DNA of 64,000 bases from Candidatus Cloacimonas acidaminovorans str. Evry (GTDB lineage Bacteria; Cloacimonadota; Cloacimonadia; Cloacimonadales; Cloacimonadaceae), in assembly GCF_000146065.2 (NCBI RefSeq), contig NC_020449.1, forward strand, positions 1,240,001 to 1,304,000. The letters are read 5' to 3'. How positions within the stretch are numbered: the first letter of the stretch is position 1; each line of letters starts with the position of its first letter. A model generated the notes under the pieces. The model was not told where the DNA came from, did no database searches, and saw only the letters and a program-made list of their open reading frames with translations. Both the position numbers and the translations under genes were made by a program. Positions 1 to 64,000 of the stretch are shown here, piece after piece.

Positions 1-752
1 ATGCTGGAGTGATAGATAGAATCGTTTCTTTTGTAAATACTACGGAAGACCCTACTGTGGAACGACTTCTGGTTCCTGATATGGCGCTTACTGCTGCAGA
101 ATATTTTGCTTTGGAAAAAAAGGAAAAGGTCTTGGTGTTGTTAACTGATATGACACTTTACTGCGATGCTTTAAGTATTGTTTCCAACCGTATGGACCAA
201 ATTCCTTCCAAGGATAGTATGCCCGGTTCGCTTTACAGTGATTTAGCAAAGCTCTATGAAAAAGCAGTGCAATTTCCCGATGGTGGCTCCATAACAATTA
301 TTGCAGTTACAACTCTTTCGGGAGGAGATATTACTCATGCCATTCCCGATAATACAGGTTACATAACAGAAGGACAGCTTTTCCTGAAACGCGATACGGA
401 TATTGGAAAAGTTATTGTTGATCCTTTCCGTTCTCTTTCTCGTTTGAAACAGCTTGTGATAGGCAAAAAGACAAGGGAAGACCATCCCCAGGTAATGAAT
501 ACTGCAGTGCGTCTTTATGCCGATGCTGCCAATGCTAAAACCAAGCTGGAAAACGGTTTTGACTTATCCGATTATGATATCCGCGTGCTTGATTTTGCCA
601 AAGAGTATTCCGATAAGATTTTGGCTGTTGATGTTAATATCAGCACCGATGAAATGTTGGATAGAACCTGGGAACTTTTCCAGAAGTATTTCAACCGTGC
701 TGAAATAGGTATCAAAGACGAATTTATGAATTTGTATTGGAAGAAAGGATGA
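1..752 (+). CDS. ntpB: V-type ATP synthase subunit B, 3' part (gene enters from the left edge)
   Basis: This is the C-terminal part (about 250 residues) of the non-catalytic nucleotide-binding B subunit of the V1 head, which alternates with subunit A in the hexamer on the cytoplasmic side. The reading frame is already open at position 3 and has no stop upstream, so the GTG at 9 is internal and the true start lies outside the window. Family-typical segments seen are DPTVERLLVPDMALTAAEYF, then DITHPIPD-like DITHAIPDNTGYITEGQ, and SLSRLKQ followed by TREDHPQ. The gene ends in TGA at 750-752, overlapping the start of subunit D by 4 bp, so B-D-I-K form one operon. Identification is secure; only its N-terminus is missing because of the window edge. 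Confidence 0.95.
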   Translation, partial: AGVIDRIVSFVNTTEDPTVERLLVPDMALTAAEYFALEKKEKVLVLLTDMTLYCDALSIVSNRMDQIPSKDSMPGSLYSDLAKLYEKAVQFPDGGSITIIAVTTLSGGDITHAIPDNTGYITEGQLFLKRDTDIGKVIVDPFRSLSRLKQLVIGKKTREDHPQVMNTAVRLYADAANAKTKLENGFDLSDYDIRVLDFAKEYSDKILAVDVNISTDEMLDRTWELFQKYFNRAEIGIKDEFMNLYWKKG

Positions 753-1348
753 ACCTGAAATTTCAGTATAATAAAATCTCTCAGTTACAACTGATTAAAC
801 AACTGGCGGTTAGGCAAAGAGCTTTGCCAACCTTGAAAAACAAGGAAAGTGCCTTACGCCTGGAAGTTAAAAAAGCGCGCGACCAGGCATTTGCCTTAGA
901 CCAAAAAATGAAAGAACGCACTGCAGAACTTGATGCTTTTATGAAATTGTTTGTGGAATTTGATCCTGACATCGTAAAAATTAAAAATGTGGAAATTAAA
1001 ACCCGTAAAATAGCCGGTGTAAAAACCCCCCTATTGGAAAACATAGAATTTGAAATAGCGGACTATAACCTTTTTAAAGCTCCTTCCTGGTATCCCGAAG
1101 GAATTGCTTTGCTGCAAGAAATTTGCCAACTCCAAATTGAAAGGGACTTTTTTATTCGCAAGATGCAAATTTTGGAGCAAGTGCGGAAAAAGACAACGCA
1201 GAAAGTGAATCTCTACGAAAAAGTACAAATACCTGCCTTTGAAGATGCCATTCTAAAAATAAAACGCTATCTGGAAGATGAAGAAAATTTATCCAAGGCA
1301 TCACAGAAAATACTTAAATCCCGCTTTGAACAGGAGAGCCAGCTATGA
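749..1348 (+). CDS. ntpD: V-type ATP synthase subunit D
   Basis: Subunit D is the long coiled-coil part of the central rotor shaft that links the A3B3 head to the membrane ring. The protein is 199 residues from the ATG at 749, close to the usual ~200-220. I prefer this ATG to the in-frame TTG at 737 because it gives the ATGA overlap with subunit B used throughout this operon. The N-terminus (QLQLIKQLAVRQRALPTLKNK) and the charged heptad-like helices at both ends match the antiparallel coiled-coil hairpin of the family. It overlaps subunit I by 4 bp (ATGA), so translational coupling is likely. Confidence 0.93.
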   Translation: MNLKFQYNKISQLQLIKQLAVRQRALPTLKNKESALRLEVKKARDQAFALDQKMKERTAELDAFMKLFVEFDPDIVKIKNVEIKTRKIAGVKTPLLENIEFEIADYNLFKAPSWYPEGIALLQEICQLQIERDFFIRKMQILEQVRKKTTQKVNLYEKVQIPAFEDAILKIKRYLEDEENLSKASQKILKSRFEQESQL

Positions 1349-3132
1349 TAGAAAAGATGCGTAAATATACCTTCGTTCTCTATCATCAGGATTACGAGAA
1401 CTTTTTGGCAGAGCTCCAAAAGCTGGGTCTAGTGCATATTATTCGTAGTTGTGATGAAAAAACCGAATCCCAAACCAAAAACCTTGAATTGATGAGGGAA
1501 TATGGTGAATGTGTTAAATTCCTGGCAAAACTAAAATCCACTGCCCCTAAGCAGGCAAGTCCTTTACCGACAAAGGCATTGCTGAATAAAATAAATGAAG
1601 CAAGAGAAGAAAAGGATAAACTTCAACACTCTATAGATACGGTTAAAAAACAAATTCGGGATTTAAGTCCCTGGGGGCATTTTGATTACGATTTGGTGCG
1701 TAAACTTAAAGAATACGGATTGACCATTCGTTTCTATACCTGCTTAAAAAATCACTTTAAACCGGAATGGCAGGAAAAATATCCCTTGAAAATTATTAAC
1801 GAAGTTGGCGGAATTTTATACTTTGTAGTTATTACAGATAATGGAGACCCAGCTTTAGAAGCGGATACTTTTTCTTTTCATCAGCATACCCTTCAGGAAT
1901 TTGAAGACAAGCTGAAGGAACTGGAAAATGAGCAAAAAGATATTGACGACTATCTCTATTCCATAGCTCCTACAGCTATTGAAATGTTTCAGGATGAGCT
2001 TAAACACCTAAGTCGTGAATACGAATTTGAAGATGCTATCCAGCAAGGTAAATATGAAGCGGAAAATACTATTCGTCTTTTAAGCGGTTGGATTCCTGTC
2101 AGTTTGGAACAGGGTTTAAAGGACTTTCTGGAGAAAAATAACATTATTTATGTTTCAGAAGATGCCAAAGCAGAAGAAAATCCCCCCATAAAATTAAGAA
2201 ATAACTGGTTTGCCCGTCTTTTTGAGCCCATCAGCAAAATGTATATGTTGCCCTATTACGATGAATTTGATTTAACTCCTTTCTTTGCACCTTTCTTTGC
2301 TTTGTTTTTCGGGTTTTGCAATGCGGATATCGGTTATGGTATAGTTATTATCATTTTGGCTGTCATCTTAAAATTGAAGATGAAAAATCAGGGTATGAAA
2401 GACATTATGACCCTGTTAATGATCTTTGGAACTGCTTCCATAATAATGGGTTGGGTGATGGGCAGTGCTTTAGCTTTCGATTTGAAAACGATTCCGGCTA
2501 TTAAGGATAAGATTTTTATTCAGGATAATAATCAAATCTTCAACTATGCTTTGCTTTTAGGTGCTATCCAAATCCTTTTCGGGATAGCCATTTCAGCGGT
2601 GAAGACAATGAAAAAAAACGGTTTCAAATTTGGGCTAAGTACTATTGGTACCTGGTTATTATTGTTTGGGTTAACAGTTCTCGGTTCTTCACTTTTAGGA
2701 GTAAATATCAGCAAAGTTCAGCCCTATCTTAAATACCCTATTTATATCGGATTGGCAATGATCCTGCTGTTCAATAGTCCCGGTAAGAATATTATTCTCA
2801 ATATTCTCAACGGATTTTGGCTACTTTATCAAATTGTTACCGGTTATTTTGGTGATATTTTATCTTACATCCGTCTTTTTGCTTTAAGCGTTTCCAGCGC
2901 AATTTTGGGGTTTGTAATGAACTCTATTGGAAGTCAAATTGCTCATGGAATTCCGATTGTCGGTCCTATTATTTTTGTGCTGTTTATGCTTTTTGGACAT
3001 ACTTTAAATATTGCCTTGGGAGGTCTTAGCGGTTTTGTTCATCCTTTACGACTTACTTTCGTGGAGTTTTACAAAAATGCTGCTTTTGCAGGTCCCGGGC
3101 TGGAATATAAACCCTTTGGGAAAAAGGAATAA
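1345..3132 (+). CDS. ntpI: V-type ATP synthase subunit I (a-subunit)
   Basis: Subunit I is the membrane stator that forms the two ion half-channels against the proteolipid ring. The 595-residue protein has a hydrophilic, coiled-coil-rich N-terminal half (about 1-290) and a C-terminal half with about seven membrane segments, starting near FAPFFALFFGFCNADIGYG. The motif SYIRLFALS places the essential channel arginine at residue 510. The length is somewhat short for the family (often 620-680), with the cytoplasmic part reduced. It overlaps subunit D by 4 bp and is followed after 14 bp by subunit K, which has its own good ribosome site. Function and family are clear. Confidence 0.95.
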   Translation: MIEKMRKYTFVLYHQDYENFLAELQKLGLVHIIRSCDEKTESQTKNLELMREYGECVKFLAKLKSTAPKQASPLPTKALLNKINEAREEKDKLQHSIDTVKKQIRDLSPWGHFDYDLVRKLKEYGLTIRFYTCLKNHFKPEWQEKYPLKIINEVGGILYFVVITDNGDPALEADTFSFHQHTLQEFEDKLKELENEQKDIDDYLYSIAPTAIEMFQDELKHLSREYEFEDAIQQGKYEAENTIRLLSGWIPVSLEQGLKDFLEKNNIIYVSEDAKAEENPPIKLRNNWFARLFEPISKMYMLPYYDEFDLTPFFAPFFALFFGFCNADIGYGIVIIILAVILKLKMKNQGMKDIMTLLMIFGTASIIMGWVMGSALAFDLKTIPAIKDKIFIQDNNQIFNYALLLGAIQILFGIAISAVKTMKKNGFKFGLSTIGTWLLLFGLTVLGSSLLGVNISKVQPYLKYPIYIGLAMILLFNSPGKNIILNILNGFWLLYQIVTGYFGDILSYIRLFALSVSSAILGFVMNSIGSQIAHGIPIVGPIIFVLFMLFGHTLNIALGGLSGFVHPLRLTFVEFYKNAAFAGPGLEYKPFGKKE

Positions 3133-3146
3133 CAAGGGAGGTTAAA

Positions 3147-3662
3147 ATGCCTGATTCCTTACACACAATAGCTCAACCAATTGTTGCCACTATGGCGAGC
3201 CAAAATTTGGCATATTTTTTGGCTTGGATCGGACTTTTCCTGATGGTAGCTCTTTCCGGAGTGGGAAGTGCCTGGGGAACTGTTATCGGTGGTCGTGCAA
3301 CAGTTGGTGCAATGAAAAAAAGGGATGATGTTTTTCCCAGCTGTATGATCCTATCCGCTTTACCTGGAACGCAGGGTCTATATGGTTTTGGTTCTTTCTT
3401 CATCCTGAAAGCTTATGTTACTCCCCAAATTAATATGCTTCAGGCCTGTGCTATTTTAGGAGCAGGTTTGATTTCAGGAACCGTGGAACTGATTTCTGCC
3501 TATCACCAGGCAAGAATTGTCGCCACAGGTATTGAAAGTATCGGTTCGGGACACGATGTTTTTGCTAAAACCCTTATTTTGGGTGTGTTTCCTGAGCTTT
3601 ATGCAATTATTGCTTTCGCTGCCAGTTTCCTAATTGGTGGAGTAATTCCGACTTTAGCTTAA
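3147..3662 (+). CDS. ntpK: V-type ATP synthase subunit K (proteolipid ring), Na+-type ligand set
   Basis: This is the ring-forming proteolipid of the membrane rotor: 171 residues with two fused helical hairpins, four membrane segments in all. The first hairpin has LPGTQGLYGF and lacks a carboxylate; the second has the ion-binding glutamate in FPELYAII (E150). The Na+ ligands of Enterococcus hirae NtpK, as I know them, are L61, T64, Q65, Y68, Q110 and E139. They correspond here to L72, T75, Q76, Y79, Q121 and E150, all at a constant offset of 11. This suggests Na+ rather than H+ coupling, which is inference from ligand conservation. A strong AGGGAGG site precedes the ATG. It is the last gene of the operon and is followed by a terminator hairpin. 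Confidence 0.95.
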   Translation: MPDSLHTIAQPIVATMASQNLAYFLAWIGLFLMVALSGVGSAWGTVIGGRATVGAMKKRDDVFPSCMILSALPGTQGLYGFGSFFILKAYVTPQINMLQACAILGAGLISGTVELISAYHQARIVATGIESIGSGHDVFAKTLILGVFPELYAIIAFAASFLIGGVIPTLA

Positions 3663-3679
3663 AAACAAAATTGCAAAAC

Positions 3680-3713
3680 AAAAAAGGTGAGGTTTTTTTA
3701 ACCTCACCTTTTT
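3680..3713. terminator. Rho-independent terminator, probably bidirectional
   Basis: A perfect stem AAAAGGTGAGGTT / AACCTCACCTTTT with a T-only loop lies just after the ntpK stop. The A-rich left arm and T-rich right arm make it usable on both strands, and the convergent coiled-coil gene ends at 3737. Confidence 0.85.
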
Positions 3714-3736
3714 GAAAGGGTTAAAATTTATATAGG

Positions 3737-4609
3737 TTACAGCAGTTCTATTACTACGAATTTTTGTTTACGGAAGTTTGTTGGGTCAAGAATAGTAAGA
3801 ATATTCTGGTCGCCTTCCTTTTCTACTTTATAGGAAGTAGCAGGGTGATTAGTGAGGATAGAATAGCCCTTTTTTGTTGCCGGAAAACTTATTTGCTGTG
3901 TTTCCAGCAGGTTCATAGAGTTAAATTGCTCAATAGGAATATTTTGTTTAACGGTAGAAACCTTTCCGATACCCAAAAGTCCACCTTTTCTATCCATAAT
4001 TCCTTTAGCCATTAATTCTTTGCGAGTACCATATACATAATAGATAGTATTTGCTTCAATGCTTTGTTGAGTAATCTGTTGTTCTTTTTCCGTAATCGTC
4101 ATCTCGCGTTTTTGAATTTCTTCGGCACTGGTTCTTCTTTCCGTTTCCAATGTTTCGTTCAAAATGCCTAAGCGCTGTTGTAATTCATCCATAATTTGTT
4201 CTTTTTCGCTGATACTGGCTTTAAGTTTATTCACAATTTCCTGCACACCTTTCAGTTGGTTTTTAGAGGTAGCAAGTTGTTTTTCCAGAGTAGCAATTTT
4301 CTTTTTATCCGCTTCAATTTGGTCTCGCATATGAGCTATGGAAGAAATAATGCGATTTCTACGCTCTTCAGGGGATGTTCCGGGGATTTCTTTTTGTGTG
4401 AAAAGTTGTCCCGAGAGGTCTTGTTCCAGCGATTCCAAGCTTGATTGAATTTCACCAATCGTGGAAGTAGATGTCTCATACAGTTTTTTCAATTCTTCAT
4501 TGCTTTTCATAATATCTTTGGATTTGCCGTTGGCATTAATCCACAGAACCGCAAACACGATAGTCAGAATTGCCAGAACTGCTACTATAATCGCCGTTGT
4601 AGCTTTCAT
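3737..4609 (-). CDS. Membrane-anchored coiled-coil protein of unknown function
   Basis: The 290-residue protein starts with a single N-terminal hydrophobic segment (about 5-25) that acts as signal anchor or uncleaved signal. A long coiled coil follows (about 30-185, rich in E, K and Q), and then a small globular C-terminal domain. The junction motif NTIYYVYGTRKELMAKGI followed by DRKGGLLGIGK resembles coiled-coil envelope proteins common in Bacteroidota, some of which databases call Cbp1-like adhesins. I make no functional claim from that. The start is supported by AAAGGAG seven bases before the ATG. It is a single-gene unit, convergent with the ATPase operon and divergent from rqcH. A structural envelope role is plausible but unproven. 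Confidence 0.7.
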   Translation of the reverse strand: MKATTAIIVAVLAILTIVFAVLWINANGKSKDIMKSNEELKKLYETSTSTIGEIQSSLESLEQDLSGQLFTQKEIPGTSPEERRNRIISSIAHMRDQIEADKKKIATLEKQLATSKNQLKGVQEIVNKLKASISEKEQIMDELQQRLGILNETLETERRTSAEEIQKREMTITEKEQQITQQSIEANTIYYVYGTRKELMAKGIMDRKGGLLGIGKVSTVKQNIPIEQFNSMNLLETQQISFPATKKGYSILTNHPATSYKVEKEGDQNILTILDPTNFRKQKFVVIELL

Positions 4610-4693
4610 GCTTGACTCCTTTATAATATATTATACTATGGCATTCAAAAATATATCCTGTTTTTCTGTCAAGACAAAAGGAAAATAACTAAA

Positions 4694-6097
4694 GTGAAAT
4701 ATTCTTATCTTAAGCAATGGACACAAGAAATGATTGGTTATCAAGCGGTAATAGAAAGTGTTTTATTGTTTCCAGAGCTCTTAGTATTGCAGACAAAAGA
4801 TAAAAAAGCCCTGTGCATAGTGCTTAGTAAACGCGATGCCTTCATTTTTCTGCAGGATAATTTCCATCCACCTCAGGAAGGGAAAAAAATCTGGCAAAAG
4901 CTTAACAATTGTCATCTTACAGGTATTTCTTTAGCTGAAAATGACCGCCTTGCCTATTTGGAACTTCAGCAAAGAGATATCTACCAGCAGAATAAAAAAT
5001 ATTTTCTTATCGCAGAATTGATGCCTCCTCAACCCAATGCAATTTTAACCGATTCCGAATTGCATATTCTTGATGCCCTTCATAAATACAGCTATGCAGA
5101 TAATCCTCAAAGACAAATTTTGCCGGGACTTGTTTACACTGCTCCGAAAACATCTTTTCAGCCGATATTGGAAGAGGTAAAATCCCCTTATCCTGATGGT
5201 AGCACAACCTGCAACGATTATTTTATCCATCTGTATTACAATAAGTTAAAACAAGAAGAAGAGGCAGAAAATGGTCAAAAAATATGCACTGCCCTAAAAA
5301 AAGAACTGCAAAAATTACAGAAAAAAAGAGAAAAATTAAAACAAGACCTAACAAATGCGGAAAAAGCGGATTTTTGGCTCGCCTGTGCAGAATGTTTGAA
5401 AACCAATCTGCATAATCTTAAAACCGGAAGGGAAAGTTTTACGGCAATCAATTATCTTGACCCCGCTTTGCAGGAAATAGAAATACCTTTACAGAAAGAC
5501 AAAAGCCCGCAGGAAAATTTGCAAAGCTATCTGAAAAAGTATCATAAAGCCAAAAATGGCTTACAGATAATTACCAAAAATCTGGCTCAGACAGATGCCG
5601 AAATTGAAAAAATTAAAAACCTCATTGCCCAAGCGGAAAAAGGTGAATTACCGGATAGCGTAATTTTGCCCTCCAAACCAACCGGACACAAAATTGTCCA
5701 AAACGCTATTCTTGCCGATAAAATCCTGAAATTGAAGATAAATGATGAGTTTCAAATCCTTATAGGACGCCGTGCCAAAGAAAATGATTATTTAACTACT
5801 CAACTGGCAAGACCTTATGACTATTGGTTTCACTGTCGTATTTATCACGGAGCGCATATTGTCCTCAAATGCCTTAAAAAAACAGAACCAAGTCCTCAAT
5901 TAATAGAACTTTGCTGCAATTTAGCTGCCTGGTTTTCCAAGGCAAAATTTTCTACCAATGTTCCTGTGGATTACACTCAAATTCGTTATGTCCGAAAACC
6001 GCGTAAAAGTCCCCCAGGTTTTGTTACTTACAAGAATTTCAAAAGTGTTTTTGCCACACCGATGAGCTTAAAAGAAGTAAGGGAAAAACTTTCTTGA
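4694..6097 (+). CDS. rqcH: NFACT-domain protein, RqcH-like ribosome quality control factor
   Basis: RqcH binds obstructed 50S subunits carrying stalled peptidyl-tRNA and recruits tRNA-Ala to add C-terminal alanine tails. The 467-residue protein has an NFACT-N region (about 1-175), a central helical hairpin (about 190-345) rich in lysine and glutamate, and a C-terminal NFACT-R domain with GRRAKENDYLTTQLA then YDYWFH and GAHIVLK. An Asp-Arg pair at residues 84-85 sits where the tRNA-contacting DR motif is expected. It is shorter than Bacillus RqcH (about 570), with a reduced middle. It starts at GTG and overlaps recO by 4 bp (TTGA). Family assignment is firm; activity in tailing is inferred. 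Confidence 0.85.
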   Translation: MKYSYLKQWTQEMIGYQAVIESVLLFPELLVLQTKDKKALCIVLSKRDAFIFLQDNFHPPQEGKKIWQKLNNCHLTGISLAENDRLAYLELQQRDIYQQNKKYFLIAELMPPQPNAILTDSELHILDALHKYSYADNPQRQILPGLVYTAPKTSFQPILEEVKSPYPDGSTTCNDYFIHLYYNKLKQEEEAENGQKICTALKKELQKLQKKREKLKQDLTNAEKADFWLACAECLKTNLHNLKTGRESFTAINYLDPALQEIEIPLQKDKSPQENLQSYLKKYHKAKNGLQIITKNLAQTDAEIEKIKNLIAQAEKGELPDSVILPSKPTGHKIVQNAILADKILKLKINDEFQILIGRRAKENDYLTTQLARPYDYWFHCRIYHGAHIVLKCLKKTEPSPQLIELCCNLAAWFSKAKFSTNVPVDYTQIRYVRKPRKSPPGFVTYKNFKSVFATPMSLKEVREKLS

Positions 6098-6849
6098 AAA
6101 ACAAACTGCTGGCAATCCTCATCAAACAAAGCCAATATAGCGAAAGCAGTTTAATTCTGCAATATTTTACCCGCCAGCAGGGAATGATTAGTGTTATCGC
6201 CAAAGGTATCCGCAAAAAAAACGAAAAACAGCAACTTCTACCTCTTTGTGAATACGAACTAATTGCTTATGAACCGAAAGAACAGGGTTTATGGCTTTTC
6301 AGCGAGGCAAATATTACCCGCAATTTTTCCGCTTATCCCAGTTCATCAACTTGGGCAGCTGCGGAAACAGGTTTGGAACTAATTAGCCATCTGATTATTT
6401 CTCAAGAAGATATAGCTACAATTTATGACCTTACTATTTCCTATCTGGATTACCTGAAAAAAGTGGAAAGAAACGCTATTCTCATCTTTTGGCGCTTTTT
6501 GAATAGAATTACCATTTTAAGCGGCATTGGCAATCCATTAAGTTATTGTTGCTTATGCAAAAATCCCCTTGATGTTCCCAATGCCTACCTCAAAACCAAA
6601 GGCGGCTTTGTTTGCGAGAAATGTTTGCCGGAAATCAATCCGGATAACGCTTTAATGATTCTTTCACCCCCAGCAAGAAATATCTTAACTTTATTACCTG
6701 AAATTGCTAATCACCTTGAAGATATAATAATAAATAGGGCGGTTGTAAACGAAATTAACACCGTTTTTGAACTCTATTGGGAAGCACATCATAAACAGGC
6801 ATTGCACTTAAAAGGACTATCCGTTTTAGCTCAATTCTACAATTCCTAA
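6094..6849 (+). CDS. recO: DNA repair protein RecO
   Basis: RecO works with RecR (and RecF) to load RecA on SSB-coated single-stranded DNA during gap repair. The 251-residue protein has the N-terminal OB fold (KQSQYSESSLILQYFTRQQG, then ISVIAKGIRKK) and a helical C-terminal domain. A zinc-binding pair of CxxC motifs lies near residues 152-180 (CLCKNP, CEKC). It starts at TTG 6094, overlapping the rqcH stop, in keeping with the overlaps seen elsewhere in this window. Nothing else is co-transcribed downstream: 1.9 kb of repeat-rich non-coding DNA follows. Confidence 0.9.
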   Translation: MKNKLLAILIKQSQYSESSLILQYFTRQQGMISVIAKGIRKKNEKQQLLPLCEYELIAYEPKEQGLWLFSEANITRNFSAYPSSSTWAAAETGLELISHLIISQEDIATIYDLTISYLDYLKKVERNAILIFWRFLNRITILSGIGNPLSYCCLCKNPLDVPNAYLKTKGGFVCEKCLPEINPDNALMILSPPARNILTLLPEIANHLEDIIINRAVVNEINTVFELYWEAHHKQALHLKGLSVLAQFYNS

Positions 6850-6916
6850 CATAAAACTGCACTATTCTCCCAATACCAAGTTCTGTTATATCCTTTCAAT
6901 TTTGAAATTATCCTCT

Positions 6917-6945
6917 GTTATTCCTGCGAAAACAGGAATCCAGAT
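6917..6945. repeat. Short dispersed palindrome, family TTCCTGCG...CAGGAATCC
   Basis: TTCCTG and CAGGAA form a small hairpin followed by ATCCAGA. Related copies lie at 8539-8567 and 22529-22557. It resembles the REP-like GTCATTCCTGCGAAAGCAGG family seen in many bacterial genomes. Confidence 0.6.
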
Positions 6946-6969
6946 ATTTTTTAACCCAATACAAAGAGA

Positions 6970-7840
6970 GAATGGAAATAACTTAATTCCTTTCTTTAAA
7001 AAGAGTTCCGTAGGAACGACAGATAATAACGACGGGTTTCAACCTGGCGCAAAAAGCAGATGAAAACAGCATATCTCCTTCTTTCCGAGAGAGTTCCGTA
7101 GGAACGACAGATACTAACAACGGGTTTTAACCCGGTGAAAAAAGCAAATAGAAATCCCATAATTCCTTTTATCCGAAAGAGTTCCGTAGGAACGACAGAT
7201 ACTAACAACGGGTTTTAACCCGGTGAAAAAGAATCCAGGATATTTATTTCTTCATCTTTCGGGAAAAAGTTCCGTAGGAACGACAGATATTAACAACGGG
7301 TTTTAACCCGGTGAAAAAAGCAAATAGAAATCCCATAATTCCTTTTATCCGAAAGAGTTCCGTAGGAACGACAGGTACTAATAACGGGTTTCAACCCGGT
7401 GAAAAAACAAATAGAAATCCCATAATTCCTTTTATCCGAAAGAGTTCCGTAGGAACGACAGATATTAACAACGGGTTTCAACCCGGTGAAAAAAGCAAAT
7501 AGAAATCCCATAATTCCTTTTATCCGAAAGAGTTCCGTAGGAACGACAGGTACTAACAACGGGTTTTAACCCGGTGAAAAAGAATCCAGGATATTTATTT
7601 CTTCATCTTTCGGGAAAAAGTTCCGTAGGAACAACAGATATTAACAACGGGTTTCAACCCGGTGAAAAAGAACCCAGGATATTTATTTCTTTACCTTTTG
7701 GGAAAAAGTTCCGTAGGAACGACAGATAATAACGACGGGTTTCAACCCGGCGCAAAAAGGAAATTGAAATAACTTAAATCCTTTCTTTAGAGAGAGTTCC
7801 GTAGGAACGACAGGTATTAAATAAGGAAGGTTAACTCGGT
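6970..7840. repeat. 88-bp tandem array of double-hairpin repeats, ten copies
   Basis: Ten copies of TTCCGTAGGAA occur at 7006, 7094, 7182, 7270, 7358, 7445, 7533, 7621, 7709 and 7797, so the period is 88 bp (once 87). Each copy has a conserved ~52-bp core: the TTCC-GTA-GGAA hairpin, then CGACAG, then a second hairpin CGGGTT-TCA-AACCCG, then GTGAAAAA. The ~36-bp segments between cores are not unique. They fall into about four types that recur (one beginning AGCAAATAGAAATCCC, one GAATCCAGGATATTT, and others). Compensatory changes in the stems (TTTTAACCCG versus TTTCAACCCG) and no coding constraint point to a structured RNA or DNA-binding array. ORFs across it are repeat translations and not genes. 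Confidence 0.9.
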
Positions 7841-8385
7841 AAAAAAAGGTCATAAACTATTTTTATTCTTACCTAAAATTCTGCTTTCGCAGAAATTACA
7901 ATAAAACAACAAATATTAACCGAGTGTTTTACCTCTTGAAAATAATAGAGAAAATGAGAAATATATCCAATTAAATGAATTACAATAAGTTAGATAGGAT
8001 ATTTACTTTTATATAAAATCAATTATAAGTCAGGCAATATGGAAAATTAATAGATTATCTAATTTCTTTCTCTCATCCGGAACTTTCTCTCTGCAAAAGA
8101 GAAAAATCACTCTCCTAAATTCTTTTCAACGGATATAAAACCCATTTTTAAGATCTGTTGTTCTCAAGAAATTTATATTCACCATAAATCATATATTTAT
8201 TTTTGAGGATAAACATTGTTGTTATATACTTGCATAAAAAACGGAATTTTTATATATAGGATAATTCACAGTAATAATTTCATTATCTCTTTCATATCAA
8301 TATGTTAGCGGATAATTATGTCCTGCTTTCTCCCCTCCTAAAAAATATATGCTAACTTATTGCAAACAAGTTCATTCCTTCTTGA

Positions 8386-8469
8386 CTCCGTAACACTACC
8401 GTAACACTACCCTAACACTTCTGTAACACTTCCGTAGTTTCGTTACTTGGTCGTTACTTAATTGTTACA
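8386..8469. repeat. GTAAC-rich satellite (first copy)
   Basis: About five imperfect direct repeats of GTAACACTNCC (8389-8434) are followed by three inverted units CGTTACTTGGT, CGTTACTTA and TTGTTAC. The same words, arranged as a perfect hairpin, recur at 32129-32203. Confidence 0.7.
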
Positions 8470-8538
8470 ATATCTCTACGGTATAAAGAAAGCTGATAAG
8501 AAAAAATGTCCTACGGTTGTTTAAAGGTAAATTGTTCT

Positions 8539-8567
8539 GTCCTTTACCCACAAGCAGGGATTCAAAT
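8539..8567. repeat. REP-like palindrome copy
   Basis: Degenerate copy of the repeat at 6917-6945 (CCTTTACCCACAAGCAGGGA then TTCAAAT); pairing of the arms is weaker here. Confidence 0.35.
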
Positions 8568-8787
8568 ATTTTATTTATTAAAATACGAATTATGCAGTTA
8601 TGGAAAATAATAGGCAAAATCTTTCTTTGCCAATGCAAATGAAGGTTTTTAATAGGATAATGCTTAATAGCAATTCCTCATTAAAATTTGACAACCCGGT
8701 TACTAATTATAACTATTACTGATTTCTGCTACATTATTTATGTTGGCTAAATGAGACACTAATAATAAGATATTACAAAAGTAAATT

Positions 8788-9576
8788 TTACAAAATTGTT
8801 AATTGCTCATCAACCGGAGGATAAAACAAACCCACGATAGTAAAAGGGTTAGGTAATCTTCTTTGATGATGCTCCAAAGTTGTTCCCAGAATAAAATACA
8901 TATCCTTATTATTTGCTATATCTTCCAATTTATTAATTACCTTTTGGCATGCTTCTTTTTCACTTTTAGATGATTTTAAGCAATTCCAATAAAGAGCTCC
9001 AATTTCCCAATCCAAAATACTCATAGTATGTTCTGAACCATTGATGTCTTTAAATGTGTATTTAAAATTACAGGGCATCTTTTTTAAGGGAATTTGAGGT
9101 GCAATATTAAATATATTAAGTTGTAAAAATTTCTCTTGTTCTTCTTTATTCCAGTTTCTTTTACAGTGTTCATAACCTGCAGAAACAATAGAACTTGGTT
9201 TATATGTTGCCAGGGAAATATTTTTAGGTTCTTGAGAGTCCCTAAGTAAAACATCTAAGGAATCATAAACATTGTTAAGAATATATTCCTTTTTAACATC
9301 ATAGGAGGTTACTTGCTCCAATGTTGTTATTTCATCATCAAAATTTTTTAAACGATAACTTTCCGGTCTAAAATCTCTCCCTTCTGTTTTCTCAATATCA
9401 ACTTCAATCCACTGAAATTTTTTATACCGCTCTGCTAAAGGTCTTGAGCGGAAATTAATGGGATAAATTCTAATCCATTTTTTGTCTTCATCCAAGCCGG
9501 CAGTGCAGACCGTCTCATTATACTTTTGAGAAGGATTGGGATAGGTTTTTACTGCTATAAGTATTTTCTTCTTCAT
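8788..9576 (-). CDS. Uncharacterised DUF488-partner protein, last gene of putative defence cluster
   Basis: I recognise this as an uncharacterised family often found beside DUF488 proteins, but know no function for it. The 262-residue soluble protein begins KILIAVKTYPNPSQKY and continues with WIRIYPINFR, which looks like a small beta-rich domain. It then has FQWIEVDIEKTEGRDFRPES and ends in LPNPFTIVGLFYPP. No signal peptide, membrane segment or catalytic motif is obvious. It starts at ATG 9576, overlapping the stop of the DUF488 gene by 4 bp, so the two are coupled and probably work as a pair. It is the terminal gene of a minus-strand run that begins with a helicase and a DNA methylase, so a nucleic-acid-directed defence or regulatory role is inferred. 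Confidence 0.6.
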   Translation of the reverse strand: MKKKILIAVKTYPNPSQKYNETVCTAGLDEDKKWIRIYPINFRSRPLAERYKKFQWIEVDIEKTEGRDFRPESYRLKNFDDEITTLEQVTSYDVKKEYILNNVYDSLDVLLRDSQEPKNISLATYKPSSIVSAGYEHCKRNWNKEEQEKFLQLNIFNIAPQIPLKKMPCNFKYTFKDINGSEHTMSILDWEIGALYWNCLKSSKSEKEACQKVINKLEDIANNKDMYFILGTTLEHHQRRLPNPFTIVGLFYPPVDEQLTIL

Positions 9577-10442
9577 AAATCCACCAATTTATACTCTTGA
9601 GGTAAGTTATCATAAATGATTTTGGCAATAATGCTCCGATGGCATTCTTCAGGATTGGCTTCAAAACAGGTAAGGGCAATTCTTTTATTGGTAATAGCCA
9701 GTTCCCTAATTTTATTCAAATAATAAGAGCCGTTACTGGTTAAGTTCGTCCTAAAATCCTGAAACAAGATTTTTTTATCCTTAATTTCTTTTCTTTGCTT
9801 GGAGGATATACCCAGTTCCGGAATATGAACATATTTAATATCCATCAGATTACAAAAATTTCCTAAATTCCTTTCACTAAATTCTGGTTTCATACTAATT
9901 GCATTTGCTCTTACATCAATGAGCACTTTTATTCCGGAAAAAACAAGATCCGAAAGATATTTATCAATACTTTTACCTTCATATCCAATCGTAAATATGG
10001 AAGGGTTTGTAGTATCTGGAATTTGGGTCTTAATTTCAGACATTTCTATAGCTGATAAAAATGATTCTGCTTTACAGCTTTTGATGGCAAATCGGTGATA
10101 TTCTCTATAGACATATTGCATTAATTTCTTCGTTGAAAACATACTATATCTGGATATGATACTATTTAATATATCCCTACGCTTTGGAGTTATATTTATA
10201 TAATTTGGGTTAATTGCCCGGTATTTATTATGCTTAAAAATCAGAAAATTATTCCTAACTAAATAATCTAAATCCTTTTGTAATATAAATGAATAGGGAC
10301 CATATTTATAGGGAACAAAATCATAAGAAACCTCATCCTGCTTATAATTTGCTAAAAACATAAGCTTTTGTAGTTTTACTTTCCCTATTCCATTCAGTTG
10401 AGAAATCAAATAAAGAATTTCTTGCTGCCTTTTATATAACAT
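9573..10442 (-). CDS. DUF488 protein with N-terminal Panacea-like winged-helix domain
   Basis: Two domains are visible. Residues 1-115 resemble the Panacea/SocA-type helical winged domain (KLQKLMFLANY, then FVPYKYGPYSF). Residues about 148-289 are a DUF488 domain with the signature FTIGYEGKSIDKYL, LIDVRANAIS, YVHIPELGIS and a terminal CFEANPEECHRSIIA carrying a conserved Cys-Glu and Cys-His-Arg. DUF488 is uncharacterised but recurrent in defence and stress neighbourhoods, and its invariant polar residues suggest an enzyme. It has a good GAGGAAAGG site before the ATG and is 93 bp after the methylase, on the same strand. It is coupled to the downstream partner gene by ATGA overlap. Function is unknown; sensing or processing DNA damage marks is speculation. 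Confidence 0.75.
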   Translation of the reverse strand: MLYKRQQEILYLISQLNGIGKVKLQKLMFLANYKQDEVSYDFVPYKYGPYSFILQKDLDYLVRNNFLIFKHNKYRAINPNYINITPKRRDILNSIISRYSMFSTKKLMQYVYREYHRFAIKSCKAESFLSAIEMSEIKTQIPDTTNPSIFTIGYEGKSIDKYLSDLVFSGIKVLIDVRANAISMKPEFSERNLGNFCNLMDIKYVHIPELGISSKQRKEIKDKKILFQDFRTNLTSNGSYYLNKIRELAITNKRIALTCFEANPEECHRSIIAKIIYDNLPQEYKLVDL

Positions 10443-10535
10443 CCTTTCCTCTATTCAGCCAATATTTCATTCCCACCCATCCTTACATTATTAAACAGAT
10501 TTCCTTCTCAGTATTACAAATATTTATTATTATTT

Positions 10536-13500
10536 TTAACATGAAGAAGCCCTATTTAGACGATTTTCAATCATATCTTTTAAAATGTCCATAAATATTC
10601 TTCTTTCATCTTTTGTTAATCCCAAATAATTGAAAATGATATCATCAAGTTCAATTCTATAACTTTTATTACATTCCACAAAAAAATCATCTACCTTTTC
10701 TGTCAATAATGGTTCTAATATATCACAATAATCTTTATATTCTATTTTTGTAAAGAAACGAAATAAACCTATACTATTTATTGAGAATTTTAATGCACCA
10801 CCTCCAAGATTTGATAAACCAATAAGTTCCCTTTGAAAAACTCCAAATGAAGAGTTAAGTTGAATAAAAATACTATCTACGTTTTCTTCTTCTATCGGGA
10901 TAATCTTATAAAATTCCTTAAAAAATACATTACTCAAATTTCTTATTACTATATGTCTTGAGCCAAAAGTACGAGGATATAATATAGGCGCAATAATATC
11001 ATTTCCATTTGTTGATTTAATTCCTTTTCTTATTACACCAGGGGTATTTGTATCTACACCGAGAACATTAATATCCTTTACAGATTTAACAAAATACTTT
11101 GTTGGATATTTATCGCTAACGCTGTTATCATGTATGTATCCTTTAATTACGGCAACTTTATTCAAATTGACTAACTTATTCTCACATTTTTCTAATATAT
11201 TTAAAAAGAAGTGTGGAGATCTAATATAATAACTACCCCACATATTACCAATGTACTTATTATCCCTACTATTATTTAGTCCTTCTTCTAAAAGTTTTAT
11301 TCTGGGAACGGGATTTACTCTTAAGTCATCATAATCTATACGATTTTGTGTTTCTTCAATTGTAAGGAAGTTTTCGGTATAGAGAGAACTTTCAAAAGGA
11401 AGTTTGAAGGCAGCAAAGCGGATTAAATCATCAGAAGCAACCATTTTTTGCTTAGCTCCAATAACAGCAATAATAGTATTAATGTCTGCACTCCGGAAAA
11501 CTCTTTTGCTCAGGTTATCAATAATGAAATAAACAGGGCAGTTTTCCAAGAGGAATTTTTGTAACCAGGCACCGAATTCTACATCCAGCCAGGAATTGGA
11601 AGAAATGAAGGTTAAAATTCCTTTTGGATTAAGCAAACGCAATCCTCTAATATAGAAAAAAGTATAGAGGTCACTTTTACCGTTGATATTTGATTCCTGC
11701 AGGTCTTGGGGAAAATCCTGAGCTACCATAGTTTTTAGCAGTGCTTTATATTTACTTCTCTCTATTTTGTTTAAGGGGTCTTCAATTTCTTCTTGGGGCA
11801 CATAAGGTGGATTGCCAATAACGATGTCAAAACCTCTGTTCTCTATAAAGATTTCTGGAAAATCTATTATCCAGATAAAGGGGAGATTATGATTCATAAT
11901 TTGTTTAATTTCATATTCAACAATATTAATTTGATATTTCAGCTTTTCTATTTCATGTTTTTGTTTTTTCGTAGATAAATCCAGCTCAATTTGGATATCC
12001 GAATCCAAGAAATTATCTTGAACTTCATTTATAGAATCTCTTTCTAAGCGTTTCAAGGCAGCATTCAGTTCATTTCTTTTTTTCAGCAGAATATCTAAAT
12101 AGAGGTCTTGTTGTTTTTTCTCAATCTCAAATTGTTTATTAGAGCATTTATTATAATAGTAATCAGTTTTAAGCTTTATTAATTCTTTAATTTTCCGTTG
12201 AATATCAAGCCCAACTAATCCCTCTCCGGAAATAGGGAAAAGATAATTTCCCAAAATTTGAATAAGCGAATCACCTTGTCTTATTTTAAAATCAAAAGAA
12301 GGAAGTAATGGTTCTTCACTATTTTTCAAATTATCTTCCGCGTCAATAAGAAGTGTAATCCACAATCTCAATTGAGTAATCCAAACTGCCCATTGTTTTA
12401 CTTCCACACCATAAAGGGACTGAAAAATAATGCGTTTTTTGCGTTCAAAAGGATTACTTGGTGTCTCCTGATGTAAAAATTTTTCATATAATAAACATTC
12501 AATTTCATCTAAAACACTCAACATTCCAACAGCAAAAGCCCCTGAACCGATTGCTGGATCACAAATGGTAATTTGTTCCAGTTTTTCTAATATTTCTTTA
12601 GCTTCTTCAAAAGAAAAATTACCCGCTGTTTGTTCGTTTTCGTCGCCATATTCAGGAAAGAATAATTTATAAAGTTCTTCCAGTTTAATTGAAGAGGAAC
12701 AATTTTTCTGCAGATATTTAACTAAAGATATCCTGCACATAAAATCAACTTCCAACCGCGGTGTATATATTGCTCCATACTGTTTATTAATTAGTTTTTC
12801 AAAAATAATACCTAAGAATTCAGGGTTTAGTTCCAGTTCTTCATCATAAAGTGTATTTTCTTCCAAAGTAAAATTGTAACTGAAAAGGAATTCTGTAAAA
12901 TTATTAATCGCTTCATCAGTAATGTATAAAGCATCAAGATCGTAATTTTCATGTTTACGGAAAAGACCTCCATTTAAATAAGGTGCATTCACTAATTGGG
13001 TATTAAAAGGTTCTGTAATATTAGGAAAGCTAAATTTATTTTTTTGAGAAGGAGCTGAATTTAATGCTTGAAAAAATAGAGGGCAAAGCAGGTCTTGGTA
13101 GATACCATTTTTATGAATATCCGAGTTATAGGTTTTTATATAATTCTGAATAAATTTACTATTATTTCCCAGCCAACCCTTTTTTTGCACAAAACCCAGA
13201 AAAATTATACGAAGAACAAAAGGAAGAGAAAAATCACCTCTCTTTTCTGCAGTTATATCTTGATTATAAAGATGCTTAATACCCTTCTGTAATTTGGCAT
13301 ATTCTTGTTCAAATTCCTGATAAAACAAATCGGAAATTCTTTCTACAGAAAACATTTCTTTTATTTCTACCAGAGAATCAAGTTTATATTTACTAAGCTG
13401 AAGTTGATAGGTTTTATTAGGTAAATCTGCATTTATATAAAAAGAATGCCTGCGATAATTGCTGTACGCTCTTTTTGTCCCTTTATAAACAGGATAAATA

Positions 13501-13835
13501 AAACTAAAGCGAAAGGATTTGTTTTCATCATAGAAAATGAACAAACCTGCTTGTATTTGTTTTTGTTTAATAATTTCTATTGCTTTATCAAATTGTTTTT
13601 TGCGGGCAGTTTTATCAGTTAAAGGTCTATTAACTTTTATCAGATAAATTCCACAATTTGTAGCATCACTGAAGGATAGATTTCCTAAAGCGGTTATTTC
13701 TGAAAAATTAACATCATTAAGTTTGGGTAAATGATCTATTTTCTCTGCAAACACACTGGAAGCTTTGTCAAAATAGGATATCCAGTTATCCAAAGAAAAA
13801 TTGGAAGGTAAAACAAGATAAGGTTTTAATTCCAT
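10536..13835 (-). CDS. Eco57I-type DNA adenine methyltransferase of a helicase-methylase defence system
   Basis: The 1099-residue protein has the N6-adenine methylase motifs in gamma-class order: motif I DPAIGSGAF (about 426-434) and motif IV GNPPYV (about 674-679). A long target-recognition-like C-terminal part follows (about 700-1099). The N-terminal 200 residues (KVNRPLTDKTARKKQFDKA, then QAGLFIFYD) match the extra domain of type IIG-like Eco57I methylases, although I see no clear nuclease motif. A coiled insertion (about 545-650) separates motif I from motif IV. The start overlaps the end of the helicase gene by 10 bp, so both are made together. By family it should methylate adenine in a short target; whether it also restricts, or modifies self DNA for the helicase, cannot be seen. 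Confidence 0.82.
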   Translation of the reverse strand: MELKPYLVLPSNFSLDNWISYFDKASSVFAEKIDHLPKLNDVNFSEITALGNLSFSDATNCGIYLIKVNRPLTDKTARKKQFDKAIEIIKQKQIQAGLFIFYDENKSFRFSFIYPVYKGTKRAYSNYRRHSFYINADLPNKTYQLQLSKYKLDSLVEIKEMFSVERISDLFYQEFEQEYAKLQKGIKHLYNQDITAEKRGDFSLPFVLRIIFLGFVQKKGWLGNNSKFIQNYIKTYNSDIHKNGIYQDLLCPLFFQALNSAPSQKNKFSFPNITEPFNTQLVNAPYLNGGLFRKHENYDLDALYITDEAINNFTEFLFSYNFTLEENTLYDEELELNPEFLGIIFEKLINKQYGAIYTPRLEVDFMCRISLVKYLQKNCSSSIKLEELYKLFFPEYGDENEQTAGNFSFEEAKEILEKLEQITICDPAIGSGAFAVGMLSVLDEIECLLYEKFLHQETPSNPFERKKRIIFQSLYGVEVKQWAVWITQLRLWITLLIDAEDNLKNSEEPLLPSFDFKIRQGDSLIQILGNYLFPISGEGLVGLDIQRKIKELIKLKTDYYYNKCSNKQFEIEKKQQDLYLDILLKKRNELNAALKRLERDSINEVQDNFLDSDIQIELDLSTKKQKHEIEKLKYQINIVEYEIKQIMNHNLPFIWIIDFPEIFIENRGFDIVIGNPPYVPQEEIEDPLNKIERSKYKALLKTMVAQDFPQDLQESNINGKSDLYTFFYIRGLRLLNPKGILTFISSNSWLDVEFGAWLQKFLLENCPVYFIIDNLSKRVFRSADINTIIAVIGAKQKMVASDDLIRFAAFKLPFESSLYTENFLTIEETQNRIDYDDLRVNPVPRIKLLEEGLNNSRDNKYIGNMWGSYYIRSPHFFLNILEKCENKLVNLNKVAVIKGYIHDNSVSDKYPTKYFVKSVKDINVLGVDTNTPGVIRKGIKSTNGNDIIAPILYPRTFGSRHIVIRNLSNVFFKEFYKIIPIEEENVDSIFIQLNSSFGVFQRELIGLSNLGGGALKFSINSIGLFRFFTKIEYKDYCDILEPLLTEKVDDFFVECNKSYRIELDDIIFNYLGLTKDERRIFMDILKDMIENRLNRASSC

Positions 13836-16800
13836 ATCCGATCCTCTATTGCCACAATTACTTGTGGTTCGTAAACTTTTAAGCCATATTTAACTTTATT
13901 CAGATAATCTTTGCCTAAGGTCTTGCTTAATTTCTCTAATTCTTGGATAATATGTTTAAAATTGGGTTTACCATTATTATTCCAATCAGCTATTGTTTTT
14001 AAGGTATAATCCGGTAAGGTTCCATAATTTTGGATATCTTCTTTCAGCATAAGAATAAAGGGATACCAATTTTGGATATCAGAATCGGGAACTTCTAAAA
14101 GATATGAAAGAAAGTTGTATGCTTTTTCAGAATTACTAAGTTGGCTTTGTCTATATGAAAAATTATCAGCTTCTTTTTTTAACAGATTGTATGCTTGCCA
14201 GAAATCCGGGCTTAATTTAAGATGTTCAGTTTCCGGAGTGCATTCAATTCTTTTCAGGACTTCTTCAAAAGGTAAAGCCAGATAATGACCATCTTCATCT
14301 GTAAAATCCTGGCTAACGCAGAAAAGTTTGCCTTTGCGAATACACATCACCAAGGAATCGGAACTATAGGGTTTAGCGGTTTTAATTCTGATAGGCATAT
14401 TTTCCAAATCCTTCACTCGTTCCGGATATTGTTCCTTCCAGTTAAACATCAGATTCTTTAATTTAGTATATAGACCTTCCGGTTCCAGTTCATACGGATT
14501 GGTTTGTAATTTAGTAAAAAGTTTGGCAGGGGTGGGTTCTTCGTCCGGATCAAAAATACGAGTATCCTCTCCCAGTGTCTGATGAATCATAAACATTTTT
14601 TGTTCTGCTATTTCTCTGCTTTTAACAATATCTGCACCTTGTTCAGTGGGAAAGTAATTGATAATATAGAGTTTATCAAAGACCTTTTTACTTATTCTAT
14701 TTATTCTGCCTACCCTCTGAATAACCCGCACAGGATTCCAGGGAATATCATAATTGATAACAGTTGAAGCACGATTGAGGTTAAAGCCCTCGGACAATTT
14801 ATCGGTAGAAAGAAGAATATCGTAATCATCATTTTGAATGGTATGGACAGCATCAAAATTGGTATTTATTTCCTCCAGTATAGTTCCTGATAATCCTCCT
14901 GTAATAACTAAAACTCTGTTCTTAAAATGTTCTTTTAGTGATGACTCAAGATGTTTAACAGTATCGGCATATTCGGAAAAAATAACAACTTTAGCAGGTG
15001 GTTCACCTTTTTTAGGAGGTTGGTTTAGGATATTGTGCACATTTTTAAGTAAGGTATTCAGCTTGGGGTCGTTTTCCACCAGTTTTAAGGAATCAATTTC
15101 TTTCAGTATTTTTTGGAACAGAGCAATATCGGAATCCATATCGGCAAAAAACTCCTCTTTGAGGGTAAAATCATTAACATTATAAATCTTATTCTTTCTT
15201 CCTTCTTTATCCAGATTATTTTGCCTAAACTGGTCTAAAATGGCATCAATGCTTTCAGGATCATCCACATCGGCTTTATTAATTAGCTTACGATCAAGAA
15301 TATAGAGTCCATTTGAATTCTGAATAAAGGTCTTAATTTGTATATACGAATTAAGGAGATTTTCTACAGATTTTTTAAAGGCACCGAAAGAGCTTTCCAA
15401 ACGCTTTACCATTTGGCGTCTTAAGATATCATACAAATTATCCTGACTTAATTGATCTATCTGTTCCTGACGAGTTAATTTACCTTCTTCAGTTTTAATG
15501 CCTTCATACTTATAGGGCTTATAAACAGGACCTTTGAAACGATCAGGAAAATTTTGACTATCGGTAAAATATTCTTCAATAACACGGTCATAAAAAGCGG
15601 ATTGCTCTTGGGTTAATTCATAATACCATTCTTGGGGATTTTCTACTTTAGATAGTTCTTTAATTTCTTCTTTGTATTCCGGATCGGATAATAAATCTAA
15701 TCTGTTTCTGCGAACGGTAACCGGTTCTATTACTTCTCTGATTTGTTGTGAGAGTATTTTGGCTCTGCGGGTTACTTTTTTAATATCAATTTCCCCGTTA
15801 CCAAAAAGGCCATTGTATTTTCTTTGGGCATCATTCTTTTTACTTGGGTCTTCGGAATTCCGGTTTTTAGTTATAAAGGCAAGGTCTTTAAATAAGCTGT
15901 TGTAAAAGCGGAAAAGATCAACCAAATTACTGTTGAGAGTGATATTGGACTTTTTGGGAACGATAAATAAACTAAGCAAGGAAAGTATGTCGGCAGGTGT
16001 GTTATTAAAAGGAGTTGCCGTAAGTAGAATAACTTTGCGTCCCCGACAAATGGTCTTCAGCTTTTCGTAGGTCTCGGTAGTGCCGTTTCTATAACGATGT
16101 GCTTCATCCACAATGATCACTTCAATATTTTTAGCCCGGTTAAGAAATTCAATAATACTATCTAAATCCCCTCCGGAACGCACTTCCCAATCATAAAGTT
16201 CAAAATCCTCTTTATATTGTTTCCATCCGGAACGGGCAGTTTCATCTCCAATCAAACCGGGAGGACAAATAATGATACCCCTTTTTCTCATTTTCCAGCC
16301 AATTAAAGAGGCAATAATGGATTTACCCAAGCCCACAACATCCGCTAAAATAACTCCCCCATTTTCTTCCAAAATTGATAAACTCTGCCAAACGGCATCA
16401 ATTTCATATTTTAAGGGTCGGTAACCTTTCTTCTGCATAAAATAGGCAATATCGGAACTGTATTCTTCTGTGTAAAAAGTATCCAGCCAGGATTTCACTA
16501 CATACATATAGGCATCAAAAGGATGAATGGATTTAAGTAAAGTTTTATGTTGCAGATTGTTTAGCAGGGTTGCCTTTTCTTTGTCAGCTTCTGTAATAGA
16601 AATAGCATTATCCCACAAAGTATCAAAATATTGCTCTGCTTCGGAAAAACCATAATCGGAAATTTCCACATTGAATTCTTCCTGATCAGTCATACCTGCC
16701 TTGGTTAAATTACTGCTACCGGTAATAAATAAATTTTTACGAACTACCTGTTCTTCTTTCAGTTTGAATAGATAGAGCTTGGAGTGATTGGGTTTTCTTG

Positions 16801-17176
16801 TTTTTCGGATGATTATTCTACCCGCTGTAATTTGTTCAATGATATAACTTGCCTGCTGATAAAATAGTTCATTATCAAAAATATCGTTATTGATAGCTTT
16901 CAGAACGGACTGGTGATACAATACGATTCGTTCTACATTCTGTTTATATCTCTCTTCCGCATATTCTACAATACCATAGCTCAGACAATCAACATTTAAG
17001 CCAACTAGTACTTTAAGGATTAAATTCGGATTTTGTTGTAAACTGTCTATTAACTCTTGTATACCGGAAAAATAAAAAAAACCGACCAAAAATTTCAGTT
17101 CCTGGCTTTCTCTTATCAATTCTGAAAGACGGGATTTTAAGTTCTTATTTCCCGAATTGGTTATAAAATTACTCAT
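13826..17176 (-). CDS. SNF2-type helicase with N-terminal phospholipase D-like nuclease domain
   Basis: This is the first gene of the defence cluster, 1116 residues from the ATG at 17176, which has GGGGAG five bases upstream. An in-frame TTG just before it is a less likely start. Residues about 1-190 form a PLD-like domain with HSK (about 131-133) and GSSNLTKAG, i.e. a single HxK motif expected to act as a dimeric nuclease. The helicase core follows: Walker A DVVGLGKS (about 280-287), DEAH box VIIVDEAHRYRNG, motif III LLTATPFNN, and motif VI QRVGRINRIS (about 820-829). A C-terminal ~270-residue region is unassigned. Such PLD-SNF2 proteins next to methylases are a known defence-island arrangement. 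It is not the DISARM set, since drmA and drmB are absent. Confidence 0.82.
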   Translation of the reverse strand: MSNFITNSGNKNLKSRLSELIRESQELKFLVGFFYFSGIQELIDSLQQNPNLILKVLVGLNVDCLSYGIVEYAEERYKQNVERIVLYHQSVLKAINNDIFDNELFYQQASYIIEQITAGRIIIRKTRKPNHSKLYLFKLKEEQVVRKNLFITGSSNLTKAGMTDQEEFNVEISDYGFSEAEQYFDTLWDNAISITEADKEKATLLNNLQHKTLLKSIHPFDAYMYVVKSWLDTFYTEEYSSDIAYFMQKKGYRPLKYEIDAVWQSLSILEENGGVILADVVGLGKSIIASLIGWKMRKRGIIICPPGLIGDETARSGWKQYKEDFELYDWEVRSGGDLDSIIEFLNRAKNIEVIIVDEAHRYRNGTTETYEKLKTICRGRKVILLTATPFNNTPADILSLLSLFIVPKKSNITLNSNLVDLFRFYNSLFKDLAFITKNRNSEDPSKKNDAQRKYNGLFGNGEIDIKKVTRRAKILSQQIREVIEPVTVRRNRLDLLSDPEYKEEIKELSKVENPQEWYYELTQEQSAFYDRVIEEYFTDSQNFPDRFKGPVYKPYKYEGIKTEEGKLTRQEQIDQLSQDNLYDILRRQMVKRLESSFGAFKKSVENLLNSYIQIKTFIQNSNGLYILDRKLINKADVDDPESIDAILDQFRQNNLDKEGRKNKIYNVNDFTLKEEFFADMDSDIALFQKILKEIDSLKLVENDPKLNTLLKNVHNILNQPPKKGEPPAKVVIFSEYADTVKHLESSLKEHFKNRVLVITGGLSGTILEEINTNFDAVHTIQNDDYDILLSTDKLSEGFNLNRASTVINYDIPWNPVRVIQRVGRINRISKKVFDKLYIINYFPTEQGADIVKSREIAEQKMFMIHQTLGEDTRIFDPDEEPTPAKLFTKLQTNPYELEPEGLYTKLKNLMFNWKEQYPERVKDLENMPIRIKTAKPYSSDSLVMCIRKGKLFCVSQDFTDEDGHYLALPFEEVLKRIECTPETEHLKLSPDFWQAYNLLKKEADNFSYRQSQLSNSEKAYNFLSYLLEVPDSDIQNWYPFILMLKEDIQNYGTLPDYTLKTIADWNNNGKPNFKHIIQELEKLSKTLGKDYLNKVKYGLKVYEPQVIVAIEDRIWN

Positions 17177-17833
17177 CAATACTCCCCTTACTTAAATATA
17201 ATCAGCATAGCTTAAAATTATGAGCATAAATATAAATACTTTATCCTGCATAAACTGATTTAACCTGAAGATTACTATGTGCGTAATTTATAGGGTGACA
17301 AAATCGATTTGTCGTCCAAAAATAATAAAAGAGTTTCACGCTTTGTGCTTTTTTACCTTTACACTATTTTATTACCTATTTTAGATGAACAGTAATAAAA
17401 CATACTCTTTATAGCCGCTACAAAATAGTCAAGAACTTTATTTGCTGTAGTTCTTTCTTCCTGCTGTAACTGTCATAGTTTTTTTCCTGCTGTTACTGCT
17501 GTAACTCAAAACCGGTCTTTGGGCTGACGATGTAAAGCGAGGGCAGGTGAAAAATATACTGCTGGCGTGAAAAGCTTTTTTTGGTTAAAGAAAACCGGTT
17601 TTAAGTCACTAAACCGTTGTTCTTTTTTCCTGCTGTTACCGCTGTAACTCAAAACCGGTCTTTGGGCTGACGATGTAAAGCGAAGGCAGGTGAAAAATAT
17701 ACTGCTGGAGTAAAAAGCTTGTTTTGGTTAAAGAAAACCGGTTTTAAGTCACAGCAGACATTTTCTCTTGACTTCTTGACCTCTTAACTTCGTGACCTCT
17801 CTATTTATCTATTTATCGTACTCTCGGTTTTTT
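17177..17833. other. Intergenic region with a duplicated 129-bp unit
   Basis: No gene is visible. Both flanking genes are on the minus strand, so this is the leader of the defence cluster and the 3' flank of the DUF4097 gene. Its main content is the tandem duplication at 17481-17752. Confidence 0.6.
17481..17752. repeat. Two tandem copies of a ~129-bp unit, period 143 bp
   Basis: Copies at 17481-17609 and 17624-17752 are almost identical. Each begins TTCCTGCTGTTAC, contains GGGCTGACGATGTAAAGCGA and GGCAGGTGAAAAATATACTG, and is bounded by inverted AAAACCGGTCTTT / AAAGAAAACCGGTTTT, giving each copy a large stem. The GGCAGGTGAAAA word also occurs in the 99-bp elements at 43112, 62702 and 63098. 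Confidence 0.85.
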
Positions 17834-19210
17834 TCACTCTTTCCCAATAGCTTTTAACAGTCGTTCAGCTTCTTCAGCAGTGATTTTTCCTGCTTCCAGC
17901 ATTTCCAAGATTTTTATGCGGCTGCGGTCTGCAATATTCTCTTTTTCTTTTTTCTTGTGTTCACCTCCCAAATAAGGTTTAATTTGGGGTGAATCCAGAA
18001 TTTTTTTAACATAAGCAGCTACTGATTCGGTATGGAAGCGATGTTTTTTGAGGTCATCCACACTTTCTTTGATATTTTTAATACCTTCTTTAAAGGCATC
18101 TTGAATCTGGGAACCGATATCTTCTACGCTTTTAATTACCTTATCGTTAGTTTCGCGAAAATCAAAGTTCACTACCAAATCCTTTAATTTGCTGGTAGCA
18201 GAGGTTATTTTCTCTTTAATTATATCTTCCTTAAAAGAGGAGGCAATGCGATTTATATAATCAGCCACTTTATTAACCATATCCACTACTTTTTGTTTTT
18301 CTTCTTCCGTGTTTACATTAAGCAAAGCAATTCTAATCTGCTCAAATTTATTTTTCACGAAATCCAGATTAAGATGAGTATCCGAGTTGATTTTAATGAT
18401 TCCGTTTTCGGTAATCGCTTTAATTTTGGTAGCTCCATCTCCGTTGATAATAACATAAGCATCATTTTCAACTGTAACAGGCAAATCAAGTGTGCTCTTT
18501 ATCCTGCCGAATTGAGTTTTTGCTTCCAAAGCGAAATCAAAATCGTTAGGAAGGATTAGATTGATAGAACCGTTTTGGGATTTTAGTAGGAAGTCACCTT
18601 CTTCCACAGGAGTTGTTTCAAAATAGACAGATCCGTTTTCGGAAGAAATTTCTACATTAGGATAAGTAGAAAGACGAATTTTCAGAGGTCCGTTTTCACC
18701 TTCCAGATGTAATGTATTGCCACTTATATTAGCAGCTGATAAAGGACCGTTTTCTAATCGGGCAAAAATATTACCCTGACAATTATTTAAGCGAATCATA
18801 CCATTTTCATTTTCCAGATGTATATCGCCCTGACAGTTTTGAACGGAGACAGGACCATTTTCGCTTAAAACCTTGATGCCGATTTTCAGATTATCCATAT
18901 TAACAGGATCGTTTTCACTTTCCAAATCCAGAAAGACATCCTCCGGAATTGTGATGGTAATAACGACATTTTTAACATCTTCGGATGCAATTTCTTGCAA
19001 AATGAGCTTTAAGACACCATCCCGATATTCGGATAAAATATAATCATCCATCATAAAATCATTTTGAGGGTTTTTGAAGTTAACTTCTCCTTCCATGTAT
19101 ACTTCTCTTCCCTCACCGGTATGGATAAATAATTTTGCCAAGTGATTCTCAATCACAACTTTGTTCAAGGGTTCAAAAACCCATTTTTTTTCTACATTGA
19201 ACTTTTTCAT
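17834..19210 (-). CDS. DUF4097 beta-helix protein with C-terminal SHOCT-like helix pair
   Basis: The 458-residue protein has no signal peptide. Residues about 10-280 form the DUF4097/DUF4098-type beta-solenoid, with clear repeats such as SENGPVSVQN, ENGMIRLNN, ENGPLSAAN and SENGSVYF, each strand turn marked by ENG. A charged helical region follows (about 285-400). The end is a short SHOCT-like module, SRIKILEMLEAGKITAEEAE, which in other proteins mediates oligomerisation or membrane association. Its ATG overlaps the DUF2089 stop by 4 bp after a perfect AGGAGG. The pairing with a DUF2089 regulator is a known arrangement and suggests an autoregulated sensor or scaffold; the ligand is unknown. 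Confidence 0.8.
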   Translation of the reverse strand: MKKFNVEKKWVFEPLNKVVIENHLAKLFIHTGEGREVYMEGEVNFKNPQNDFMMDDYILSEYRDGVLKLILQEIASEDVKNVVITITIPEDVFLDLESENDPVNMDNLKIGIKVLSENGPVSVQNCQGDIHLENENGMIRLNNCQGNIFARLENGPLSAANISGNTLHLEGENGPLKIRLSTYPNVEISSENGSVYFETTPVEEGDFLLKSQNGSINLILPNDFDFALEAKTQFGRIKSTLDLPVTVENDAYVIINGDGATKIKAITENGIIKINSDTHLNLDFVKNKFEQIRIALLNVNTEEEKQKVVDMVNKVADYINRIASSFKEDIIKEKITSATSKLKDLVVNFDFRETNDKVIKSVEDIGSQIQDAFKEGIKNIKESVDDLKKHRFHTESVAAYVKKILDSPQIKPYLGGEHKKKEKENIADRSRIKILEMLEAGKITAEEAERLLKAIGKE

Positions 19211-19566
19211 TTTTTCCTCCTTTGTTCAATCATAGATACTGCCTCATCTACATTGATAAAACCTTCTTCCAAATCGGATAAAACATCAATAACCGTATCC
19301 GTAACCGGTTCTTTTTTAGTTATGATCCCGATAATTTCTGCTAAACGGTTTTTTACTGTAGGATAAGATATTCCCAGCTGATTTTGCAGCTCTTTCAAAT
19401 TACCTTGCACTAATAAAAATAAACGAATAAACTCTAATTGACCGGCGTCTAATTCTGCCAGCCAGTTATTTTCAAAGTCGCCTTGAAAACTAATTTCACA
19501 ATGCGGGCAGTGCAATACCCTGATTTTCAATTCTCCTTTACAGATGGGACAGTTGGATAAATTCAT
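19207..19566 (-). CDS. DUF2089 zinc-ribbon/HTH regulator
   Basis: The 119-residue protein from the ATG at 19566 (six bases after AAGGAG) has a zinc ribbon with CPIC and CPHC (residues about 5-25) and a helix-turn-helix-like region, FIRLFLLVQGNLKELQNQL then SYPTVKNRL, typical of DUF2089. The C-terminal helix DVLSDLEEGFINVDEAVSMI resembles the SHOCT-like tail of its neighbour. The open frame extends 28 codons further upstream to 19650, but without a ribosome site. It is co-transcribed and coupled with the DUF4097 gene. It is most likely a small DNA-binding or anti-sigma-like regulator of this unit; direct targets are not visible. Confidence 0.8.
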   Translation of the reverse strand: MNLSNCPICKGELKIRVLHCPHCEISFQGDFENNWLAELDAGQLEFIRLFLLVQGNLKELQNQLGISYPTVKNRLAEIIGIITKKEPVTDTVIDVLSDLEEGFINVDEAVSMIEQRRKK

Positions 19567-20054
19567 CTTCATCTCCTTCAATATTCTTAAAGATAATATA
19601 AATATTATTGATGGATTGTCAAGTGAAAAATGAATATATTTAAGGTTCAAGCAACAAAAGGTTGAAATATATGTATTGAGAGCTATTTTTACCCGAACTT
19701 TTAGGAGTCGTCACTGCAGAAATAACTTTTACACAATACCCTCATTATTTTAACAATGAGGACTCGTGACAGCAATGTCTCCCCGATATTTTATCTAATA
19801 ATTCCGAAATGAACAGAATATTTTAATAATGAGTAACTGTGTCGTCATTAGTCATATACGCTGCAAAAGCTATCTCCCAAATAAAAAATATCAAGGCGTA
19901 TATGACTCCTGACTTTAATATCGGCAGAACTATGTTCTCATTCGTTTTCTAATCATTGGTTGACGAGAACATCAACCATCCGTCTATACAAATTATTGAC
20001 AAAATACGGGTTTTTGATAAATGGAATTATGATAATGTTATAAAGGGAGTGAAG
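19567..20054. other. Intergenic region with hairpin repeats
   Basis: This is a divergent intergenic region with no supported gene. It contains a small hairpin CTCATTATT/AACAATGAG near 19740-19765, and one copy of the TGACTCCTGACTT hairpin family at 19850-19915. The open frame from 19956 continues into the export-protein gene but lacks a ribosome site there. Confidence 0.5.
19850..19915. repeat. Hairpin repeat ending TGACTCCTGACTT, copy A
   Basis: Outer arms AGTCATATACGC and GGCGTATATGACT pair almost perfectly around ~40 nt and are followed by CCTGACTT. Related copies are at 54181-54249 and 61239-61306 (reverse). Confidence 0.75.
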
Positions 20055-20621
20055 TTGGATAACCGGCTAAAAAAGATACTGCTTATTCTGTTGATAGTAA
20101 TTTTGTCCCAGCCGCTTTTTTGTAATACTACTGCAGATAAGACCGTTGCCTGGTTGAAAGCAAAAGGTGTTGCACCCGAACTCATTGTGGTGATAATTTC
20201 AATGATTCCAGTTATAGAACTGCGGGGAAGTATACCTGTAGCAATTTTTTTATTTAATATTCCCTGGCTGGAAGCGGCAGTTCTCTCCATTATTGGCAAT
20301 ATGATTCCAGTCCCTTTCCTATTGTTGCTGATTGATTGGTTTTTTGGCTTAATAAGTAAAGTGAAACCAGGTCGTAAATTTACTGAATGGCTTTTTACCA
20401 GAACAAGACGCAAAGGTAAGTCCATAGAAAAATACGAGGAAATTGGTTTAGCTATTTTTGTTGGCATTCCTCTTCCAGGAACTGGGGGTTGGACAGGTGC
20501 TTTAGCTGCTAATATATTTGGTTTAAGATTTTGGCGTTCAATGTTTTTTATATTTTTAGGGGTAATTATGGCAGCTATTATTGTAACTATTTTATCCTTG
20601 ATGGGAACTTTAGCTTTATGA
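20055..20621 (+). CDS. Small multidrug export family membrane protein (Sm_multidrug_ex)
   Basis: This integral membrane protein of the family annotated putative small multi-drug export protein has an actual substrate that is poorly established. From the TTG at 20055 it has 188 residues, with AAGGGAG five bases upstream. The open frame begins at 19956, but the first 33 codons are hydrophilic and have no ribosome site. It has an N-terminal hydrophobic segment (signal or first helix), then ELRGSIPVAI, the family hallmark, GNMIPVPFLLLLIDWFF, and GIPLPGTGGWTGALAANIFGL near the end. It overlaps lpxB by 4 bp (ATGA), so it is probably co-transcribed with the lipid A genes, which suggests an envelope role. 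Confidence 0.75.
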   Translation: MDNRLKKILLILLIVILSQPLFCNTTADKTVAWLKAKGVAPELIVVIISMIPVIELRGSIPVAIFLFNIPWLEAAVLSIIGNMIPVPFLLLLIDWFFGLISKVKPGRKFTEWLFTRTRRKGKSIEKYEEIGLAIFVGIPLPGTGGWTGALAANIFGLRFWRSMFFIFLGVIMAAIIVTILSLMGTLAL

Positions 20622-21763
20622 TACGCAAAGAAAGGTATAAAATATTTTGGCTGGTGGGTGAAAGTTCTGCTGATTTGCATTCCGAACTGGTAATGAAAGC
20701 ATTAAACGATAAATTTGGTAATTTAACCCATATTGGAATTGGTGGACCCAGAATGCAAAGGCAGGGTTTGAAAACCCTCTTTCCATTTGAAAAATTTGCT
20801 GTGATGGGTTTTGTAGAAGTAGTGAAACATTTGTTCTTTTTCTTGAAAGTCCAGCGTAAATTAGGCAAACTGTTTTCTACAGAGAAATTTGACCTTGCTA
20901 TTCTTGTTGATTATCCGGGTTTGAATTTAAGAATTGCTAAAATGGCAGATGAAATGCGTATTCCTGTGCTATATTTTATTTGTCCTCAATTTTGGGCTTG
21001 GAAACATAAAAGAGTATATCAGCTAAAGGACTCTGTGCGTTATGTAGCTTGCATTCTTCCTTTTGAAGAGGAATTACTGAAAATACATAATATAAATTGC
21101 AGTTATGTAGGTCACCCTATAGCGGAAGAAATTACTTTTGAGCTTGATCGTGGGTCTTTTGCCCGTTTTTTTGGTCTTGATCCTAATAAAAAATGGATTG
21201 GTTTTTTCCCGGGAAGCCGAAATAATGAAATAACCAAAATGCTCCCGGTCTTTTTACAGACAGCACAAAAGTGGAACCAAACTGAATATCAAATGCTATT
21301 TTCCAAGTCACATAGCGTTAATCATCAACTTTATATGCATCTGATAGAAGGACAAAAGAATATCAAGATCATTGATGGTTATAACTATGAAATGATGAAA
21401 TATTGTGAACTGCTGATCTGCACTTCAGGCACAGTAACTTTGGAAGCTGCCTATATTGGAACTCCTCTGGTAATATGTTACAAGGGTTCTTATTTATCCT
21501 ATCTGATAGGTCGGATATTTGTTAGAATTAAACATATCGGTTTACCCAATATCGTTTTGGATGCAGACCTCCTGCCGGAACTGATTCAGGGAGAAATGAA
21601 ACCAGATAATATTTATAAAGCTGGAATGCAAATCTTAAGCGATCCTGAAAAGAATGCCCAAATCCGGAAGGAGCTATTTAAACTGAGAGCAATGTTAAGT
21701 GATAAACATCCCTCTCAGGAAATGCCCAAAATAGTCCGTTATTTACTTGATACCTATGGCTAA
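20618..21763 (+). CDS. lpxB: Lipid-A-disaccharide synthase
   Basis: LpxB joins UDP-diacylglucosamine and lipid X to form the lipid A disaccharide at the inner face of the cytoplasmic membrane; it is a GT19 glycosyltransferase. The protein is 381 residues from the ATG at 20618, which overlaps the previous stop. Motifs seen are GESSADLHSELV (GEASGD-like), ILVDYPGLNLRIAK, ICPQFWAWKHKR, VGHP, FPGSRNNEI (donor site) and TSGTVTLEAA. The in-frame extension upstream to 20531 is inside the export-protein gene and is not used. It is followed by the DUF374 acyltransferase with an 8-bp overlap. It shows that the organism makes lipid A. Confidence 0.95.
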   Translation: MIRKERYKIFWLVGESSADLHSELVMKALNDKFGNLTHIGIGGPRMQRQGLKTLFPFEKFAVMGFVEVVKHLFFFLKVQRKLGKLFSTEKFDLAILVDYPGLNLRIAKMADEMRIPVLYFICPQFWAWKHKRVYQLKDSVRYVACILPFEEELLKIHNINCSYVGHPIAEEITFELDRGSFARFFGLDPNKKWIGFFPGSRNNEITKMLPVFLQTAQKWNQTEYQMLFSKSHSVNHQLYMHLIEGQKNIKIIDGYNYEMMKYCELLICTSGTVTLEAAYIGTPLVICYKGSYLSYLIGRIFVRIKHIGLPNIVLDADLLPELIQGEMKPDNIYKAGMQILSDPEKNAQIRKELFKLRAMLSDKHPSQEMPKIVRYLLDTYG

Positions 21764-22403
21764 AGTTCTTTTTTATCTGGAACGGAAACTGGGTGCCTGG
21801 TTTCTGTTACTTTTGCGGAAAACACTGAAATTCAAAGTAATAAATCAAGAATCCTCCGATAACATACGCTGCATCTATATGTTCTGGCATAGAAATCTTT
21901 TGATGATGACTCTCCAAAGAGTTTATCACGGTGCAGCCGTTATGGTTTCTTCTTCCAAGGATGGAGAATTAATTGCCGGACCTTTATGGGAACTTGGATA
22001 TATTCCTGTTCGGGGCTCAAGTTCTTTTAAGGGTTCTTCGGCAATGAGAGAAATGATAAAAATATCCCAAAAAATATCCCTCGCCATTACTCCCGATGGG
22101 CCTAAAGGACCTTGCTACACCTGCCATCCAGGTATTTTTCAAATTGCTTACCTGGCAAAAATTCCTATTGTAGCAGTAGCTGTAAATGCCGATAAAGAAT
22201 GGCAGTTCAATTCCTGGGACAGATTTCGGTTTCCCAAACCTTTTGCCAAGCTAACTATGATCTACTCCGATCCTATCTGGGTGAAAAGTAAAGAGGATTT
22301 TGCAACTGCAGAAAGAGAAATACGGGATTTCCTGGCAAAAAACGAAAAGGATACTTTTTTTTCACAAAGAGAAAAAGAGAAAAAGAGAAAAGTGAGATGG
22401 TGA
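21756..22403 (+). CDS. DUF374 lysophospholipid/lipid A acyltransferase-like protein
   Basis: The 215-residue protein belongs to the DUF374 branch of acyltransferases. Motifs seen are FWHRNLLMM (with the HX4D-like histidine), SSSKDGELIAG, then PVRGSSSFKGSSAM and ITPDGPKGPCY. Its place directly after lpxB, whose stop it overlaps (ATGGCTAA), suggests that it acylates lipid A or an intermediate. The ATG at 21756 is the natural start; a TTG 9 bp earlier is less likely. The last ~12 residues (SQREKEKKRKVRW) are encoded by a GAAAAA-rich tandem repeat, so the C-terminus has been rewritten by repeat expansion. Confidence 0.8.
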   Translation: MAKVLFYLERKLGAWFLLLLRKTLKFKVINQESSDNIRCIYMFWHRNLLMMTLQRVYHGAAVMVSSSKDGELIAGPLWELGYIPVRGSSSFKGSSAMREMIKISQKISLAITPDGPKGPCYTCHPGIFQIAYLAKIPIVAVAVNADKEWQFNSWDRFRFPKPFAKLTMIYSDPIWVKSKEDFATAEREIRDFLAKNEKDTFFSQREKEKKRKVRW

Positions 22404-22505
22404 GAGGATTATTTTCACAAAGAGAAAAAGAGAAAAGTGAGATGGTGAGAGGATTATTTCCACAAAGAGAAAAAGAGAAAAAGAGAAAAAGAGAAAAGTG
22501 AGATC
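22361..22505. repeat. Tandem repeat spanning the acyltransferase stop codon
   Basis: Three copies of a 45-53 bp unit start at 22361, 22414 and 22459: TTCACAAAGAG, then a variable number of GAAAAA hexamers, then GTGAGATGGTGAGAGGATTA. The copies differ mainly in hexamer number, as expected for replication slippage. Confidence 0.85.
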
Positions 22506-22528
22506 ATTTTTTGAATGAAATTTCTTTT

Positions 22529-22557
22529 GTCATCCCTACGCAAGCAGGAATCCAAAC
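22529..22557. repeat. REP-like palindrome copy
   Basis: GTCATCCCTACGCAAGCAGG followed by AATCCAAAC is related to the copy at 6917-6945. Confidence 0.55.
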
Positions 22558-22810
22558 AAGTTCTGATAAAGTAACTGCATTTTTAATATTGAACTGTATA
22601 ATACTTTATCCCTAATCATAAATGGCAGAACAATTCCGTAAAAACGGCAGAAATTGCCTTATCTATTTAAATTTCAAACTTCTTGTCTGATGATTTTTCC
22701 TGCCTTTTTTTGGATAAATTGTCTATCTCTATTCCCTTTAGGTGTTAAGAAAGTTTGCTCCGACTACACATTTTCTTCACCAAAGGATTGAAACTCTTCT
22801 TCTCTATAAA

Positions 22811-22857
22811 GATGACTCCTGATATTTTGCTAATCAGGAGTCATCAAATCTTTTTTT
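22811..22857. terminator. Terminator hairpin between convergent genes
   Basis: A perfect 13-bp stem GATGACTCCTGAT / ATCAGGAGTCATC with a 9-nt loop is followed on the plus strand by AAATC and seven T residues. It sits 20 bp after the 3' end of the minus-strand peptidase gene, where the T tract is weaker. Its arm TGACTCCTGA matches the dispersed hairpin family. Confidence 0.7.
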
Positions 22858-22876
22858 ACTGAATTACGCTTTTATC

Positions 22877-25159
22877 TTACTTGATTACTAATACTTTATT
22901 AATACCGCTTTGTTCTCCCTGCTGCCAATGCAGGAAATAAATTCCATCCGCTACAGTTTTTCCCTTTACATCACTTCTATTCCAACTGATCTGAGAATTC
23001 AACGGATCGCTTATCAGCAATTCCTTTACTAATTGACCTTTAATATTGTAAATGTGAATTCTAACAGGAGCTTTGTTGGTTCCTGTAAATTTTAGCATTG
23101 CATTATCCTGAAAGGGATTAGGATAGATTTCCAGTTTCGGTTCGGGCACAGCAACAATTTCATCTTCATTAGCCGTATAAGCTGAAAGGACCACATTGGC
23201 AGTTCCAACATCTGAAATTGCTACATTATTATAAAAGAAATCACTAATAGAAATCTGAGTGACGGATATAGAACCTGTATTACCTATAGCTTTGAATCTA
23301 ATTTTCATTAGAGCTCCGGCTCCAATTAGAGGAACAGTTGAATTACCTGTAATATTTAAAACACCTGGATTGGATGAATCAACATTAACTTCACAATTTG
23401 CACTTATCATTCCTTCTGTTATGATGTCGTTATATGCTATTTTGGCAGGATTATAGTTAAGATGATATTGGAAATGAGTAATATTCCAGGAAGGAAGCAA
23501 ATAAGTAGTATTCATCTGTGTAGTACCAATTGAATTATAAGTCAGATTCATAATATTGGTAAGCACAATTCGGCTCTCAGCTATGTTGTCTACAGGAGCA
23601 GAAGAATGAATCATCACATAGCTTACATTAGAAACCGGAGTAGTATTATAATGCATACTCGTTATATCAAACAGAAAATCTCCCATATCTCTGGTTCTAA
23701 ATGTAAAGTTAATTAATACTCCACCACCGCAGATATGAGCCGTATTATTCCAATCTACGCTTATAATTCCGGAAGGATTTTCAACTACGGTAATAGTTCC
23801 ATTTTCAGAAATAGTTCCCGTGGTGGAATAACCTATATAATCAATAAATTCACTGTCATAATATAACACAAAATCGTAATGAGTTACATTCCAACTACCC
23901 AGAATGGGATTCGTTTTAACGGTAACCGTAAAATTATCACCTGCAGTTGTATCATGCGCTATAAGTTTTACCGGAACAGCGGAAATGCTGTAGTTCTCCG
24001 GAATAATATTGATAATAGCACTCTGATTGTTAGTAAAGCCACCTGGATTGCTGGTATAAAAATAACCATTACCTGAACCACTCCAGCCAAAATTGAAGTG
24101 GAAATGATTAGCAGTATCGTAACCATCCATTACAAAAGCATGACCCCCTTCTACGGGATCATAACCACTATAATAAACAGGAATGCCATTATCAACTTGA
24201 GAAGTTAATAAATTATTCCAATTGGCATCCGTATAACTGTTTTTCATTACATATTGTGCATTAGGATAACGGAAATGTTCTACAAATGCCAAAGCCGCAT
24301 CTGTACTTTGAGCTCCTGAACCATCAATAGAATAACCCATATGAACAGCAACACCACAATGATATAATAATGTCGCAATCGGCAAATATTCAGCTGGTGT
24401 CGCTCCTGCTGTATCATACATTTGATCCCAAAGGTAAGTAGTGTTTTCGAAATTAGCACTTTGATAGCCATAACCGGGACAATAGTAACTATCACTACCT
24501 ACTCCGGTTTGGGGATGATTCCAATATTTCATAACCATACCCATTGCTGTAGCTACACAACCTGCATAAACATGACCTCCAGAACCTTGAGAATCTACAG
24601 GACAAAGCGCATTATAGGGCCATCCCTGATCCCAAAGCGTCGTCAATAAAGGTCCTACAGAACGCTCTGTTCTAAAAGCATTCCTATAAGAACCTTCAAT
24701 TAAACTCTGCCACAGTTGAACATTTTCCGGATATGCAATTTTCGCTTCTCTAATTTGTTCAATTTGAGCTGAATAATTTTCCAACCAGTAATAGAAAGCA
24801 GGTGGTAGGTTATTGATATCGGTTAACCCTTCATCTGAATATGCCAAAACGGGATAGAAATTATCCTCAGCTGACACAATTGCATAATTACCGTTTGCAT
24901 AATTAATAAAATAGAGTGTTGGCTCAAATTCTACCGCTTTATTGAACTCCAAAGGCAATAGCTTCCCCGAACTATAAACAAATAGTTCGGCATTACCTGC
25001 ATAAATCGGACTTTTTAGTCCCGCTTCTTGAAGGTAATATTTTGCAGCCAGCAAAGCATTATCCGGCTCTACTACTTTAGCCCACATAATAATAGTGACC
25101 AGGCATAATCCTGCAACGAGCATAATTTTTCTCGCTAATTGATTCCGATTTAATCTCAT
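22877..25159 (-). CDS. Secreted C10 (streptopain-like) cysteine peptidase with cohesin-like domains and type IX-like sorting domain
   Basis: The 760-residue protein has an N-terminal signal (hydrophobic about 12-27) and a Spi-type propeptide (about 28-165). The C10 peptidase domain follows, with the catalytic cysteine in YAGCVATAMG (C201), catalytic histidine in GGHAFVMDGYD (H340), and GWSGSGNGYF (W359). Two cohesin-like beta domains come next (about 395-515 and 530-650, each with a WNVTHY or WNITHF strand). The C-terminal ~85 residues (IYPNPF, then IYNIKGQLV, GIYFLHW) are a type IX-like sorting domain. A clear GGGAGGATAA site precedes the ATG. It probably digests protein outside the cell or at its surface, feeding amino acid fermentation; that role is inferred. 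Confidence 0.88.
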   Translation of the reverse strand: MRLNRNQLARKIMLVAGLCLVTIIMWAKVVEPDNALLAAKYYLQEAGLKSPIYAGNAELFVYSSGKLLPLEFNKAVEFEPTLYFINYANGNYAIVSAEDNFYPVLAYSDEGLTDINNLPPAFYYWLENYSAQIEQIREAKIAYPENVQLWQSLIEGSYRNAFRTERSVGPLLTTLWDQGWPYNALCPVDSQGSGGHVYAGCVATAMGMVMKYWNHPQTGVGSDSYYCPGYGYQSANFENTTYLWDQMYDTAGATPAEYLPIATLLYHCGVAVHMGYSIDGSGAQSTDAALAFVEHFRYPNAQYVMKNSYTDANWNNLLTSQVDNGIPVYYSGYDPVEGGHAFVMDGYDTANHFHFNFGWSGSGNGYFYTSNPGGFTNNQSAIINIIPENYSISAVPVKLIAHDTTAGDNFTVTVKTNPILGSWNVTHYDFVLYYDSEFIDYIGYSTTGTISENGTITVVENPSGIISVDWNNTAHICGGGVLINFTFRTRDMGDFLFDITSMHYNTTPVSNVSYVMIHSSAPVDNIAESRIVLTNIMNLTYNSIGTTQMNTTYLLPSWNITHFQYHLNYNPAKIAYNDIITEGMISANCEVNVDSSNPGVLNITGNSTVPLIGAGALMKIRFKAIGNTGSISVTQISISDFFYNNVAISDVGTANVVLSAYTANEDEIVAVPEPKLEIYPNPFQDNAMLKFTGTNKAPVRIHIYNIKGQLVKELLISDPLNSQISWNRSDVKGKTVADGIYFLHWQQGEQSGINKVLVIK

Positions 25160-25446
25160 TTATCCTCCCGGATATATATTATTTATTTATATATGTTATT
25201 TTATGCACGAATTATTCCATCCCTCTCCTTATTCCTTTACTTTAACTTAGTTCTTTACTCTCTTTAGTTCTTTTTTATGTCCGCTTGTTCTCTCTTACTT
25301 CTATTACCATTGTTTATCTGATTACCTGTATATATTTCTTTACCTGTTTATAAAATAACGCGATTATCTTATGCATGCAAACCCTAATATTTTTATTGCC
25401 TCCAAGCCTCTTGATCTCTTGATCCCTCGACCCCAAAAAATTCGCC
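25160..25446. other. Intergenic region downstream of 5S rRNA
   Basis: No gene is seen. On the minus strand the 5S terminal stem is followed at once by a run of six T residues (25435-25440), which may serve as the operon terminator. Confidence 0.4.
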
Positions 25447-25573
25447 GTTAGCGATGGCGGCGACCTACTCTTCCACACAGTTGCCCGTGCAGTACCATCG
25501 GCGCAGACAAGCTTAACTGCTGTGTTCGGAATGGGAACAGGTGTACCCTTGCTGCTATAACCACCATCGCTAA
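25447..25573 (-). rRNA. rrf: 5S ribosomal RNA
   Basis: The minus strand reads the 5S core CCCATTCCGAACACAGCAGT and GGAAGAGTAGGTCGCCGCC. The ends pair through GTTAGCGATGG / CCATCGCTAAC, the terminal helix. It is the last gene of the rRNA operon. Exact mature ends are uncertain by a few bases. Confidence 0.9.
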
Positions 25574-25775
25574 CGGCGGAAAAGGTCTAAAAGTAAAAAG
25601 GTCGTTAGCAATAGTATTCCGTGAGGAGAGATATCAGGCACAAAGAGTAAAATAAAAGGTGAAAGCCAATTGAGTTATTAGTATTACTCGGCTCAACGCA
25701 TTACTGCGCTTACACCTGTAACCTATCAAGGTTGTCGTCTCCAACCTCTCTATGGGGAAATCTTATCTCGGAGCT

Positions 25776-25808
<33 letters not shown>

Positions 25809-25926
25809 TAACCGAACTTGGCTACCCGGCAATGCAATTGGCATCACAACCGGTACACCAGAGGTTCGTCCACACCGGTCCTCTCGTACTAAATGCAGTG
25901 CTCCTCAAATTTCCTACGCCCACGAA

Positions 25927-25973
<47 letters not shown>

Positions 25974-25976
25974 ACT

Positions 25977-26027
<51 letters not shown>

Positions 26028-26083
26028 AGTTGAGCCGACATCGAGGTGCCAAACACCGCCGTCGATATGAACTCTTGGGCGGT

Positions 26084-26116
<33 letters not shown>

Positions 26117-26279
26117 TTTGAGCAACGGCCCTTCCATTCAGAACCGCCGGATCACTAAGACCTGGTTTCCCACCTGCTCGACCCGTCGGTCTCGCAGTTA
26201 AGCTCCCTTATACCTTTGCGCTCTATGGCTGATTACCAACCAGCCGGAGGGAACCTTGGTAAGCCTCCGTTACTCTTTC

Positions 26280-26315
<36 letters not shown>

Positions 26316-26454
26316 ATGTCCAATAGCTGCTCTATCGTTAGTAAATCAATACAATAAGGGTGGTATTTCAACGCTGGCTCCGCGCACACTGGCGTGCATG
26401 CCTCATAGCCTCCCACCTATCCTACACATACTGCACCAATTTACAATGCCAAGC

Positions 26455-26485
<31 letters not shown>

Positions 26486-26555
26486 GTTCGCGGGTAAGCG
26501 GCATCTTCACCGCTACTTCAATTTCACCGAGTCCCTGGTTGAGACAGCGCCCAAA

Positions 26556-26649
<94 letters not shown>

Positions 26650-26662
26650 ATTTCGAAGCTTC

Positions 26663-26773
26663 GCCTGCACTAATTTCACCATCTTCTCTCATTCATTATA
26701 CATTGTAAATTTTACATTCTTCACACTTCACTTGTCACTTTTCACCCTTCACGATGATAAAATTAGTGCAGGC
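26663..26773 (-). other. Putative intervening sequence in 23S helix 68
   Basis: A 14-bp perfect inverted repeat (GCCTGCACTAATTT / AAATTAGTGCAGGC) encloses ~83 nt of AT-rich, pyrimidine-rich sequence with repeated TTCAC words. It replaces the short GCAA-type loop found here in E. coli, between the conserved GGAAGGTTAA-like arm and GAAGCCCCGGTAAACGG. The composition differs from the surrounding rRNA. Confidence 0.75.
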
Positions 26774-28082
26774 TAACCTCTCCACTTAACCTTCCGGCAC
26801 CGGGCAGGTGTCAGTCTATATACCGTGGCTTTCGCCTTCGCATAGACCTGTGTTTTTGATAAACAGTCGCTTGGGCCTATTCACTGCGGCCCCCTCTCGC
26901 TCATAGCGCTGACTAATCACGATAACGGGGCACCCCTTCTCCCGAAGTTACGGGGTAATTTTGCCTAGTTCCTTAACCAGAGTTCACTCGAACACCTTAG
27001 GATACTCTCCTCGCCCACCTGTGTCGGTTTGCGGTACGGTCTGAATATTGATTAACGCTAGAAGCTATTTCTCGGCAACGTCTCTAAACAAGCTTTACGG
27101 CTTACGCCTCGTCCTGCATCTCGGAATATTTGTGGAACGGATTTACCTGCCCCACTTCCTACCTGCATTCAACAGCTATTCCAACAGCTGTCCTTGCAGC
27201 ACCGTCGCGTCACTCCTTCACTCAATACTCAGGTTCAGGATTATTAACCTGATTCCCATCAGCTTCGCCTTATCGCTATACCTTAGGGACCGACTAACCC
27301 TGAGCAGATTAACTTTACTCAGGAATCCTTGGGCTTATGGTGTGCGGGTTTCTCACCCGCATTATCGTTACTCATGCCAACATGGTCTCTTGTGACCGCT
27401 CCAGCATATCTCACAATACACCTTCTGCGCAAACACAATGCTCTCCTACCACTCACATATATATGCAAGTCCGCAGCTTCGGCAAGATACTTCAGTCCCG
27501 ATTATCTTCGGTGCCCTACCACTCGACCAGTGAGCTGTTACGCACTCTTTAAATCATGGCTGCTTCTAAGCCAAGATCCTGGCTGTCTGGGCAATTGAAC
27601 ATCCTTACGCACTAAGTATCTATTTCGGGGCCTTAGCTGACAGTCTGGGTTGTTCCCCTCTCGCACGCGAACCTTATCGCCCGCGCCCTGTCTCCCAGTG
27701 AGCAATTATTGGCATTCGGAGTTTGATTGGGTTCAGTAAGCGTGTAAGCCCCCTAGCCCATTCAGTGCTCTACCTCCAATAATCTCCACTGAGGCCATAC
27801 CTAAATATGTTTCGGAGAGAACCAGCTATCTCCAGGTTTGTTTGGCCTTTCACCCCTACCCACAGTTCCTCCACCGCCTTTTCAACGACGGTTGGTGCGG
27901 TCCTCCAGTTGGTTTTACCCAACTTTCAACCTGACCATAGGTAGATCACCTGGTTTCGGGTCTAATACCATAAACTTATACGCCCTCTTCGGACTCGCTT
28001 TCGCTACGGCTACATACCTCTAATACTTAACCTCGCTTATGACATTAACTCGTTGGCTCATTATGCAAAAGGCACGCCATCA

Positions 28083-28148
28083 CAGGCGTCAACTATTGAA
28101 AGTTAATAGCTGAGAAGTCACCTCCCAACTTCCAATAGTTGACGCCTG
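28083..28148 (-). other. Putative intervening sequence in 23S helix 25
   Basis: A 16-bp perfect inverted repeat (CAGGCGTCAACTATTG / CAATAGTTGACGCCTG) with a ~34-nt loop lies in the helix 25 position, between CTTACAAGCGGTCAGAG and GGCGTGCCTTTTGCATAATG on the rRNA strand. Helix 25 is a classic site for 23S intervening sequences cut by RNase III. Confidence 0.75.
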
Positions 28149-28815
28149 CTCTGACCGCTTGTAAGCACAAGGTTTCAGGTTCTATTTCACTCCCCTCCCG
28201 GGGTGCTTTTCACCTTTCCCTCACGGTACTGCTACGCTATCAGTCACCAAATGTATTTTGCCTTACGAGATGGTCCTCGCAGATTCACCCAGGATTTCTC
28301 GTGCCCCGGGCTACTCGGGATCCAGCTACCAAATATTACCTATTTCAACTACGGGACTGTCACCCCCTCCGGTCGACCTTTCCAGATCGGTTCGTCTATA
28401 AGTAATATCCAGACAACGCTGTCCCTCTACCCCGGCCTTAAGACCGGTTTAGGCATCTTCCCCGTTCGTTCGCCACTACTGAGGGAATCATTCTTATTTT
28501 CTCTTCCTGGCGCTACTAAGATGTTTCAGTTCACGCCGTTCGCCTTCCTTACGGAATGACAGGTCTTCCACCTGCCAGGTTGCCCCATTCGGATATCCCC
28601 GGGTCTAAGCTCGCTTACAGCTCACCGAGGCTTTTCGCAGTTCGCCACGTCCTTCTTCGCCATTTGGTGCTTAGGCATCCACCTTGTGCCCTTTTTGCTT
28701 TCACCATATAATTTATCCTCTGTGTCTTATTACTCTCTCACTCACGGATACACACTATATAACTTCTAAAAGAACTGAATTATCATCTAAATTTATAATA
28801 AAATTTATATTCAGC

Positions 28816-28891
28816 TGGTGGAGAATGACGGATTCGAACCGACGGCCTCCGCCTTGCAAAAGCGGCGCTCTACCATCTGAGCTAATTCCCC
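28816..28891 (-). tRNA. tRNA-Ala (anticodon UGC)
   Basis: A full cloverleaf is read on the minus strand: acceptor GGGGAAT/ATTCTCC, D-arm TAGCTCAGATGGTAGAGC, anticodon arm CCGCTTTTGCAAGGCGG with TGC, T-arm GTCGGTTCGAATCCG, and encoded CCA. It lies in the 16S-23S spacer; no tRNA-Ile accompanies it. Confidence 0.95.
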
Positions 28892-28950
28892 TGTTAATTA
28901 AATAAAGAGTGGCAAGGAGAAAGTTCATCTTGTCTGTTATAACACCTTAT

Positions 28951-30553
<1,603 letters not shown>

Positions 30554-30680
30554 ACTAAAATGATTGTAAAAACTGACAAGAGCTTCTTTCTCACTTGCGC
30601 ACTCTATATAATGGATAAAAGAACATCTTTGCCCCGCTAATGCAGAGCAGGTTGTGCCATCCTTAAAAAGACAGTTTTTT

Positions 30681-30686
30681 TGTCAA
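30681..30686 (-). promoter_or_regulatory. Possible -35 element of the rRNA promoter
   Basis: A perfect TTGACA is read on the minus strand about 130 bp upstream of 16S, but the -10 region at the usual spacing (AGGATG) is poor. This is a weak assignment. Confidence 0.3.
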
Positions 30687-30802
30687 CCGCTTTTTTTCAA
30701 CTACCTGAAAAATCACCCTTCACCTTAATCTAATTACATTATAATGCAGTTCCTTAGAAAAGCAAATTATTTTTTTACTGCGTTTTCCAAAGGGAAATTT
30801 TA

Positions 30803-30832
30803 TTGACAAAAGGGACAGCTTTTGATTATGAG
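30803..30832 (+). promoter_or_regulatory. Likely promoter of panD-panC
   Basis: TTGACA at 30803-30808 is followed 18 bp later by TATGAG (30827-30832), about 25 bp before the panD start. The spacing is acceptable and the -10 match is four of six. Confidence 0.5.
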
Positions 30833-30856
30833 GACAAAAAAAGCAGGAGAAAATGA

Positions 30857-31213
30857 ATGTTACGACAAATCCTTTTAGCAAAGTTGCATCGTGCTACCGT
30901 AACAGAATGCGACCTGAATTATAACGGTAGCATCAAAATAGATGAAGAACTACTGGAGAAAAGTGGAATGCGGGAATTTGAGCGGGTTGATGTTTTTGAC
31001 ATCACTAATGGGAATCGTTTTTCTACTTATATCATAGTTGGAGAACGCGGAAGTGGAGTTATCGGAATTAATGGAGCGGCAGCGCGTTTAGTTCAGGTCG
31101 GAGACAAAGTGATCGTTATGAATTACGGGATTATGGATGAAACAGAAATTGAAAACCACAAACCCTGTATAATATTGTTAAACGACAATAATAAAATTGA
31201 GAGTATTCTCTGA
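30857..31213 (+). CDS. panD: Aspartate 1-decarboxylase
   Basis: PanD makes beta-alanine from aspartate for pantothenate synthesis in the cytoplasm. It is a pyruvoyl enzyme made as a proenzyme that cleaves itself between Gly and Ser. The Gly-Ser site is visible in NYNGSIKID (S25), together with the N-terminal LLAKLHRATVTECDLNY and the GAAARLV segment of the active site. Length 118 is usual. It has a CAGGAG site upstream and a likely promoter at 30803. It is directly joined to panC by a 1-bp overlap (TGATG), so the two steps of pantothenate synthesis are coupled. Confidence 0.96.
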   Translation: MLRQILLAKLHRATVTECDLNYNGSIKIDEELLEKSGMREFERVDVFDITNGNRFSTYIIVGERGSGVIGINGAAARLVQVGDKVIVMNYGIMDETEIENHKPCIILLNDNNKIESIL

Positions 31214-32052
31214 TGCAGATAATTGACAATATTCAAGCAATGCAAGAAATCGGTAATAATTGGAGTGCTGGAAAAAAAATCGGTTTTGTTCCTACAATGG
31301 GTTATTTTCATCAAGGGCATCTTTCATTGGTAGCGGAAGCGAATAAGCAATGTGAAATAACGGTTGTTTCCATTTTTGTAAATCCTTCGCAGTTTGGACC
31401 TAATGAGGATTTTGAGAGTTACCCGCGAGATATGCAGCGTGATTTGGAACTGCTTAGTAAATATAAAGTTGATTATGTTTTCAGTCCTAATCCTGAGCAG
31501 ATGTATCCTCAGGATTATAGAACCTGGGTAGAGGTAGAAGGTCTTAGTTCAATTCTTTGTGGAGCAAGTCGTCCAGGGCATTTTAGGGGGGTAGCTACAG
31601 TCATTTTAAAGCTGATTAATATCATCAAACCAAACTTTATGTTTATGGGAGAAAAAGATTTCCAGCAAGTTACAGTTTTGCAAACAATGCTGAAAGATCT
31701 GAACTGTGAAACCCAAATAGTTCCCTGTCCCATTATCAGAGAAGAAGATGGATTGGCTATGAGCAGCCGCAATGTATATCTCAATCCGGAACAACGCAAA
31801 CAGGCATTGTGTCTGTATCGGGCAATTCAACAAGCTCAAGCTAAGTATAAACAGGGTTTACGGGACACTAATTTGCTGAAAAAACAGGCGGCAGATTTAA
31901 TCATAAATTCCGGTGGTAAAATTGACTATATCAGCTTTGTAGAGCCAAAGACGCTGCAGGAAGTTGCTATAGCTGATGATAATACGCGCATAATGTTAGC
32001 TGTTTTTATCGGTAAAACCCGGTTAATAGATAATGCACCATTAAAAGTTTAA
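31213..32052 (+). CDS. panC: Pantothenate synthetase
   Basis: PanC condenses pantoate and beta-alanine using ATP to form pantothenate, the precursor of coenzyme A. The 279-residue protein has the HIGH-like signature and nucleotide site FVPTMGYFHQGHLSLV, then VSIFVNPSQFGPNEDF, GEKDFQQ, and the KMSKS-equivalent region REEDGLAMSSRNVYL. It is translationally coupled to panD. coaD further downstream (37123) belongs to the same pathway. Nothing unusual is seen. Confidence 0.97.
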   Translation: MQIIDNIQAMQEIGNNWSAGKKIGFVPTMGYFHQGHLSLVAEANKQCEITVVSIFVNPSQFGPNEDFESYPRDMQRDLELLSKYKVDYVFSPNPEQMYPQDYRTWVEVEGLSSILCGASRPGHFRGVATVILKLINIIKPNFMFMGEKDFQQVTVLQTMLKDLNCETQIVPCPIIREEDGLAMSSRNVYLNPEQRKQALCLYRAIQQAQAKYKQGLRDTNLLKKQAADLIINSGGKIDYISFVEPKTLQEVAIADDNTRIMLAVFIGKTRLIDNAPLKV

Positions 32053-32534
32053 CATTTATCCCTTCAGTTAGTTAGGTAGTCCTGCCTTGATGCTTTACCT
32101 TTTATATATTTTTATTTTCCTCTAATAATCAAGTAACAACCAAGTAACAACTCCGTAACGGAATTACGGCAGTGTTACTTCAGTGTTACGGAGTTGTTAC
32201 TTAATTATCTATACAACAAGCAATTATGCCTTACAGCTCAGAGAAGACAAAATATGATGCTAATTGCATTATTAACAGTGAGTAATATGATATTTGAGAT
32301 TGCCGTTTCCACTTTTTTCGGGTGATGGATATAACTTATGAAAAATTACTGTAATACTAATATACAGATACCAAAAAATATTATTTTAGCTGAGGAAATC
32401 TGGTCTTTTTTTACAAAATATAAAGTAATATCTAAACGAGAAACATTGGATCATTGCAGATGTATGTGCTAATACATAGCACTTGACAGAAGGGCAAGGT
32501 AAATATTTTTAGTTTTATTTAAGGAAAAATAAAT
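32053..32534. other. Intergenic region upstream of tRNA-Leu
   Basis: No gene is visible. It contains the GTAAC hairpin at 32129-32203, and then AT-rich DNA likely to carry the tRNA promoter, with TTGACA at 32484-32489 as one candidate -35. Confidence 0.45.
32129..32203. repeat. GTAAC-rich satellite, perfect hairpin (second copy)
   Basis: AGTAACAACTCCGTAAC (32143-32159) and GTTACGGAGTTGTTACT (32185-32201) form a perfect 17-bp stem around a 25-nt loop that itself carries more GTAAC/GTTAC words. The same vocabulary appears at 8386-8469. Confidence 0.8.
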
Positions 32535-32621
32535 GCGAAAGTGGCGGAATTGGCAGACGCGCTGGACTTAGGATCCAGTGAGGTTAAACTCATAGGGGTT
32601 CAAGTCCCCTCTTTCGCACCA
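32535..32621 (+). tRNA. tRNA-Leu (anticodon UAG)
   Basis: An 87-nt class II tRNA: acceptor GCGAAAG/CTTTCGC, D-arm with GGCAGACGC, anticodon stem CTGGA/TCCAG with loop CTTAGGA (TAG), long variable arm, T-arm GGGGTTCAAGTCCCC, and encoded CCA. It lies 32 bp upstream of tig. Confidence 0.96.
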
Positions 32622-32653
32622 GTTTTTGGATGATATAAAATTAGGAGAATAAA

Positions 32654-33949
32654 GTGCAAGTAGAATTCAATCAATTAAATGCAGTAACAAAGGAAATTAA
32701 TCTTACAATTCCTTCCGAGGAAGTTGATAAGGAATACGAAAAATATTTGAAAAAGTCAGCTCAGGACATAAGCGTTCCCGGTTTCCGGAAAGGTAAAGCG
32801 CCTCTGAATGTTGTAGAACGAATGTATGAAGACAAAATCCGGAATTATTTTTATGAGTATTATATAGATGAGGTCTTCAGTAAAGTTGTTAAAGAAAATG
32901 AGATAAAATATCTTCATTATCCGGAAGTAAAAGATGTTCAATGGGAAAAAGGTAATGATATGACAATCAAGATTGAGATTGAACATGAACCTGTTCTTGA
33001 ATTCAAACAGATAGAAGGTTTAACTGTTCCTTATAAACCGATATTGTTGGAAGAAGAAGTAAACAATTTTATTAAAGAATTACAAAAATCAAATTGCCGG
33101 ATAATTGATGTTGAAACAGCAAGGGAAACAGATAATGTAAATGTAGAGATTACTTTTCAACATAATAATGAAACATTTACCAGAACAGGCAGTTTTTTTG
33201 CTGGAACAAAACATAACCTGGATATGCTGCCGGAACTACTGGGTCTAAAAATTGGCGATAAAACTAAAGTAAAATTAACAGGTAGAGAAATTATTAATTC
33301 TACTCAGGATTATAAACTTCCTTTGGATAATGATGCAGAATACGATTGCGAATTGATGGTGAATAGCATTTCCAGAATAGAATATCCGGAACTGGATGAT
33401 GAATTTGCCAAGGATATGGAATTTGATTCTCTGGAAGATATGAAAGCGAAAATCAGTGATGATTTAAAATTGAAAATTGAACATTCAAACATAGATATAG
33501 AAAACGAAGCTATTATAACCAAGCTTTTTGCTGATAATGAGTTTGCTCTCCCCAAAAAAACTCTATCCTATCTTGCGGAAGAACAAGTTAAGGATATTAA
33601 AAATGATAATTTTATGCAGTATTATTATGAGCGCTACTATATTACTTTTGCTTATGCTCTATTGTCATTGTATATTACGAATAATCTATTAAGGTTAATG
33701 CCTATTGAACTTACTGACGAAATGAAAGAAGAATATATAAACCACTTGGCTATTGTAAAAGATATGAGCTCCGAGGCATATAAAGAAAAATATAAAGATG
33801 ATATTTCTTCTGAAAATTTTGCCCGTGACGCTCAAAGATACTTTGTCTTAAGAAAAATCGCTCAAACCTGTGAGTTCGTTATTAAAGAAGAACCCGAGGA
33901 AAATAGCTATCCGGAATCCGAGATAGAAACAATTAAGGAGGAACAATGA
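32654..33949 (+). CDS. tig: Trigger factor (ribosome-associated chaperone)
   Basis: Trigger factor binds at the peptide exit of the 50S subunit and shields nascent chains. The 431-residue protein has the N-terminal ribosome-binding domain with the signature [15 protein letters not shown] (GFRxGKxP). The central PPIase-like domain (about 150-245) is degenerate in sequence, and a helical C-terminal domain follows. It starts at GTG with TTAGGAG upstream. The following clpP overlaps it by 4 bp, giving the common tig-clpP-clpX order that links folding and degradation. The tail is acidic. Confidence 0.93.
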
Positions 33950-34530
33950 GTTTTGTCCCTATAGTTATAGAACAAGTAGGCAGAACAGAACGTGCTTATG
34001 ACATTTATTCGCGTTTGCTGAAGGACAGAATTGTCTTTGTCGGTGGAGTAATAGAAGATAATTTGGCAAATACTGTTGTTGCCCAATTACTTCATTTAGA
34101 AGGTGAAGATCCTGAACGGGATATTTATATGTATATAAACAGTCCCGGGGGAATTATTTCTGCAGGACTTGCAATTTATGATACAATGCAATACATAAAA
34201 CCCCGCGTAAGTACTATTTGTATTGGTCAGGCAGCAAGTATGGCAGCTGTTTTATTGGCAGCAGGTGCTCCTGGAAAAAGAAGCGCTCTGCCAAATAGCA
34301 GAATTATGATTCACCAACCAATGGGAGGAGCGCAAGGTCAAGCAACCGATATTGAAATTCAGGCAAAAGAAATTCTCTATTTACGTGGTAGGATGAATGA
34401 AATCCTACATAAACATAGTGGTCAGAGCATTGAAAAAATTATGGAAGATACTGAACGGAATTATTTTATGAGTGCTGAAGAAGCAATGGAATACGGTATT
34501 ATAGATGAAGTGATTTCAGTGCGAAAATAG
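33946..34530 (+). CDS. clpP: ATP-dependent Clp protease proteolytic subunit, with Asn in the triad
   Basis: ClpP forms the 14-mer serine-protease barrel served by ClpX. The 194-residue protein has the nucleophile in GQAASMAAV (S98) and the histidine in NSRIMIHQP (H123). The third member of the triad, normally Asp in a DxxRD-type segment, reads DTERN, so residue 172 is Asn. Asn at this position is known in Listeria ClpP1, whose activity differs from canonical ClpP. The sequence otherwise is a standard ClpP with no propeptide. It overlaps tig by 4 bp (ATGA) and has AAGGAGG upstream. clpX follows after 91 bp. Confidence 0.96.
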
Positions 34531-34621
34531 CTTGACTAAATTTAAGCGGTCAGATAAAAATGATTTACAGAAAGCGGATAAAATTTTGAAGTAAAGAAAG
34601 TAAATTAAAAAGGAGGATTCC

Positions 34622-35869
34622 TTGGATAAATACAGAACATTAACCTGTTCCTTTTGCGGAAGAGGCGAACATGAAGTAAAAAATTTGATTAGAGGTATTG
34701 CGGGCAACATTTGTGATGAATGTATTGTAATGTGCCACAATATAATTGATTCCAGTAAAGAAGACATAAGACAAGAGGATTTTGAAGCACCTATTCCCAG
34801 TAGAATAAAGGCATATCTTGATCAATATGTAATCGGTCAAGACAGTGCCAAGGAAATAATTTCTGTAGCGGTCTATAATCATTACAAGCGCATTTTCAAA
34901 CAGAAATATGAAGATGATGTGGATTTGGAAAAAAGTAATATCTTGATGATTGGTCCCACAGGAAGTGGTAAAACCCTTATTGCTCAAACACTGGCAAGGT
35001 TTTTACAGGTTCCTTTCGCTATTTCCGATGCCACAACTTTAACCGAAGCGGGTTATGTAGGTGAAGATGTAGAAAACATCTTGGTGCGTTTACTACAAAA
35101 TGCCAATTATGATGTTGCCAGAGCTGAACGCGGAATCGTCTATATAGATGAAATTGATAAAATCAGCCGTAAATCCGAAACCCCTTCCATAACGCGTGAT
35201 GTTAGCGGTGAAGGAGTTCAACAAGCGTTACTTAAAATTTTGGAAGGCACAAAAGTAAATGTTCCTCCCAAAGGTGGACGCAAACATCCACAACAGGATT
35301 TTATTGAGATGGACACCAAAAATATCCTGTTTATTGCGGGAGGAGCTTTCTTCGGTTTGGAAAAAATCATCAAAGAAAGGATGGATAAGAAATCCATTGG
35401 TTTTGATGTAGAATTGGGTAAAAAACAGGATGAGTCCACAATCTTTGATTTTACAACTCCTCAAGACCTGTTAAAATATGGCTTGATTCCTGAACTTATT
35501 GGTAGAATGCCGGTTATTTGCACTTTACATGAACTTAGCGAAGATGCCTTGATAGACATTCTGGTGAAGCCCAAAAATGCTATCTGCAAGCAATATCAAA
35601 AGTTCTTTGAAATGGATGGAGTCCGCCTGGAATTTTCAGAAGAAGCATTAAAAGAAATAGCAAGAACCGCCATAAAGCAGAAAACAGGTGCCCGGGGTTT
35701 GCGTTCTATTATGGAAAAATTTATGCTGAAAATAATGTTTAGTATTCCAGATCGCTCTGATATAGAGAGTTGTATTATCACTCCGGAAGTTGTAACTCTC
35801 GCCCAAGAACCCAAATTTGGCTATATTAAGCCCCTCAATTCTCGCAATAAAGTTGCTAATGAAAAATAA
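34622..35869 (+). CDS. clpX: ATP-dependent Clp protease ATP-binding subunit ClpX
   Basis: ClpX is the hexameric AAA+ unfoldase that feeds ClpP. The 415-residue protein has the N-terminal zinc-binding domain ([11 protein letters not shown] and CDECI), Walker [10 protein letters not shown], Walker [10 protein letters not shown], and sensor-type ELIGRMPVI. The IGF-type ClpP docking loop region is around KKSIGFDVE. It starts at TTG 34622, chosen because a full AAAGGAGG lies six bases upstream and the zinc domain needs these residues. Standard length and gene order. Confidence 0.96.
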
Positions 35870-35884
35870 AATGGAGACCCGATA

Positions 35885-37123
35885 ATGACGGCTGAAGTAA
35901 CAATTCCGCGCCGGGAAAAACTATTTTCCGCATTAGAAGAAAAAGAAGCCATAATTATTTTCGCTGCGGAAGAGGAAAAATTAGAAAAATTCAAACAGGA
36001 TAATGATTTCCTCTATGTAACCGGTTTACAGATTCCGGAAGCAATCTATTTTGGCTACAAAGGCCAGAACGGACCTGTAGAAATGCTTTTTATTGAACGC
36101 AGTGATCCGGAAAAAGCGATTTGGACAGGACCTGTAATGAGCAGTGAAGAAGCCAGTAAAAAAAGCGGTTTGTCACAGGATAAAATTCATTATCTGGATG
36201 AGTTTTTAACTATTCTTTCCGTTTATTGTCCCGTTATAAATAAATTATGGGCTAATATCGGAATTCAGGCATTAAATAAACCGCCTACAAGACAACTTTT
36301 TCACCTCTTCCCTATCCGCGAACGCTATCCTAATATAAACATAGAATCCCTTGAAACACTGATAACTCCTTTGCGGAAAGTGAAAAGTGAATGGGAATTG
36401 AGGCAGTTACAAAGGGCAATAGATATAACCGGTAAAGCTATTATAGATGTTTGGGAAAAAGCGGAACCCTCAATGATGGAATATGAACTGGAAGCAATAA
36501 TGTTTTACCGTTTGCAAAGAATGGGAGTTAAACATTGGGGTTTTGCTCCTATCGTAGGCAGTGGAATCAATGCGGCTACTTTGCATTATGAGAAAAATGA
36601 ATGCCCTATTGAAAGCGGAGAAGTTGTTTTAATGGATGTAGGTGCTTCCTATTTAAATTACAGTGCAGATATAACCCGTTGTTTTCCTGTTAGCGGAACT
36701 TTCAGTGAACGCCAGAAACAGGTTTATAATGCTGTTTTAGATGTGCAGAAAAAGATTATTGAAATGATTAAGCCAGGTGTAGAACTTTCAACTTTAAATC
36801 AAACAGCACGCGACCTTTTAGCAAAAGGAGCAATAGAACTCGGGTTAATTGAACACGAAGAAGATATTAAAAAATATTATATGCACAGCATCAGTCACTT
36901 TTTGGGAATGGATACTCATGATGTAGGAGGTCGTAATGCTGTGCTGGAAATAGGTAATGTAATTACTGTTGAACCGGGACTCTACATTCCGGAAGAAAAA
37001 CTTGGCATCCGTATTGAGGATGATGTTTTAGTAACCGAAAACGGTTATTGTGTTCTTTCCCAAAACATTCCCAAGGAGATTTCGGAAATTGAAGAAATCC
37101 GCCTGCAGGCAATGGCTAAATAA
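35885..37123 (+). CDS. pepP: Xaa-Pro aminopeptidase (M24B)
   Basis: PepP removes the N-terminal residue from peptides with proline in position two, using two metal ions. The 412-residue protein has the aminopeptidase P N-terminal domain (about 1-155) and the pita-bread catalytic domain. The metal ligands are visible as D251, D262, H338, E363 and E378 (in VLMDVGAS, YSADITR, SISHFLGMDTHD, TVEPGLY and IRIEDDV). It lies 15 bp after clpX with a GGAGA site, and its stop overlaps coaD by 1 bp. It probably finishes peptide breakdown after ClpXP and supplies amino acids. Confidence 0.93.
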   Translation: MTAEVTIPRREKLFSALEEKEAIIIFAAEEEKLEKFKQDNDFLYVTGLQIPEAIYFGYKGQNGPVEMLFIERSDPEKAIWTGPVMSSEEASKKSGLSQDKIHYLDEFLTILSVYCPVINKLWANIGIQALNKPPTRQLFHLFPIRERYPNINIESLETLITPLRKVKSEWELRQLQRAIDITGKAIIDVWEKAEPSMMEYELEAIMFYRLQRMGVKHWGFAPIVGSGINAATLHYEKNECPIESGEVVLMDVGASYLNYSADITRCFPVSGTFSERQKQVYNAVLDVQKKIIEMIKPGVELSTLNQTARDLLAKGAIELGLIEHEEDIKKYYMHSISHFLGMDTHDVGGRNAVLEIGNVITVEPGLYIPEEKLGIRIEDDVLVTENGYCVLSQNIPKEISEIEEIRLQAMAK

Positions 37124-37602
37124 TGTCTAAAGCAATCTATCCTGGAACTTTTGATCCCTTCACCTTGGGTCATTTGAATATACTGGAAAAGGCCTGCCAC
37201 ATTTTTGATGAAGTAATTCTTGCTGTTGCTGAATATAGCGGCAAGGAAAATCTGTTTAATTTGCAGGAACGCTATGAATTGTGTAAAAAAGCCACTGAAC
37301 ATATCCCCAATTTAGTAGTCAGCACTTTCCAGGGATTGTTTGTGGATTATGCCAAAAGTCAGAATTGCAAAATAATGATTCGCGGAATGAGAGCGGTCTC
37401 TGATTTTGAATATGAACTTTCTCTAGCAATTACTAATAAGAAACTTAATCCGGAAATAGAAACTATCTTTTTGGTTCCTTCTTTAAAATATATGTATCTT
37501 TCATCTTCAATGGTCCGTCAGTTAGCCGATTTAAACGGACCTTTGGAGGATTATGTTCCTGCCTGCGTTGCAGAAGCAATGAGAAAAAAATATGTGAGCT
37601 AA
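37123..37602 (+). CDS. coaD: Phosphopantetheine adenylyltransferase
   Basis: CoaD transfers AMP from ATP to 4'-phosphopantetheine, the fourth step of coenzyme A synthesis. The 159-residue protein has AIYPGTFDPFTLGHLNI with the TxGH motif, RGMRAVSDFEYE and the C-terminal YLSSSMVRQLA signature. Length is standard. It sits between pepP and dnaB with minimal spacing. It shares a pathway with panD/panC upstream, but not the same transcription unit. Confidence 0.96.
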   Translation: MSKAIYPGTFDPFTLGHLNILEKACHIFDEVILAVAEYSGKENLFNLQERYELCKKATEHIPNLVVSTFQGLFVDYAKSQNCKIMIRGMRAVSDFEYELSLAITNKKLNPEIETIFLVPSLKYMYLSSSMVRQLADLNGPLEDYVPACVAEAMRKKYVS

Positions 37603-37606
37603 AGTT

Positions 37607-38983
37607 ATGGCAAAATTGAGCGAAGCGGATAAATTGAATAAAGCACAGACGGAAAGAGCTCTGCCTGCCGATATTAATGCTGAAGCAGCTTTGCTTTCAG
37701 CTATGCTGATTGACAGTGATGTAGTCAGCAAAGGTATTGAAAAGATAAAAGAAGAATATTTTTATCGTAATGCACATAAATTAATCTTCCGCACTATGCA
37801 GGAGCTCTTTTTTGAAGGAATTGAGATTGACCAGTTGACTTTAATTAACCGTCTGGAAAGAAATAACCTTCTGGAAAAAGTAGGAGGAATTCCTTATATT
37901 AACGAAATTGCGGATTTTGTGGTTTCTTCTGCCAATTTTGATTATCATCTTAATATCGTAACCGACCAGGCATTATTGCGTCATTTGATTTTAGCTTCCA
38001 ACGGAATTATTGAGAATTGTTACACTGCAGCCAAACCTGTTAAAACCATTGTAGATGAAGCAGAACAGGCAATTTTTGCTATTGCCGAATTACCCAGTCA
38101 TCAAGGTTTTGTGCGTTTTGATCAAGTCAGCCAGGAAGTTCTGGATAATATAGATAAAATTGCTTCTACCAAAATTCCTGTTACGGGTGTGAGTAGTGGT
38201 TTTGCCGATTTAGACCGTTTTACAGGTGGTTTCAGACCCGGACAATTTATTATTATTGCTGCGCGTCCGGCAATGGGAAAAACCTCTTTGGCTTTAAATA
38301 TTGCAGCTAATGCAGCAGTAAATTTGAATAAGAAAGTTGCTATCTTCTCTATGGAAATGGCTGCCGATGAAGTTATTATGCGGATGTTCAGTTCTGCTTC
38401 CGAAGTTAGAATGGATGGTATGTTACGCGGTTATGGAATGAATGAAGAAAAGCTTATTCGCATTATGCAAGCGTCGGAAGTGCTTTCTGCCAAACATATT
38501 TACATTGATGATTCAGGAACCAATACTCCTTTGGATATTAGAGCTAAAACCAGACGGCTGGCAGCTGAAATCGGGGGTTTAGACCTTGTTTTAATTGACT
38601 ATTTACAATTGATGACTCTCACCCGCGAAAAAGATAACCGGCAGCAGGAAATATCTGAAATATCAAGAGCTTTAAAGATTTTAGCCAAAGATATGAAAAT
38701 TCCAGTGGTGGCACTTTCTCAACTTAATAGAGCTGCGGAAAGCAGGGAAGATAAAAGACCTAAACTGGCGGACTTACGTGAATCGGGAGCTATTGAACAA
38801 GATGCCGATTTGGTAATGTTTATCTACCGCGATGAATATTATTATCCTGAAACAACACAAAAACCAGGAATAGCAGAAATAATTATCAGTAAAAACAGAC
38901 ACGGAGCTACAGGAAATCTGGAACTGGGATTTGAAAAGGAATTTACCCTTTTCCGTCCTCTTGAAACAAAATATGAGCAGTAA
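37607..38983 (+). CDS. dnaB: Replicative DNA helicase DnaB
   Basis: DnaB is the hexameric helicase that opens the replication fork. The 458-residue protein has the N-terminal DnaB domain (PADINAEAALLSAML) and the RecA-like C-terminal domain with Walker A ARPAMGKTSLAL, MEMAADEVIMR, LVLIDYLQLM (Walker B) and DLRESGAIEQDADLV. No intein or insertion is seen. It begins 4 bp after coaD, and its end overlaps the downstream mlaE start by 11 bp. Confidence 0.97.
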   Translation: MAKLSEADKLNKAQTERALPADINAEAALLSAMLIDSDVVSKGIEKIKEEYFYRNAHKLIFRTMQELFFEGIEIDQLTLINRLERNNLLEKVGGIPYINEIADFVVSSANFDYHLNIVTDQALLRHLILASNGIIENCYTAAKPVKTIVDEAEQAIFAIAELPSHQGFVRFDQVSQEVLDNIDKIASTKIPVTGVSSGFADLDRFTGGFRPGQFIIIAARPAMGKTSLALNIAANAAVNLNKKVAIFSMEMAADEVIMRMFSSASEVRMDGMLRGYGMNEEKLIRIMQASEVLSAKHIYIDDSGTNTPLDIRAKTRRLAAEIGGLDLVLIDYLQLMTLTREKDNRQQEISEISRALKILAKDMKIPVVALSQLNRAAESREDKRPKLADLRESGAIEQDADLVMFIYRDEYYYPETTQKPGIAEIIISKNRHGATGNLELGFEKEFTLFRPLETKYEQ

Positions 38984-39722
38984 TCTTTTTGCCGGCATTG
39001 GAGAATATACTATCTTTGTCGGTAAGTGTCTGGGCAAAATTCCCTCGCTGTTCAAACGCTATCAGGAATTTCTAATCCAATTTAAGCGTATTGGTTTTGA
39101 TTCCCTTTTTTTAATTTTATTAACTGCTGCATTTACAGGCCTGGTAACTGCATTGCAGGCAGTTTATCAATCCAAAGGTTATGTGCCCGTAAATCTTTTA
39201 AGTGTGCTCATTGGCAAATCCACAATGATAGAACTGGCACCGGTTTTAACTGCCTTAGTTTTAACCGGAAAAGTTGGAGCTTCCATAGCAGCTGAAATTG
39301 GCACAATGAGAGTTAGCGAACAGATTGATGCTTTGGAAAGTATGAACATTGATCCTTATGAATTTCTTTATATGCCCAGGATTCTTGCCGGTGTTTTGGC
39401 ATTTCCTTTAGTTACTGTTTTTGCCAATGCTGTAGGAATAATTTGTGCCTGGTATTTTTCCTGGTTGCGTTATGGGATTCATTATTACACTTTTTTCAAT
39501 AATATGCGCAGTTATTTTATTCCCTCAGACCTTTGGGGCGGCTTAGCCAAATCCTTTGTTTTTGGTTTTATAATTACAAGTTTTGCCTGTTATCATGGAG
39601 ACCGCTGTTTTGGCGGAGCGGAAGGAGTTGGTAAAGCCACAACATCTACAGTTGTATATTCTTCCGTAGCTATTTTGGTAATGGATTTCATTGTTGCCTG
39701 GTTTTTGTTTGGAGGATATTAA
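38973..39722 (+). CDS. mlaE: MlaE-family ABC permease without its own ATPase or MCE partner nearby
   Basis: This is an integral membrane permease of the MlaE/YrbE (DUF140) family, which moves phospholipids between inner membrane and MCE proteins. From the ATG at 38973 it has 249 residues with about five membrane segments and the family core IELAPVLTALVLTGKVGASIAAE, here followed by GTMRVSEQIDALE. The TTG-started extension to 38931 lies inside dnaB and is not used. The end has GGAEGVGKATTSTVV, typical of the family. It lacks the STAS domain of the second MlaE (44688-45764). No ATPase or MCE gene is adjacent, so it may share those from the minus-strand cluster. Confidence 0.88.
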   Translation: MSSNLFAGIGEYTIFVGKCLGKIPSLFKRYQEFLIQFKRIGFDSLFLILLTAAFTGLVTALQAVYQSKGYVPVNLLSVLIGKSTMIELAPVLTALVLTGKVGASIAAEIGTMRVSEQIDALESMNIDPYEFLYMPRILAGVLAFPLVTVFANAVGIICAWYFSWLRYGIHYYTFFNNMRSYFIPSDLWGGLAKSFVFGFIITSFACYHGDRCFGGAEGVGKATTSTVVYSSVAILVMDFIVAWFLFGGY

Positions 39723-40778
39723 GTGAAGGTCTGGAAACTGATACCCTTACTGTTTATCGTTTTTATATGCTCTTGCGGAAAAGAAAACAAAAAACAGGAA
39801 AGTTTAACCTACAAACACAAACTGGTTGTTTATGCTACTGATGAATTTCGTAAATCGGGTTTGGAGCATTCCATTATTCCTGATTTTCAAAAAAAGCATA
39901 ACTGCCAGCTGGAGGTAATCCTTTTCCGTAATACTGCAGAATTGAGCAAAGCAGTTAAAAACAGAGACAATTATGGAAAATATGATCTTGCTATTGGAAT
40001 TGACAACAGTTTTGCCTTTTCTGAAACTCTGGCAGTCAATTTTGTGCCACCGGAATCATTTGATAAAGAGCTTTTAATTCAAGAAACCGTTTTTGACCCT
40101 TATTTACGCTTCATTCCTTATGCTTATAGCAATTTGTCCCTAGTTTATAATACTTCTTTAGTAAAAAATCCCCCTCAATCATTTGGAGAATTGCAAGATG
40201 CCAAATACCTTTCTCAAATAGCAATCTGTGATCCTCAGACCTCGGGTTTGGGACGGTCTATGCTTTTTTGGAGTGTAGCTCTTTTTGGAACACAAGGTTA
40301 TGAGCATTTATGGAAGAGCTTACGGAAAAATATCTATAAAACATATTCTAACTATAATGAAGCACTGGAGACCCTGAAAAGAGGTGAATGTTCTTTTATT
40401 ATTGGTTATAATACAACCCCTGCCTTTTTACAGGAACTTGATCCTTTAAATCGTAATTTTGAGGTCTCAATGCTGAAAGAAGGCAGCTTTCAATATATTG
40501 AAGCAATCGGAATTCATCGTGGAACTAAGAAATCCTCTTTATGTAACAAGTTTGTTGATTACTTTCTTTCCTCTGAAGCACAAAAAATGGTAATTTACAA
40601 ACTGGGAATGTTTCCTGCTAATCGTAAAACCCTTTTGCCAATGCATTTTTCCGCCATTCCTTTTATCAGTTACAGTGTAAATGATCGCCTTTCACAAGCT
40701 ACTATTCAAGAGCAGATTAATGCCTGGCTGGATTTTTGGGAACGCCTTTTTGGATACCAGGTAGCTAAGGGCTTATAG
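39723..40778 (+). CDS. Extracellular solute-binding lipoprotein, thiamine-binding (ThiB/TbpA) type
   Basis: The 351-residue lipoprotein has a signal peptide ending in the lipobox IFICSC (acylated cysteine about 17). A type II periplasmic binding fold follows, resembling thiamine-binding TbpA: KLVVYATDEFRKSG, then KYDLAIGIDNS, PYAYSNLSLVYN and SLGLGRSMLFW-like TSGLGRSMLFW. By family it would deliver thiamine or a related small molecule to an ABC importer, but no thiP/thiQ-like genes are in the window. It starts at GTG with GGAGG upstream, immediately after mlaE, and is last in the run. The ligand is inferred only from family resemblance; iron or polyamine are alternatives. Confidence 0.72.
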   Translation: MKVWKLIPLLFIVFICSCGKENKKQESLTYKHKLVVYATDEFRKSGLEHSIIPDFQKKHNCQLEVILFRNTAELSKAVKNRDNYGKYDLAIGIDNSFAFSETLAVNFVPPESFDKELLIQETVFDPYLRFIPYAYSNLSLVYNTSLVKNPPQSFGELQDAKYLSQIAICDPQTSGLGRSMLFWSVALFGTQGYEHLWKSLRKNIYKTYSNYNEALETLKRGECSFIIGYNTTPAFLQELDPLNRNFEVSMLKEGSFQYIEAIGIHRGTKKSSLCNKFVDYFLSSEAQKMVIYKLGMFPANRKTLLPMHFSAIPFISYSVNDRLSQATIQEQINAWLDFWERLFGYQVAKGL

Positions 40779-40817
40779 TAAAAACGATATCCTCCTCGTT
40801 CATTGGTTACGAGGATC

Positions 40818-42845
40818 TCAACCTTCCTGAAGAGGGATATTTAATTCTTCAGTGCCGGGAATAACAAATCTGCCATCTCTGATAATATCAAATTTTTCTC
40901 CGTTTTTAGTGACAGCAGTTATGGAGCCCAGCATTTCGTAGGGCAAAGTAATATCTATGTGTTTTTGCAGATAAGCATTAAGCGGGTCTTTTTTACGAGT
41001 AATGGATTTTTCGTTATCTACAGCAATCATTTCTTTCCCGTTTACAAAACTGGGATGGGGACTATCTTCCTCATGGCTGTAACAGGTATCTCCAATAGCA
41101 AAGTGAGGTCCCATTTTTTCTATTATAAGAATTGGCAGAAGAGGCAGAATATTATATTTTCGTGCCATCTGATAAGCCAAAGTGTTTGTGCCGATAGCAA
41201 ATTCACCAATCGGAAGTGATTTATGAGGTAAAAGCAGGTTTTCATAAATATATTTTTTCCCTTCTTCCGGGTCTGCAAAATTAGTGCAGGAATAATCCTT
41301 TATCCATCCGTCTTCAAAGTCAATTTTCAAATTAAAATAGCGTAATGAACCCAAATATATATCTTCCACCTGTAATGTTCCGTTTGTGCCTTTTAACACG
41401 GGAGAAGTGAAAACCTCACCTACAGGAATATTAACATCTGCTACACAATTTTCAAAGTTGGTTTCCTTTTCTGGATTTTGTAAGGTATGTAATTTAACAT
41501 TGATATCTGTGAAATTACCCGCTTTTCCTTTCACATTCACATAATCAGCTTTATCAAGCACATCAATTATCTTCTGCTGAATCTCCGCATAATGATTACT
41601 GTCCAAAAGATTGATTTTCAGGGTATCAGCAAAAATATCCTGGAACTGTTCACCAATTTCCGGTAAAGGAAAAGCAATAATGCAAAAACTGGCTTGGTCT
41701 CGTTTATAATATTGATAATAAATTTGAGAGGTCTTGGACATCATTTCCCGGGAAAGTTCCTGTTGTTCTTTGTTTAAAGTTAAAACACTGTTTTTTACTA
41801 TCGGAGAAAAAGGTGTTTCACCAAAAAGTTCTACATAAACAGGACCGGCATCACCTTTAATCAGTTCTTGAAAATCATCTATCACTTCAGCATAAACATT
41901 AATTACCATATCTGTATAGTCCCTATCTAAAATCAGGGCATTATCAAAACGGTGATCATAATTAAACTGCTTGTTTTCATATATCTTATAAGGAACAGAA
42001 AATTGCCCTTGAATTCCTATCTTTTCCAGCTCCTGATGAATAAGGCGTCCCAAAAGTTCCATTCCACAAGGAACAATTATATTAGCTGTCTTTTTTATCC
42101 GATAATTTTTTCGGGCGCGAATAAAACCGTCAATCCAACACTGAACTATATAACGGGCAATATCATTAAGTTGTTTTTCCGGATAGCTATTGATGAATTG
42201 AGCCATTTTTATGCTTGCATCAGTTATAAACATTCCATAGCGGTAAAGATAGCGCATATCATTCAGGTCGGAATTCATAATAAGATCATAATTGATATTT
42301 GCTTCCGGATAGTAATTTTGATATAATTTCCAATAGAGTTTGGTTTTATGGTTTTCTATCACAATTTTCCGATATTCCTTTAACCAGTCCGCATAATCAG
42401 TATTTCCGCTAATAGCTTTGTCGTATAAGATAAAAAACAATCGCAGATTTTCTTCCAACTGTAAATAGTTATTAGTTGCCTGATTCCCGTACATAAGCAT
42501 AAATTGATAATAGAGAGCGGAAAGAAATCTGCCCATCTCTTCACCATACAGTTTTACTGCATAATCAGGATTTCCCAGGCAATTATCGTAATTTCCTAAA
42601 GCAGAATAATAGTCATTGTGCCAAGTGGAAAGTTGCTCTAAAGGGATTGTTTTTAATTGGGGATCTTGTTCCATGAAAGCGGCAAACTTGTCACTCTGCA
42701 AACAAAGATTCTGCAAATCCTGAAAAAATTTGGCATAAGGCATATCAGATAAAATATCAAGTGAATTAAGCCGTTGTAACAATATCTTATATGGCTTTTT
42801 ACAGTCAAGGATGCGGTTTTTGATTTCTGCATAAGTTGTTTTCAT
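40818..42845 (-). CDS. M29-like thermophilic-type aminopeptidase with long N-terminal extension
   Basis: The 675-residue cytoplasmic protein has no signal. Its C-terminal half (about 290-675) resembles M29 aminopeptidases, with the metal-ligand motifs NIPVGEVFTSPV (first Glu), LPIGEFAIGTN (second Glu), and LIIEKMGPHFAIGDTCY (Glu and His). The N-terminal ~280 residues are helical, extra to typical M29 enzymes (~400 residues), and unassigned. It likely removes N-terminal residues from peptides using two metals. It is a single gene, convergent with the binding-protein gene (39 bp apart, with a weak hairpin between). The fit of motifs is good, although overall similarity to characterised M29 is modest. 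Confidence 0.72.
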   Translation of the reverse strand: MKTTYAEIKNRILDCKKPYKILLQRLNSLDILSDMPYAKFFQDLQNLCLQSDKFAAFMEQDPQLKTIPLEQLSTWHNDYYSALGNYDNCLGNPDYAVKLYGEEMGRFLSALYYQFMLMYGNQATNNYLQLEENLRLFFILYDKAISGNTDYADWLKEYRKIVIENHKTKLYWKLYQNYYPEANINYDLIMNSDLNDMRYLYRYGMFITDASIKMAQFINSYPEKQLNDIARYIVQCWIDGFIRARKNYRIKKTANIIVPCGMELLGRLIHQELEKIGIQGQFSVPYKIYENKQFNYDHRFDNALILDRDYTDMVINVYAEVIDDFQELIKGDAGPVYVELFGETPFSPIVKNSVLTLNKEQQELSREMMSKTSQIYYQYYKRDQASFCIIAFPLPEIGEQFQDIFADTLKINLLDSNHYAEIQQKIIDVLDKADYVNVKGKAGNFTDINVKLHTLQNPEKETNFENCVADVNIPVGEVFTSPVLKGTNGTLQVEDIYLGSLRYFNLKIDFEDGWIKDYSCTNFADPEEGKKYIYENLLLPHKSLPIGEFAIGTNTLAYQMARKYNILPLLPILIIEKMGPHFAIGDTCYSHEEDSPHPSFVNGKEMIAVDNEKSITRKKDPLNAYLQKHIDITLPYEMLGSITAVTKNGEKFDIIRDGRFVIPGTEELNIPLQEG

Positions 42846-43111
42846 ATTGGTTTCCTTATTATAGTATATTCTGGGAGCAAAATAAGCTCACCCTTTTTGA
42901 AAATTTATCTATTTTGGAGGCAAGAAAATGTGTCAAGCACAATTCCATCTTCTTCCCTACTCCCTACTCAAATACCACTTTACATTCTCAGATACACAAC
43001 CAAACTTTGGATGGGTTTAGGTTGAGTGGATGATGGGTGGATTATGAGTGGGGAGTAAGGAAGCACTTGTAATGGTAATAATGGCAATAAATTGAGCGCC
43101 ATTTTCTGTTT

Positions 43112-43211
43112 TAAGTCATATTTTTTTAATTCGGAAAGCAATTATAGCTCGGTTGTAAGTAAAATAGTGCGTGGAGTGTGTTTTTTAGGAAGGCAGGTGA
43201 AAATTATGAAT
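43112..43211. repeat. 99-bp MITE-like element, degenerate copy
   Basis: It aligns with 63098-63196 through TCGGTTGTAAGT and AAGGCAGGTGAAAATTATGA. Its left terminal repeat is weak. Confidence 0.55.
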
Positions 43212-43242
43212 GAAAAAACACATAATATGAAAAGCGTGAATT

Positions 43243-43300
43243 TAACGAGGGGCTTACGCCACCATCGCTAACATTGTGTCGCCCTGACTGGCTTTTGGGA
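43243..43300. repeat. 58-bp dispersed repeat, copy 1
   Basis: It begins TAACGAGGGGCTTACGCCAC, continues CATCGCTAACATTGTGTCGC and CCTGACTGGCTTTTGG. Copy 2 lies 108 bp downstream; a reversed partial copy is at 62629-62669. Confidence 0.85.
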
Positions 43301-43350
43301 ACCGGGAAAGGTAAAAATATAAGATGGAAAAAAAGTCAGGGCTTTCGTTT

Positions 43351-43409
43351 TAACGAGGGGCTTACGCCACCATCGCTATCATTATGTCGCCCTGATGGGC
43401 TTTTGGAAC
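43351..43409. repeat. 58-bp dispersed repeat, copy 2
   Basis: Same unit as copy 1 with few changes (ATCATTATGTCGCC, CCTGATGGGC). The 50-bp segment between the copies is unrelated. Confidence 0.85.
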
Positions 43410-43412
43410 CCA

Positions 43413-43456
43413 AACCCTCTCAACCCTCTCAACCCTCTAAACCTTCTCAACCCTCT
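43413..43456. repeat. 9-bp tandem repeat (AACCCTCTC)n
   Basis: Five near-perfect AACCCTCTC units lie just outside the folA 3' end; a likely slippage-prone microsatellite. Confidence 0.85.
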
Positions 43457-43465
43457 GATCTTTTT

Positions 43466-43951
43466 TTAGAGGAGATTTTTCCTGATATAGATTTGAAGAC
43501 ATAATTCATAGCCGGAAGAAGAAAGCAGAGAGGAACTTTCCTGCAAAATCCAATCCTCTTCCGAAAAATAAGGAAAATAGGTGTCGCCTTCAAATTCGGA
43601 ATGGATAAGAGTTATCAGCATCTTATCAGCCAGGGGTAAAAATTGCTTGAACACACTTGCTCCACCGATAATATATGCCTCTTGTCCTTCCACCATTTTT
43701 AATGCTTCCTCCAAACTATGAGCAACAATAGCACCTTGGGGTTGAAAGTTTCGGTCTTTGCTCAGCACGATATTCTGTCTTCCGGGCAATGGTTTTCCGA
43801 TTGAATTCCAGGTATTTTTTCCCATAATAACGGGATGCCCCATTGTTATAGCTTTAAATCTTTTAAGGTCTTCGGTAATTTTCCAGGGCAATATCCCGTT
43901 TTTACCAATTAGATGGTTCAGATCATAAGCAACAATAATTATAATACTCAG
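43466..43951 (-). CDS. folA: Dihydrofolate reductase, probable CTG start
   Basis: FolA reduces dihydrofolate to tetrahydrofolate with NADPH. The core is clear: PWKITEDLKRFK, then VIMGKNTWNSIGKPLPGRQN, IIGGASVFKQFL and TLIHSEFEGDTYFP. The first ATG/GTG/TTG in frame (TTG 43891) would begin at the Pro-Trp of the folate site and remove the first beta strand and the Asn-His-Leu-Ile-Gly loop. Extending upstream gives SIIIIVAYDLNHLIGKNGIL, the proper N-terminus, in frame back to CTG at 43949-43951. That CTG overlaps the mlaF stop as CTGA, the same 4-bp geometry as other couplings here. Length is then 161, normal. ATT codons just inside are alternative starts. Confidence 0.88.
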   Translation of the reverse strand: MSIIIIVAYDLNHLIGKNGILPWKITEDLKRFKAITMGHPVIMGKNTWNSIGKPLPGRQNIVLSKDRNFQPQGAIVAHSLEEALKMVEGQEAYIIGGASVFKQFLPLADKMLITLIHSEFEGDTYFPYFSEEDWILQESSSLLSSSGYELCLQIYIRKNLL

Positions 43952-44685
43952 AATCTGCCTACTTCAAAGAAGGTATCAATTTGCGGTATTCCGGCTTTTT
44001 TTGCTTCTTCCAAAGTTCCGTTAAAAAGCATCTTACCCTCTTCCAGAAAGATAATTTTATCGGCAATTCTATGAATAGAGGCCAGTTCATGAGTAACAAC
44101 GACAATGGTCATTTTTAATTGTTTTTTTAAGCTTAAAATAAGTTCATCCAAATAAGCAGCAGTTAATGGATCAAGTCCTGCAGAAGGTTCATCACAAAAA
44201 AGGATTTGAGGATCAAGAGCAATAGCTCGGGCTAAGGCAGCTCTTTTTTTCATTCCCCCGGAAAGTTCGGAAGGATATTTATACAGTGCTTCGCTTAAGT
44301 TTACCAGATTTAATTTTACTTGAATTATTCTATCAATAAGAGGTCGGGGCAGTTTTGTATGCAATTCCAGAGGAATACTGATATTTTCGTAAACGGAAAT
44401 GGAATTGAGCAAGGCACCGCTTTGGAATAAGACCCCCAATTTACGCAAAATCTTTTCCATTTGAACATCATCCAGGTCTAATATTTCTTCACCCCAGAAT
44501 TTAACGCTTCCGGAAACCGGCTCTACCAGGCGTAAAATATTTTTTAAAAGAGTTGTTTTTCCACAACCGCTACTTCCCAAAATAACGGTTATCTCCCCAG
44601 GAAAAATATCCACGCTAATATCATCCAACACAGTGAGATCGCCATATTTGGCAATCAAATTTCTAATGCTGATTACTGGTTCCAT
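43948..44685 (-). CDS. mlaF: ABC transporter ATPase of MCE lipid transport (MlaF type)
   Basis: This ATPase powers the phospholipid transporter. The 245-residue protein from the ATG at 44685 (2 bp after the mlaE stop) has Walker A GSSGCGKTTLLK, Q-loop GVLFQSGALLNS, signature LSGGMKKRAALARAI, Walker B LFCDEPSAGLDP and switch VVTHELAS. The FQSGALLNS and SGGMKKR segments are typical of MlaF. An in-frame extension to 44721 would overlap mlaE and is not needed. It is the sixth of eight genes in file order within the operon before folA, coupled to both neighbours. Confidence 0.93.
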   Translation of the reverse strand: MEPVISIRNLIAKYGDLTVLDDISVDIFPGEITVILGSSGCGKTTLLKNILRLVEPVSGSVKFWGEEILDLDDVQMEKILRKLGVLFQSGALLNSISVYENISIPLELHTKLPRPLIDRIIQVKLNLVNLSEALYKYPSELSGGMKKRAALARAIALDPQILFCDEPSAGLDPLTAAYLDELILSLKKQLKMTIVVVTHELASIHRIADKIIFLEEGKMLFNGTLEEAKKAGIPQIDTFFEVGRF

Positions 44686-44687
44686 AA

Positions 44688-45764
44688 TTATAAATAGAGT
44701 AAGCTGAAAATAGCATCCCAAATGATGACAGCAAAGATGGAAGCAACAACAGAAGAAGTAGTTGCCTTGCCAACACCCTCTGCTCCACCCTTAACTTGAA
44801 AACCACAATAAGCACCAATTATAACAATTGTCCAGGCAAAAATAACACTCTTGCCAAAACTGGTTACCAAATCTTTCAGGGTAAGAACATTAATGGAGCG
44901 TTGAACAAAAGTATAAACGCTCAAATCCAAATAATCAATGGCTATAAGTCCACCTCCAATTTCCGAAACCAAAATGGAAAACATCACCAGAATCGGCATT
45001 ACAACAGTAATTGCATGAAACTTGGGAACAACTACATAGCGGACAGGGGACAAAGCCATAGTTTTTAAAGCATCAATTTCTTCCGTAACTTGCATTGTGG
45101 CAATTTCGGAAGCAATGGCTGATCCACTTCTTCCGGCAACAATAATTGCCGTAATTAAAGGAGCAATTTCCCGCACCATAGCAAATGCCATCAGGTCTGC
45201 TATAAAAACATTTGCACCAAAATTAGCCAATTGCACCGATGCCTGCAAGGAAAGTATAAAACCCACGATAAAAGAAAGCAAAGATAAAATAGGCAATGCC
45301 TGCGAACCCAATAAAGAACATTGAATGGTGAAAGAGCCTTTACGCTGACCCTTTCTGCTGAAAATACCTATAACTGCCCAGTAGAAAACCTCCGAAGCTA
45401 ATAGCATTACATTATAGAAATTTTGTCCTGCTAAGACAAGAGAATCCCCTATTTTTTCAAAAAAACCCATCTTTCTTTCCGGAGCAGGAACCTTAATTTT
45501 CAGGGAGGAAAAACTATCTATAACCTCTTGTATTTCAGGAGTTGCGCCTTGAAATAACAATATCCCTTCTGCGGATAAACGGGTATTTAATTCATCCAGA
45601 AAAGCCACTCCTGCACTATCTAAAACATTAATATTACTTAAATCAATGGTATTGGGACTTTGATGTTTTAGAAGCGAATTTACTTCAATGAATGTTTCCG
45701 GAACTGTTTCCGCATTTAAACTTCCTTCCAGATATAGAATATTATTTACTATCTTGCAGGACAT
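44688..45764 (-). CDS. mlaE: MlaE-family permease with N-terminal STAS domain
   Basis: The 358-residue permease has an N-terminal STAS domain (about 1-95, DLSNINVLDSAGVAFLDEL), which in Mla systems is a separate protein (MlaB) that stabilises the ATPase. The MlaE membrane part follows (about 110-358) with IAPLITAIIVAGRSGSAIASE and IATMQVTEEIDALKTM. The STAS-MlaE fusion is common outside Enterobacteria. It begins 8 bp after the lipoprotein-barrel gene with AAGAGG upstream, and is followed by mlaF. The complex sits in the inner membrane. Confidence 0.93.
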   Translation of the reverse strand: MSCKIVNNILYLEGSLNAETVPETFIEVNSLLKHQSPNTIDLSNINVLDSAGVAFLDELNTRLSAEGILLFQGATPEIQEVIDSFSSLKIKVPAPERKMGFFEKIGDSLVLAGQNFYNVMLLASEVFYWAVIGIFSRKGQRKGSFTIQCSLLGSQALPILSLLSFIVGFILSLQASVQLANFGANVFIADLMAFAMVREIAPLITAIIVAGRSGSAIASEIATMQVTEEIDALKTMALSPVRYVVVPKFHAITVVMPILVMFSILVSEIGGGLIAIDYLDLSVYTFVQRSINVLTLKDLVTSFGKSVIFAWTIVIIGAYCGFQVKGGAEGVGKATTSSVVASIFAVIIWDAIFSLLYL

Positions 45765-45772
45765 TATGCCTC

Positions 45773-47962
45773 TTAATAGAATAGAGATAGCCGCAAGAAT
45801 GTGGTATAATCATATACCGTCCAGGGTTTTTTGGCTTCATCATAAGAAATATTGAATTTAACATCTAAAGAAATGTTTCTGAACAATCTGAAATTTATCC
45901 TGTTTTCGTTTTCCAAACTGTAAGAATGATCGGGTTCTCCCATCCGGAAAAGAACATCCAAAGTAGAATTGATGCTTACAAACTTGAGCAGATTCAAGGC
46001 AGAAAGAATAACTGTGGATTCAATACCTTTGGAACTGCTGTTGGGTTCTTCTTTATACCTTTCAAATTCATAATTTACTCCATCTAAGGAACTTGTTACA
46101 GTTTTATCAAAAACATAGCTATTTTTATTATAATCCTGAGCCCAACCGTAGCCAACGCGTAAACTTGTTCTAGCATTGGGACTGAAATTAATTTGATAGG
46201 TTAATCCGATTCCTTCTTTCAGTCGTAAAGGATAGAAGGCAATTTTGGTTTTTAATTCGGACTGATTCAAAAGCAGAGATATTGTATCGCCCGCAGAATT
46301 TTGCAGCATTATATTTTTGTTTTCCGAAAAAAAGGTGTTTTCCTCAAATATATGGGTATTCAAATTCATTCTTCCATAAAAAGCAAAATTCTTAAGAAAC
46401 TTGCGCTCTTCCAGCGGATAGAACAAAAGAACACTTTTCAGGGAATAATCATCAGGACTAAATACTAAATCCTGATTGGAGGTTAAATTTAAGCCAATGT
46501 CATAGATGCTTCGGGTAGTAAATTGAAATGGCTTAAGCAATTCATGAGTATCAATGCTGTTATCAAACTGCCCGGAAAGAGAAGCACTGGTAGTAGGTTT
46601 GTGTTTATCCACATTATTATTGGAAGTTAAAGAAATATTACCATGAATTGCTCCCCGGTGAATTCGTTTTGAACCCAAACCTATATCTTCATCGGCAAAA
46701 ACACCTGCTCCAATTAAAACATTACCTTCAGCAGCAGGGTCTACAATCATTGTCAGGGTCTTTTTTTCACCTTCCGCTAAAGTAACAGTGGCAAAATCCC
46801 TCAAATCACTCCAGGAACCACCTCCAAGCTTTACTAAATAGGAACCCGGAGGTAAAATCCAAAGTTTATCTACAGCGCCAACTTCGTCTTCTCCCATACT
46901 GAACATACCCCCGCTGTAAATTTTATAGCCCTCGCCGTCTGTATTTTTTTTCCAAAGATCATAGCCCATTCGGACTCTGGCTTTAGATTCATCCATAACA
47001 ACTATTTTCAGCTCTCCCCAGTTTGGCTTTACAACTGTTCTCTGACGGGGTAAAATTTTAACGGGAATAATTAAATCACCCATTTCACCAATTATTACTC
47101 TGTAATTACCAGGTGTTAGCAATGCCGGCACACCCATAATTAATTCATCCGTAGAGATTACCGTGTTCAAAGAGTCCAATTCTTCAATAGTGTAACGAAT
47201 TTGCTCCTCTGTTTGAGTTTTAGTAATAACCATCAGCTCTCCAAAGTCAAAATCTGTTTCCCTAGCTATCATTTCTTCATAAACATACCTGGCAATCGGA
47301 GAAGTTGAAGCAGCCAAAGATTTACTTTCAACAGGCAAACCACTGAAATATAAATTGCATTTTGCAGCAAAGAGGTCTGTCTCTTCCATAATCATTTCAT
47401 TAAATGCCTGCACCAGATAGATCATAGAAGGGTCTATAAGTTCCATAGTGCGTTCACCCTTATGACTAAAAACAATTCTTTCGGAAGTGGAATCCCGCAA
47501 CACAAATTCCATATTTAAATAAGCTCTGGGTTCTGTGCCTGCAATCTTTTCAATGTTATAAACCTTTGTCTCCAGAAAATAGTGGGGATTTTTTTCCAGC
47601 TGTTCCCCTCTGGAAACTGTTCCAAAAATATTATATGCTTTTAAGCGCTGGACAATTAAATTGGGAATAGCATCACGTAAACGGGTTGCCCAAACATCCG
47701 TCTGCAGAAATTTCACATTATAGAAATTTTCTTTCACTACAATTTGACTTCTATCATAAGTTCTATTCAGAACAGTATCCAGCACTTCCAGATTTTTTCC
47801 TGTATTTGTAGTACGGCGCAATTCCGGTTTTTCTGTTCCCGGTTGATATTCCAAAACATAATAGTTTACAGGAGTTCTTTCCACTTTTTGCAAACACCCG
47901 GTAAGCAAAAGTAGAATAGCCAGAAATCCTGAAAAGATGTATAGACATTTTCTTTTAAGCAT
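45773..47962 (-). CDS. PqiC-like lipoprotein fused to a predicted outer-membrane beta-barrel
   Basis: This 729-residue protein is encoded between the MCE protein and the permease. It has a signal peptide with lipobox LLTGC (C23). Residues about 35-200 resemble the PqiC/ABC-auxiliary lipoprotein domain (NYYVLEYQ, YDRSQIVVKE, VWATRLRDAIPNLIVQRL). Residues about 250-420 are two small beta-sandwich-like segments. The C-terminal ~270 residues show alternating short strands with aromatic girdles and end in RLSLFY, as expected of an outer-membrane barrel. PqiC normally stands alone and docks a periplasmic MCE tunnel at the outer membrane; a fused barrel would anchor or open that exit. The barrel is predicted from pattern only. 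Confidence 0.65.
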   Translation of the reverse strand: MLKRKCLYIFSGFLAILLLLTGCLQKVERTPVNYYVLEYQPGTEKPELRRTTNTGKNLEVLDTVLNRTYDRSQIVVKENFYNVKFLQTDVWATRLRDAIPNLIVQRLKAYNIFGTVSRGEQLEKNPHYFLETKVYNIEKIAGTEPRAYLNMEFVLRDSTSERIVFSHKGERTMELIDPSMIYLVQAFNEMIMEETDLFAAKCNLYFSGLPVESKSLAASTSPIARYVYEEMIARETDFDFGELMVITKTQTEEQIRYTIEELDSLNTVISTDELIMGVPALLTPGNYRVIIGEMGDLIIPVKILPRQRTVVKPNWGELKIVVMDESKARVRMGYDLWKKNTDGEGYKIYSGGMFSMGEDEVGAVDKLWILPPGSYLVKLGGGSWSDLRDFATVTLAEGEKKTLTMIVDPAAEGNVLIGAGVFADEDIGLGSKRIHRGAIHGNISLTSNNNVDKHKPTTSASLSGQFDNSIDTHELLKPFQFTTRSIYDIGLNLTSNQDLVFSPDDYSLKSVLLFYPLEERKFLKNFAFYGRMNLNTHIFEENTFFSENKNIMLQNSAGDTISLLLNQSELKTKIAFYPLRLKEGIGLTYQINFSPNARTSLRVGYGWAQDYNKNSYVFDKTVTSSLDGVNYEFERYKEEPNSSSKGIESTVILSALNLLKFVSINSTLDVLFRMGEPDHSYSLENENRINFRLFRNISLDVKFNISYDEAKKPWTVYDYTTFLRLSLFY

Positions 47963-47970
47963 TATAGCTC

Positions 47971-49203
47971 CTAATTTCCGCGTAGTAAAATAGCAGGTGT
48001 ATCTGCAATCTGACGAGAAAATTCATTCAGGTTTTCACTCGTCTCGGTTAAAGTACTTAAAATTTCCAGCAGGTCGCCTTGTCCGCGCGTTACAACTCTA
48101 TTAAGATTAGAAACCAGAGTTCCTGTTTTTTGGATAGTTGTGGAAAGTTCAGTGACCATACTTTTTAAATCTGTTCGGGAAAGTTCGCCACTAAGTTTAC
48201 CAAGGTTGGTCATTAAGCTGTCAAAACCTGGAGTATAAAGAATGGCATTAACCTGATCCAATGCTCTATTGATATTATTGCTGATAGTTAATATTTCGCG
48301 TGTTGTCTCTAAGATCATTTGATCACTATGTTCACCAACTGTAGAGACCTTCAAATTTGCCTCGCGAATTAAAGCAGAACCATCATTTGTCAATTGAGTT
48401 AAGCTTGTTTCCAGTTTTGCAGTTAGTTCCTCCAGTTGTTGATTTACATTATTGGTAACATTAATCAAACTTGTCTGTGAGGTCTCGGAAACATTTTGAA
48501 TATTGCTTGTTGCACTGCTGGTGATGGCATCAAGATTTTTGGTAAGATTTTCTGTAACCGCGCTTAGGTCTTTGCTTAGTTCTTCTGTTAAATCCGCAGT
48601 ATTATTAGCTATGCGACTAATACTTTGCATAGTTGTAGCCAGGTTTTCATGGGTGTCTTTTAAAATTAAACTTGTTTGAGCAAGTATGGTAGAAATATTG
48701 TTTCTGTTTTCCTCACCGGTTATAGCATTCAAGTTGGCAGCGATCATATCAATTTTATCTACAATGGATTTTGCCCTTTCACTAATATCTTCCAATACCG
48801 TTGTTCCGGTTTTAATGTAACTTTTGGGTTTTAGTAACTTTGCTTCATTAGTTCCACCCCTTAGCTCCACATTTTTCAGTCCGGTAATTCCGGATAACAA
48901 AAGAACCGCTTCGGTATCCTCTTTTATAGGAGTTCCTCTGTTCACGCTGATAGTAATAATTATTTTGGTTACATCCTTGGGGTTAATTTTAACATCTTCC
49001 ACCCTGCCAATTTTTATTCCGCGATAATTAACCGAACTGCCAACTTGCAAACCGCTTACAGAATAGTCCTCAAATTCAATATAATAGATGTCTTTCTTTT
49101 CCACTAATCTGCTACCTGCCACAACTATGGCAAAAAGTATTATCAGGATAGCTCCAATGATTAAAAAAATACCCAGACGGATTTTAGCGGCTTTGGAAAC
49201 CAT
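47971..49203 (-). CDS. mlaD: MCE-domain protein (MlaD-like), with long helical tail
   Basis: The 410-residue protein has one N-terminal membrane anchor (about 9-29), an MCE domain (about 38-115: YSVSGLQVGSSVNYRGIKIG, then GLKNVELRGG), and a ~290-residue helical tail rich in T, N and L with repeated hydrophobic heptads. Such tails in PqiB/LetB-like MCE proteins assemble into hexameric tunnels across the periplasm. Here a single MCE ring plus a long coiled-coil tail suggests a syringe-like needle. AGGAGG lies in the 3' end of the uridylyltransferase gene, immediately before the ATG. It is the substrate-binding part of the downstream MlaE/F transporter. Confidence 0.9.
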   Translation of the reverse strand: MVSKAAKIRLGIFLIIGAILIILFAIVVAGSRLVEKKDIYYIEFEDYSVSGLQVGSSVNYRGIKIGRVEDVKINPKDVTKIIITISVNRGTPIKEDTEAVLLLSGITGLKNVELRGGTNEAKLLKPKSYIKTGTTVLEDISERAKSIVDKIDMIAANLNAITGEENRNNISTILAQTSLILKDTHENLATTMQSISRIANNTADLTEELSKDLSAVTENLTKNLDAITSSATSNIQNVSETSQTSLINVTNNVNQQLEELTAKLETSLTQLTNDGSALIREANLKVSTVGEHSDQMILETTREILTISNNINRALDQVNAILYTPGFDSLMTNLGKLSGELSRTDLKSMVTELSTTIQKTGTLVSNLNRVVTRGQGDLLEILSTLTETSENLNEFSRQIADTPAILLRGN

Positions 49204-49204
49204 T

Positions 49205-50599
49205 TTATCCTCCTGTCCGGTCTTTAGATTTGTTAATTGCAGAATCCAAATTTACCTCTCCGCTAAGTAAACAGTTTTGAACAAACACGGGAGAACTGGC
49301 TTTCAGGGTTACTTTTCCTTCACAGATAACATCCTCTCCGAAGCTTACATCGCCATAGATTTTCAGTTCTTTGCATTCGCTTAAAGAAGGAATACCTTTG
49401 CTGAATCTTTTTTGCAAATCTTCTATTTTACCGTAATATTTCTCATCCAGTTCAATTACAGGTGCCTTTTCTACGCCTCTTTTCAAAACAATCTGATATT
49501 GTTCATTCAGTTCATAAGCATCAGACCAGAGAGCTAAAAGTTCATTTGTTTTTTTCACCGGCACAAAACGCTCCCGACTTACTACTAATGCTTTAGAATT
49601 ATTGAACACACTAATGGCTGAACCCATTGCTGTTTCCAATTGATAAACCGGAGTTCCATCCACAACTTTAGGATTAACAATTAACGGTAACAACATCAAA
49701 CCCTCATTGGCAATCATTTGCCATTCCAGGGCTCGGAGGTCAATCCAGATATTATTGGTGTTGAAATATTTATAATAGTCAATATCCTGAAAGCGAGGTA
49801 AATCCTCTTCAGGACATTGAGCAATTTCTCTCAAAAGCAATTGTCCCGATTTATCTTCACAAAGGTGACCGCCTTTTTTATCCATTTGACTGCGTAAACA
49901 GACCTCCATTACGAAAGGAATATTGTTATTTTCCATATAAGCAGGAATTGATGTATCTACAACAGCTCCCAGGTTATCAGCATTAGAAACAAAAGCATAC
50001 CGGTAGTCCTTGGCAATCATTTTATCCAGTAAATCCCCTAAAGCTGTATAAATATCGCCATGCCCCGGAGGATTCCACATTAATTTTGTCTCTTTATTTT
50101 CGTAAGGCATAAGAGTATCCTGACGAATACGGGGAAATTTATTCTGCAAAAAAGATAGAGGCAAATCCTGCTTACCTAAATCAGGATATTTTTCCAGGTA
50201 TTTTAAAGTATCGGCTTCGGTATTGAAACTATTCATAAACAACAGGAGAACATCATATCCGGAAAGTGACCTTAAAGTAAGAACCTGCCGACTGATAATA
50301 TCCAGAAAGTTCAGATTATTCTTCACAGGCAAAAGTGATTTCGCTTTAGAAAGCCCCATACTTGTTCCCAAGCCACCATTAAGCTTAATTACAACTGTAT
50401 TTTTCAATATTGAAGTTCGGGACAGATGTTTTATTTGTTGATAATCAATTAGATTCTTTTCCGAAGGCGGTCTTATTGCATCTTCACCAATAAGCCCTTT
50501 TTCACCCTTAACAAGTTTCTGATAATATGCCTCAAAAGTCCGGATAACCTCATCCCTTATGCCTTCCTGTTTCATCAACCGGATAAAGGGAGTGCTCAT
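49205..50599 (-). CDS. UTP--glucose-1-phosphate uridylyltransferase, eukaryotic-type (UDPGP family)
   Basis: The enzyme makes UDP-glucose from UTP and glucose-1-phosphate for polysaccharide and envelope synthesis. The 464-residue protein is of the large UDPGP family rather than bacterial GalU. Motifs seen are VVIKLNGGLGTSMGLSKAKS (nucleotide loop with key Lys), MWNPPGHGDIYTAL, FVSNADNLGA, NTNNIWID and a C-terminal left-handed-helix-like tail (LKIYGDVSFGEDVICEGKV). Spacing to hutU is 2 bp and to mlaD 1 bp, so it is fully embedded in the operon. UDP-N-acetylhexosamine as substrate cannot be excluded. Confidence 0.88.
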   Translation of the reverse strand: MSTPFIRLMKQEGIRDEVIRTFEAYYQKLVKGEKGLIGEDAIRPPSEKNLIDYQQIKHLSRTSILKNTVVIKLNGGLGTSMGLSKAKSLLPVKNNLNFLDIISRQVLTLRSLSGYDVLLLFMNSFNTEADTLKYLEKYPDLGKQDLPLSFLQNKFPRIRQDTLMPYENKETKLMWNPPGHGDIYTALGDLLDKMIAKDYRYAFVSNADNLGAVVDTSIPAYMENNNIPFVMEVCLRSQMDKKGGHLCEDKSGQLLLREIAQCPEEDLPRFQDIDYYKYFNTNNIWIDLRALEWQMIANEGLMLLPLIVNPKVVDGTPVYQLETAMGSAISVFNNSKALVVSRERFVPVKKTNELLALWSDAYELNEQYQIVLKRGVEKAPVIELDEKYYGKIEDLQKRFSKGIPSLSECKELKIYGDVSFGEDVICEGKVTLKASSPVFVQNCLLSGEVNLDSAINKSKDRTGG

Positions 50600-50601
50600 A
50601 T

Positions 50602-52611
50602 TTATGCTCCAAATTCCTTATTTACAAGATATTTTACCATTTCTTCGTCCACCTTTTCTGCCAGCGTTATATTGCCTTCAGCACTGTGTTTTTCATTCCA
50701 GGCAGTTCCGGTTTTAATTGCACCTTCATTTTGAGCCCAAGCTCGGCGCGCAATTCCCCCCATAACATCCCAGGAAAGACCACTTTTTACAACTTCATCC
50801 ATTCTTTCGCTGCCATCCAAAACAATTCCATTTCCACCATTGATACAACGGCTAACTCCAACTCCACCTCCATTGGAAAGAACTACCATAGTCATTCCTC
50901 TGGCAACATTTCCGGCAAAGCAATGGGTAGCCATTTCTGCCATTAAATTTGAGCCGTCATAAATATTGGCTGTTTCGCGGAAAGGAGAATCCGTCCCTGA
51001 AACATCGTGATGGTCTCTTCCCAACATAACAGGACCAATTTCACCCTTACGAATCATCTCGTTAAATTTCAGCCCAAGTTTAATTCTGCTTTCTTCATCG
51101 GCATAAAGAATTCTGGCTTTAGTTCCCACCACCAGTTTATTCTCTTCCGCAGTGGAAATCCAATAGTAATTATCTCTATCCATAGCACTACGATTGGGGT
51201 CTATCAAAGAAATAGCTGCCAGGTCTGTTTTATGCAGGTCTTCATCTTTTCGGGAAAGACAAATCCAGCGAAAAGGTCCGTAACCATAATCAAAACAAAT
51301 AGGACCCATAATATCTTCTACATAAGAGGGCCAAATAAAACCTTCGTTGGTATTTATTCCGTTGCGGGCAATTTCTGTTATCCCCGATTCAAATACACTT
51401 GCCATAAAGCTGTTGCCATAATCCCAAAATTTAGAGCCCTTAGCAGTTAAATTTTTCAGCACATTAAAATGCCTGCGCAGTGAAGCATCCACTTTTTGCT
51501 TAAATAATTCAATATTTTCAGCCAAAAGTTTACGCCCTTCTTCATAAGAAATTCCTGCAGGAGTGTAACCACCTTCATATACAGCATGACAGGAGGTCTG
51601 ATCGGAAAGCAATTCCACTTTTATGTTATGCTTATCTATGTATTCCAGTAAATCAACTATGTTACCATAATAAGCAATGGAAAGCGGTTTTTGGGTATGT
51701 CTGGCTTCGTCTACCCAGTTAAAAATCTCTGCCAAATTACTGGAGACCTTACTAACCCAACCCTGATTATATCTGGTTTCTATTCTGCTTTTATCCACTT
51801 CGGCAATAATTCCAATGCCACCAGCAATTTCTATTGCCTTACTTTGCGCACCGCTCATTCCTCCCAAACCTGATGAAACATATAAAACCCCTGCCAAGTT
51901 TTGGTCTTCCGGAATGCCTAAATATTTCCTGCCTGCATTCAGCAAAGTTATATAAGTTCCATTCACAATTCCCTGAGGTCCTATATACATCCATCCACCA
52001 GCAGTCATTTGACCGTAATTTGCTACTCCTAATGCAGTTAGGCGTTTAAATTCAATCGGATTATCCCATTTTCCAACTATTAAACCATTGGTAGATATAA
52101 CTCTTGGTGCTTCCGGACGCGAAGGAAAAAGCCCTAAAGGATGTCCCGAAGCCACAACCAATGTCTGATTTTCCGTCATTATTTCCAGGTATTGTTTAAT
52201 TAACCTATATTGCATCCAATTCTGACACACCTGCCCTGATTCTCCATAAGTTACCAGTTCATAAGGATAGAGCGCCACATCAAAATCCAAATTGTTATCA
52301 ATCATCACTTGGATAGCTCTGGCAGGAGTAATGCCTTTATATTCATCTATCGGTTTGCCGTAAATATGACCTTGGGAACGATAGCGATAACCGTAAATTC
52401 TACCTCTGGTTTTCAGTTCCTGCAAAAATTCCGGTGCCAGAACACTATGTAATTCTTTGGGAATATAGCGCAGAGCATTCTTTAAAGCCAGGGCTATATC
52501 TTTTTTGCTTAAATCCAATCCCCTGTCCGGAGCTCTACGAATATTTGGTTCAAAAGTTGGCTCCGGAGGAAGTTCCGCAGGTAAATGGACTTCATATTTT
52601 CTATTAGGCAT
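50602..52611 (-). CDS. hutU: Urocanate hydratase
   Basis: HutU converts urocanate to imidazolonepropionate in histidine degradation, using tightly bound NAD+. The 669-residue protein is the longer type (Pseudomonas HutU is about 557). Motifs seen are GYRYRSQGHIYGKP, VASGHPLGLFPS, GQMTAGGWMYIGPQGIVNGT, VSSGLGGMSGAQSKA (NAD site), QTSCHAVYEGGYTPAG and SNGGGVGVSRCINGG. AAAGGAG precedes the ATG. No hutH, hutI or hutG is in the window, so the rest of the pathway must lie elsewhere. It follows the cysteine-desulfidase-family gene by 16 bp, giving two amino-acid-degrading enzymes at the head of an envelope operon. Confidence 0.95.
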   Translation of the reverse strand: MPNRKYEVHLPAELPPEPTFEPNIRRAPDRGLDLSKKDIALALKNALRYIPKELHSVLAPEFLQELKTRGRIYGYRYRSQGHIYGKPIDEYKGITPARAIQVMIDNNLDFDVALYPYELVTYGESGQVCQNWMQYRLIKQYLEIMTENQTLVVASGHPLGLFPSRPEAPRVISTNGLIVGKWDNPIEFKRLTALGVANYGQMTAGGWMYIGPQGIVNGTYITLLNAGRKYLGIPEDQNLAGVLYVSSGLGGMSGAQSKAIEIAGGIGIIAEVDKSRIETRYNQGWVSKVSSNLAEIFNWVDEARHTQKPLSIAYYGNIVDLLEYIDKHNIKVELLSDQTSCHAVYEGGYTPAGISYEEGRKLLAENIELFKQKVDASLRRHFNVLKNLTAKGSKFWDYGNSFMASVFESGITEIARNGINTNEGFIWPSYVEDIMGPICFDYGYGPFRWICLSRKDEDLHKTDLAAISLIDPNRSAMDRDNYYWISTAEENKLVVGTKARILYADEESRIKLGLKFNEMIRKGEIGPVMLGRDHHDVSGTDSPFRETANIYDGSNLMAEMATHCFAGNVARGMTMVVLSNGGGVGVSRCINGGNGIVLDGSERMDEVVKSGLSWDVMGGIARRAWAQNEGAIKTGTAWNEKHSAEGNITLAEKVDEEMVKYLVNKEFGA

Positions 52612-52627
52612 TATTTTTTTATCTCCT

Positions 52628-53908
52628 TTATTTTATCTTGTTTAACATAATATTTAGAATAGTACTGTCGGCATCTTGCATTCCCTTATTTACAAAATAA
52701 GCTAAATTGTCAATAGTGCCTTCTATGCTATCCGTAATTATGCCATCATTGGAAGAAACACAAATTCCTGTTTTCGCTAAAAGAGCAGCTTGAACGGCAG
52801 CACTTGTAGTTGTGGCAACTTTTAAGGAACAACCTTCTTTAGCACCGTCACAAACCATTCCTGCTGTATCGGCAATCATATTTTTAATGGCATATTCAAT
52901 TTGAGGATAGGTTCCTTTTAAAAGCATAACTATGCCACTTGCAGCTCCGGCAGAAGCAGAAAGGCATCCGCAAATACAGGAAAGAATGCCGATTTTTTGT
53001 TTTATATGCACACTCACCAAATGCCCCATAGCTAAAGCTCTGATTAGTTCTTCTTGGTTACTGCCAAGTTTTTCGGCAACTGCAATTATAGGCAGAGTAA
53101 TAGCCAACCCCTGATTTCCGCTTCCGGAATTACTAATCACAGGCAAATTGCATCCGCTCATTCTGGCATCAGTTGCAGCCGCAGTTAAAGCCATTGCATA
53201 ATGATGAATGTCATCACCCAAAAGACCGCTATTTATTTGTTCCATAATCATCTTGCCAACATTAATACCGGATTTGTTGGTTAAGCCAAAATCTGCTATT
53301 CTCCGGTTTAAAATCAATCCCAAATCAATTAATTCCAATTTATCAATATCCGTATCCCTGCAAAAATCGTAATAATCCTTCAAGGAAAAAGCGGATGGTG
53401 ATATTAAAAGGGGTGCTTCTTCAGCGCCTATTTCGTTGTGTTGCAAAATATGCTTATCTTTTTCCCAATGATACAACCAATTATGACGCCAACGTAAAAT
53501 TGCCTTGCTTTCAGATTTTGCTGTCTTTAAAGAAGCTTCAATCCATATCTTTTCTTCCGTTTCTTTCATTTTGGTATTAATTCTTTTTTCTGCCAGCATT
53601 TGTTTGCCCGCGTTGATTGTTTCCGCCTTTAAATCTAATAAAACCTCCAGACCCTTTTCCGGCTCGGCAACTAATATTCCTAAAGCAAAAGCAATTTCCA
53701 AACCCATTAAATTTGTATTGGGAATCCCAACTCCCATTCCGTTTTTTAAAACATTAGGGCTTACAATCAAATCGGCAGAGATAATTGTATCCTTTAAAAC
53801 ACTTGAAGCATAAGCTCCTGCTAAAGCAACAGCTGCCGGTTCCGTACACCCTAAAGCAGGAGAAACCTCTTGTTTTAAGAGTGCCAAGATATTTTCTGTA
53901 TCCTTCAT
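52628..53908 (-). CDS. L-cysteine desulfidase / CyuA (UPF0597) family enzyme
   Basis: This family includes archaeal L-cysteine desulfidase and E. coli CyuA (YhaM), iron-sulfur enzymes that break cysteine (or serine) into pyruvate, ammonia and sulfide. The ~426-residue protein has the cluster-type cysteines in PALGCTEPAAVALAG, in ILSCICGCLSASAGAA and in GMVCDGAKEGCSLK, as well as NSGSGNQG. It is the first gene of the eight-gene minus-strand operon. The ATG at 53908 is chosen over GTG at 53911 because AGGATAGG then has the better spacing. Which amino acid is used cannot be read from the sequence. Confidence 0.85.
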   Translation of the reverse strand: MKDTENILALLKQEVSPALGCTEPAAVALAGAYASSVLKDTIISADLIVSPNVLKNGMGVGIPNTNLMGLEIAFALGILVAEPEKGLEVLLDLKAETINAGKQMLAEKRINTKMKETEEKIWIEASLKTAKSESKAILRWRHNWLYHWEKDKHILQHNEIGAEEAPLLISPSAFSLKDYYDFCRDTDIDKLELIDLGLILNRRIADFGLTNKSGINVGKMIMEQINSGLLGDDIHHYAMALTAAATDARMSGCNLPVISNSGSGNQGLAITLPIIAVAEKLGSNQEELIRALAMGHLVSVHIKQKIGILSCICGCLSASAGAASGIVMLLKGTYPQIEYAIKNMIADTAGMVCDGAKEGCSLKVATTTSAAVQAALLAKTGICVSSNDGIITDSIEGTIDNLAYFVNKGMQDADSTILNIMLNKIK

Positions 53909-54494
53909 CACCTATCCTAATATTCATTTTTGCTTTTATACTATTCTTTACATCGGTTTTATTCCGTCAAGCAAAAAAGGAAAAAGGATTTTTCACTGAA
54001 AGCACCGAAAAAAAAGATAAGCACGCAGATTTCGCTAATAACGCAGATTGAATGGTCATGGGACGAACAGGATTATTTTAGCAGAGGGCTGAGGGCTTAG
54101 AGCAGAATTTATATTATATTTTTAATTTCACTTTTTTGCAGAGGCACAGTGTCCTCCGACTAAACCTTTTTTACCGCCGTCCTTAGCCATAAGCACCAAA
54201 ATTGTTCTTTCAAAAGAGATAATTTCAAGGCATAAATGACTCCTGACTTACAAGAAAGTTGGCGTCTTCTTATACCCAACAATATATTTATGAAGCTATA
54301 TAAAAAGTTTTAGGGAACTTCATAGCCCTGTTGTTTGTAGAATGATGAGGGCATTATTCTTTCTGGAAAAAAAGAGAAGCTTAGGCAAGTTTCGGCTAAT
54401 AAATCCAGAATTTAGATTGACAAAGAATATTATTCATAAATTGTGAAAAAAGTAAAAAGAAACTATGAACTCTTAATCCAAAGGGGAGGAAATT
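53909..54494. other. Divergent intergenic region with dispersed repeats
   Basis: It has no supported gene. It contains a GCACGCAGATTTCGC / AACGCAGATTG stretch (about 54020-54049) resembling a repeat common in other genomes, a hairpin repeat at 54181-54249, and the leader of the 54495 gene. The promoter of the cyuA-folA operon must lie at its left end, but I cannot pick it confidently. Confidence 0.5.
54181..54249. repeat. Hairpin repeat ending TGACTCCTGACTT, copy B
   Basis: The right end CAAGGCATAAATGACTCCTG followed by ACTT matches copies A and C. The left arm TTAGCCATAAGCACC is more degenerate. Confidence 0.6.
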
Positions 54495-54878
54495 ATGGAA
54501 GATAAGACCAAAGCACTCTGCGAAGAATTGATGTTAATCATTATGATAATATTTAATGAAAGGGGAAAAGGAATTCTGTTTCATTCTTTATACCCTGTTT
54601 TTAATTATGGCTTCGGAACGATATCCGATTTATTAAAGGTTTTAGTAAATGAAGGATATGTAAATGTGATTTTCGATCTAAAGGAACAACCCGAGGATTA
54701 CCCTGATGAATTTTTACCAAAGGAAGAACAGATAAAAAAACTTCATCTCTGTAATCACTACTCTACTTATATTTTCCCTACCTCAGAAGGATTGCAATTT
54801 GTAAAAAACAATCTTAAACAAGCAATAGAGGAAAATAGAGAAATTAAGTTTACCGGCCTTTTACACCCCTTAAAATAA
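54495..54878 (+). CDS. Small protein of unknown function, possibly winged-helix
   Basis: I do not recognise this 127-residue protein. It has an excellent AAAGGGGAGG site seven bases before the ATG, normal codon use and no signal or membrane segment. The predicted order helix-helix-strand (SLYPVFNYGFGTISDLLKVL, then VNEGYVNVIFDLKE, YIFPTSEGLQFVKNNLKQA) is compatible with a winged-helix DNA-binding fold, like PadR or MarR wings, but without a family match. It is convergent with the type III res gene, 35 bp apart. It could be a regulator or accessory protein of the restriction island; that is a guess from position. Confidence 0.6.
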   Translation: MEDKTKALCEELMLIIMIIFNERGKGILFHSLYPVFNYGFGTISDLLKVLVNEGYVNVIFDLKEQPEDYPDEFLPKEEQIKKLHLCNHYSTYIFPTSEGLQFVKNNLKQAIEENREIKFTGLLHPLK

Positions 54879-54913
54879 TAAAAATGGTAGAGAGGATACA
54901 CCTTAAGGTATAT

Positions 54914-57900
54914 TTATTCGCTTTTATTTGCGCTAATGCTCTTTTCCAGAATATCAAACAATCGATCTTGCCATCCCGACCAAATAGAACCCAGAAAAAG
55001 AATATGATTATTTTCATATTCCTTTTGGGAGGTAGGATTTACCAACCCTTTAATTAGTGAATCATAGGGAGTAATAGAAAGGACAAAGGACTCCAGAATA
55101 ATGTCTTTATTTCCAAGTTGTTTTTCTATTTCTTTAATTTCTTTGTGTAATTGCACTTTTTCCGAATCCAAACTTTTCTGATGTTCCAACCCCTTCGGGT
55201 CAAGAAAGCAAATTATCTGTTTATTTTGATATTTAACCCACATAATAAAATCGGGATAGAAACCGCTAAGATTGAAGAAACCGATGCCTGATTTAGGAAA
55301 ATTCCTCAGCAGGTATATTTCCCTATTGGTAAATTCATTTTTATTCATCAGGTATTTTTTTAACCCAGAGATAAACTCTTTTTCGCTTTCTACCAATCCT
55401 TCCGGATGCATTTTTTCTATCTTTGTATCTCTCAATAGGATAGGCAAGTAGAGATGTTTATCAAAGTAAATTCTGGGAAGTTCTTTGGTTTCTTCTTTCA
55501 TTAATTTATCCAAATCCTGGACCAATGCCTTAATATTTGCAATCAATTGGTTGTTTTCTTGGGTTTTGCTTATTTGAATAGTATAATTATATCCGTCATC
55601 AGGTTTGGCAAAAACGCTTAAAGCTGAATCATCGGTAACGGGTGCATAGTATAAATGTTCCATCTCATATTTTTTTAAGTGAAAGTTATAGAATTGGTCA
55701 ATGTATTTCTTCAGTAGTTGCAGAGCTATATTTTCCAACCTTGGTATATCTTCAATTGTGTTAACTTGCAGAGTTTCCGGAGTAGCTAATATCTTATATT
55801 TACCGGAATAAAGCAGATAATTCTTAATAAAATCTCTGTCCAATATCAAATTCCAGTATCCCCGTTCCAATTTATACTCATATAACTCCAGCCAGATTTT
55901 ATTCCAATCAAAAAAGAGATTAAGCTTTTTCCTTGCATCGTCATCAATTGCCAGCTTATGTTCCTTTGTATTAATAGCAATATTGGAACTGGCAATACCT
56001 TGTGCATTGCGTTTTTGGCTAAGGTAAGCGGATAATTTAGGCATCAGATCAAGGGTTATGGAGAAATTCTCCTCTTTTAAGAATAAAACTTTTTCCTTAT
56101 TGAAATCCACATCTTTTTTTGCTAAGGTATATAGAGTTTCCCATTTTTCCACATTATTAGGTTGAACAGGTATTTCAATGGTTTCCAAGTCCATTTCTTC
56201 TTTACTTAGTGCCTCTAAAAATTTGCTTAGATAGTCCGCCCGGATTCCGTAAATATTCAAATTCTCCAACTGTTTTATATCCTTTTCCATACTGCGTTTC
56301 AGGGTCATATTTTGTCCCTTTAAACGAACTCCTCTACCGAAAAGTTGAATAATTTGCGGTCCTTGTCCTGTTCCTATATTTAATAAGCCCATAGAGGATA
56401 CTCTCCAAGTATCCCAGCCCTCAATAAATTTCTTGGAACCGATAAGGATATTAACTGAAGAATTAGGTGCTTTAATATGGTCAAACAGCGATTCCGAAAT
56501 AGCGTCCGTTTCTACCGGTAGTCCTATTTTTTCCAGTTGCTTTTTAAAACTAAAAACATCGCCGATATTGATAACGCCAAAGTATTTATTTTCTCCGGTT
56601 TTTAAGCCAAATTCACCTTTAGCGCTTTTCAATTCGTAAATACCAAAACCGCCTTTCCCGCCAAAAATTTTAGTGAATAAATCCTCTATATTCAGTACTT
56701 TCTCTTTTATATATGTGAACTTATTAGCAAAGATGTCTTCTCCGCTTTCGTTTTTAAATTCCGCTTTTCCTGTTAAAATAGCTGTCAGCTTGCTATTTAC
56801 CCAAGCGGGGTCTTTGATTACTTTATGTAAAAAATTGACAATTTGGACTACATCGGATTCTTCTTCACTACCGGTAACCGTTGTTCCCACAAAAATCCAC
56901 AGGGGTTTTTCCAGATTTTGTTTTTCCGCCAGCCCTTTTCTATCCTCAAAGATAAGCGATTGCTCATAGAAATCAAGTAAATTGGCTAAAAACATTGTTT
57001 CCTGAAATCTGGTTTCCTCTACTTTAATATTTTTCGCATTTATCACGGAAAAATCCTTGCCATAGCCATCCAGATAAAAGTATTTATAGGAATAATCAAA
57101 AATAATTGCCTTGGCATATTCCTGTAAGGTAACCTTATTTTTCTCGCTTAGTATTTGTCCGAAGGTTGCGCTATATTCAAAAACCATTCCGTTTTCAGCC
57201 AGGGTATCTCTCAATTTTGCCCATTTTTGTTCTTCCGCTTTTTTCCCTTTATGTCCTTCATCTACGAATATCAGTTTTCTTCCCTCAAAAGCATTTATGG
57301 AGATAGTTACTCCCCCTCCTTTTTTGGTTTCCACCAATTTAGTCATTTCAATTACCAAAACTTCATCTTTATTCTTTAAACTATCCGTAAAACCATAATT
57401 TTCATAATAGAGACGACAGGGAATTCCGCTTTTTGTTAATTCTTCATAATGCTGTTTGGAAAGACCTTCATTGGGAGTTATCAACATAATGCTATCGGGA
57501 GAAAATAGTTTATAATGCAAAAACTGATAATAATTGATGTGCATAATTAAGGTTTTTCCCGAACCGGTTGCCATCCAGAAAGCTATCTTATTCAAATCAT
57601 CTTCAGTAAAAGCATTTATTGCTTCTACTTTATTTTCCTTTTTATAGCGTTCTAAAAATTCATTCAGATCATAGATAAAATTGGTCTGATTATTTTTTAT
57701 GTTATCTAACAGGATTTCTGTAAAGAGCACTGCCAGATATTGAAAATACTTTAATCTAATCGGTTCCCGATGTCTATTTATTTGAGATAAATAACCCTCA
57801 ATATTATCATCATAATGCCTAAGTTTATTTATAGCTATAACGCTCTGATTTGCCTCGTTTATCTTGTTGTTAAAATAGATAAGAAGAACCTCCAAATAGT

Positions 57901-58009
57901 TATCCTTATCATTAACATCTTTCAGCTTATCCTGTAAGTCCTTAAATTCACTTACTCCCAAGAGTGATAGCAGATATTTGTTCAGAACCAGATACTTTTC
58001 TATGTTCAT
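54914..58009 (-). CDS. Type III restriction enzyme, Res-like helicase-nuclease
   Basis: The 1031-residue protein has the superfamily 2 helicase motifs [17 protein letters not shown] (Walker A about 147-153), IFVDEGHKGK (DEGHK about 250-254), ATFG (motif III), and GQGPQIIQLFGRGVRLKG (motif VI). A C-terminal PD-(D/E)xK nuclease is visible as YPDFIMW (D920) and FLDPKG (D937, K939). By family it translocates or cuts DNA together with Mod when target sites are unmethylated. It starts 5 bp after the mod stop with a weak ribosome site, so it depends on mod translation. It is close in length to standard Res subunits (about 900-1000). Confidence 0.88.
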   Translation of the reverse strand: MNIEKYLVLNKYLLSLLGVSEFKDLQDKLKDVNDKDNYLEVLLIYFNNKINEANQSVIAINKLRHYDDNIEGYLSQINRHREPIRLKYFQYLAVLFTEILLDNIKNNQTNFIYDLNEFLERYKKENKVEAINAFTEDDLNKIAFWMATGSGKTLIMHINYYQFLHYKLFSPDSIMLITPNEGLSKQHYEELTKSGIPCRLYYENYGFTDSLKNKDEVLVIEMTKLVETKKGGGVTISINAFEGRKLIFVDEGHKGKKAEEQKWAKLRDTLAENGMVFEYSATFGQILSEKNKVTLQEYAKAIIFDYSYKYFYLDGYGKDFSVINAKNIKVEETRFQETMFLANLLDFYEQSLIFEDRKGLAEKQNLEKPLWIFVGTTVTGSEEESDVVQIVNFLHKVIKDPAWVNSKLTAILTGKAEFKNESGEDIFANKFTYIKEKVLNIEDLFTKIFGGKGGFGIYELKSAKGEFGLKTGENKYFGVINIGDVFSFKKQLEKIGLPVETDAISESLFDHIKAPNSSVNILIGSKKFIEGWDTWRVSSMGLLNIGTGQGPQIIQLFGRGVRLKGQNMTLKRSMEKDIKQLENLNIYGIRADYLSKFLEALSKEEMDLETIEIPVQPNNVEKWETLYTLAKKDVDFNKEKVLFLKEENFSITLDLMPKLSAYLSQKRNAQGIASSNIAINTKEHKLAIDDDARKKLNLFFDWNKIWLELYEYKLERGYWNLILDRDFIKNYLLYSGKYKILATPETLQVNTIEDIPRLENIALQLLKKYIDQFYNFHLKKYEMEHLYYAPVTDDSALSVFAKPDDGYNYTIQISKTQENNQLIANIKALVQDLDKLMKEETKELPRIYFDKHLYLPILLRDTKIEKMHPEGLVESEKEFISGLKKYLMNKNEFTNREIYLLRNFPKSGIGFFNLSGFYPDFIMWVKYQNKQIICFLDPKGLEHQKSLDSEKVQLHKEIKEIEKQLGNKDIILESFVLSITPYDSLIKGLVNPTSQKEYENNHILFLGSIWSGWQDRLFDILEKSISANKSE

Positions 58010-58014
58010 TTTTT

Positions 58015-61011
58015 TTATCCCATCAAGCGTTTAAATTCACTATCCGTAGAGCGAATTTCTACCCGTTTTTCACCCCAGTCCGGAGTCAGGTTATTCTGTC
58101 CGTTAATATATACAATTTGCGGTTCCCAATCTTTCAATTGTTCCATAATGAAATCCCTATCCTTATTATAATCATCCTCATTCCAGTTGTCATTATAATC
58201 TCTCCAGACAACTGCTATTTCCTGACTGCCTTTTTGCCCTGAAATAAACAAATATTTCCTGCCCTGATTACGCACCTTCATTCTTTTAACTTTCAAGCCC
58301 AAAAGGTAATTGAAGGTCTCCGGTAGGTCAACTACTATTTCCTGAGGTTCGCCAACTTCTTCTAAATTCACTTTCAGCTTATAGGAAAAAGGTGTTTTCA
58401 ATTTTTCTATATTTAGCAAACTGGAATTTTCTCTTGTTTCAAAATCTATAAAGTAACGGAATAAATATTCATCGGATAAACTCAAATCTATTTGCTCACT
58501 CTCTGGTTCTTTAATTTCCAGATTATCCAGAGTGTCTTCATATTGCTCCAATACCTGATATTGGAAAAATCCCCCGGCTTTATGTTCATTATACTTTTCT
58601 TGAACATCTTTCTCTTTGGAAATACCCGATTTGTCATAAAACAAGACCTTCTTCATCCTGGGCATAACCACACTCCAAAAATGTTCGCCCATTTCTATAC
58701 CTATCCATTTTCTTCCTAATTTTTGTGCTACAGCTGTCGTGGTTCCTGAACCGAGAAAGAAATCCATCACTATGTTTCTTTCATCTGAAGTGGACTCTAT
58801 AACTCGCTTTAATAGTATCTCTGAATTCTCTGTGGGGAAATCCCAATTAAATGAATATCCATAAAAACCTGTCCAGTCATCTGTAAGATATATAATGTCA
58901 GGTTTTAACATCTGAGGATTTCCTCGGGAACTATATCTTAGTAATCCATCATTTTCCATTTTGTTAATTATTACCTGGTTAGGAAATCTCCTGCCTTGTC
59001 TAGGTATAATTTCTTTTCCTAAAATTATTTTTGCCCTAGACAATACATTTCCTTTTTCATCATACTTTAAATTATTGGGGGAGAACATATTAATCATATC
59101 ATTAGGTACTATATCCCATTTTTCGCCTTCCATGTCCAATGCTCTCCATTCTTGTTTTTCCCTATTTTCCGTTATATGACAAAAAAATACATTATTAGAA
59201 TTTTTACAATAACATAATATAACATCATGCCAAGAGAGTAGTACTTTACCTTCTGTTTTCATCCTTACTGATTTATTTACAATAATCTCATTCCTAAAGT
59301 TATCTTCATAAAATATGTAATTCATAACCGGTCTTAATACCCAATTACCATTATAGTCACAACGCACAAAGATACTTGCGCTGTCTTTCATAATATTTTT
59401 TGCTAAGGACAATCTATTTTCTAATAAACTTGCCCAGGTAGAGTCCTTATATTTAACATTGTAAAGGTAATCGGCGTCTTGTTCTTTATTAAAGGGAGGG
59501 TCTATATAGATGGTTTGAATTTGTTCTTTAAATTTGGGTAAGATAGTATTCAGAGCTTGCCAGTTCTCGCTTTTGATAAGTAAGCCATCCAATAGTTCAT
59601 TCAGGTCTATATGTTCGGTCAATTTTTCCAGAAGTGTGTCTTGGAAAGTAGGGCTGAAGTATTTTGTATCCAGAGGTAATTTTTTATATTCGGTATCAAT
59701 TAAGTCCTTTCTAAAGTAGAGGTCTGCTTCTTTTTCTATTTTGCCGAAGCCGAGTTCTTCCCATTCTTGCAGTTGTTTTTGGTTTTTCAGGATTTCCTTT
59801 ATAGTAGAGGTGAGGAATTCCTTATCCGTGTATTGGCAGATTCTATCCAAAGAGATAACATAATTGGTGCTTAAAACGAATTTTTTCTTTTCCCACAGGC
59901 GTTTTTGGAAGTTCTCTATTTGAGCCAGGAAGTCAATTATATCTGTTCCTATATCTCTAACCACTTTGGCTCGGGTGATATGTTTATCCAGAAATTTTGC
60001 CTGCTCCATGGTATCTATATTCAGAACTTCGTCTTTAATGAAGAATTCCAGTTGTTCGGAAAGAAACTTTTTGAGGTCTTTATGAATGAAATAGTCCTTA
60101 GTGTTTTTAGAGGTAAATCTGTTTAGCTGATAGAGCAATGTCTCCTGAATTTTTATATATTCACTTTGCATACTATGAGCTGTGTATATATCTTTTATAC
60201 CTTCCACAATAGTAGTATAGTTCTGCTGATTTATCTTTTCCTGTTTAGAGGAATTGCTGCCTCCTTCCACTTGGTAAGCGTTAACTTCCTTTTCCTCTAA
60301 TTCTCTATATTGAAAGCAGATAAGCAAATCATTGTTTTGTAGTTGCCAGGGATTTTCTTCATCCAAAACAAAAAACCTTTCTTTAGTTGCCTTTTTAGAG
60401 CCCAATTCTTCTTTGGCAGCAACAATACGAAAGATAACTCTATGATTTACTGCCTTGAAAGTGTAATCCCGAAAAAGGACACCGGTTTTGGTATAATACT
60501 GATCATAATTTGCCCAGTATAATTTTACTTCTTCTCCGTCATAAGGAATAGCGTATTTGAATTTTTTATTGGAATAACGGTATTGGGGAACAAAATCACC
60601 TTCTTCATAATAGCGGGAAAAGAAATTAAACAAGTCGTTAAATACTTGGAGTTTAATTTCCTCAATTTGCTCTATATTCTTTTTCCGTTCAAGTAGTTTC
60701 GTATATTCTTTCCCTAAGTTTGAATCGGCATATTTTTCTATAATTTCGCCTGCAGGTGTAAAAGAATTAATCCCAATATTTTCGGTTATTACCTTCTTTT
60801 GCTTGTCAATTTGTTCATCCAGATTTTTATCAATTTCTTTTTCGTATTTGGCAAAGGAATTCTTAACTCTGGTAACGAGGTCGTCTTCAATAAACTTTTT
60901 AATTCTGTCTCTTTTATAATTCAAAATGCGGTAAATACCGAAATCCAAATCCGATGTTTCAAATTGAAAAAGACCTTTCAGTAATTCCTGAAATTTCGTA
61001 ATACTATCCAT
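58015..61011 (-). CDS. Type III-like DNA adenine methyltransferase with large N-terminal extension
   Basis: The 998-residue protein has beta-class N6-adenine methylase order: IYIDPPFNKEQDADYLYN (DPPFN about 504-508) comes before FFLGSGTTTAVAQ (about 752-760). The region between (about 560-740) carries the likely target-recognition domain, with many unusual residues. About 480 residues precede the methylase, rich in coiled coil; ordinary Mod subunits total about 550-650. This N-terminal half is unassigned and may mediate complex formation with Res. AGAGG precedes the ATG at 61011. It forms an operon with res, and protects host DNA by methylation as inferred from family. Confidence 0.87.
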   Translation of the reverse strand: MDSITKFQELLKGLFQFETSDLDFGIYRILNYKRDRIKKFIEDDLVTRVKNSFAKYEKEIDKNLDEQIDKQKKVITENIGINSFTPAGEIIEKYADSNLGKEYTKLLERKKNIEQIEEIKLQVFNDLFNFFSRYYEEGDFVPQYRYSNKKFKYAIPYDGEEVKLYWANYDQYYTKTGVLFRDYTFKAVNHRVIFRIVAAKEELGSKKATKERFFVLDEENPWQLQNNDLLICFQYRELEEKEVNAYQVEGGSNSSKQEKINQQNYTTIVEGIKDIYTAHSMQSEYIKIQETLLYQLNRFTSKNTKDYFIHKDLKKFLSEQLEFFIKDEVLNIDTMEQAKFLDKHITRAKVVRDIGTDIIDFLAQIENFQKRLWEKKKFVLSTNYVISLDRICQYTDKEFLTSTIKEILKNQKQLQEWEELGFGKIEKEADLYFRKDLIDTEYKKLPLDTKYFSPTFQDTLLEKLTEHIDLNELLDGLLIKSENWQALNTILPKFKEQIQTIYIDPPFNKEQDADYLYNVKYKDSTWASLLENRLSLAKNIMKDSASIFVRCDYNGNWVLRPVMNYIFYEDNFRNEIIVNKSVRMKTEGKVLLSWHDVILCYCKNSNNVFFCHITENREKQEWRALDMEGEKWDIVPNDMINMFSPNNLKYDEKGNVLSRAKIILGKEIIPRQGRRFPNQVIINKMENDGLLRYSSRGNPQMLKPDIIYLTDDWTGFYGYSFNWDFPTENSEILLKRVIESTSDERNIVMDFFLGSGTTTAVAQKLGRKWIGIEMGEHFWSVVMPRMKKVLFYDKSGISKEKDVQEKYNEHKAGGFFQYQVLEQYEDTLDNLEIKEPESEQIDLSLSDEYLFRYFIDFETRENSSLLNIEKLKTPFSYKLKVNLEEVGEPQEIVVDLPETFNYLLGLKVKRMKVRNQGRKYLFISGQKGSQEIAVVWRDYNDNWNEDDYNKDRDFIMEQLKDWEPQIVYINGQNNLTPDWGEKRVEIRSTDSEFKRLMG

Positions 61012-61448
61012 TATAACCTCTTTTTGGGTAATAGAGCAAATATAAAGCTGCTTACTTTATAAACAATAATGCCTGAAATACCTGTTCCTGTTTTTCTAAA
61101 TAACTTGTTGTTATAGTGTAATACACTTTTTCTTTTCTATTTGATGGCTCTATTTTGTCAAGTTCTTTATCCGCTTCTTTAAAATGAAATGCAGGATAGT
61201 TGATAAATTGTTACATATTATAATAAGAGGGTATAATTAAGTCAGGAGTCATTTGCGCCTTGATAACTTTTACCCTGTTGATAATTATATAGGTGCCAAT
61301 GACTCCATACTTCAAAATGCACCTAAAATTATCCCTTTGTTTCACTTTTAATTACATAGAAAATATCTGATAAACTTTAAACCTACTTCCAGACCTCTTT
61401 CCTTTTCTTGACTTGCAAAACAACTTAGAAGTAATCTAAATTTCCATC
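61012..61448. other. Intergenic region upstream of mod
   Basis: No gene is seen. It holds copy C of the hairpin family (61239-61306) and AT-rich DNA that should carry the mod-res promoter. Confidence 0.5.
61239..61306. repeat. Hairpin repeat ending TGACTCCTGACTT, copy C (reverse)
   Basis: AAGTCAGGAGTCATTTGCGC lies at the left and GGTGCCAATGACTCC at the right, so the arms pair around ~30 nt. The orientation is opposite to copies A and B. Confidence 0.75.
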
Positions 61449-62384
61449 TCACTCTATCATTATCTTACTATCTAACCCTTTTCCCGAATTGGCATAACAA
61501 TATACACAGCCATTAGGGCAGGTATTATATTGCCCGATATCTTTACTTTTTATGCAACCGCAGAATTTGCGTTGTCCTTTATCTTTCAATTTTTTATAGC
61601 TGTAGGAAGATTTTTCGTTTTTGCCAGTTAAAAAATCTGTCTGGTCAGTGGGCCTATAGCCCAAGAAGTTCATTAATTCAGTATCAGCAGAAAAGAGTTC
61701 AATAATCAAGCGGTCATCAATACAGCGGTTATGTTCAATTCCATATTGTTGCAGGTCAATCTTTTCGGCACAGGTAGCTATTTTTAAGTTCCATTTTTGG
61801 TTTAGTCGCATCAGTTCCCGGGCAAAATAGTGCATTGTGTTAGTATCAATTTCCTGAATTTTATCGGGTAAAGCATTGAGGTTGCGTTTCACTTTTTGAT
61901 AAATTTCTATATCTATGAAGCTGATAACTAACCTGTTTGTATATTTATAGAGCTGGTCACCAATATTTTCAATGCGTTTTAAGAGTTCATCGGGCTGCAA
62001 TTTAGCACTGAGAATAAGAGGATCGAAACGCCAGATAACTTTTTGTTTGCCAATAAGTTCAGAAAGTTCAATAAAGGTATTTAGGCGTTGCTGCAAAGAA
62101 GGCAGATTTTTCTCCCAATTTTCCTTTTCATAGTCATTCAGGGTGAATTGAAAATAGTAATTATAACCCTTCTCATCAAAGAAAGAGAGGTTTTTTAGCA
62201 TAGGAGAAGGATTTTTGCTCCAAAACACAAAAAGTCGGGTTTTAGCAAAGGAGATATCTTGGAGCTGACCATTAAAAGGATTTTTCCATTTTAAATAACC
62301 CTCTTTAACACGCGCAATTAACCAGTCGGAATAAAAAGCGGGGATGTCTGTAGCCCGGGAAGCAGAAATAATTACCGGTTCCAT
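61449..62384 (-). CDS. DUF1848 protein with Fe-S-type C-terminal cysteine motif
   Basis: The 311-residue DUF1848 protein starts PVIISASRATDIPAFYSDW and has the family segments RLFVFWSKNPSPML, WRFDPLIL and IATCAE. The C-terminal cysteine cluster is CGCIKSKDIGQYNTCPNGC followed by VYCYAN. The fold resembles radical-SAM/photoproduct-lyase-like TIM barrels, but the canonical CxxxCxxC is not at the N-terminus. The function is unknown; a nucleic acid repair or modification role has been suggested only by fold. It stands alone upstream of the mod-res operon, in the same orientation and 437 bp away. Family assignment is firm. Confidence 0.83.
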   Translation of the reverse strand: MEPVIISASRATDIPAFYSDWLIARVKEGYLKWKNPFNGQLQDISFAKTRLFVFWSKNPSPMLKNLSFFDEKGYNYYFQFTLNDYEKENWEKNLPSLQQRLNTFIELSELIGKQKVIWRFDPLILSAKLQPDELLKRIENIGDQLYKYTNRLVISFIDIEIYQKVKRNLNALPDKIQEIDTNTMHYFARELMRLNQKWNLKIATCAEKIDLQQYGIEHNRCIDDRLIIELFSADTELMNFLGYRPTDQTDFLTGKNEKSSYSYKKLKDKGQRKFCGCIKSKDIGQYNTCPNGCVYCYANSGKGLDSKIMIE

Positions 62385-62628
62385 ATTGTTTTCTTTTTTG
62401 CCTCCAAATTATTATCTCACTTTGGATATTGATTCCTTTTTAGAAATAATTGCATTTCAGACAAGGAAAATATTCGCTGTTGGTTCAAACTATTGTTATG
62501 CAGGAAGATTGACATCCTCGTCAAATACATCTTACGCTTTATTTATTAACCGAAAGGCAAGCTGTAACGAAACACCTGGGTTATCATTGAAAGATGAGAA
62601 CATCGTTCTTCCGGAAAAAAAGCCCTTC

Positions 62629-62669
62629 ATGGCGACACATTGATAGCGATGGGTGCGTAAGCCCCTCGG
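62629..62669. repeat. 58-bp dispersed repeat, reversed partial copy
   Basis: ATGGCGACACATTGATAGCG followed by ATGGGTGCGTAAGCCCCTCG is the reverse complement of the left two-thirds of the repeat at 43243. Confidence 0.8.
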
Positions 62670-62701
62670 AAAATACACGATATAAACAGAGAGCAGTTTT
62701 G

Positions 62702-62800
62702 ACTCACAATTTTCATCTGCCTTCAATGTAGCTACATCCCACATTCTTTACTCACTTACAACCGCTTTTTAGCTGGTCTACAAATCTGAAAATTGTGAGT
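62702..62800. mobile_element. 99-bp MITE-like element with terminal inverted repeats (reverse)
   Basis: The ends ACTCACAATTTTCA and TGAAAATTGTGAGT are a perfect 14-bp terminal inverted repeat. The interior carries ACTTACAACCGCTTTTTAGC, which matches the reverse complement of the copy at 63098. There is no coding capacity. Confidence 0.7.
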
Positions 62801-62960
62801 AAAAACAAAATGCAGCCACAAATTCATAGAAAAACGGTTCAGCACTTTCTTTATTTGTCAAGTAATCTGCTATCTCAATACACGGCAAACAGTAGCAAAA
62901 TTGAATAAATATCATTCCCAAAGAAAATCCGAAATTATTTCAATTAAATTCCGATATGAC

Positions 62961-63002
62961 TCCCATATCATTCCCTTATCGCGATATGGGAATGATATGG
63001 GA
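62961..63002. repeat. Perfect 15-bp stem palindrome
   Basis: TCCCATATCATTCCC (62961-62975) and GGGAATGATATGGGA (62988-63002) pair perfectly; the loop itself contains TATCGCGATA. The unit GATATGGGAAT is also directly repeated. Confidence 0.85.
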
Positions 63003-63097
63003 ATCTCATCCGCCGTATAGCGCAAAAAAGCAGGAACTATTAAACAACAATTTTGGGAGAGAAATAGCGTAAATATTCTGGATGGCTTTCTGTTTTT

Positions 63098-63196
63098 ACT
63101 CACGATTTTTCGGTTTGGAAACCAGTCGTAGAGCGGTTGTAAGTGAAAATAAATGCGGAGGAGTGGTTACCTTGAAGGCAGGTGAAAATAGTAAGT
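63098..63196. mobile_element. 99-bp MITE-like element (forward copy)
   Basis: It has the same length as 62702-62800 in inverted orientation: ACTCACGATTTTTCGG at the left, AGAGCGGTTGTAAGTGAAAA inside, GAAGGCAGGTGAAAATAGTA at the right. The terminal repeat is imperfect here. Confidence 0.7.
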
Positions 63197-63250
63197 TAAA
63201 ACCTACTAATGTCAGTGAAATATGTTAGAAAAACTAATTCGTCACGAGTT

Positions 63251-63300
63251 CTCACTGCCATAACTCAGCATAAATATGAAAAAGAGTTTTTGGCAGTGAG
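63251..63300. terminator. Hairpin downstream of yccF, possible terminator
   Basis: CTCACTGCCA / TGGCAGTGAG (10 bp) with inner AACTC/GAGTT forms a strong stem 40 bp after the minus-strand yccF stop. Reading minus, a short T-rich stretch follows after 15 bases. It may instead be another dispersed hairpin. Confidence 0.4.
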
Positions 63301-63339
63301 TACTCCTGACTTCTTCCTTTTAAATTGTCCGATAAATAA

Positions 63340-63801
63340 CTAATTATTTGTTAAATAATCGTTAACTTGCTTTTGGCTTTTCCGATTATCAATTTCCTTA
63401 GCAACCGCTACAGGAACACATTGCTTATTAACAGGATTAAAATAGGTTCCCAAACTTTTTGCTAATACCACTGCTACCGGAATACCGATAATTGTAACAC
63501 ATAAACCAGCAATTTGGCAAATCGTTACAAAGCAAAGAGCCAATCCAAAAGGAATATAAATAATTGTAGCAATTATTCCAAAGGTTTTCCAAGCTTTATT
63601 CTGCTCAATATTCAGGTCTTTTTTGCTGACCATTGAATAACTGAAAGGAGCTAACAAAAATTTGCCAAATTGGAAAAGACCTAAGCCAATAGGTGCACCA
63701 ATTACAGAAATAAAAAAAAGTCCGCCAACAATATAAGCGGTTAGGGCGGTCATAAAACCGCAGAACGGGAAGTGCCACAGAATGTTTGCCAAAACTCGCA
63801 T
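63340..63801 (-). CDS. yccF: YccF family inner-membrane protein
   Basis: The 153-residue membrane protein starts at ATG 63801, eight bases after AAAGGAG; an in-frame upstream extension to 63864 is lysine-rich and has no ribosome site. It shows the duplicated YccF-type signature: NILWHFPFCGFMTALTAYIV then ISVIGAPIGLGLFQFGKFLL with PFSY, and later VTIIGIPVAVVLAKSLGTYF. Four membrane segments are expected. The function is unknown (DUF307). It is a single-gene unit. Confidence 0.82.
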   Translation of the reverse strand: MRVLANILWHFPFCGFMTALTAYIVGGLFFISVIGAPIGLGLFQFGKFLLAPFSYSMVSKKDLNIEQNKAWKTFGIIATIIYIPFGLALCFVTICQIAGLCVTIIGIPVAVVLAKSLGTYFNPVNKQCVPVAVAKEIDNRKSQKQVNDYLTNN

Positions 63802-63971
63802 AACATTTCTCCTTTTTTTGAATTTTTTTTCATATTTTTTGATTCTAATCTTGTTGTCAAGCACAAAAATAACAATATGAATTTTTTAGCATTCTGTTAT
63901 TGCAGGGATAAATAGTTAACATTATCTAAGAAATAGAGGATAGAAGGAGGGGTTGATAATAAAGTTTTACT
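63802..63971. other. Short intergenic region at the right edge
   Basis: No gene is seen. A ribosome-site-like GAAGGAGGGG lies at 63942-63951, but the TTG that follows it opens a frame stopping after about nine codons. Confidence 0.4.
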
Positions 63972-64000
63972 ATGGAAAATGAGATTACTTTTTGTGATTT
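63972..64000 (+). CDS. Possible start of a gene running off the right edge
   Basis: An ATG at 63972 opens a frame reading MENEITFCD to the window end. The nearest GGAGG is about 22 bases upstream, farther than usual, so this may not be the real start. Nothing can be said about the product. Confidence 0.25.

Follow-up and report, generated by a model that had tools for sequence, protein, structure and literature searches.

Two separable defence-like modules at a four-gene locus of Candidatus Cloacimonas acidaminovorans: a restriction-modification-like pair and a catalogued DUF488 pair

Gene content of the locus

Four minus-strand ORFs at positions 8788-17176 of the window (the whole 64,000-nucleotide stretch of contig NC_020449.1 of Candidatus Cloacimonas acidaminovorans strain Evry that was analysed) raise the question whether a nuclease-helicase fusion, an adenine methylase, a DUF488 protein and a fourth protein form one undescribed defence system, as an earlier note on this DNA had proposed, or a combination of separable parts. 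The ORF list agrees with the layout given in that note: the helicase and methylase ORFs overlap by 10 bp, the methylase and DUF488 ORFs are 93 bp apart, and the DUF488 and partner ORFs share the 4 bp of an ATGA (Table 1). The helicase gene begins with the ATG at 17176, one codon downstream of a TTG, and is preceded by a ribosome-binding-like stretch, GGGGAG.

Table 1. Features of the four-gene locus, in window coordinates.
Feature	Position	Strand	Basis
PLD-nuclease and SNF2/SF2 helicase fusion, 1116 aa	13826..17176	-	Pfam, PADLOC, motifs
Eco57I-type (IIG-like) adenine DNA methyltransferase, 1099 aa	10536..13835	-	Pfam, PADLOC, motifs
Methylase C-terminal exchangeable part (residues ~899-1099), predicted target-recognition domain	10539..11141	-	identity drop
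DUF488 enzyme with DarG/Panacea-like N-terminal domain (PDC-M19A), 289 aa	9573..10442	-	Pfam, PADLOC, model
Partner, predicted tandem OB fold (PDC-M19B), 262 aa	8788..9576	-	PADLOC, AlphaFold2, Foldseek

The neighbouring ORFs that were checked with Pfam encode RecO, NFACT, DUF4097, DUF2089 and LpxB. Two direct copies of a 143-bp sequence, 96% alike, lie just upstream of the helicase gene (window 17480-17752), and at 6984-7820 an 88-bp unit containing two short palindromes, GTTCCGTAGGAAC and CGGGTTTTAACCCG, is repeated about 9.5 times in tandem; this unit has 108 matches genome-wide, in dozens of clusters. The window also encodes a secreted C10-family peptidase (22877-25159) that combines an inhibitor-like domain of its own with a Por secretion tail.

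The helicase-methylase pair

Pfam domains and intact motifs uphold the description of the first two genes as a PLD-type nuclease, SNF2 helicase and adenine methylase. The helicase protein (RE_NgoFVII, PLDc_2, SNF2-rel_dom and Helicase_C domains; best PADLOC match C3a139 HKD+Snf2) has the PLD motif HSK...GSSN at 132 (consensus HxK...GSxN), whose catalytic H and K are invariant among 14 aligned relatives, together with GLGKS, DEAH and QRVGRINR, and is predicted to be an ATP-dependent nuclease-translocase. The methylase (Pfam Eco57I, E = 4e-29; PADLOC REase_MTase_IIG, E = 2e-45) has intact catalytic motifs DPAIGSGAF and NPPY.

A genome search found full-length relatives, 43-82% identical, in 15 other genomes, with the methylase gene directly adjacent at 12 of the 15 loci, one gene away at two (L077 and L079), and at a contig edge at the last (L078). 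No third gene family recurs at more than three of the 15 loci. Residues 1-898 of the methylase are conserved (48-85% identity to the window protein); residues 899-1099 are 20-26% identical to the window sequence in G001 (L025), L066, L073 and L074, and 54-63% identical in L068 and L070. The C-terminal part of about 200 residues has been swapped between close relatives, a behaviour typical of target-recognition domains, and three loci have a distant whole methylase (27-33% identity) beside a helicase of 67-70% identity. Such domain exchange and whole-methylase replacement are evolution typical of restriction-modification systems. Because the C-terminal exchange fits a target-recognition domain, this pair (module 1) is regarded as an ATP-dependent restriction-modification-like system of the PLD-SF2 kind, having the nuclease and ATPase motifs, the motifs of a cognate methylase and an exchangeable predicted recognition domain.

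A PLD nuclease and an SF2 ATPase on one chain are an established restriction design in SauUSI, in which the nuclease is likewise N-terminal to the ATPase (PMC7913695), but that enzyme recognises DNA through an SRA domain of its own and cleaves it when modified (type IV), whereas in the window an overlapping methylase gene probably supplies recognition; a sequence search of the PDB gave no match to SauUSI. The same two activities, with a methylase, make up CglI and NgoAVII (PMC4267653, PMC5737866), and the window helicase protein matches the NgoFVII PLD family. The nuclease and ATPase of CglI and NgoAVII are separate subunits, however, and the R subunit bears a B3 recognition domain, whereas those of the window are fused and accompanied by an Eco57I-type adenine methylase. 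An SNF2-type helicase with a PglX/DrmMI-like adenine methylase also recalls DISARM, BREX and Hma, but the window proteins score far under the curated cut-offs (141 of 610 bits for DrmD, 49 of 500 for PglX). No DrmA, DrmB, PglZ or Hma ATPase adjoins the locus and neither hsdS nor hsdR was detected there with Pfam and PADLOC, so that the exclusion of DISARM, BREX and type I systems made in the earlier note stands for the four genes and the checked flanks.

The DUF488 protein and its predicted OB-fold partner

The last two genes (module 2) encode full-length matches to PADLOC candidates, PDC-M19A for the DUF488 protein (E = 2.6e-92, residues 3-288 of 289) and PDC-M19B for the partner (E = 3.6e-97, residues 2-260 of 262), adjacent and overlapping in the ATGA, the same two-gene arrangement as in PDC-M19. 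Since these models match over the whole length, the pair is already catalogued as a defence candidate; the PADLOC search suggested in the earlier note as a check thus takes away the undescribed status of these two genes. PDC entries derive from a guilt-by-embedding search, and the majority lack validation (PMC12988326); two other PDC candidates, tested in one study, were without activity (PMC12409345). Literature searches found nothing on PDC-M19 and no published experiments on the pair. A defence paper on Gordonia phage CarolAnn was considered as direct evidence and rejected, its defence genes 43/44 being a different pair (membrane/DUF4747). PADLOC-DB gives no mechanism for PDC-M19, to which the present analysis adds the predicted fold of the partner, two gene arrangements and placement behind restriction genes of several types.

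The DUF488 protein (Pfam DUF488, E = 7e-22; model pLDDT 96.5) has residues D176, R178, S183, R217, C259, E261 and C267-H268-R269 invariant among 60 sequences, consistent with an active enzyme, and has weak matches to PTP-fold phosphatases. Its N-terminal part weakly matches DarG models and its predicted fold there matches the DarTG complex entry 7yk3. No DUF4065 match was obtained at the Pfam cut-off, the similarity being DarG-like only; the label "Panacea" in the earlier note is accordingly without Pfam support, and identity with a classic Panacea antitoxin (PanAT) was dropped. The pair might be a toxin-antitoxin in which the DarG/Panacea-like domain keeps a toxic DUF488 enzyme or OB partner in check and thereby stabilises the restriction genes or kills infected cells, as the N-terminal similarity to DarG and the promiscuity of Panacea domains as antitoxins (PMC8832971) suggest, but this is improbable: the antitoxin-like domain is fused to a conserved DUF488 enzyme instead of being separately encoded, is missing from convergent plasmid and phage forms that retain both DUF488 and partner, and has no DUF4065 match in Pfam.

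The partner has no Pfam family. Its AlphaFold2 model (pLDDT 92.3) contains two OB domains, and its best Foldseek matches in the PDB are archaeal RPA, CST, Teb1, telomere end-binding protein and HIN-200. With Foldseek probabilities near 1 and the secondary structure as the grounds for the OB call, and full-length TM-scores that are low (0.2-0.3), the model indicates a tandem (dual) OB-fold protein similar to RPA and to proteins that bind telomere ends. No solved structure related by sequence to either the DUF488 protein or the partner was found.

A genome scan confirmed at least 575 relatives of the partner, the best 80 of which belong to Bacteroidota, Chloroflexota, Ignavibacteria, Brachyspira and other groups. 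The partner is also present on 45 viral contigs; a search by DNA similarity gave no E. coli copies. Of 125 loci from bacteria, plasmids and prophages, 122 have both DUF488 and partner: the two genes lie in tandem at 98 of these and converge at 23, and at the remaining one, L092, they are in tandem but the ORF of the partner is truncated. The coupling of the last two genes claimed in the earlier note is thereby confirmed, and its "unknown partner" can now be described as a predicted dual OB-fold protein of the PDC-M19B family. The N-terminal domain is present on DUF488 in 91 of the 98 tandem loci, the convergent loci have a stand-alone DUF488, and on an archaeal plasmid a ParB-DUF488 version adjoins the partner.

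Separability of the modules and placement behind restriction genes

The locus consists of two separable modules, one restriction-like and one already listed as a defence candidate, not of one undescribed system. The DUF488 pair mostly occurs without the PLD-SNF2 helicase or Eco57I methylase of module 1, and among the 15 other module-1 genomes it is adjacent only in G001, whose locus agrees with that of the window in the flanking NFACT and RecO genes and is thus the same inherited (syntenic) locus. Profile searches found the partner in 16 of 125 genomes of the phylum and in none of the contigs of 13 of the 15 module-1 genomes, some of which are incomplete assemblies; in G096 module 1 and the DUF488 pair are on different contigs. 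An obligate four-gene system, with restriction by module 1 dependent on DUF488 and partner, would fit the gene order shared by the window and G001 and a distant version of that order in one other lineage (L111), but most helicase-methylase pairs are in genomes without the DUF488 pair, and with the distributions of the two pairs separate this reading, very improbable, was rejected. The gap between the modules (93 bp in the window, about 155 bp or more in G001) means that they may be transcribed apart.

The claim of one undescribed four-gene system is therefore not supported, its last two proteins being PDC-M19A and PDC-M19B and its modules separable across genomes. The accompanying suggestions fared better: the locus is predicted to be defence-like, with a restriction-like module and a PADLOC defence candidate, and the DUF488 pair behaves like an arm added to the helicase-methylase pair. 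One refutation named in the earlier note, a complete lack of co-occurrence of helicase-methylase pairs with DUF488 and partner in other genomes, holds only in part: L111 has a distant version of the four-gene order and G001 the syntenic one, and 13 of the 15 other module-1 genomes are without the partner.

The new observation is that the pair recurs directly downstream of restriction genes of unrelated types (IIG, ISP, III, I and Hma-like). The directly upstream gene on the same strand encodes a restriction-modification protein or related helicase in about 11 of 60 pair loci, and control genes four positions away are of restriction type in 2-3 of 60 (Fisher p 0.008-0.02), in a survey of small counts with simple ORF-rule gene calls on the 80 loci closest to the query profile. 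The upstream genes are type IIG (L090), ResIII-Eco57I (L097), ISP (L112), type III Mod (L137), an N6/N4 methylase (L099), an Hma-like helicase (L113), HsdS (L088 and one more), HsdR (L102 and L160) and Eco57I with PLD-SNF2 (L111); one TmtA gene, beyond these approximately 11, is also directly upstream of the pair. Restriction linkage needs at least 8-11 changes on the partner tree, and several gaps between restriction gene and pair are only 7-30 bp, on the same strand.

At about 80% of pair loci the gene directly upstream is not a restriction gene, and the pair may therefore act alone. It could be an independent two-gene defence unit (for example abortive-infection or nucleic-acid-modifying) that neighbours restriction genes by coincidence, through shared defence islands. 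The majority of pairs are isolated and preceded by a gap of their own, plasmids (archaeal ones among them) and phage contigs carry pairs without adjoining restriction genes, and 13 of 15 helicase-methylase genomes have no partner gene, all of which suits such a unit; the concentration of restriction genes of many unrelated types directly upstream, on the same strand and in some cases at 7-30 bp, speaks against coincidence, and we hold the independent unit to be a real but lesser possibility. The temperate Gordonia phage Nymphadora (L208) has the pair as genes 42 and 43 (gene 42, annotated as a HipA toxin, is DUF488 by profile, E = 1.9e-36; gene 43 matches the dual OB partner, E = 2.4e-54) adjoining the immunity repressor, a usual site for genes expressed in lysogeny, and was counted in favour of an accessory role.

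The preferred reading, with a probability of roughly 0.55, is that the locus comprises two tandem modules, an ATP-dependent restriction-modification-like pair and a portable accessory pair that binds and processes DNA ends. The methylase would recognise its target via the exchangeable C-terminal domain and methylate adenine there; on unmethylated invading DNA it would engage the PLD-SNF2 protein, which would translocate and cut. Restriction would leave broken or single-stranded DNA ends, which the dual OB-fold partner may bind and which the DUF488 enzyme, centred on a cysteine and with a rhodanese/phosphatase-like fold, may process or cap, making cleavage irreparable; the DarG/Panacea-like N-terminus of this enzyme would be a regulatory or docking domain. 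End processing after restriction is favoured because an end-binding-type fold and a catalytic cysteine enzyme are recurrently placed behind nucleases. Burroughs and Aravind are said to have predicted, in 2023, DNA-end processing by enzymes of the RapZ-C-DUF488-DUF4326 clade in conflict systems. The analysis itself establishes the gene content, the intact motifs, the exchangeable recognition region, the near-universal coupling of the DUF488 pair and its separability from module 1, the predicted OB folds and the recurrent placement behind unrelated restriction genes; that the proteins cleave, methylate, bind ends, carry out a DUF488 reaction or protect against phages is inferred.

A wider role, which is rather doubtful, would make DUF488 and the dual OB protein a general restriction cofactor that caps or trims the ends produced by many unrelated nucleases and renders their cuts irreparable, an unrecognised step after cleavage. 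If several restriction types do share one portable DNA-end module, restriction goes beyond cutting, and a class of catalogued, unexplained defence candidates would gain a testable biochemical role. The four genes should also not be counted as one new system.

In the convergent phage and plasmid forms (L180-L198 and L208) the 3' ends of the DUF488 and partner genes mostly overlap by tens of bases, and antisense transcripts would therefore arise. Of the 16 phylum genomes that have the partner gene, four (G082:C112, G097:C42, G080:C144 and G096:C53) have it broken into two frames, which may reflect decay, assembly error or frameshifting; DUF488 is intact alongside in G082, G097 and G096, and the DUF488 match of G080 is on another contig (C140).
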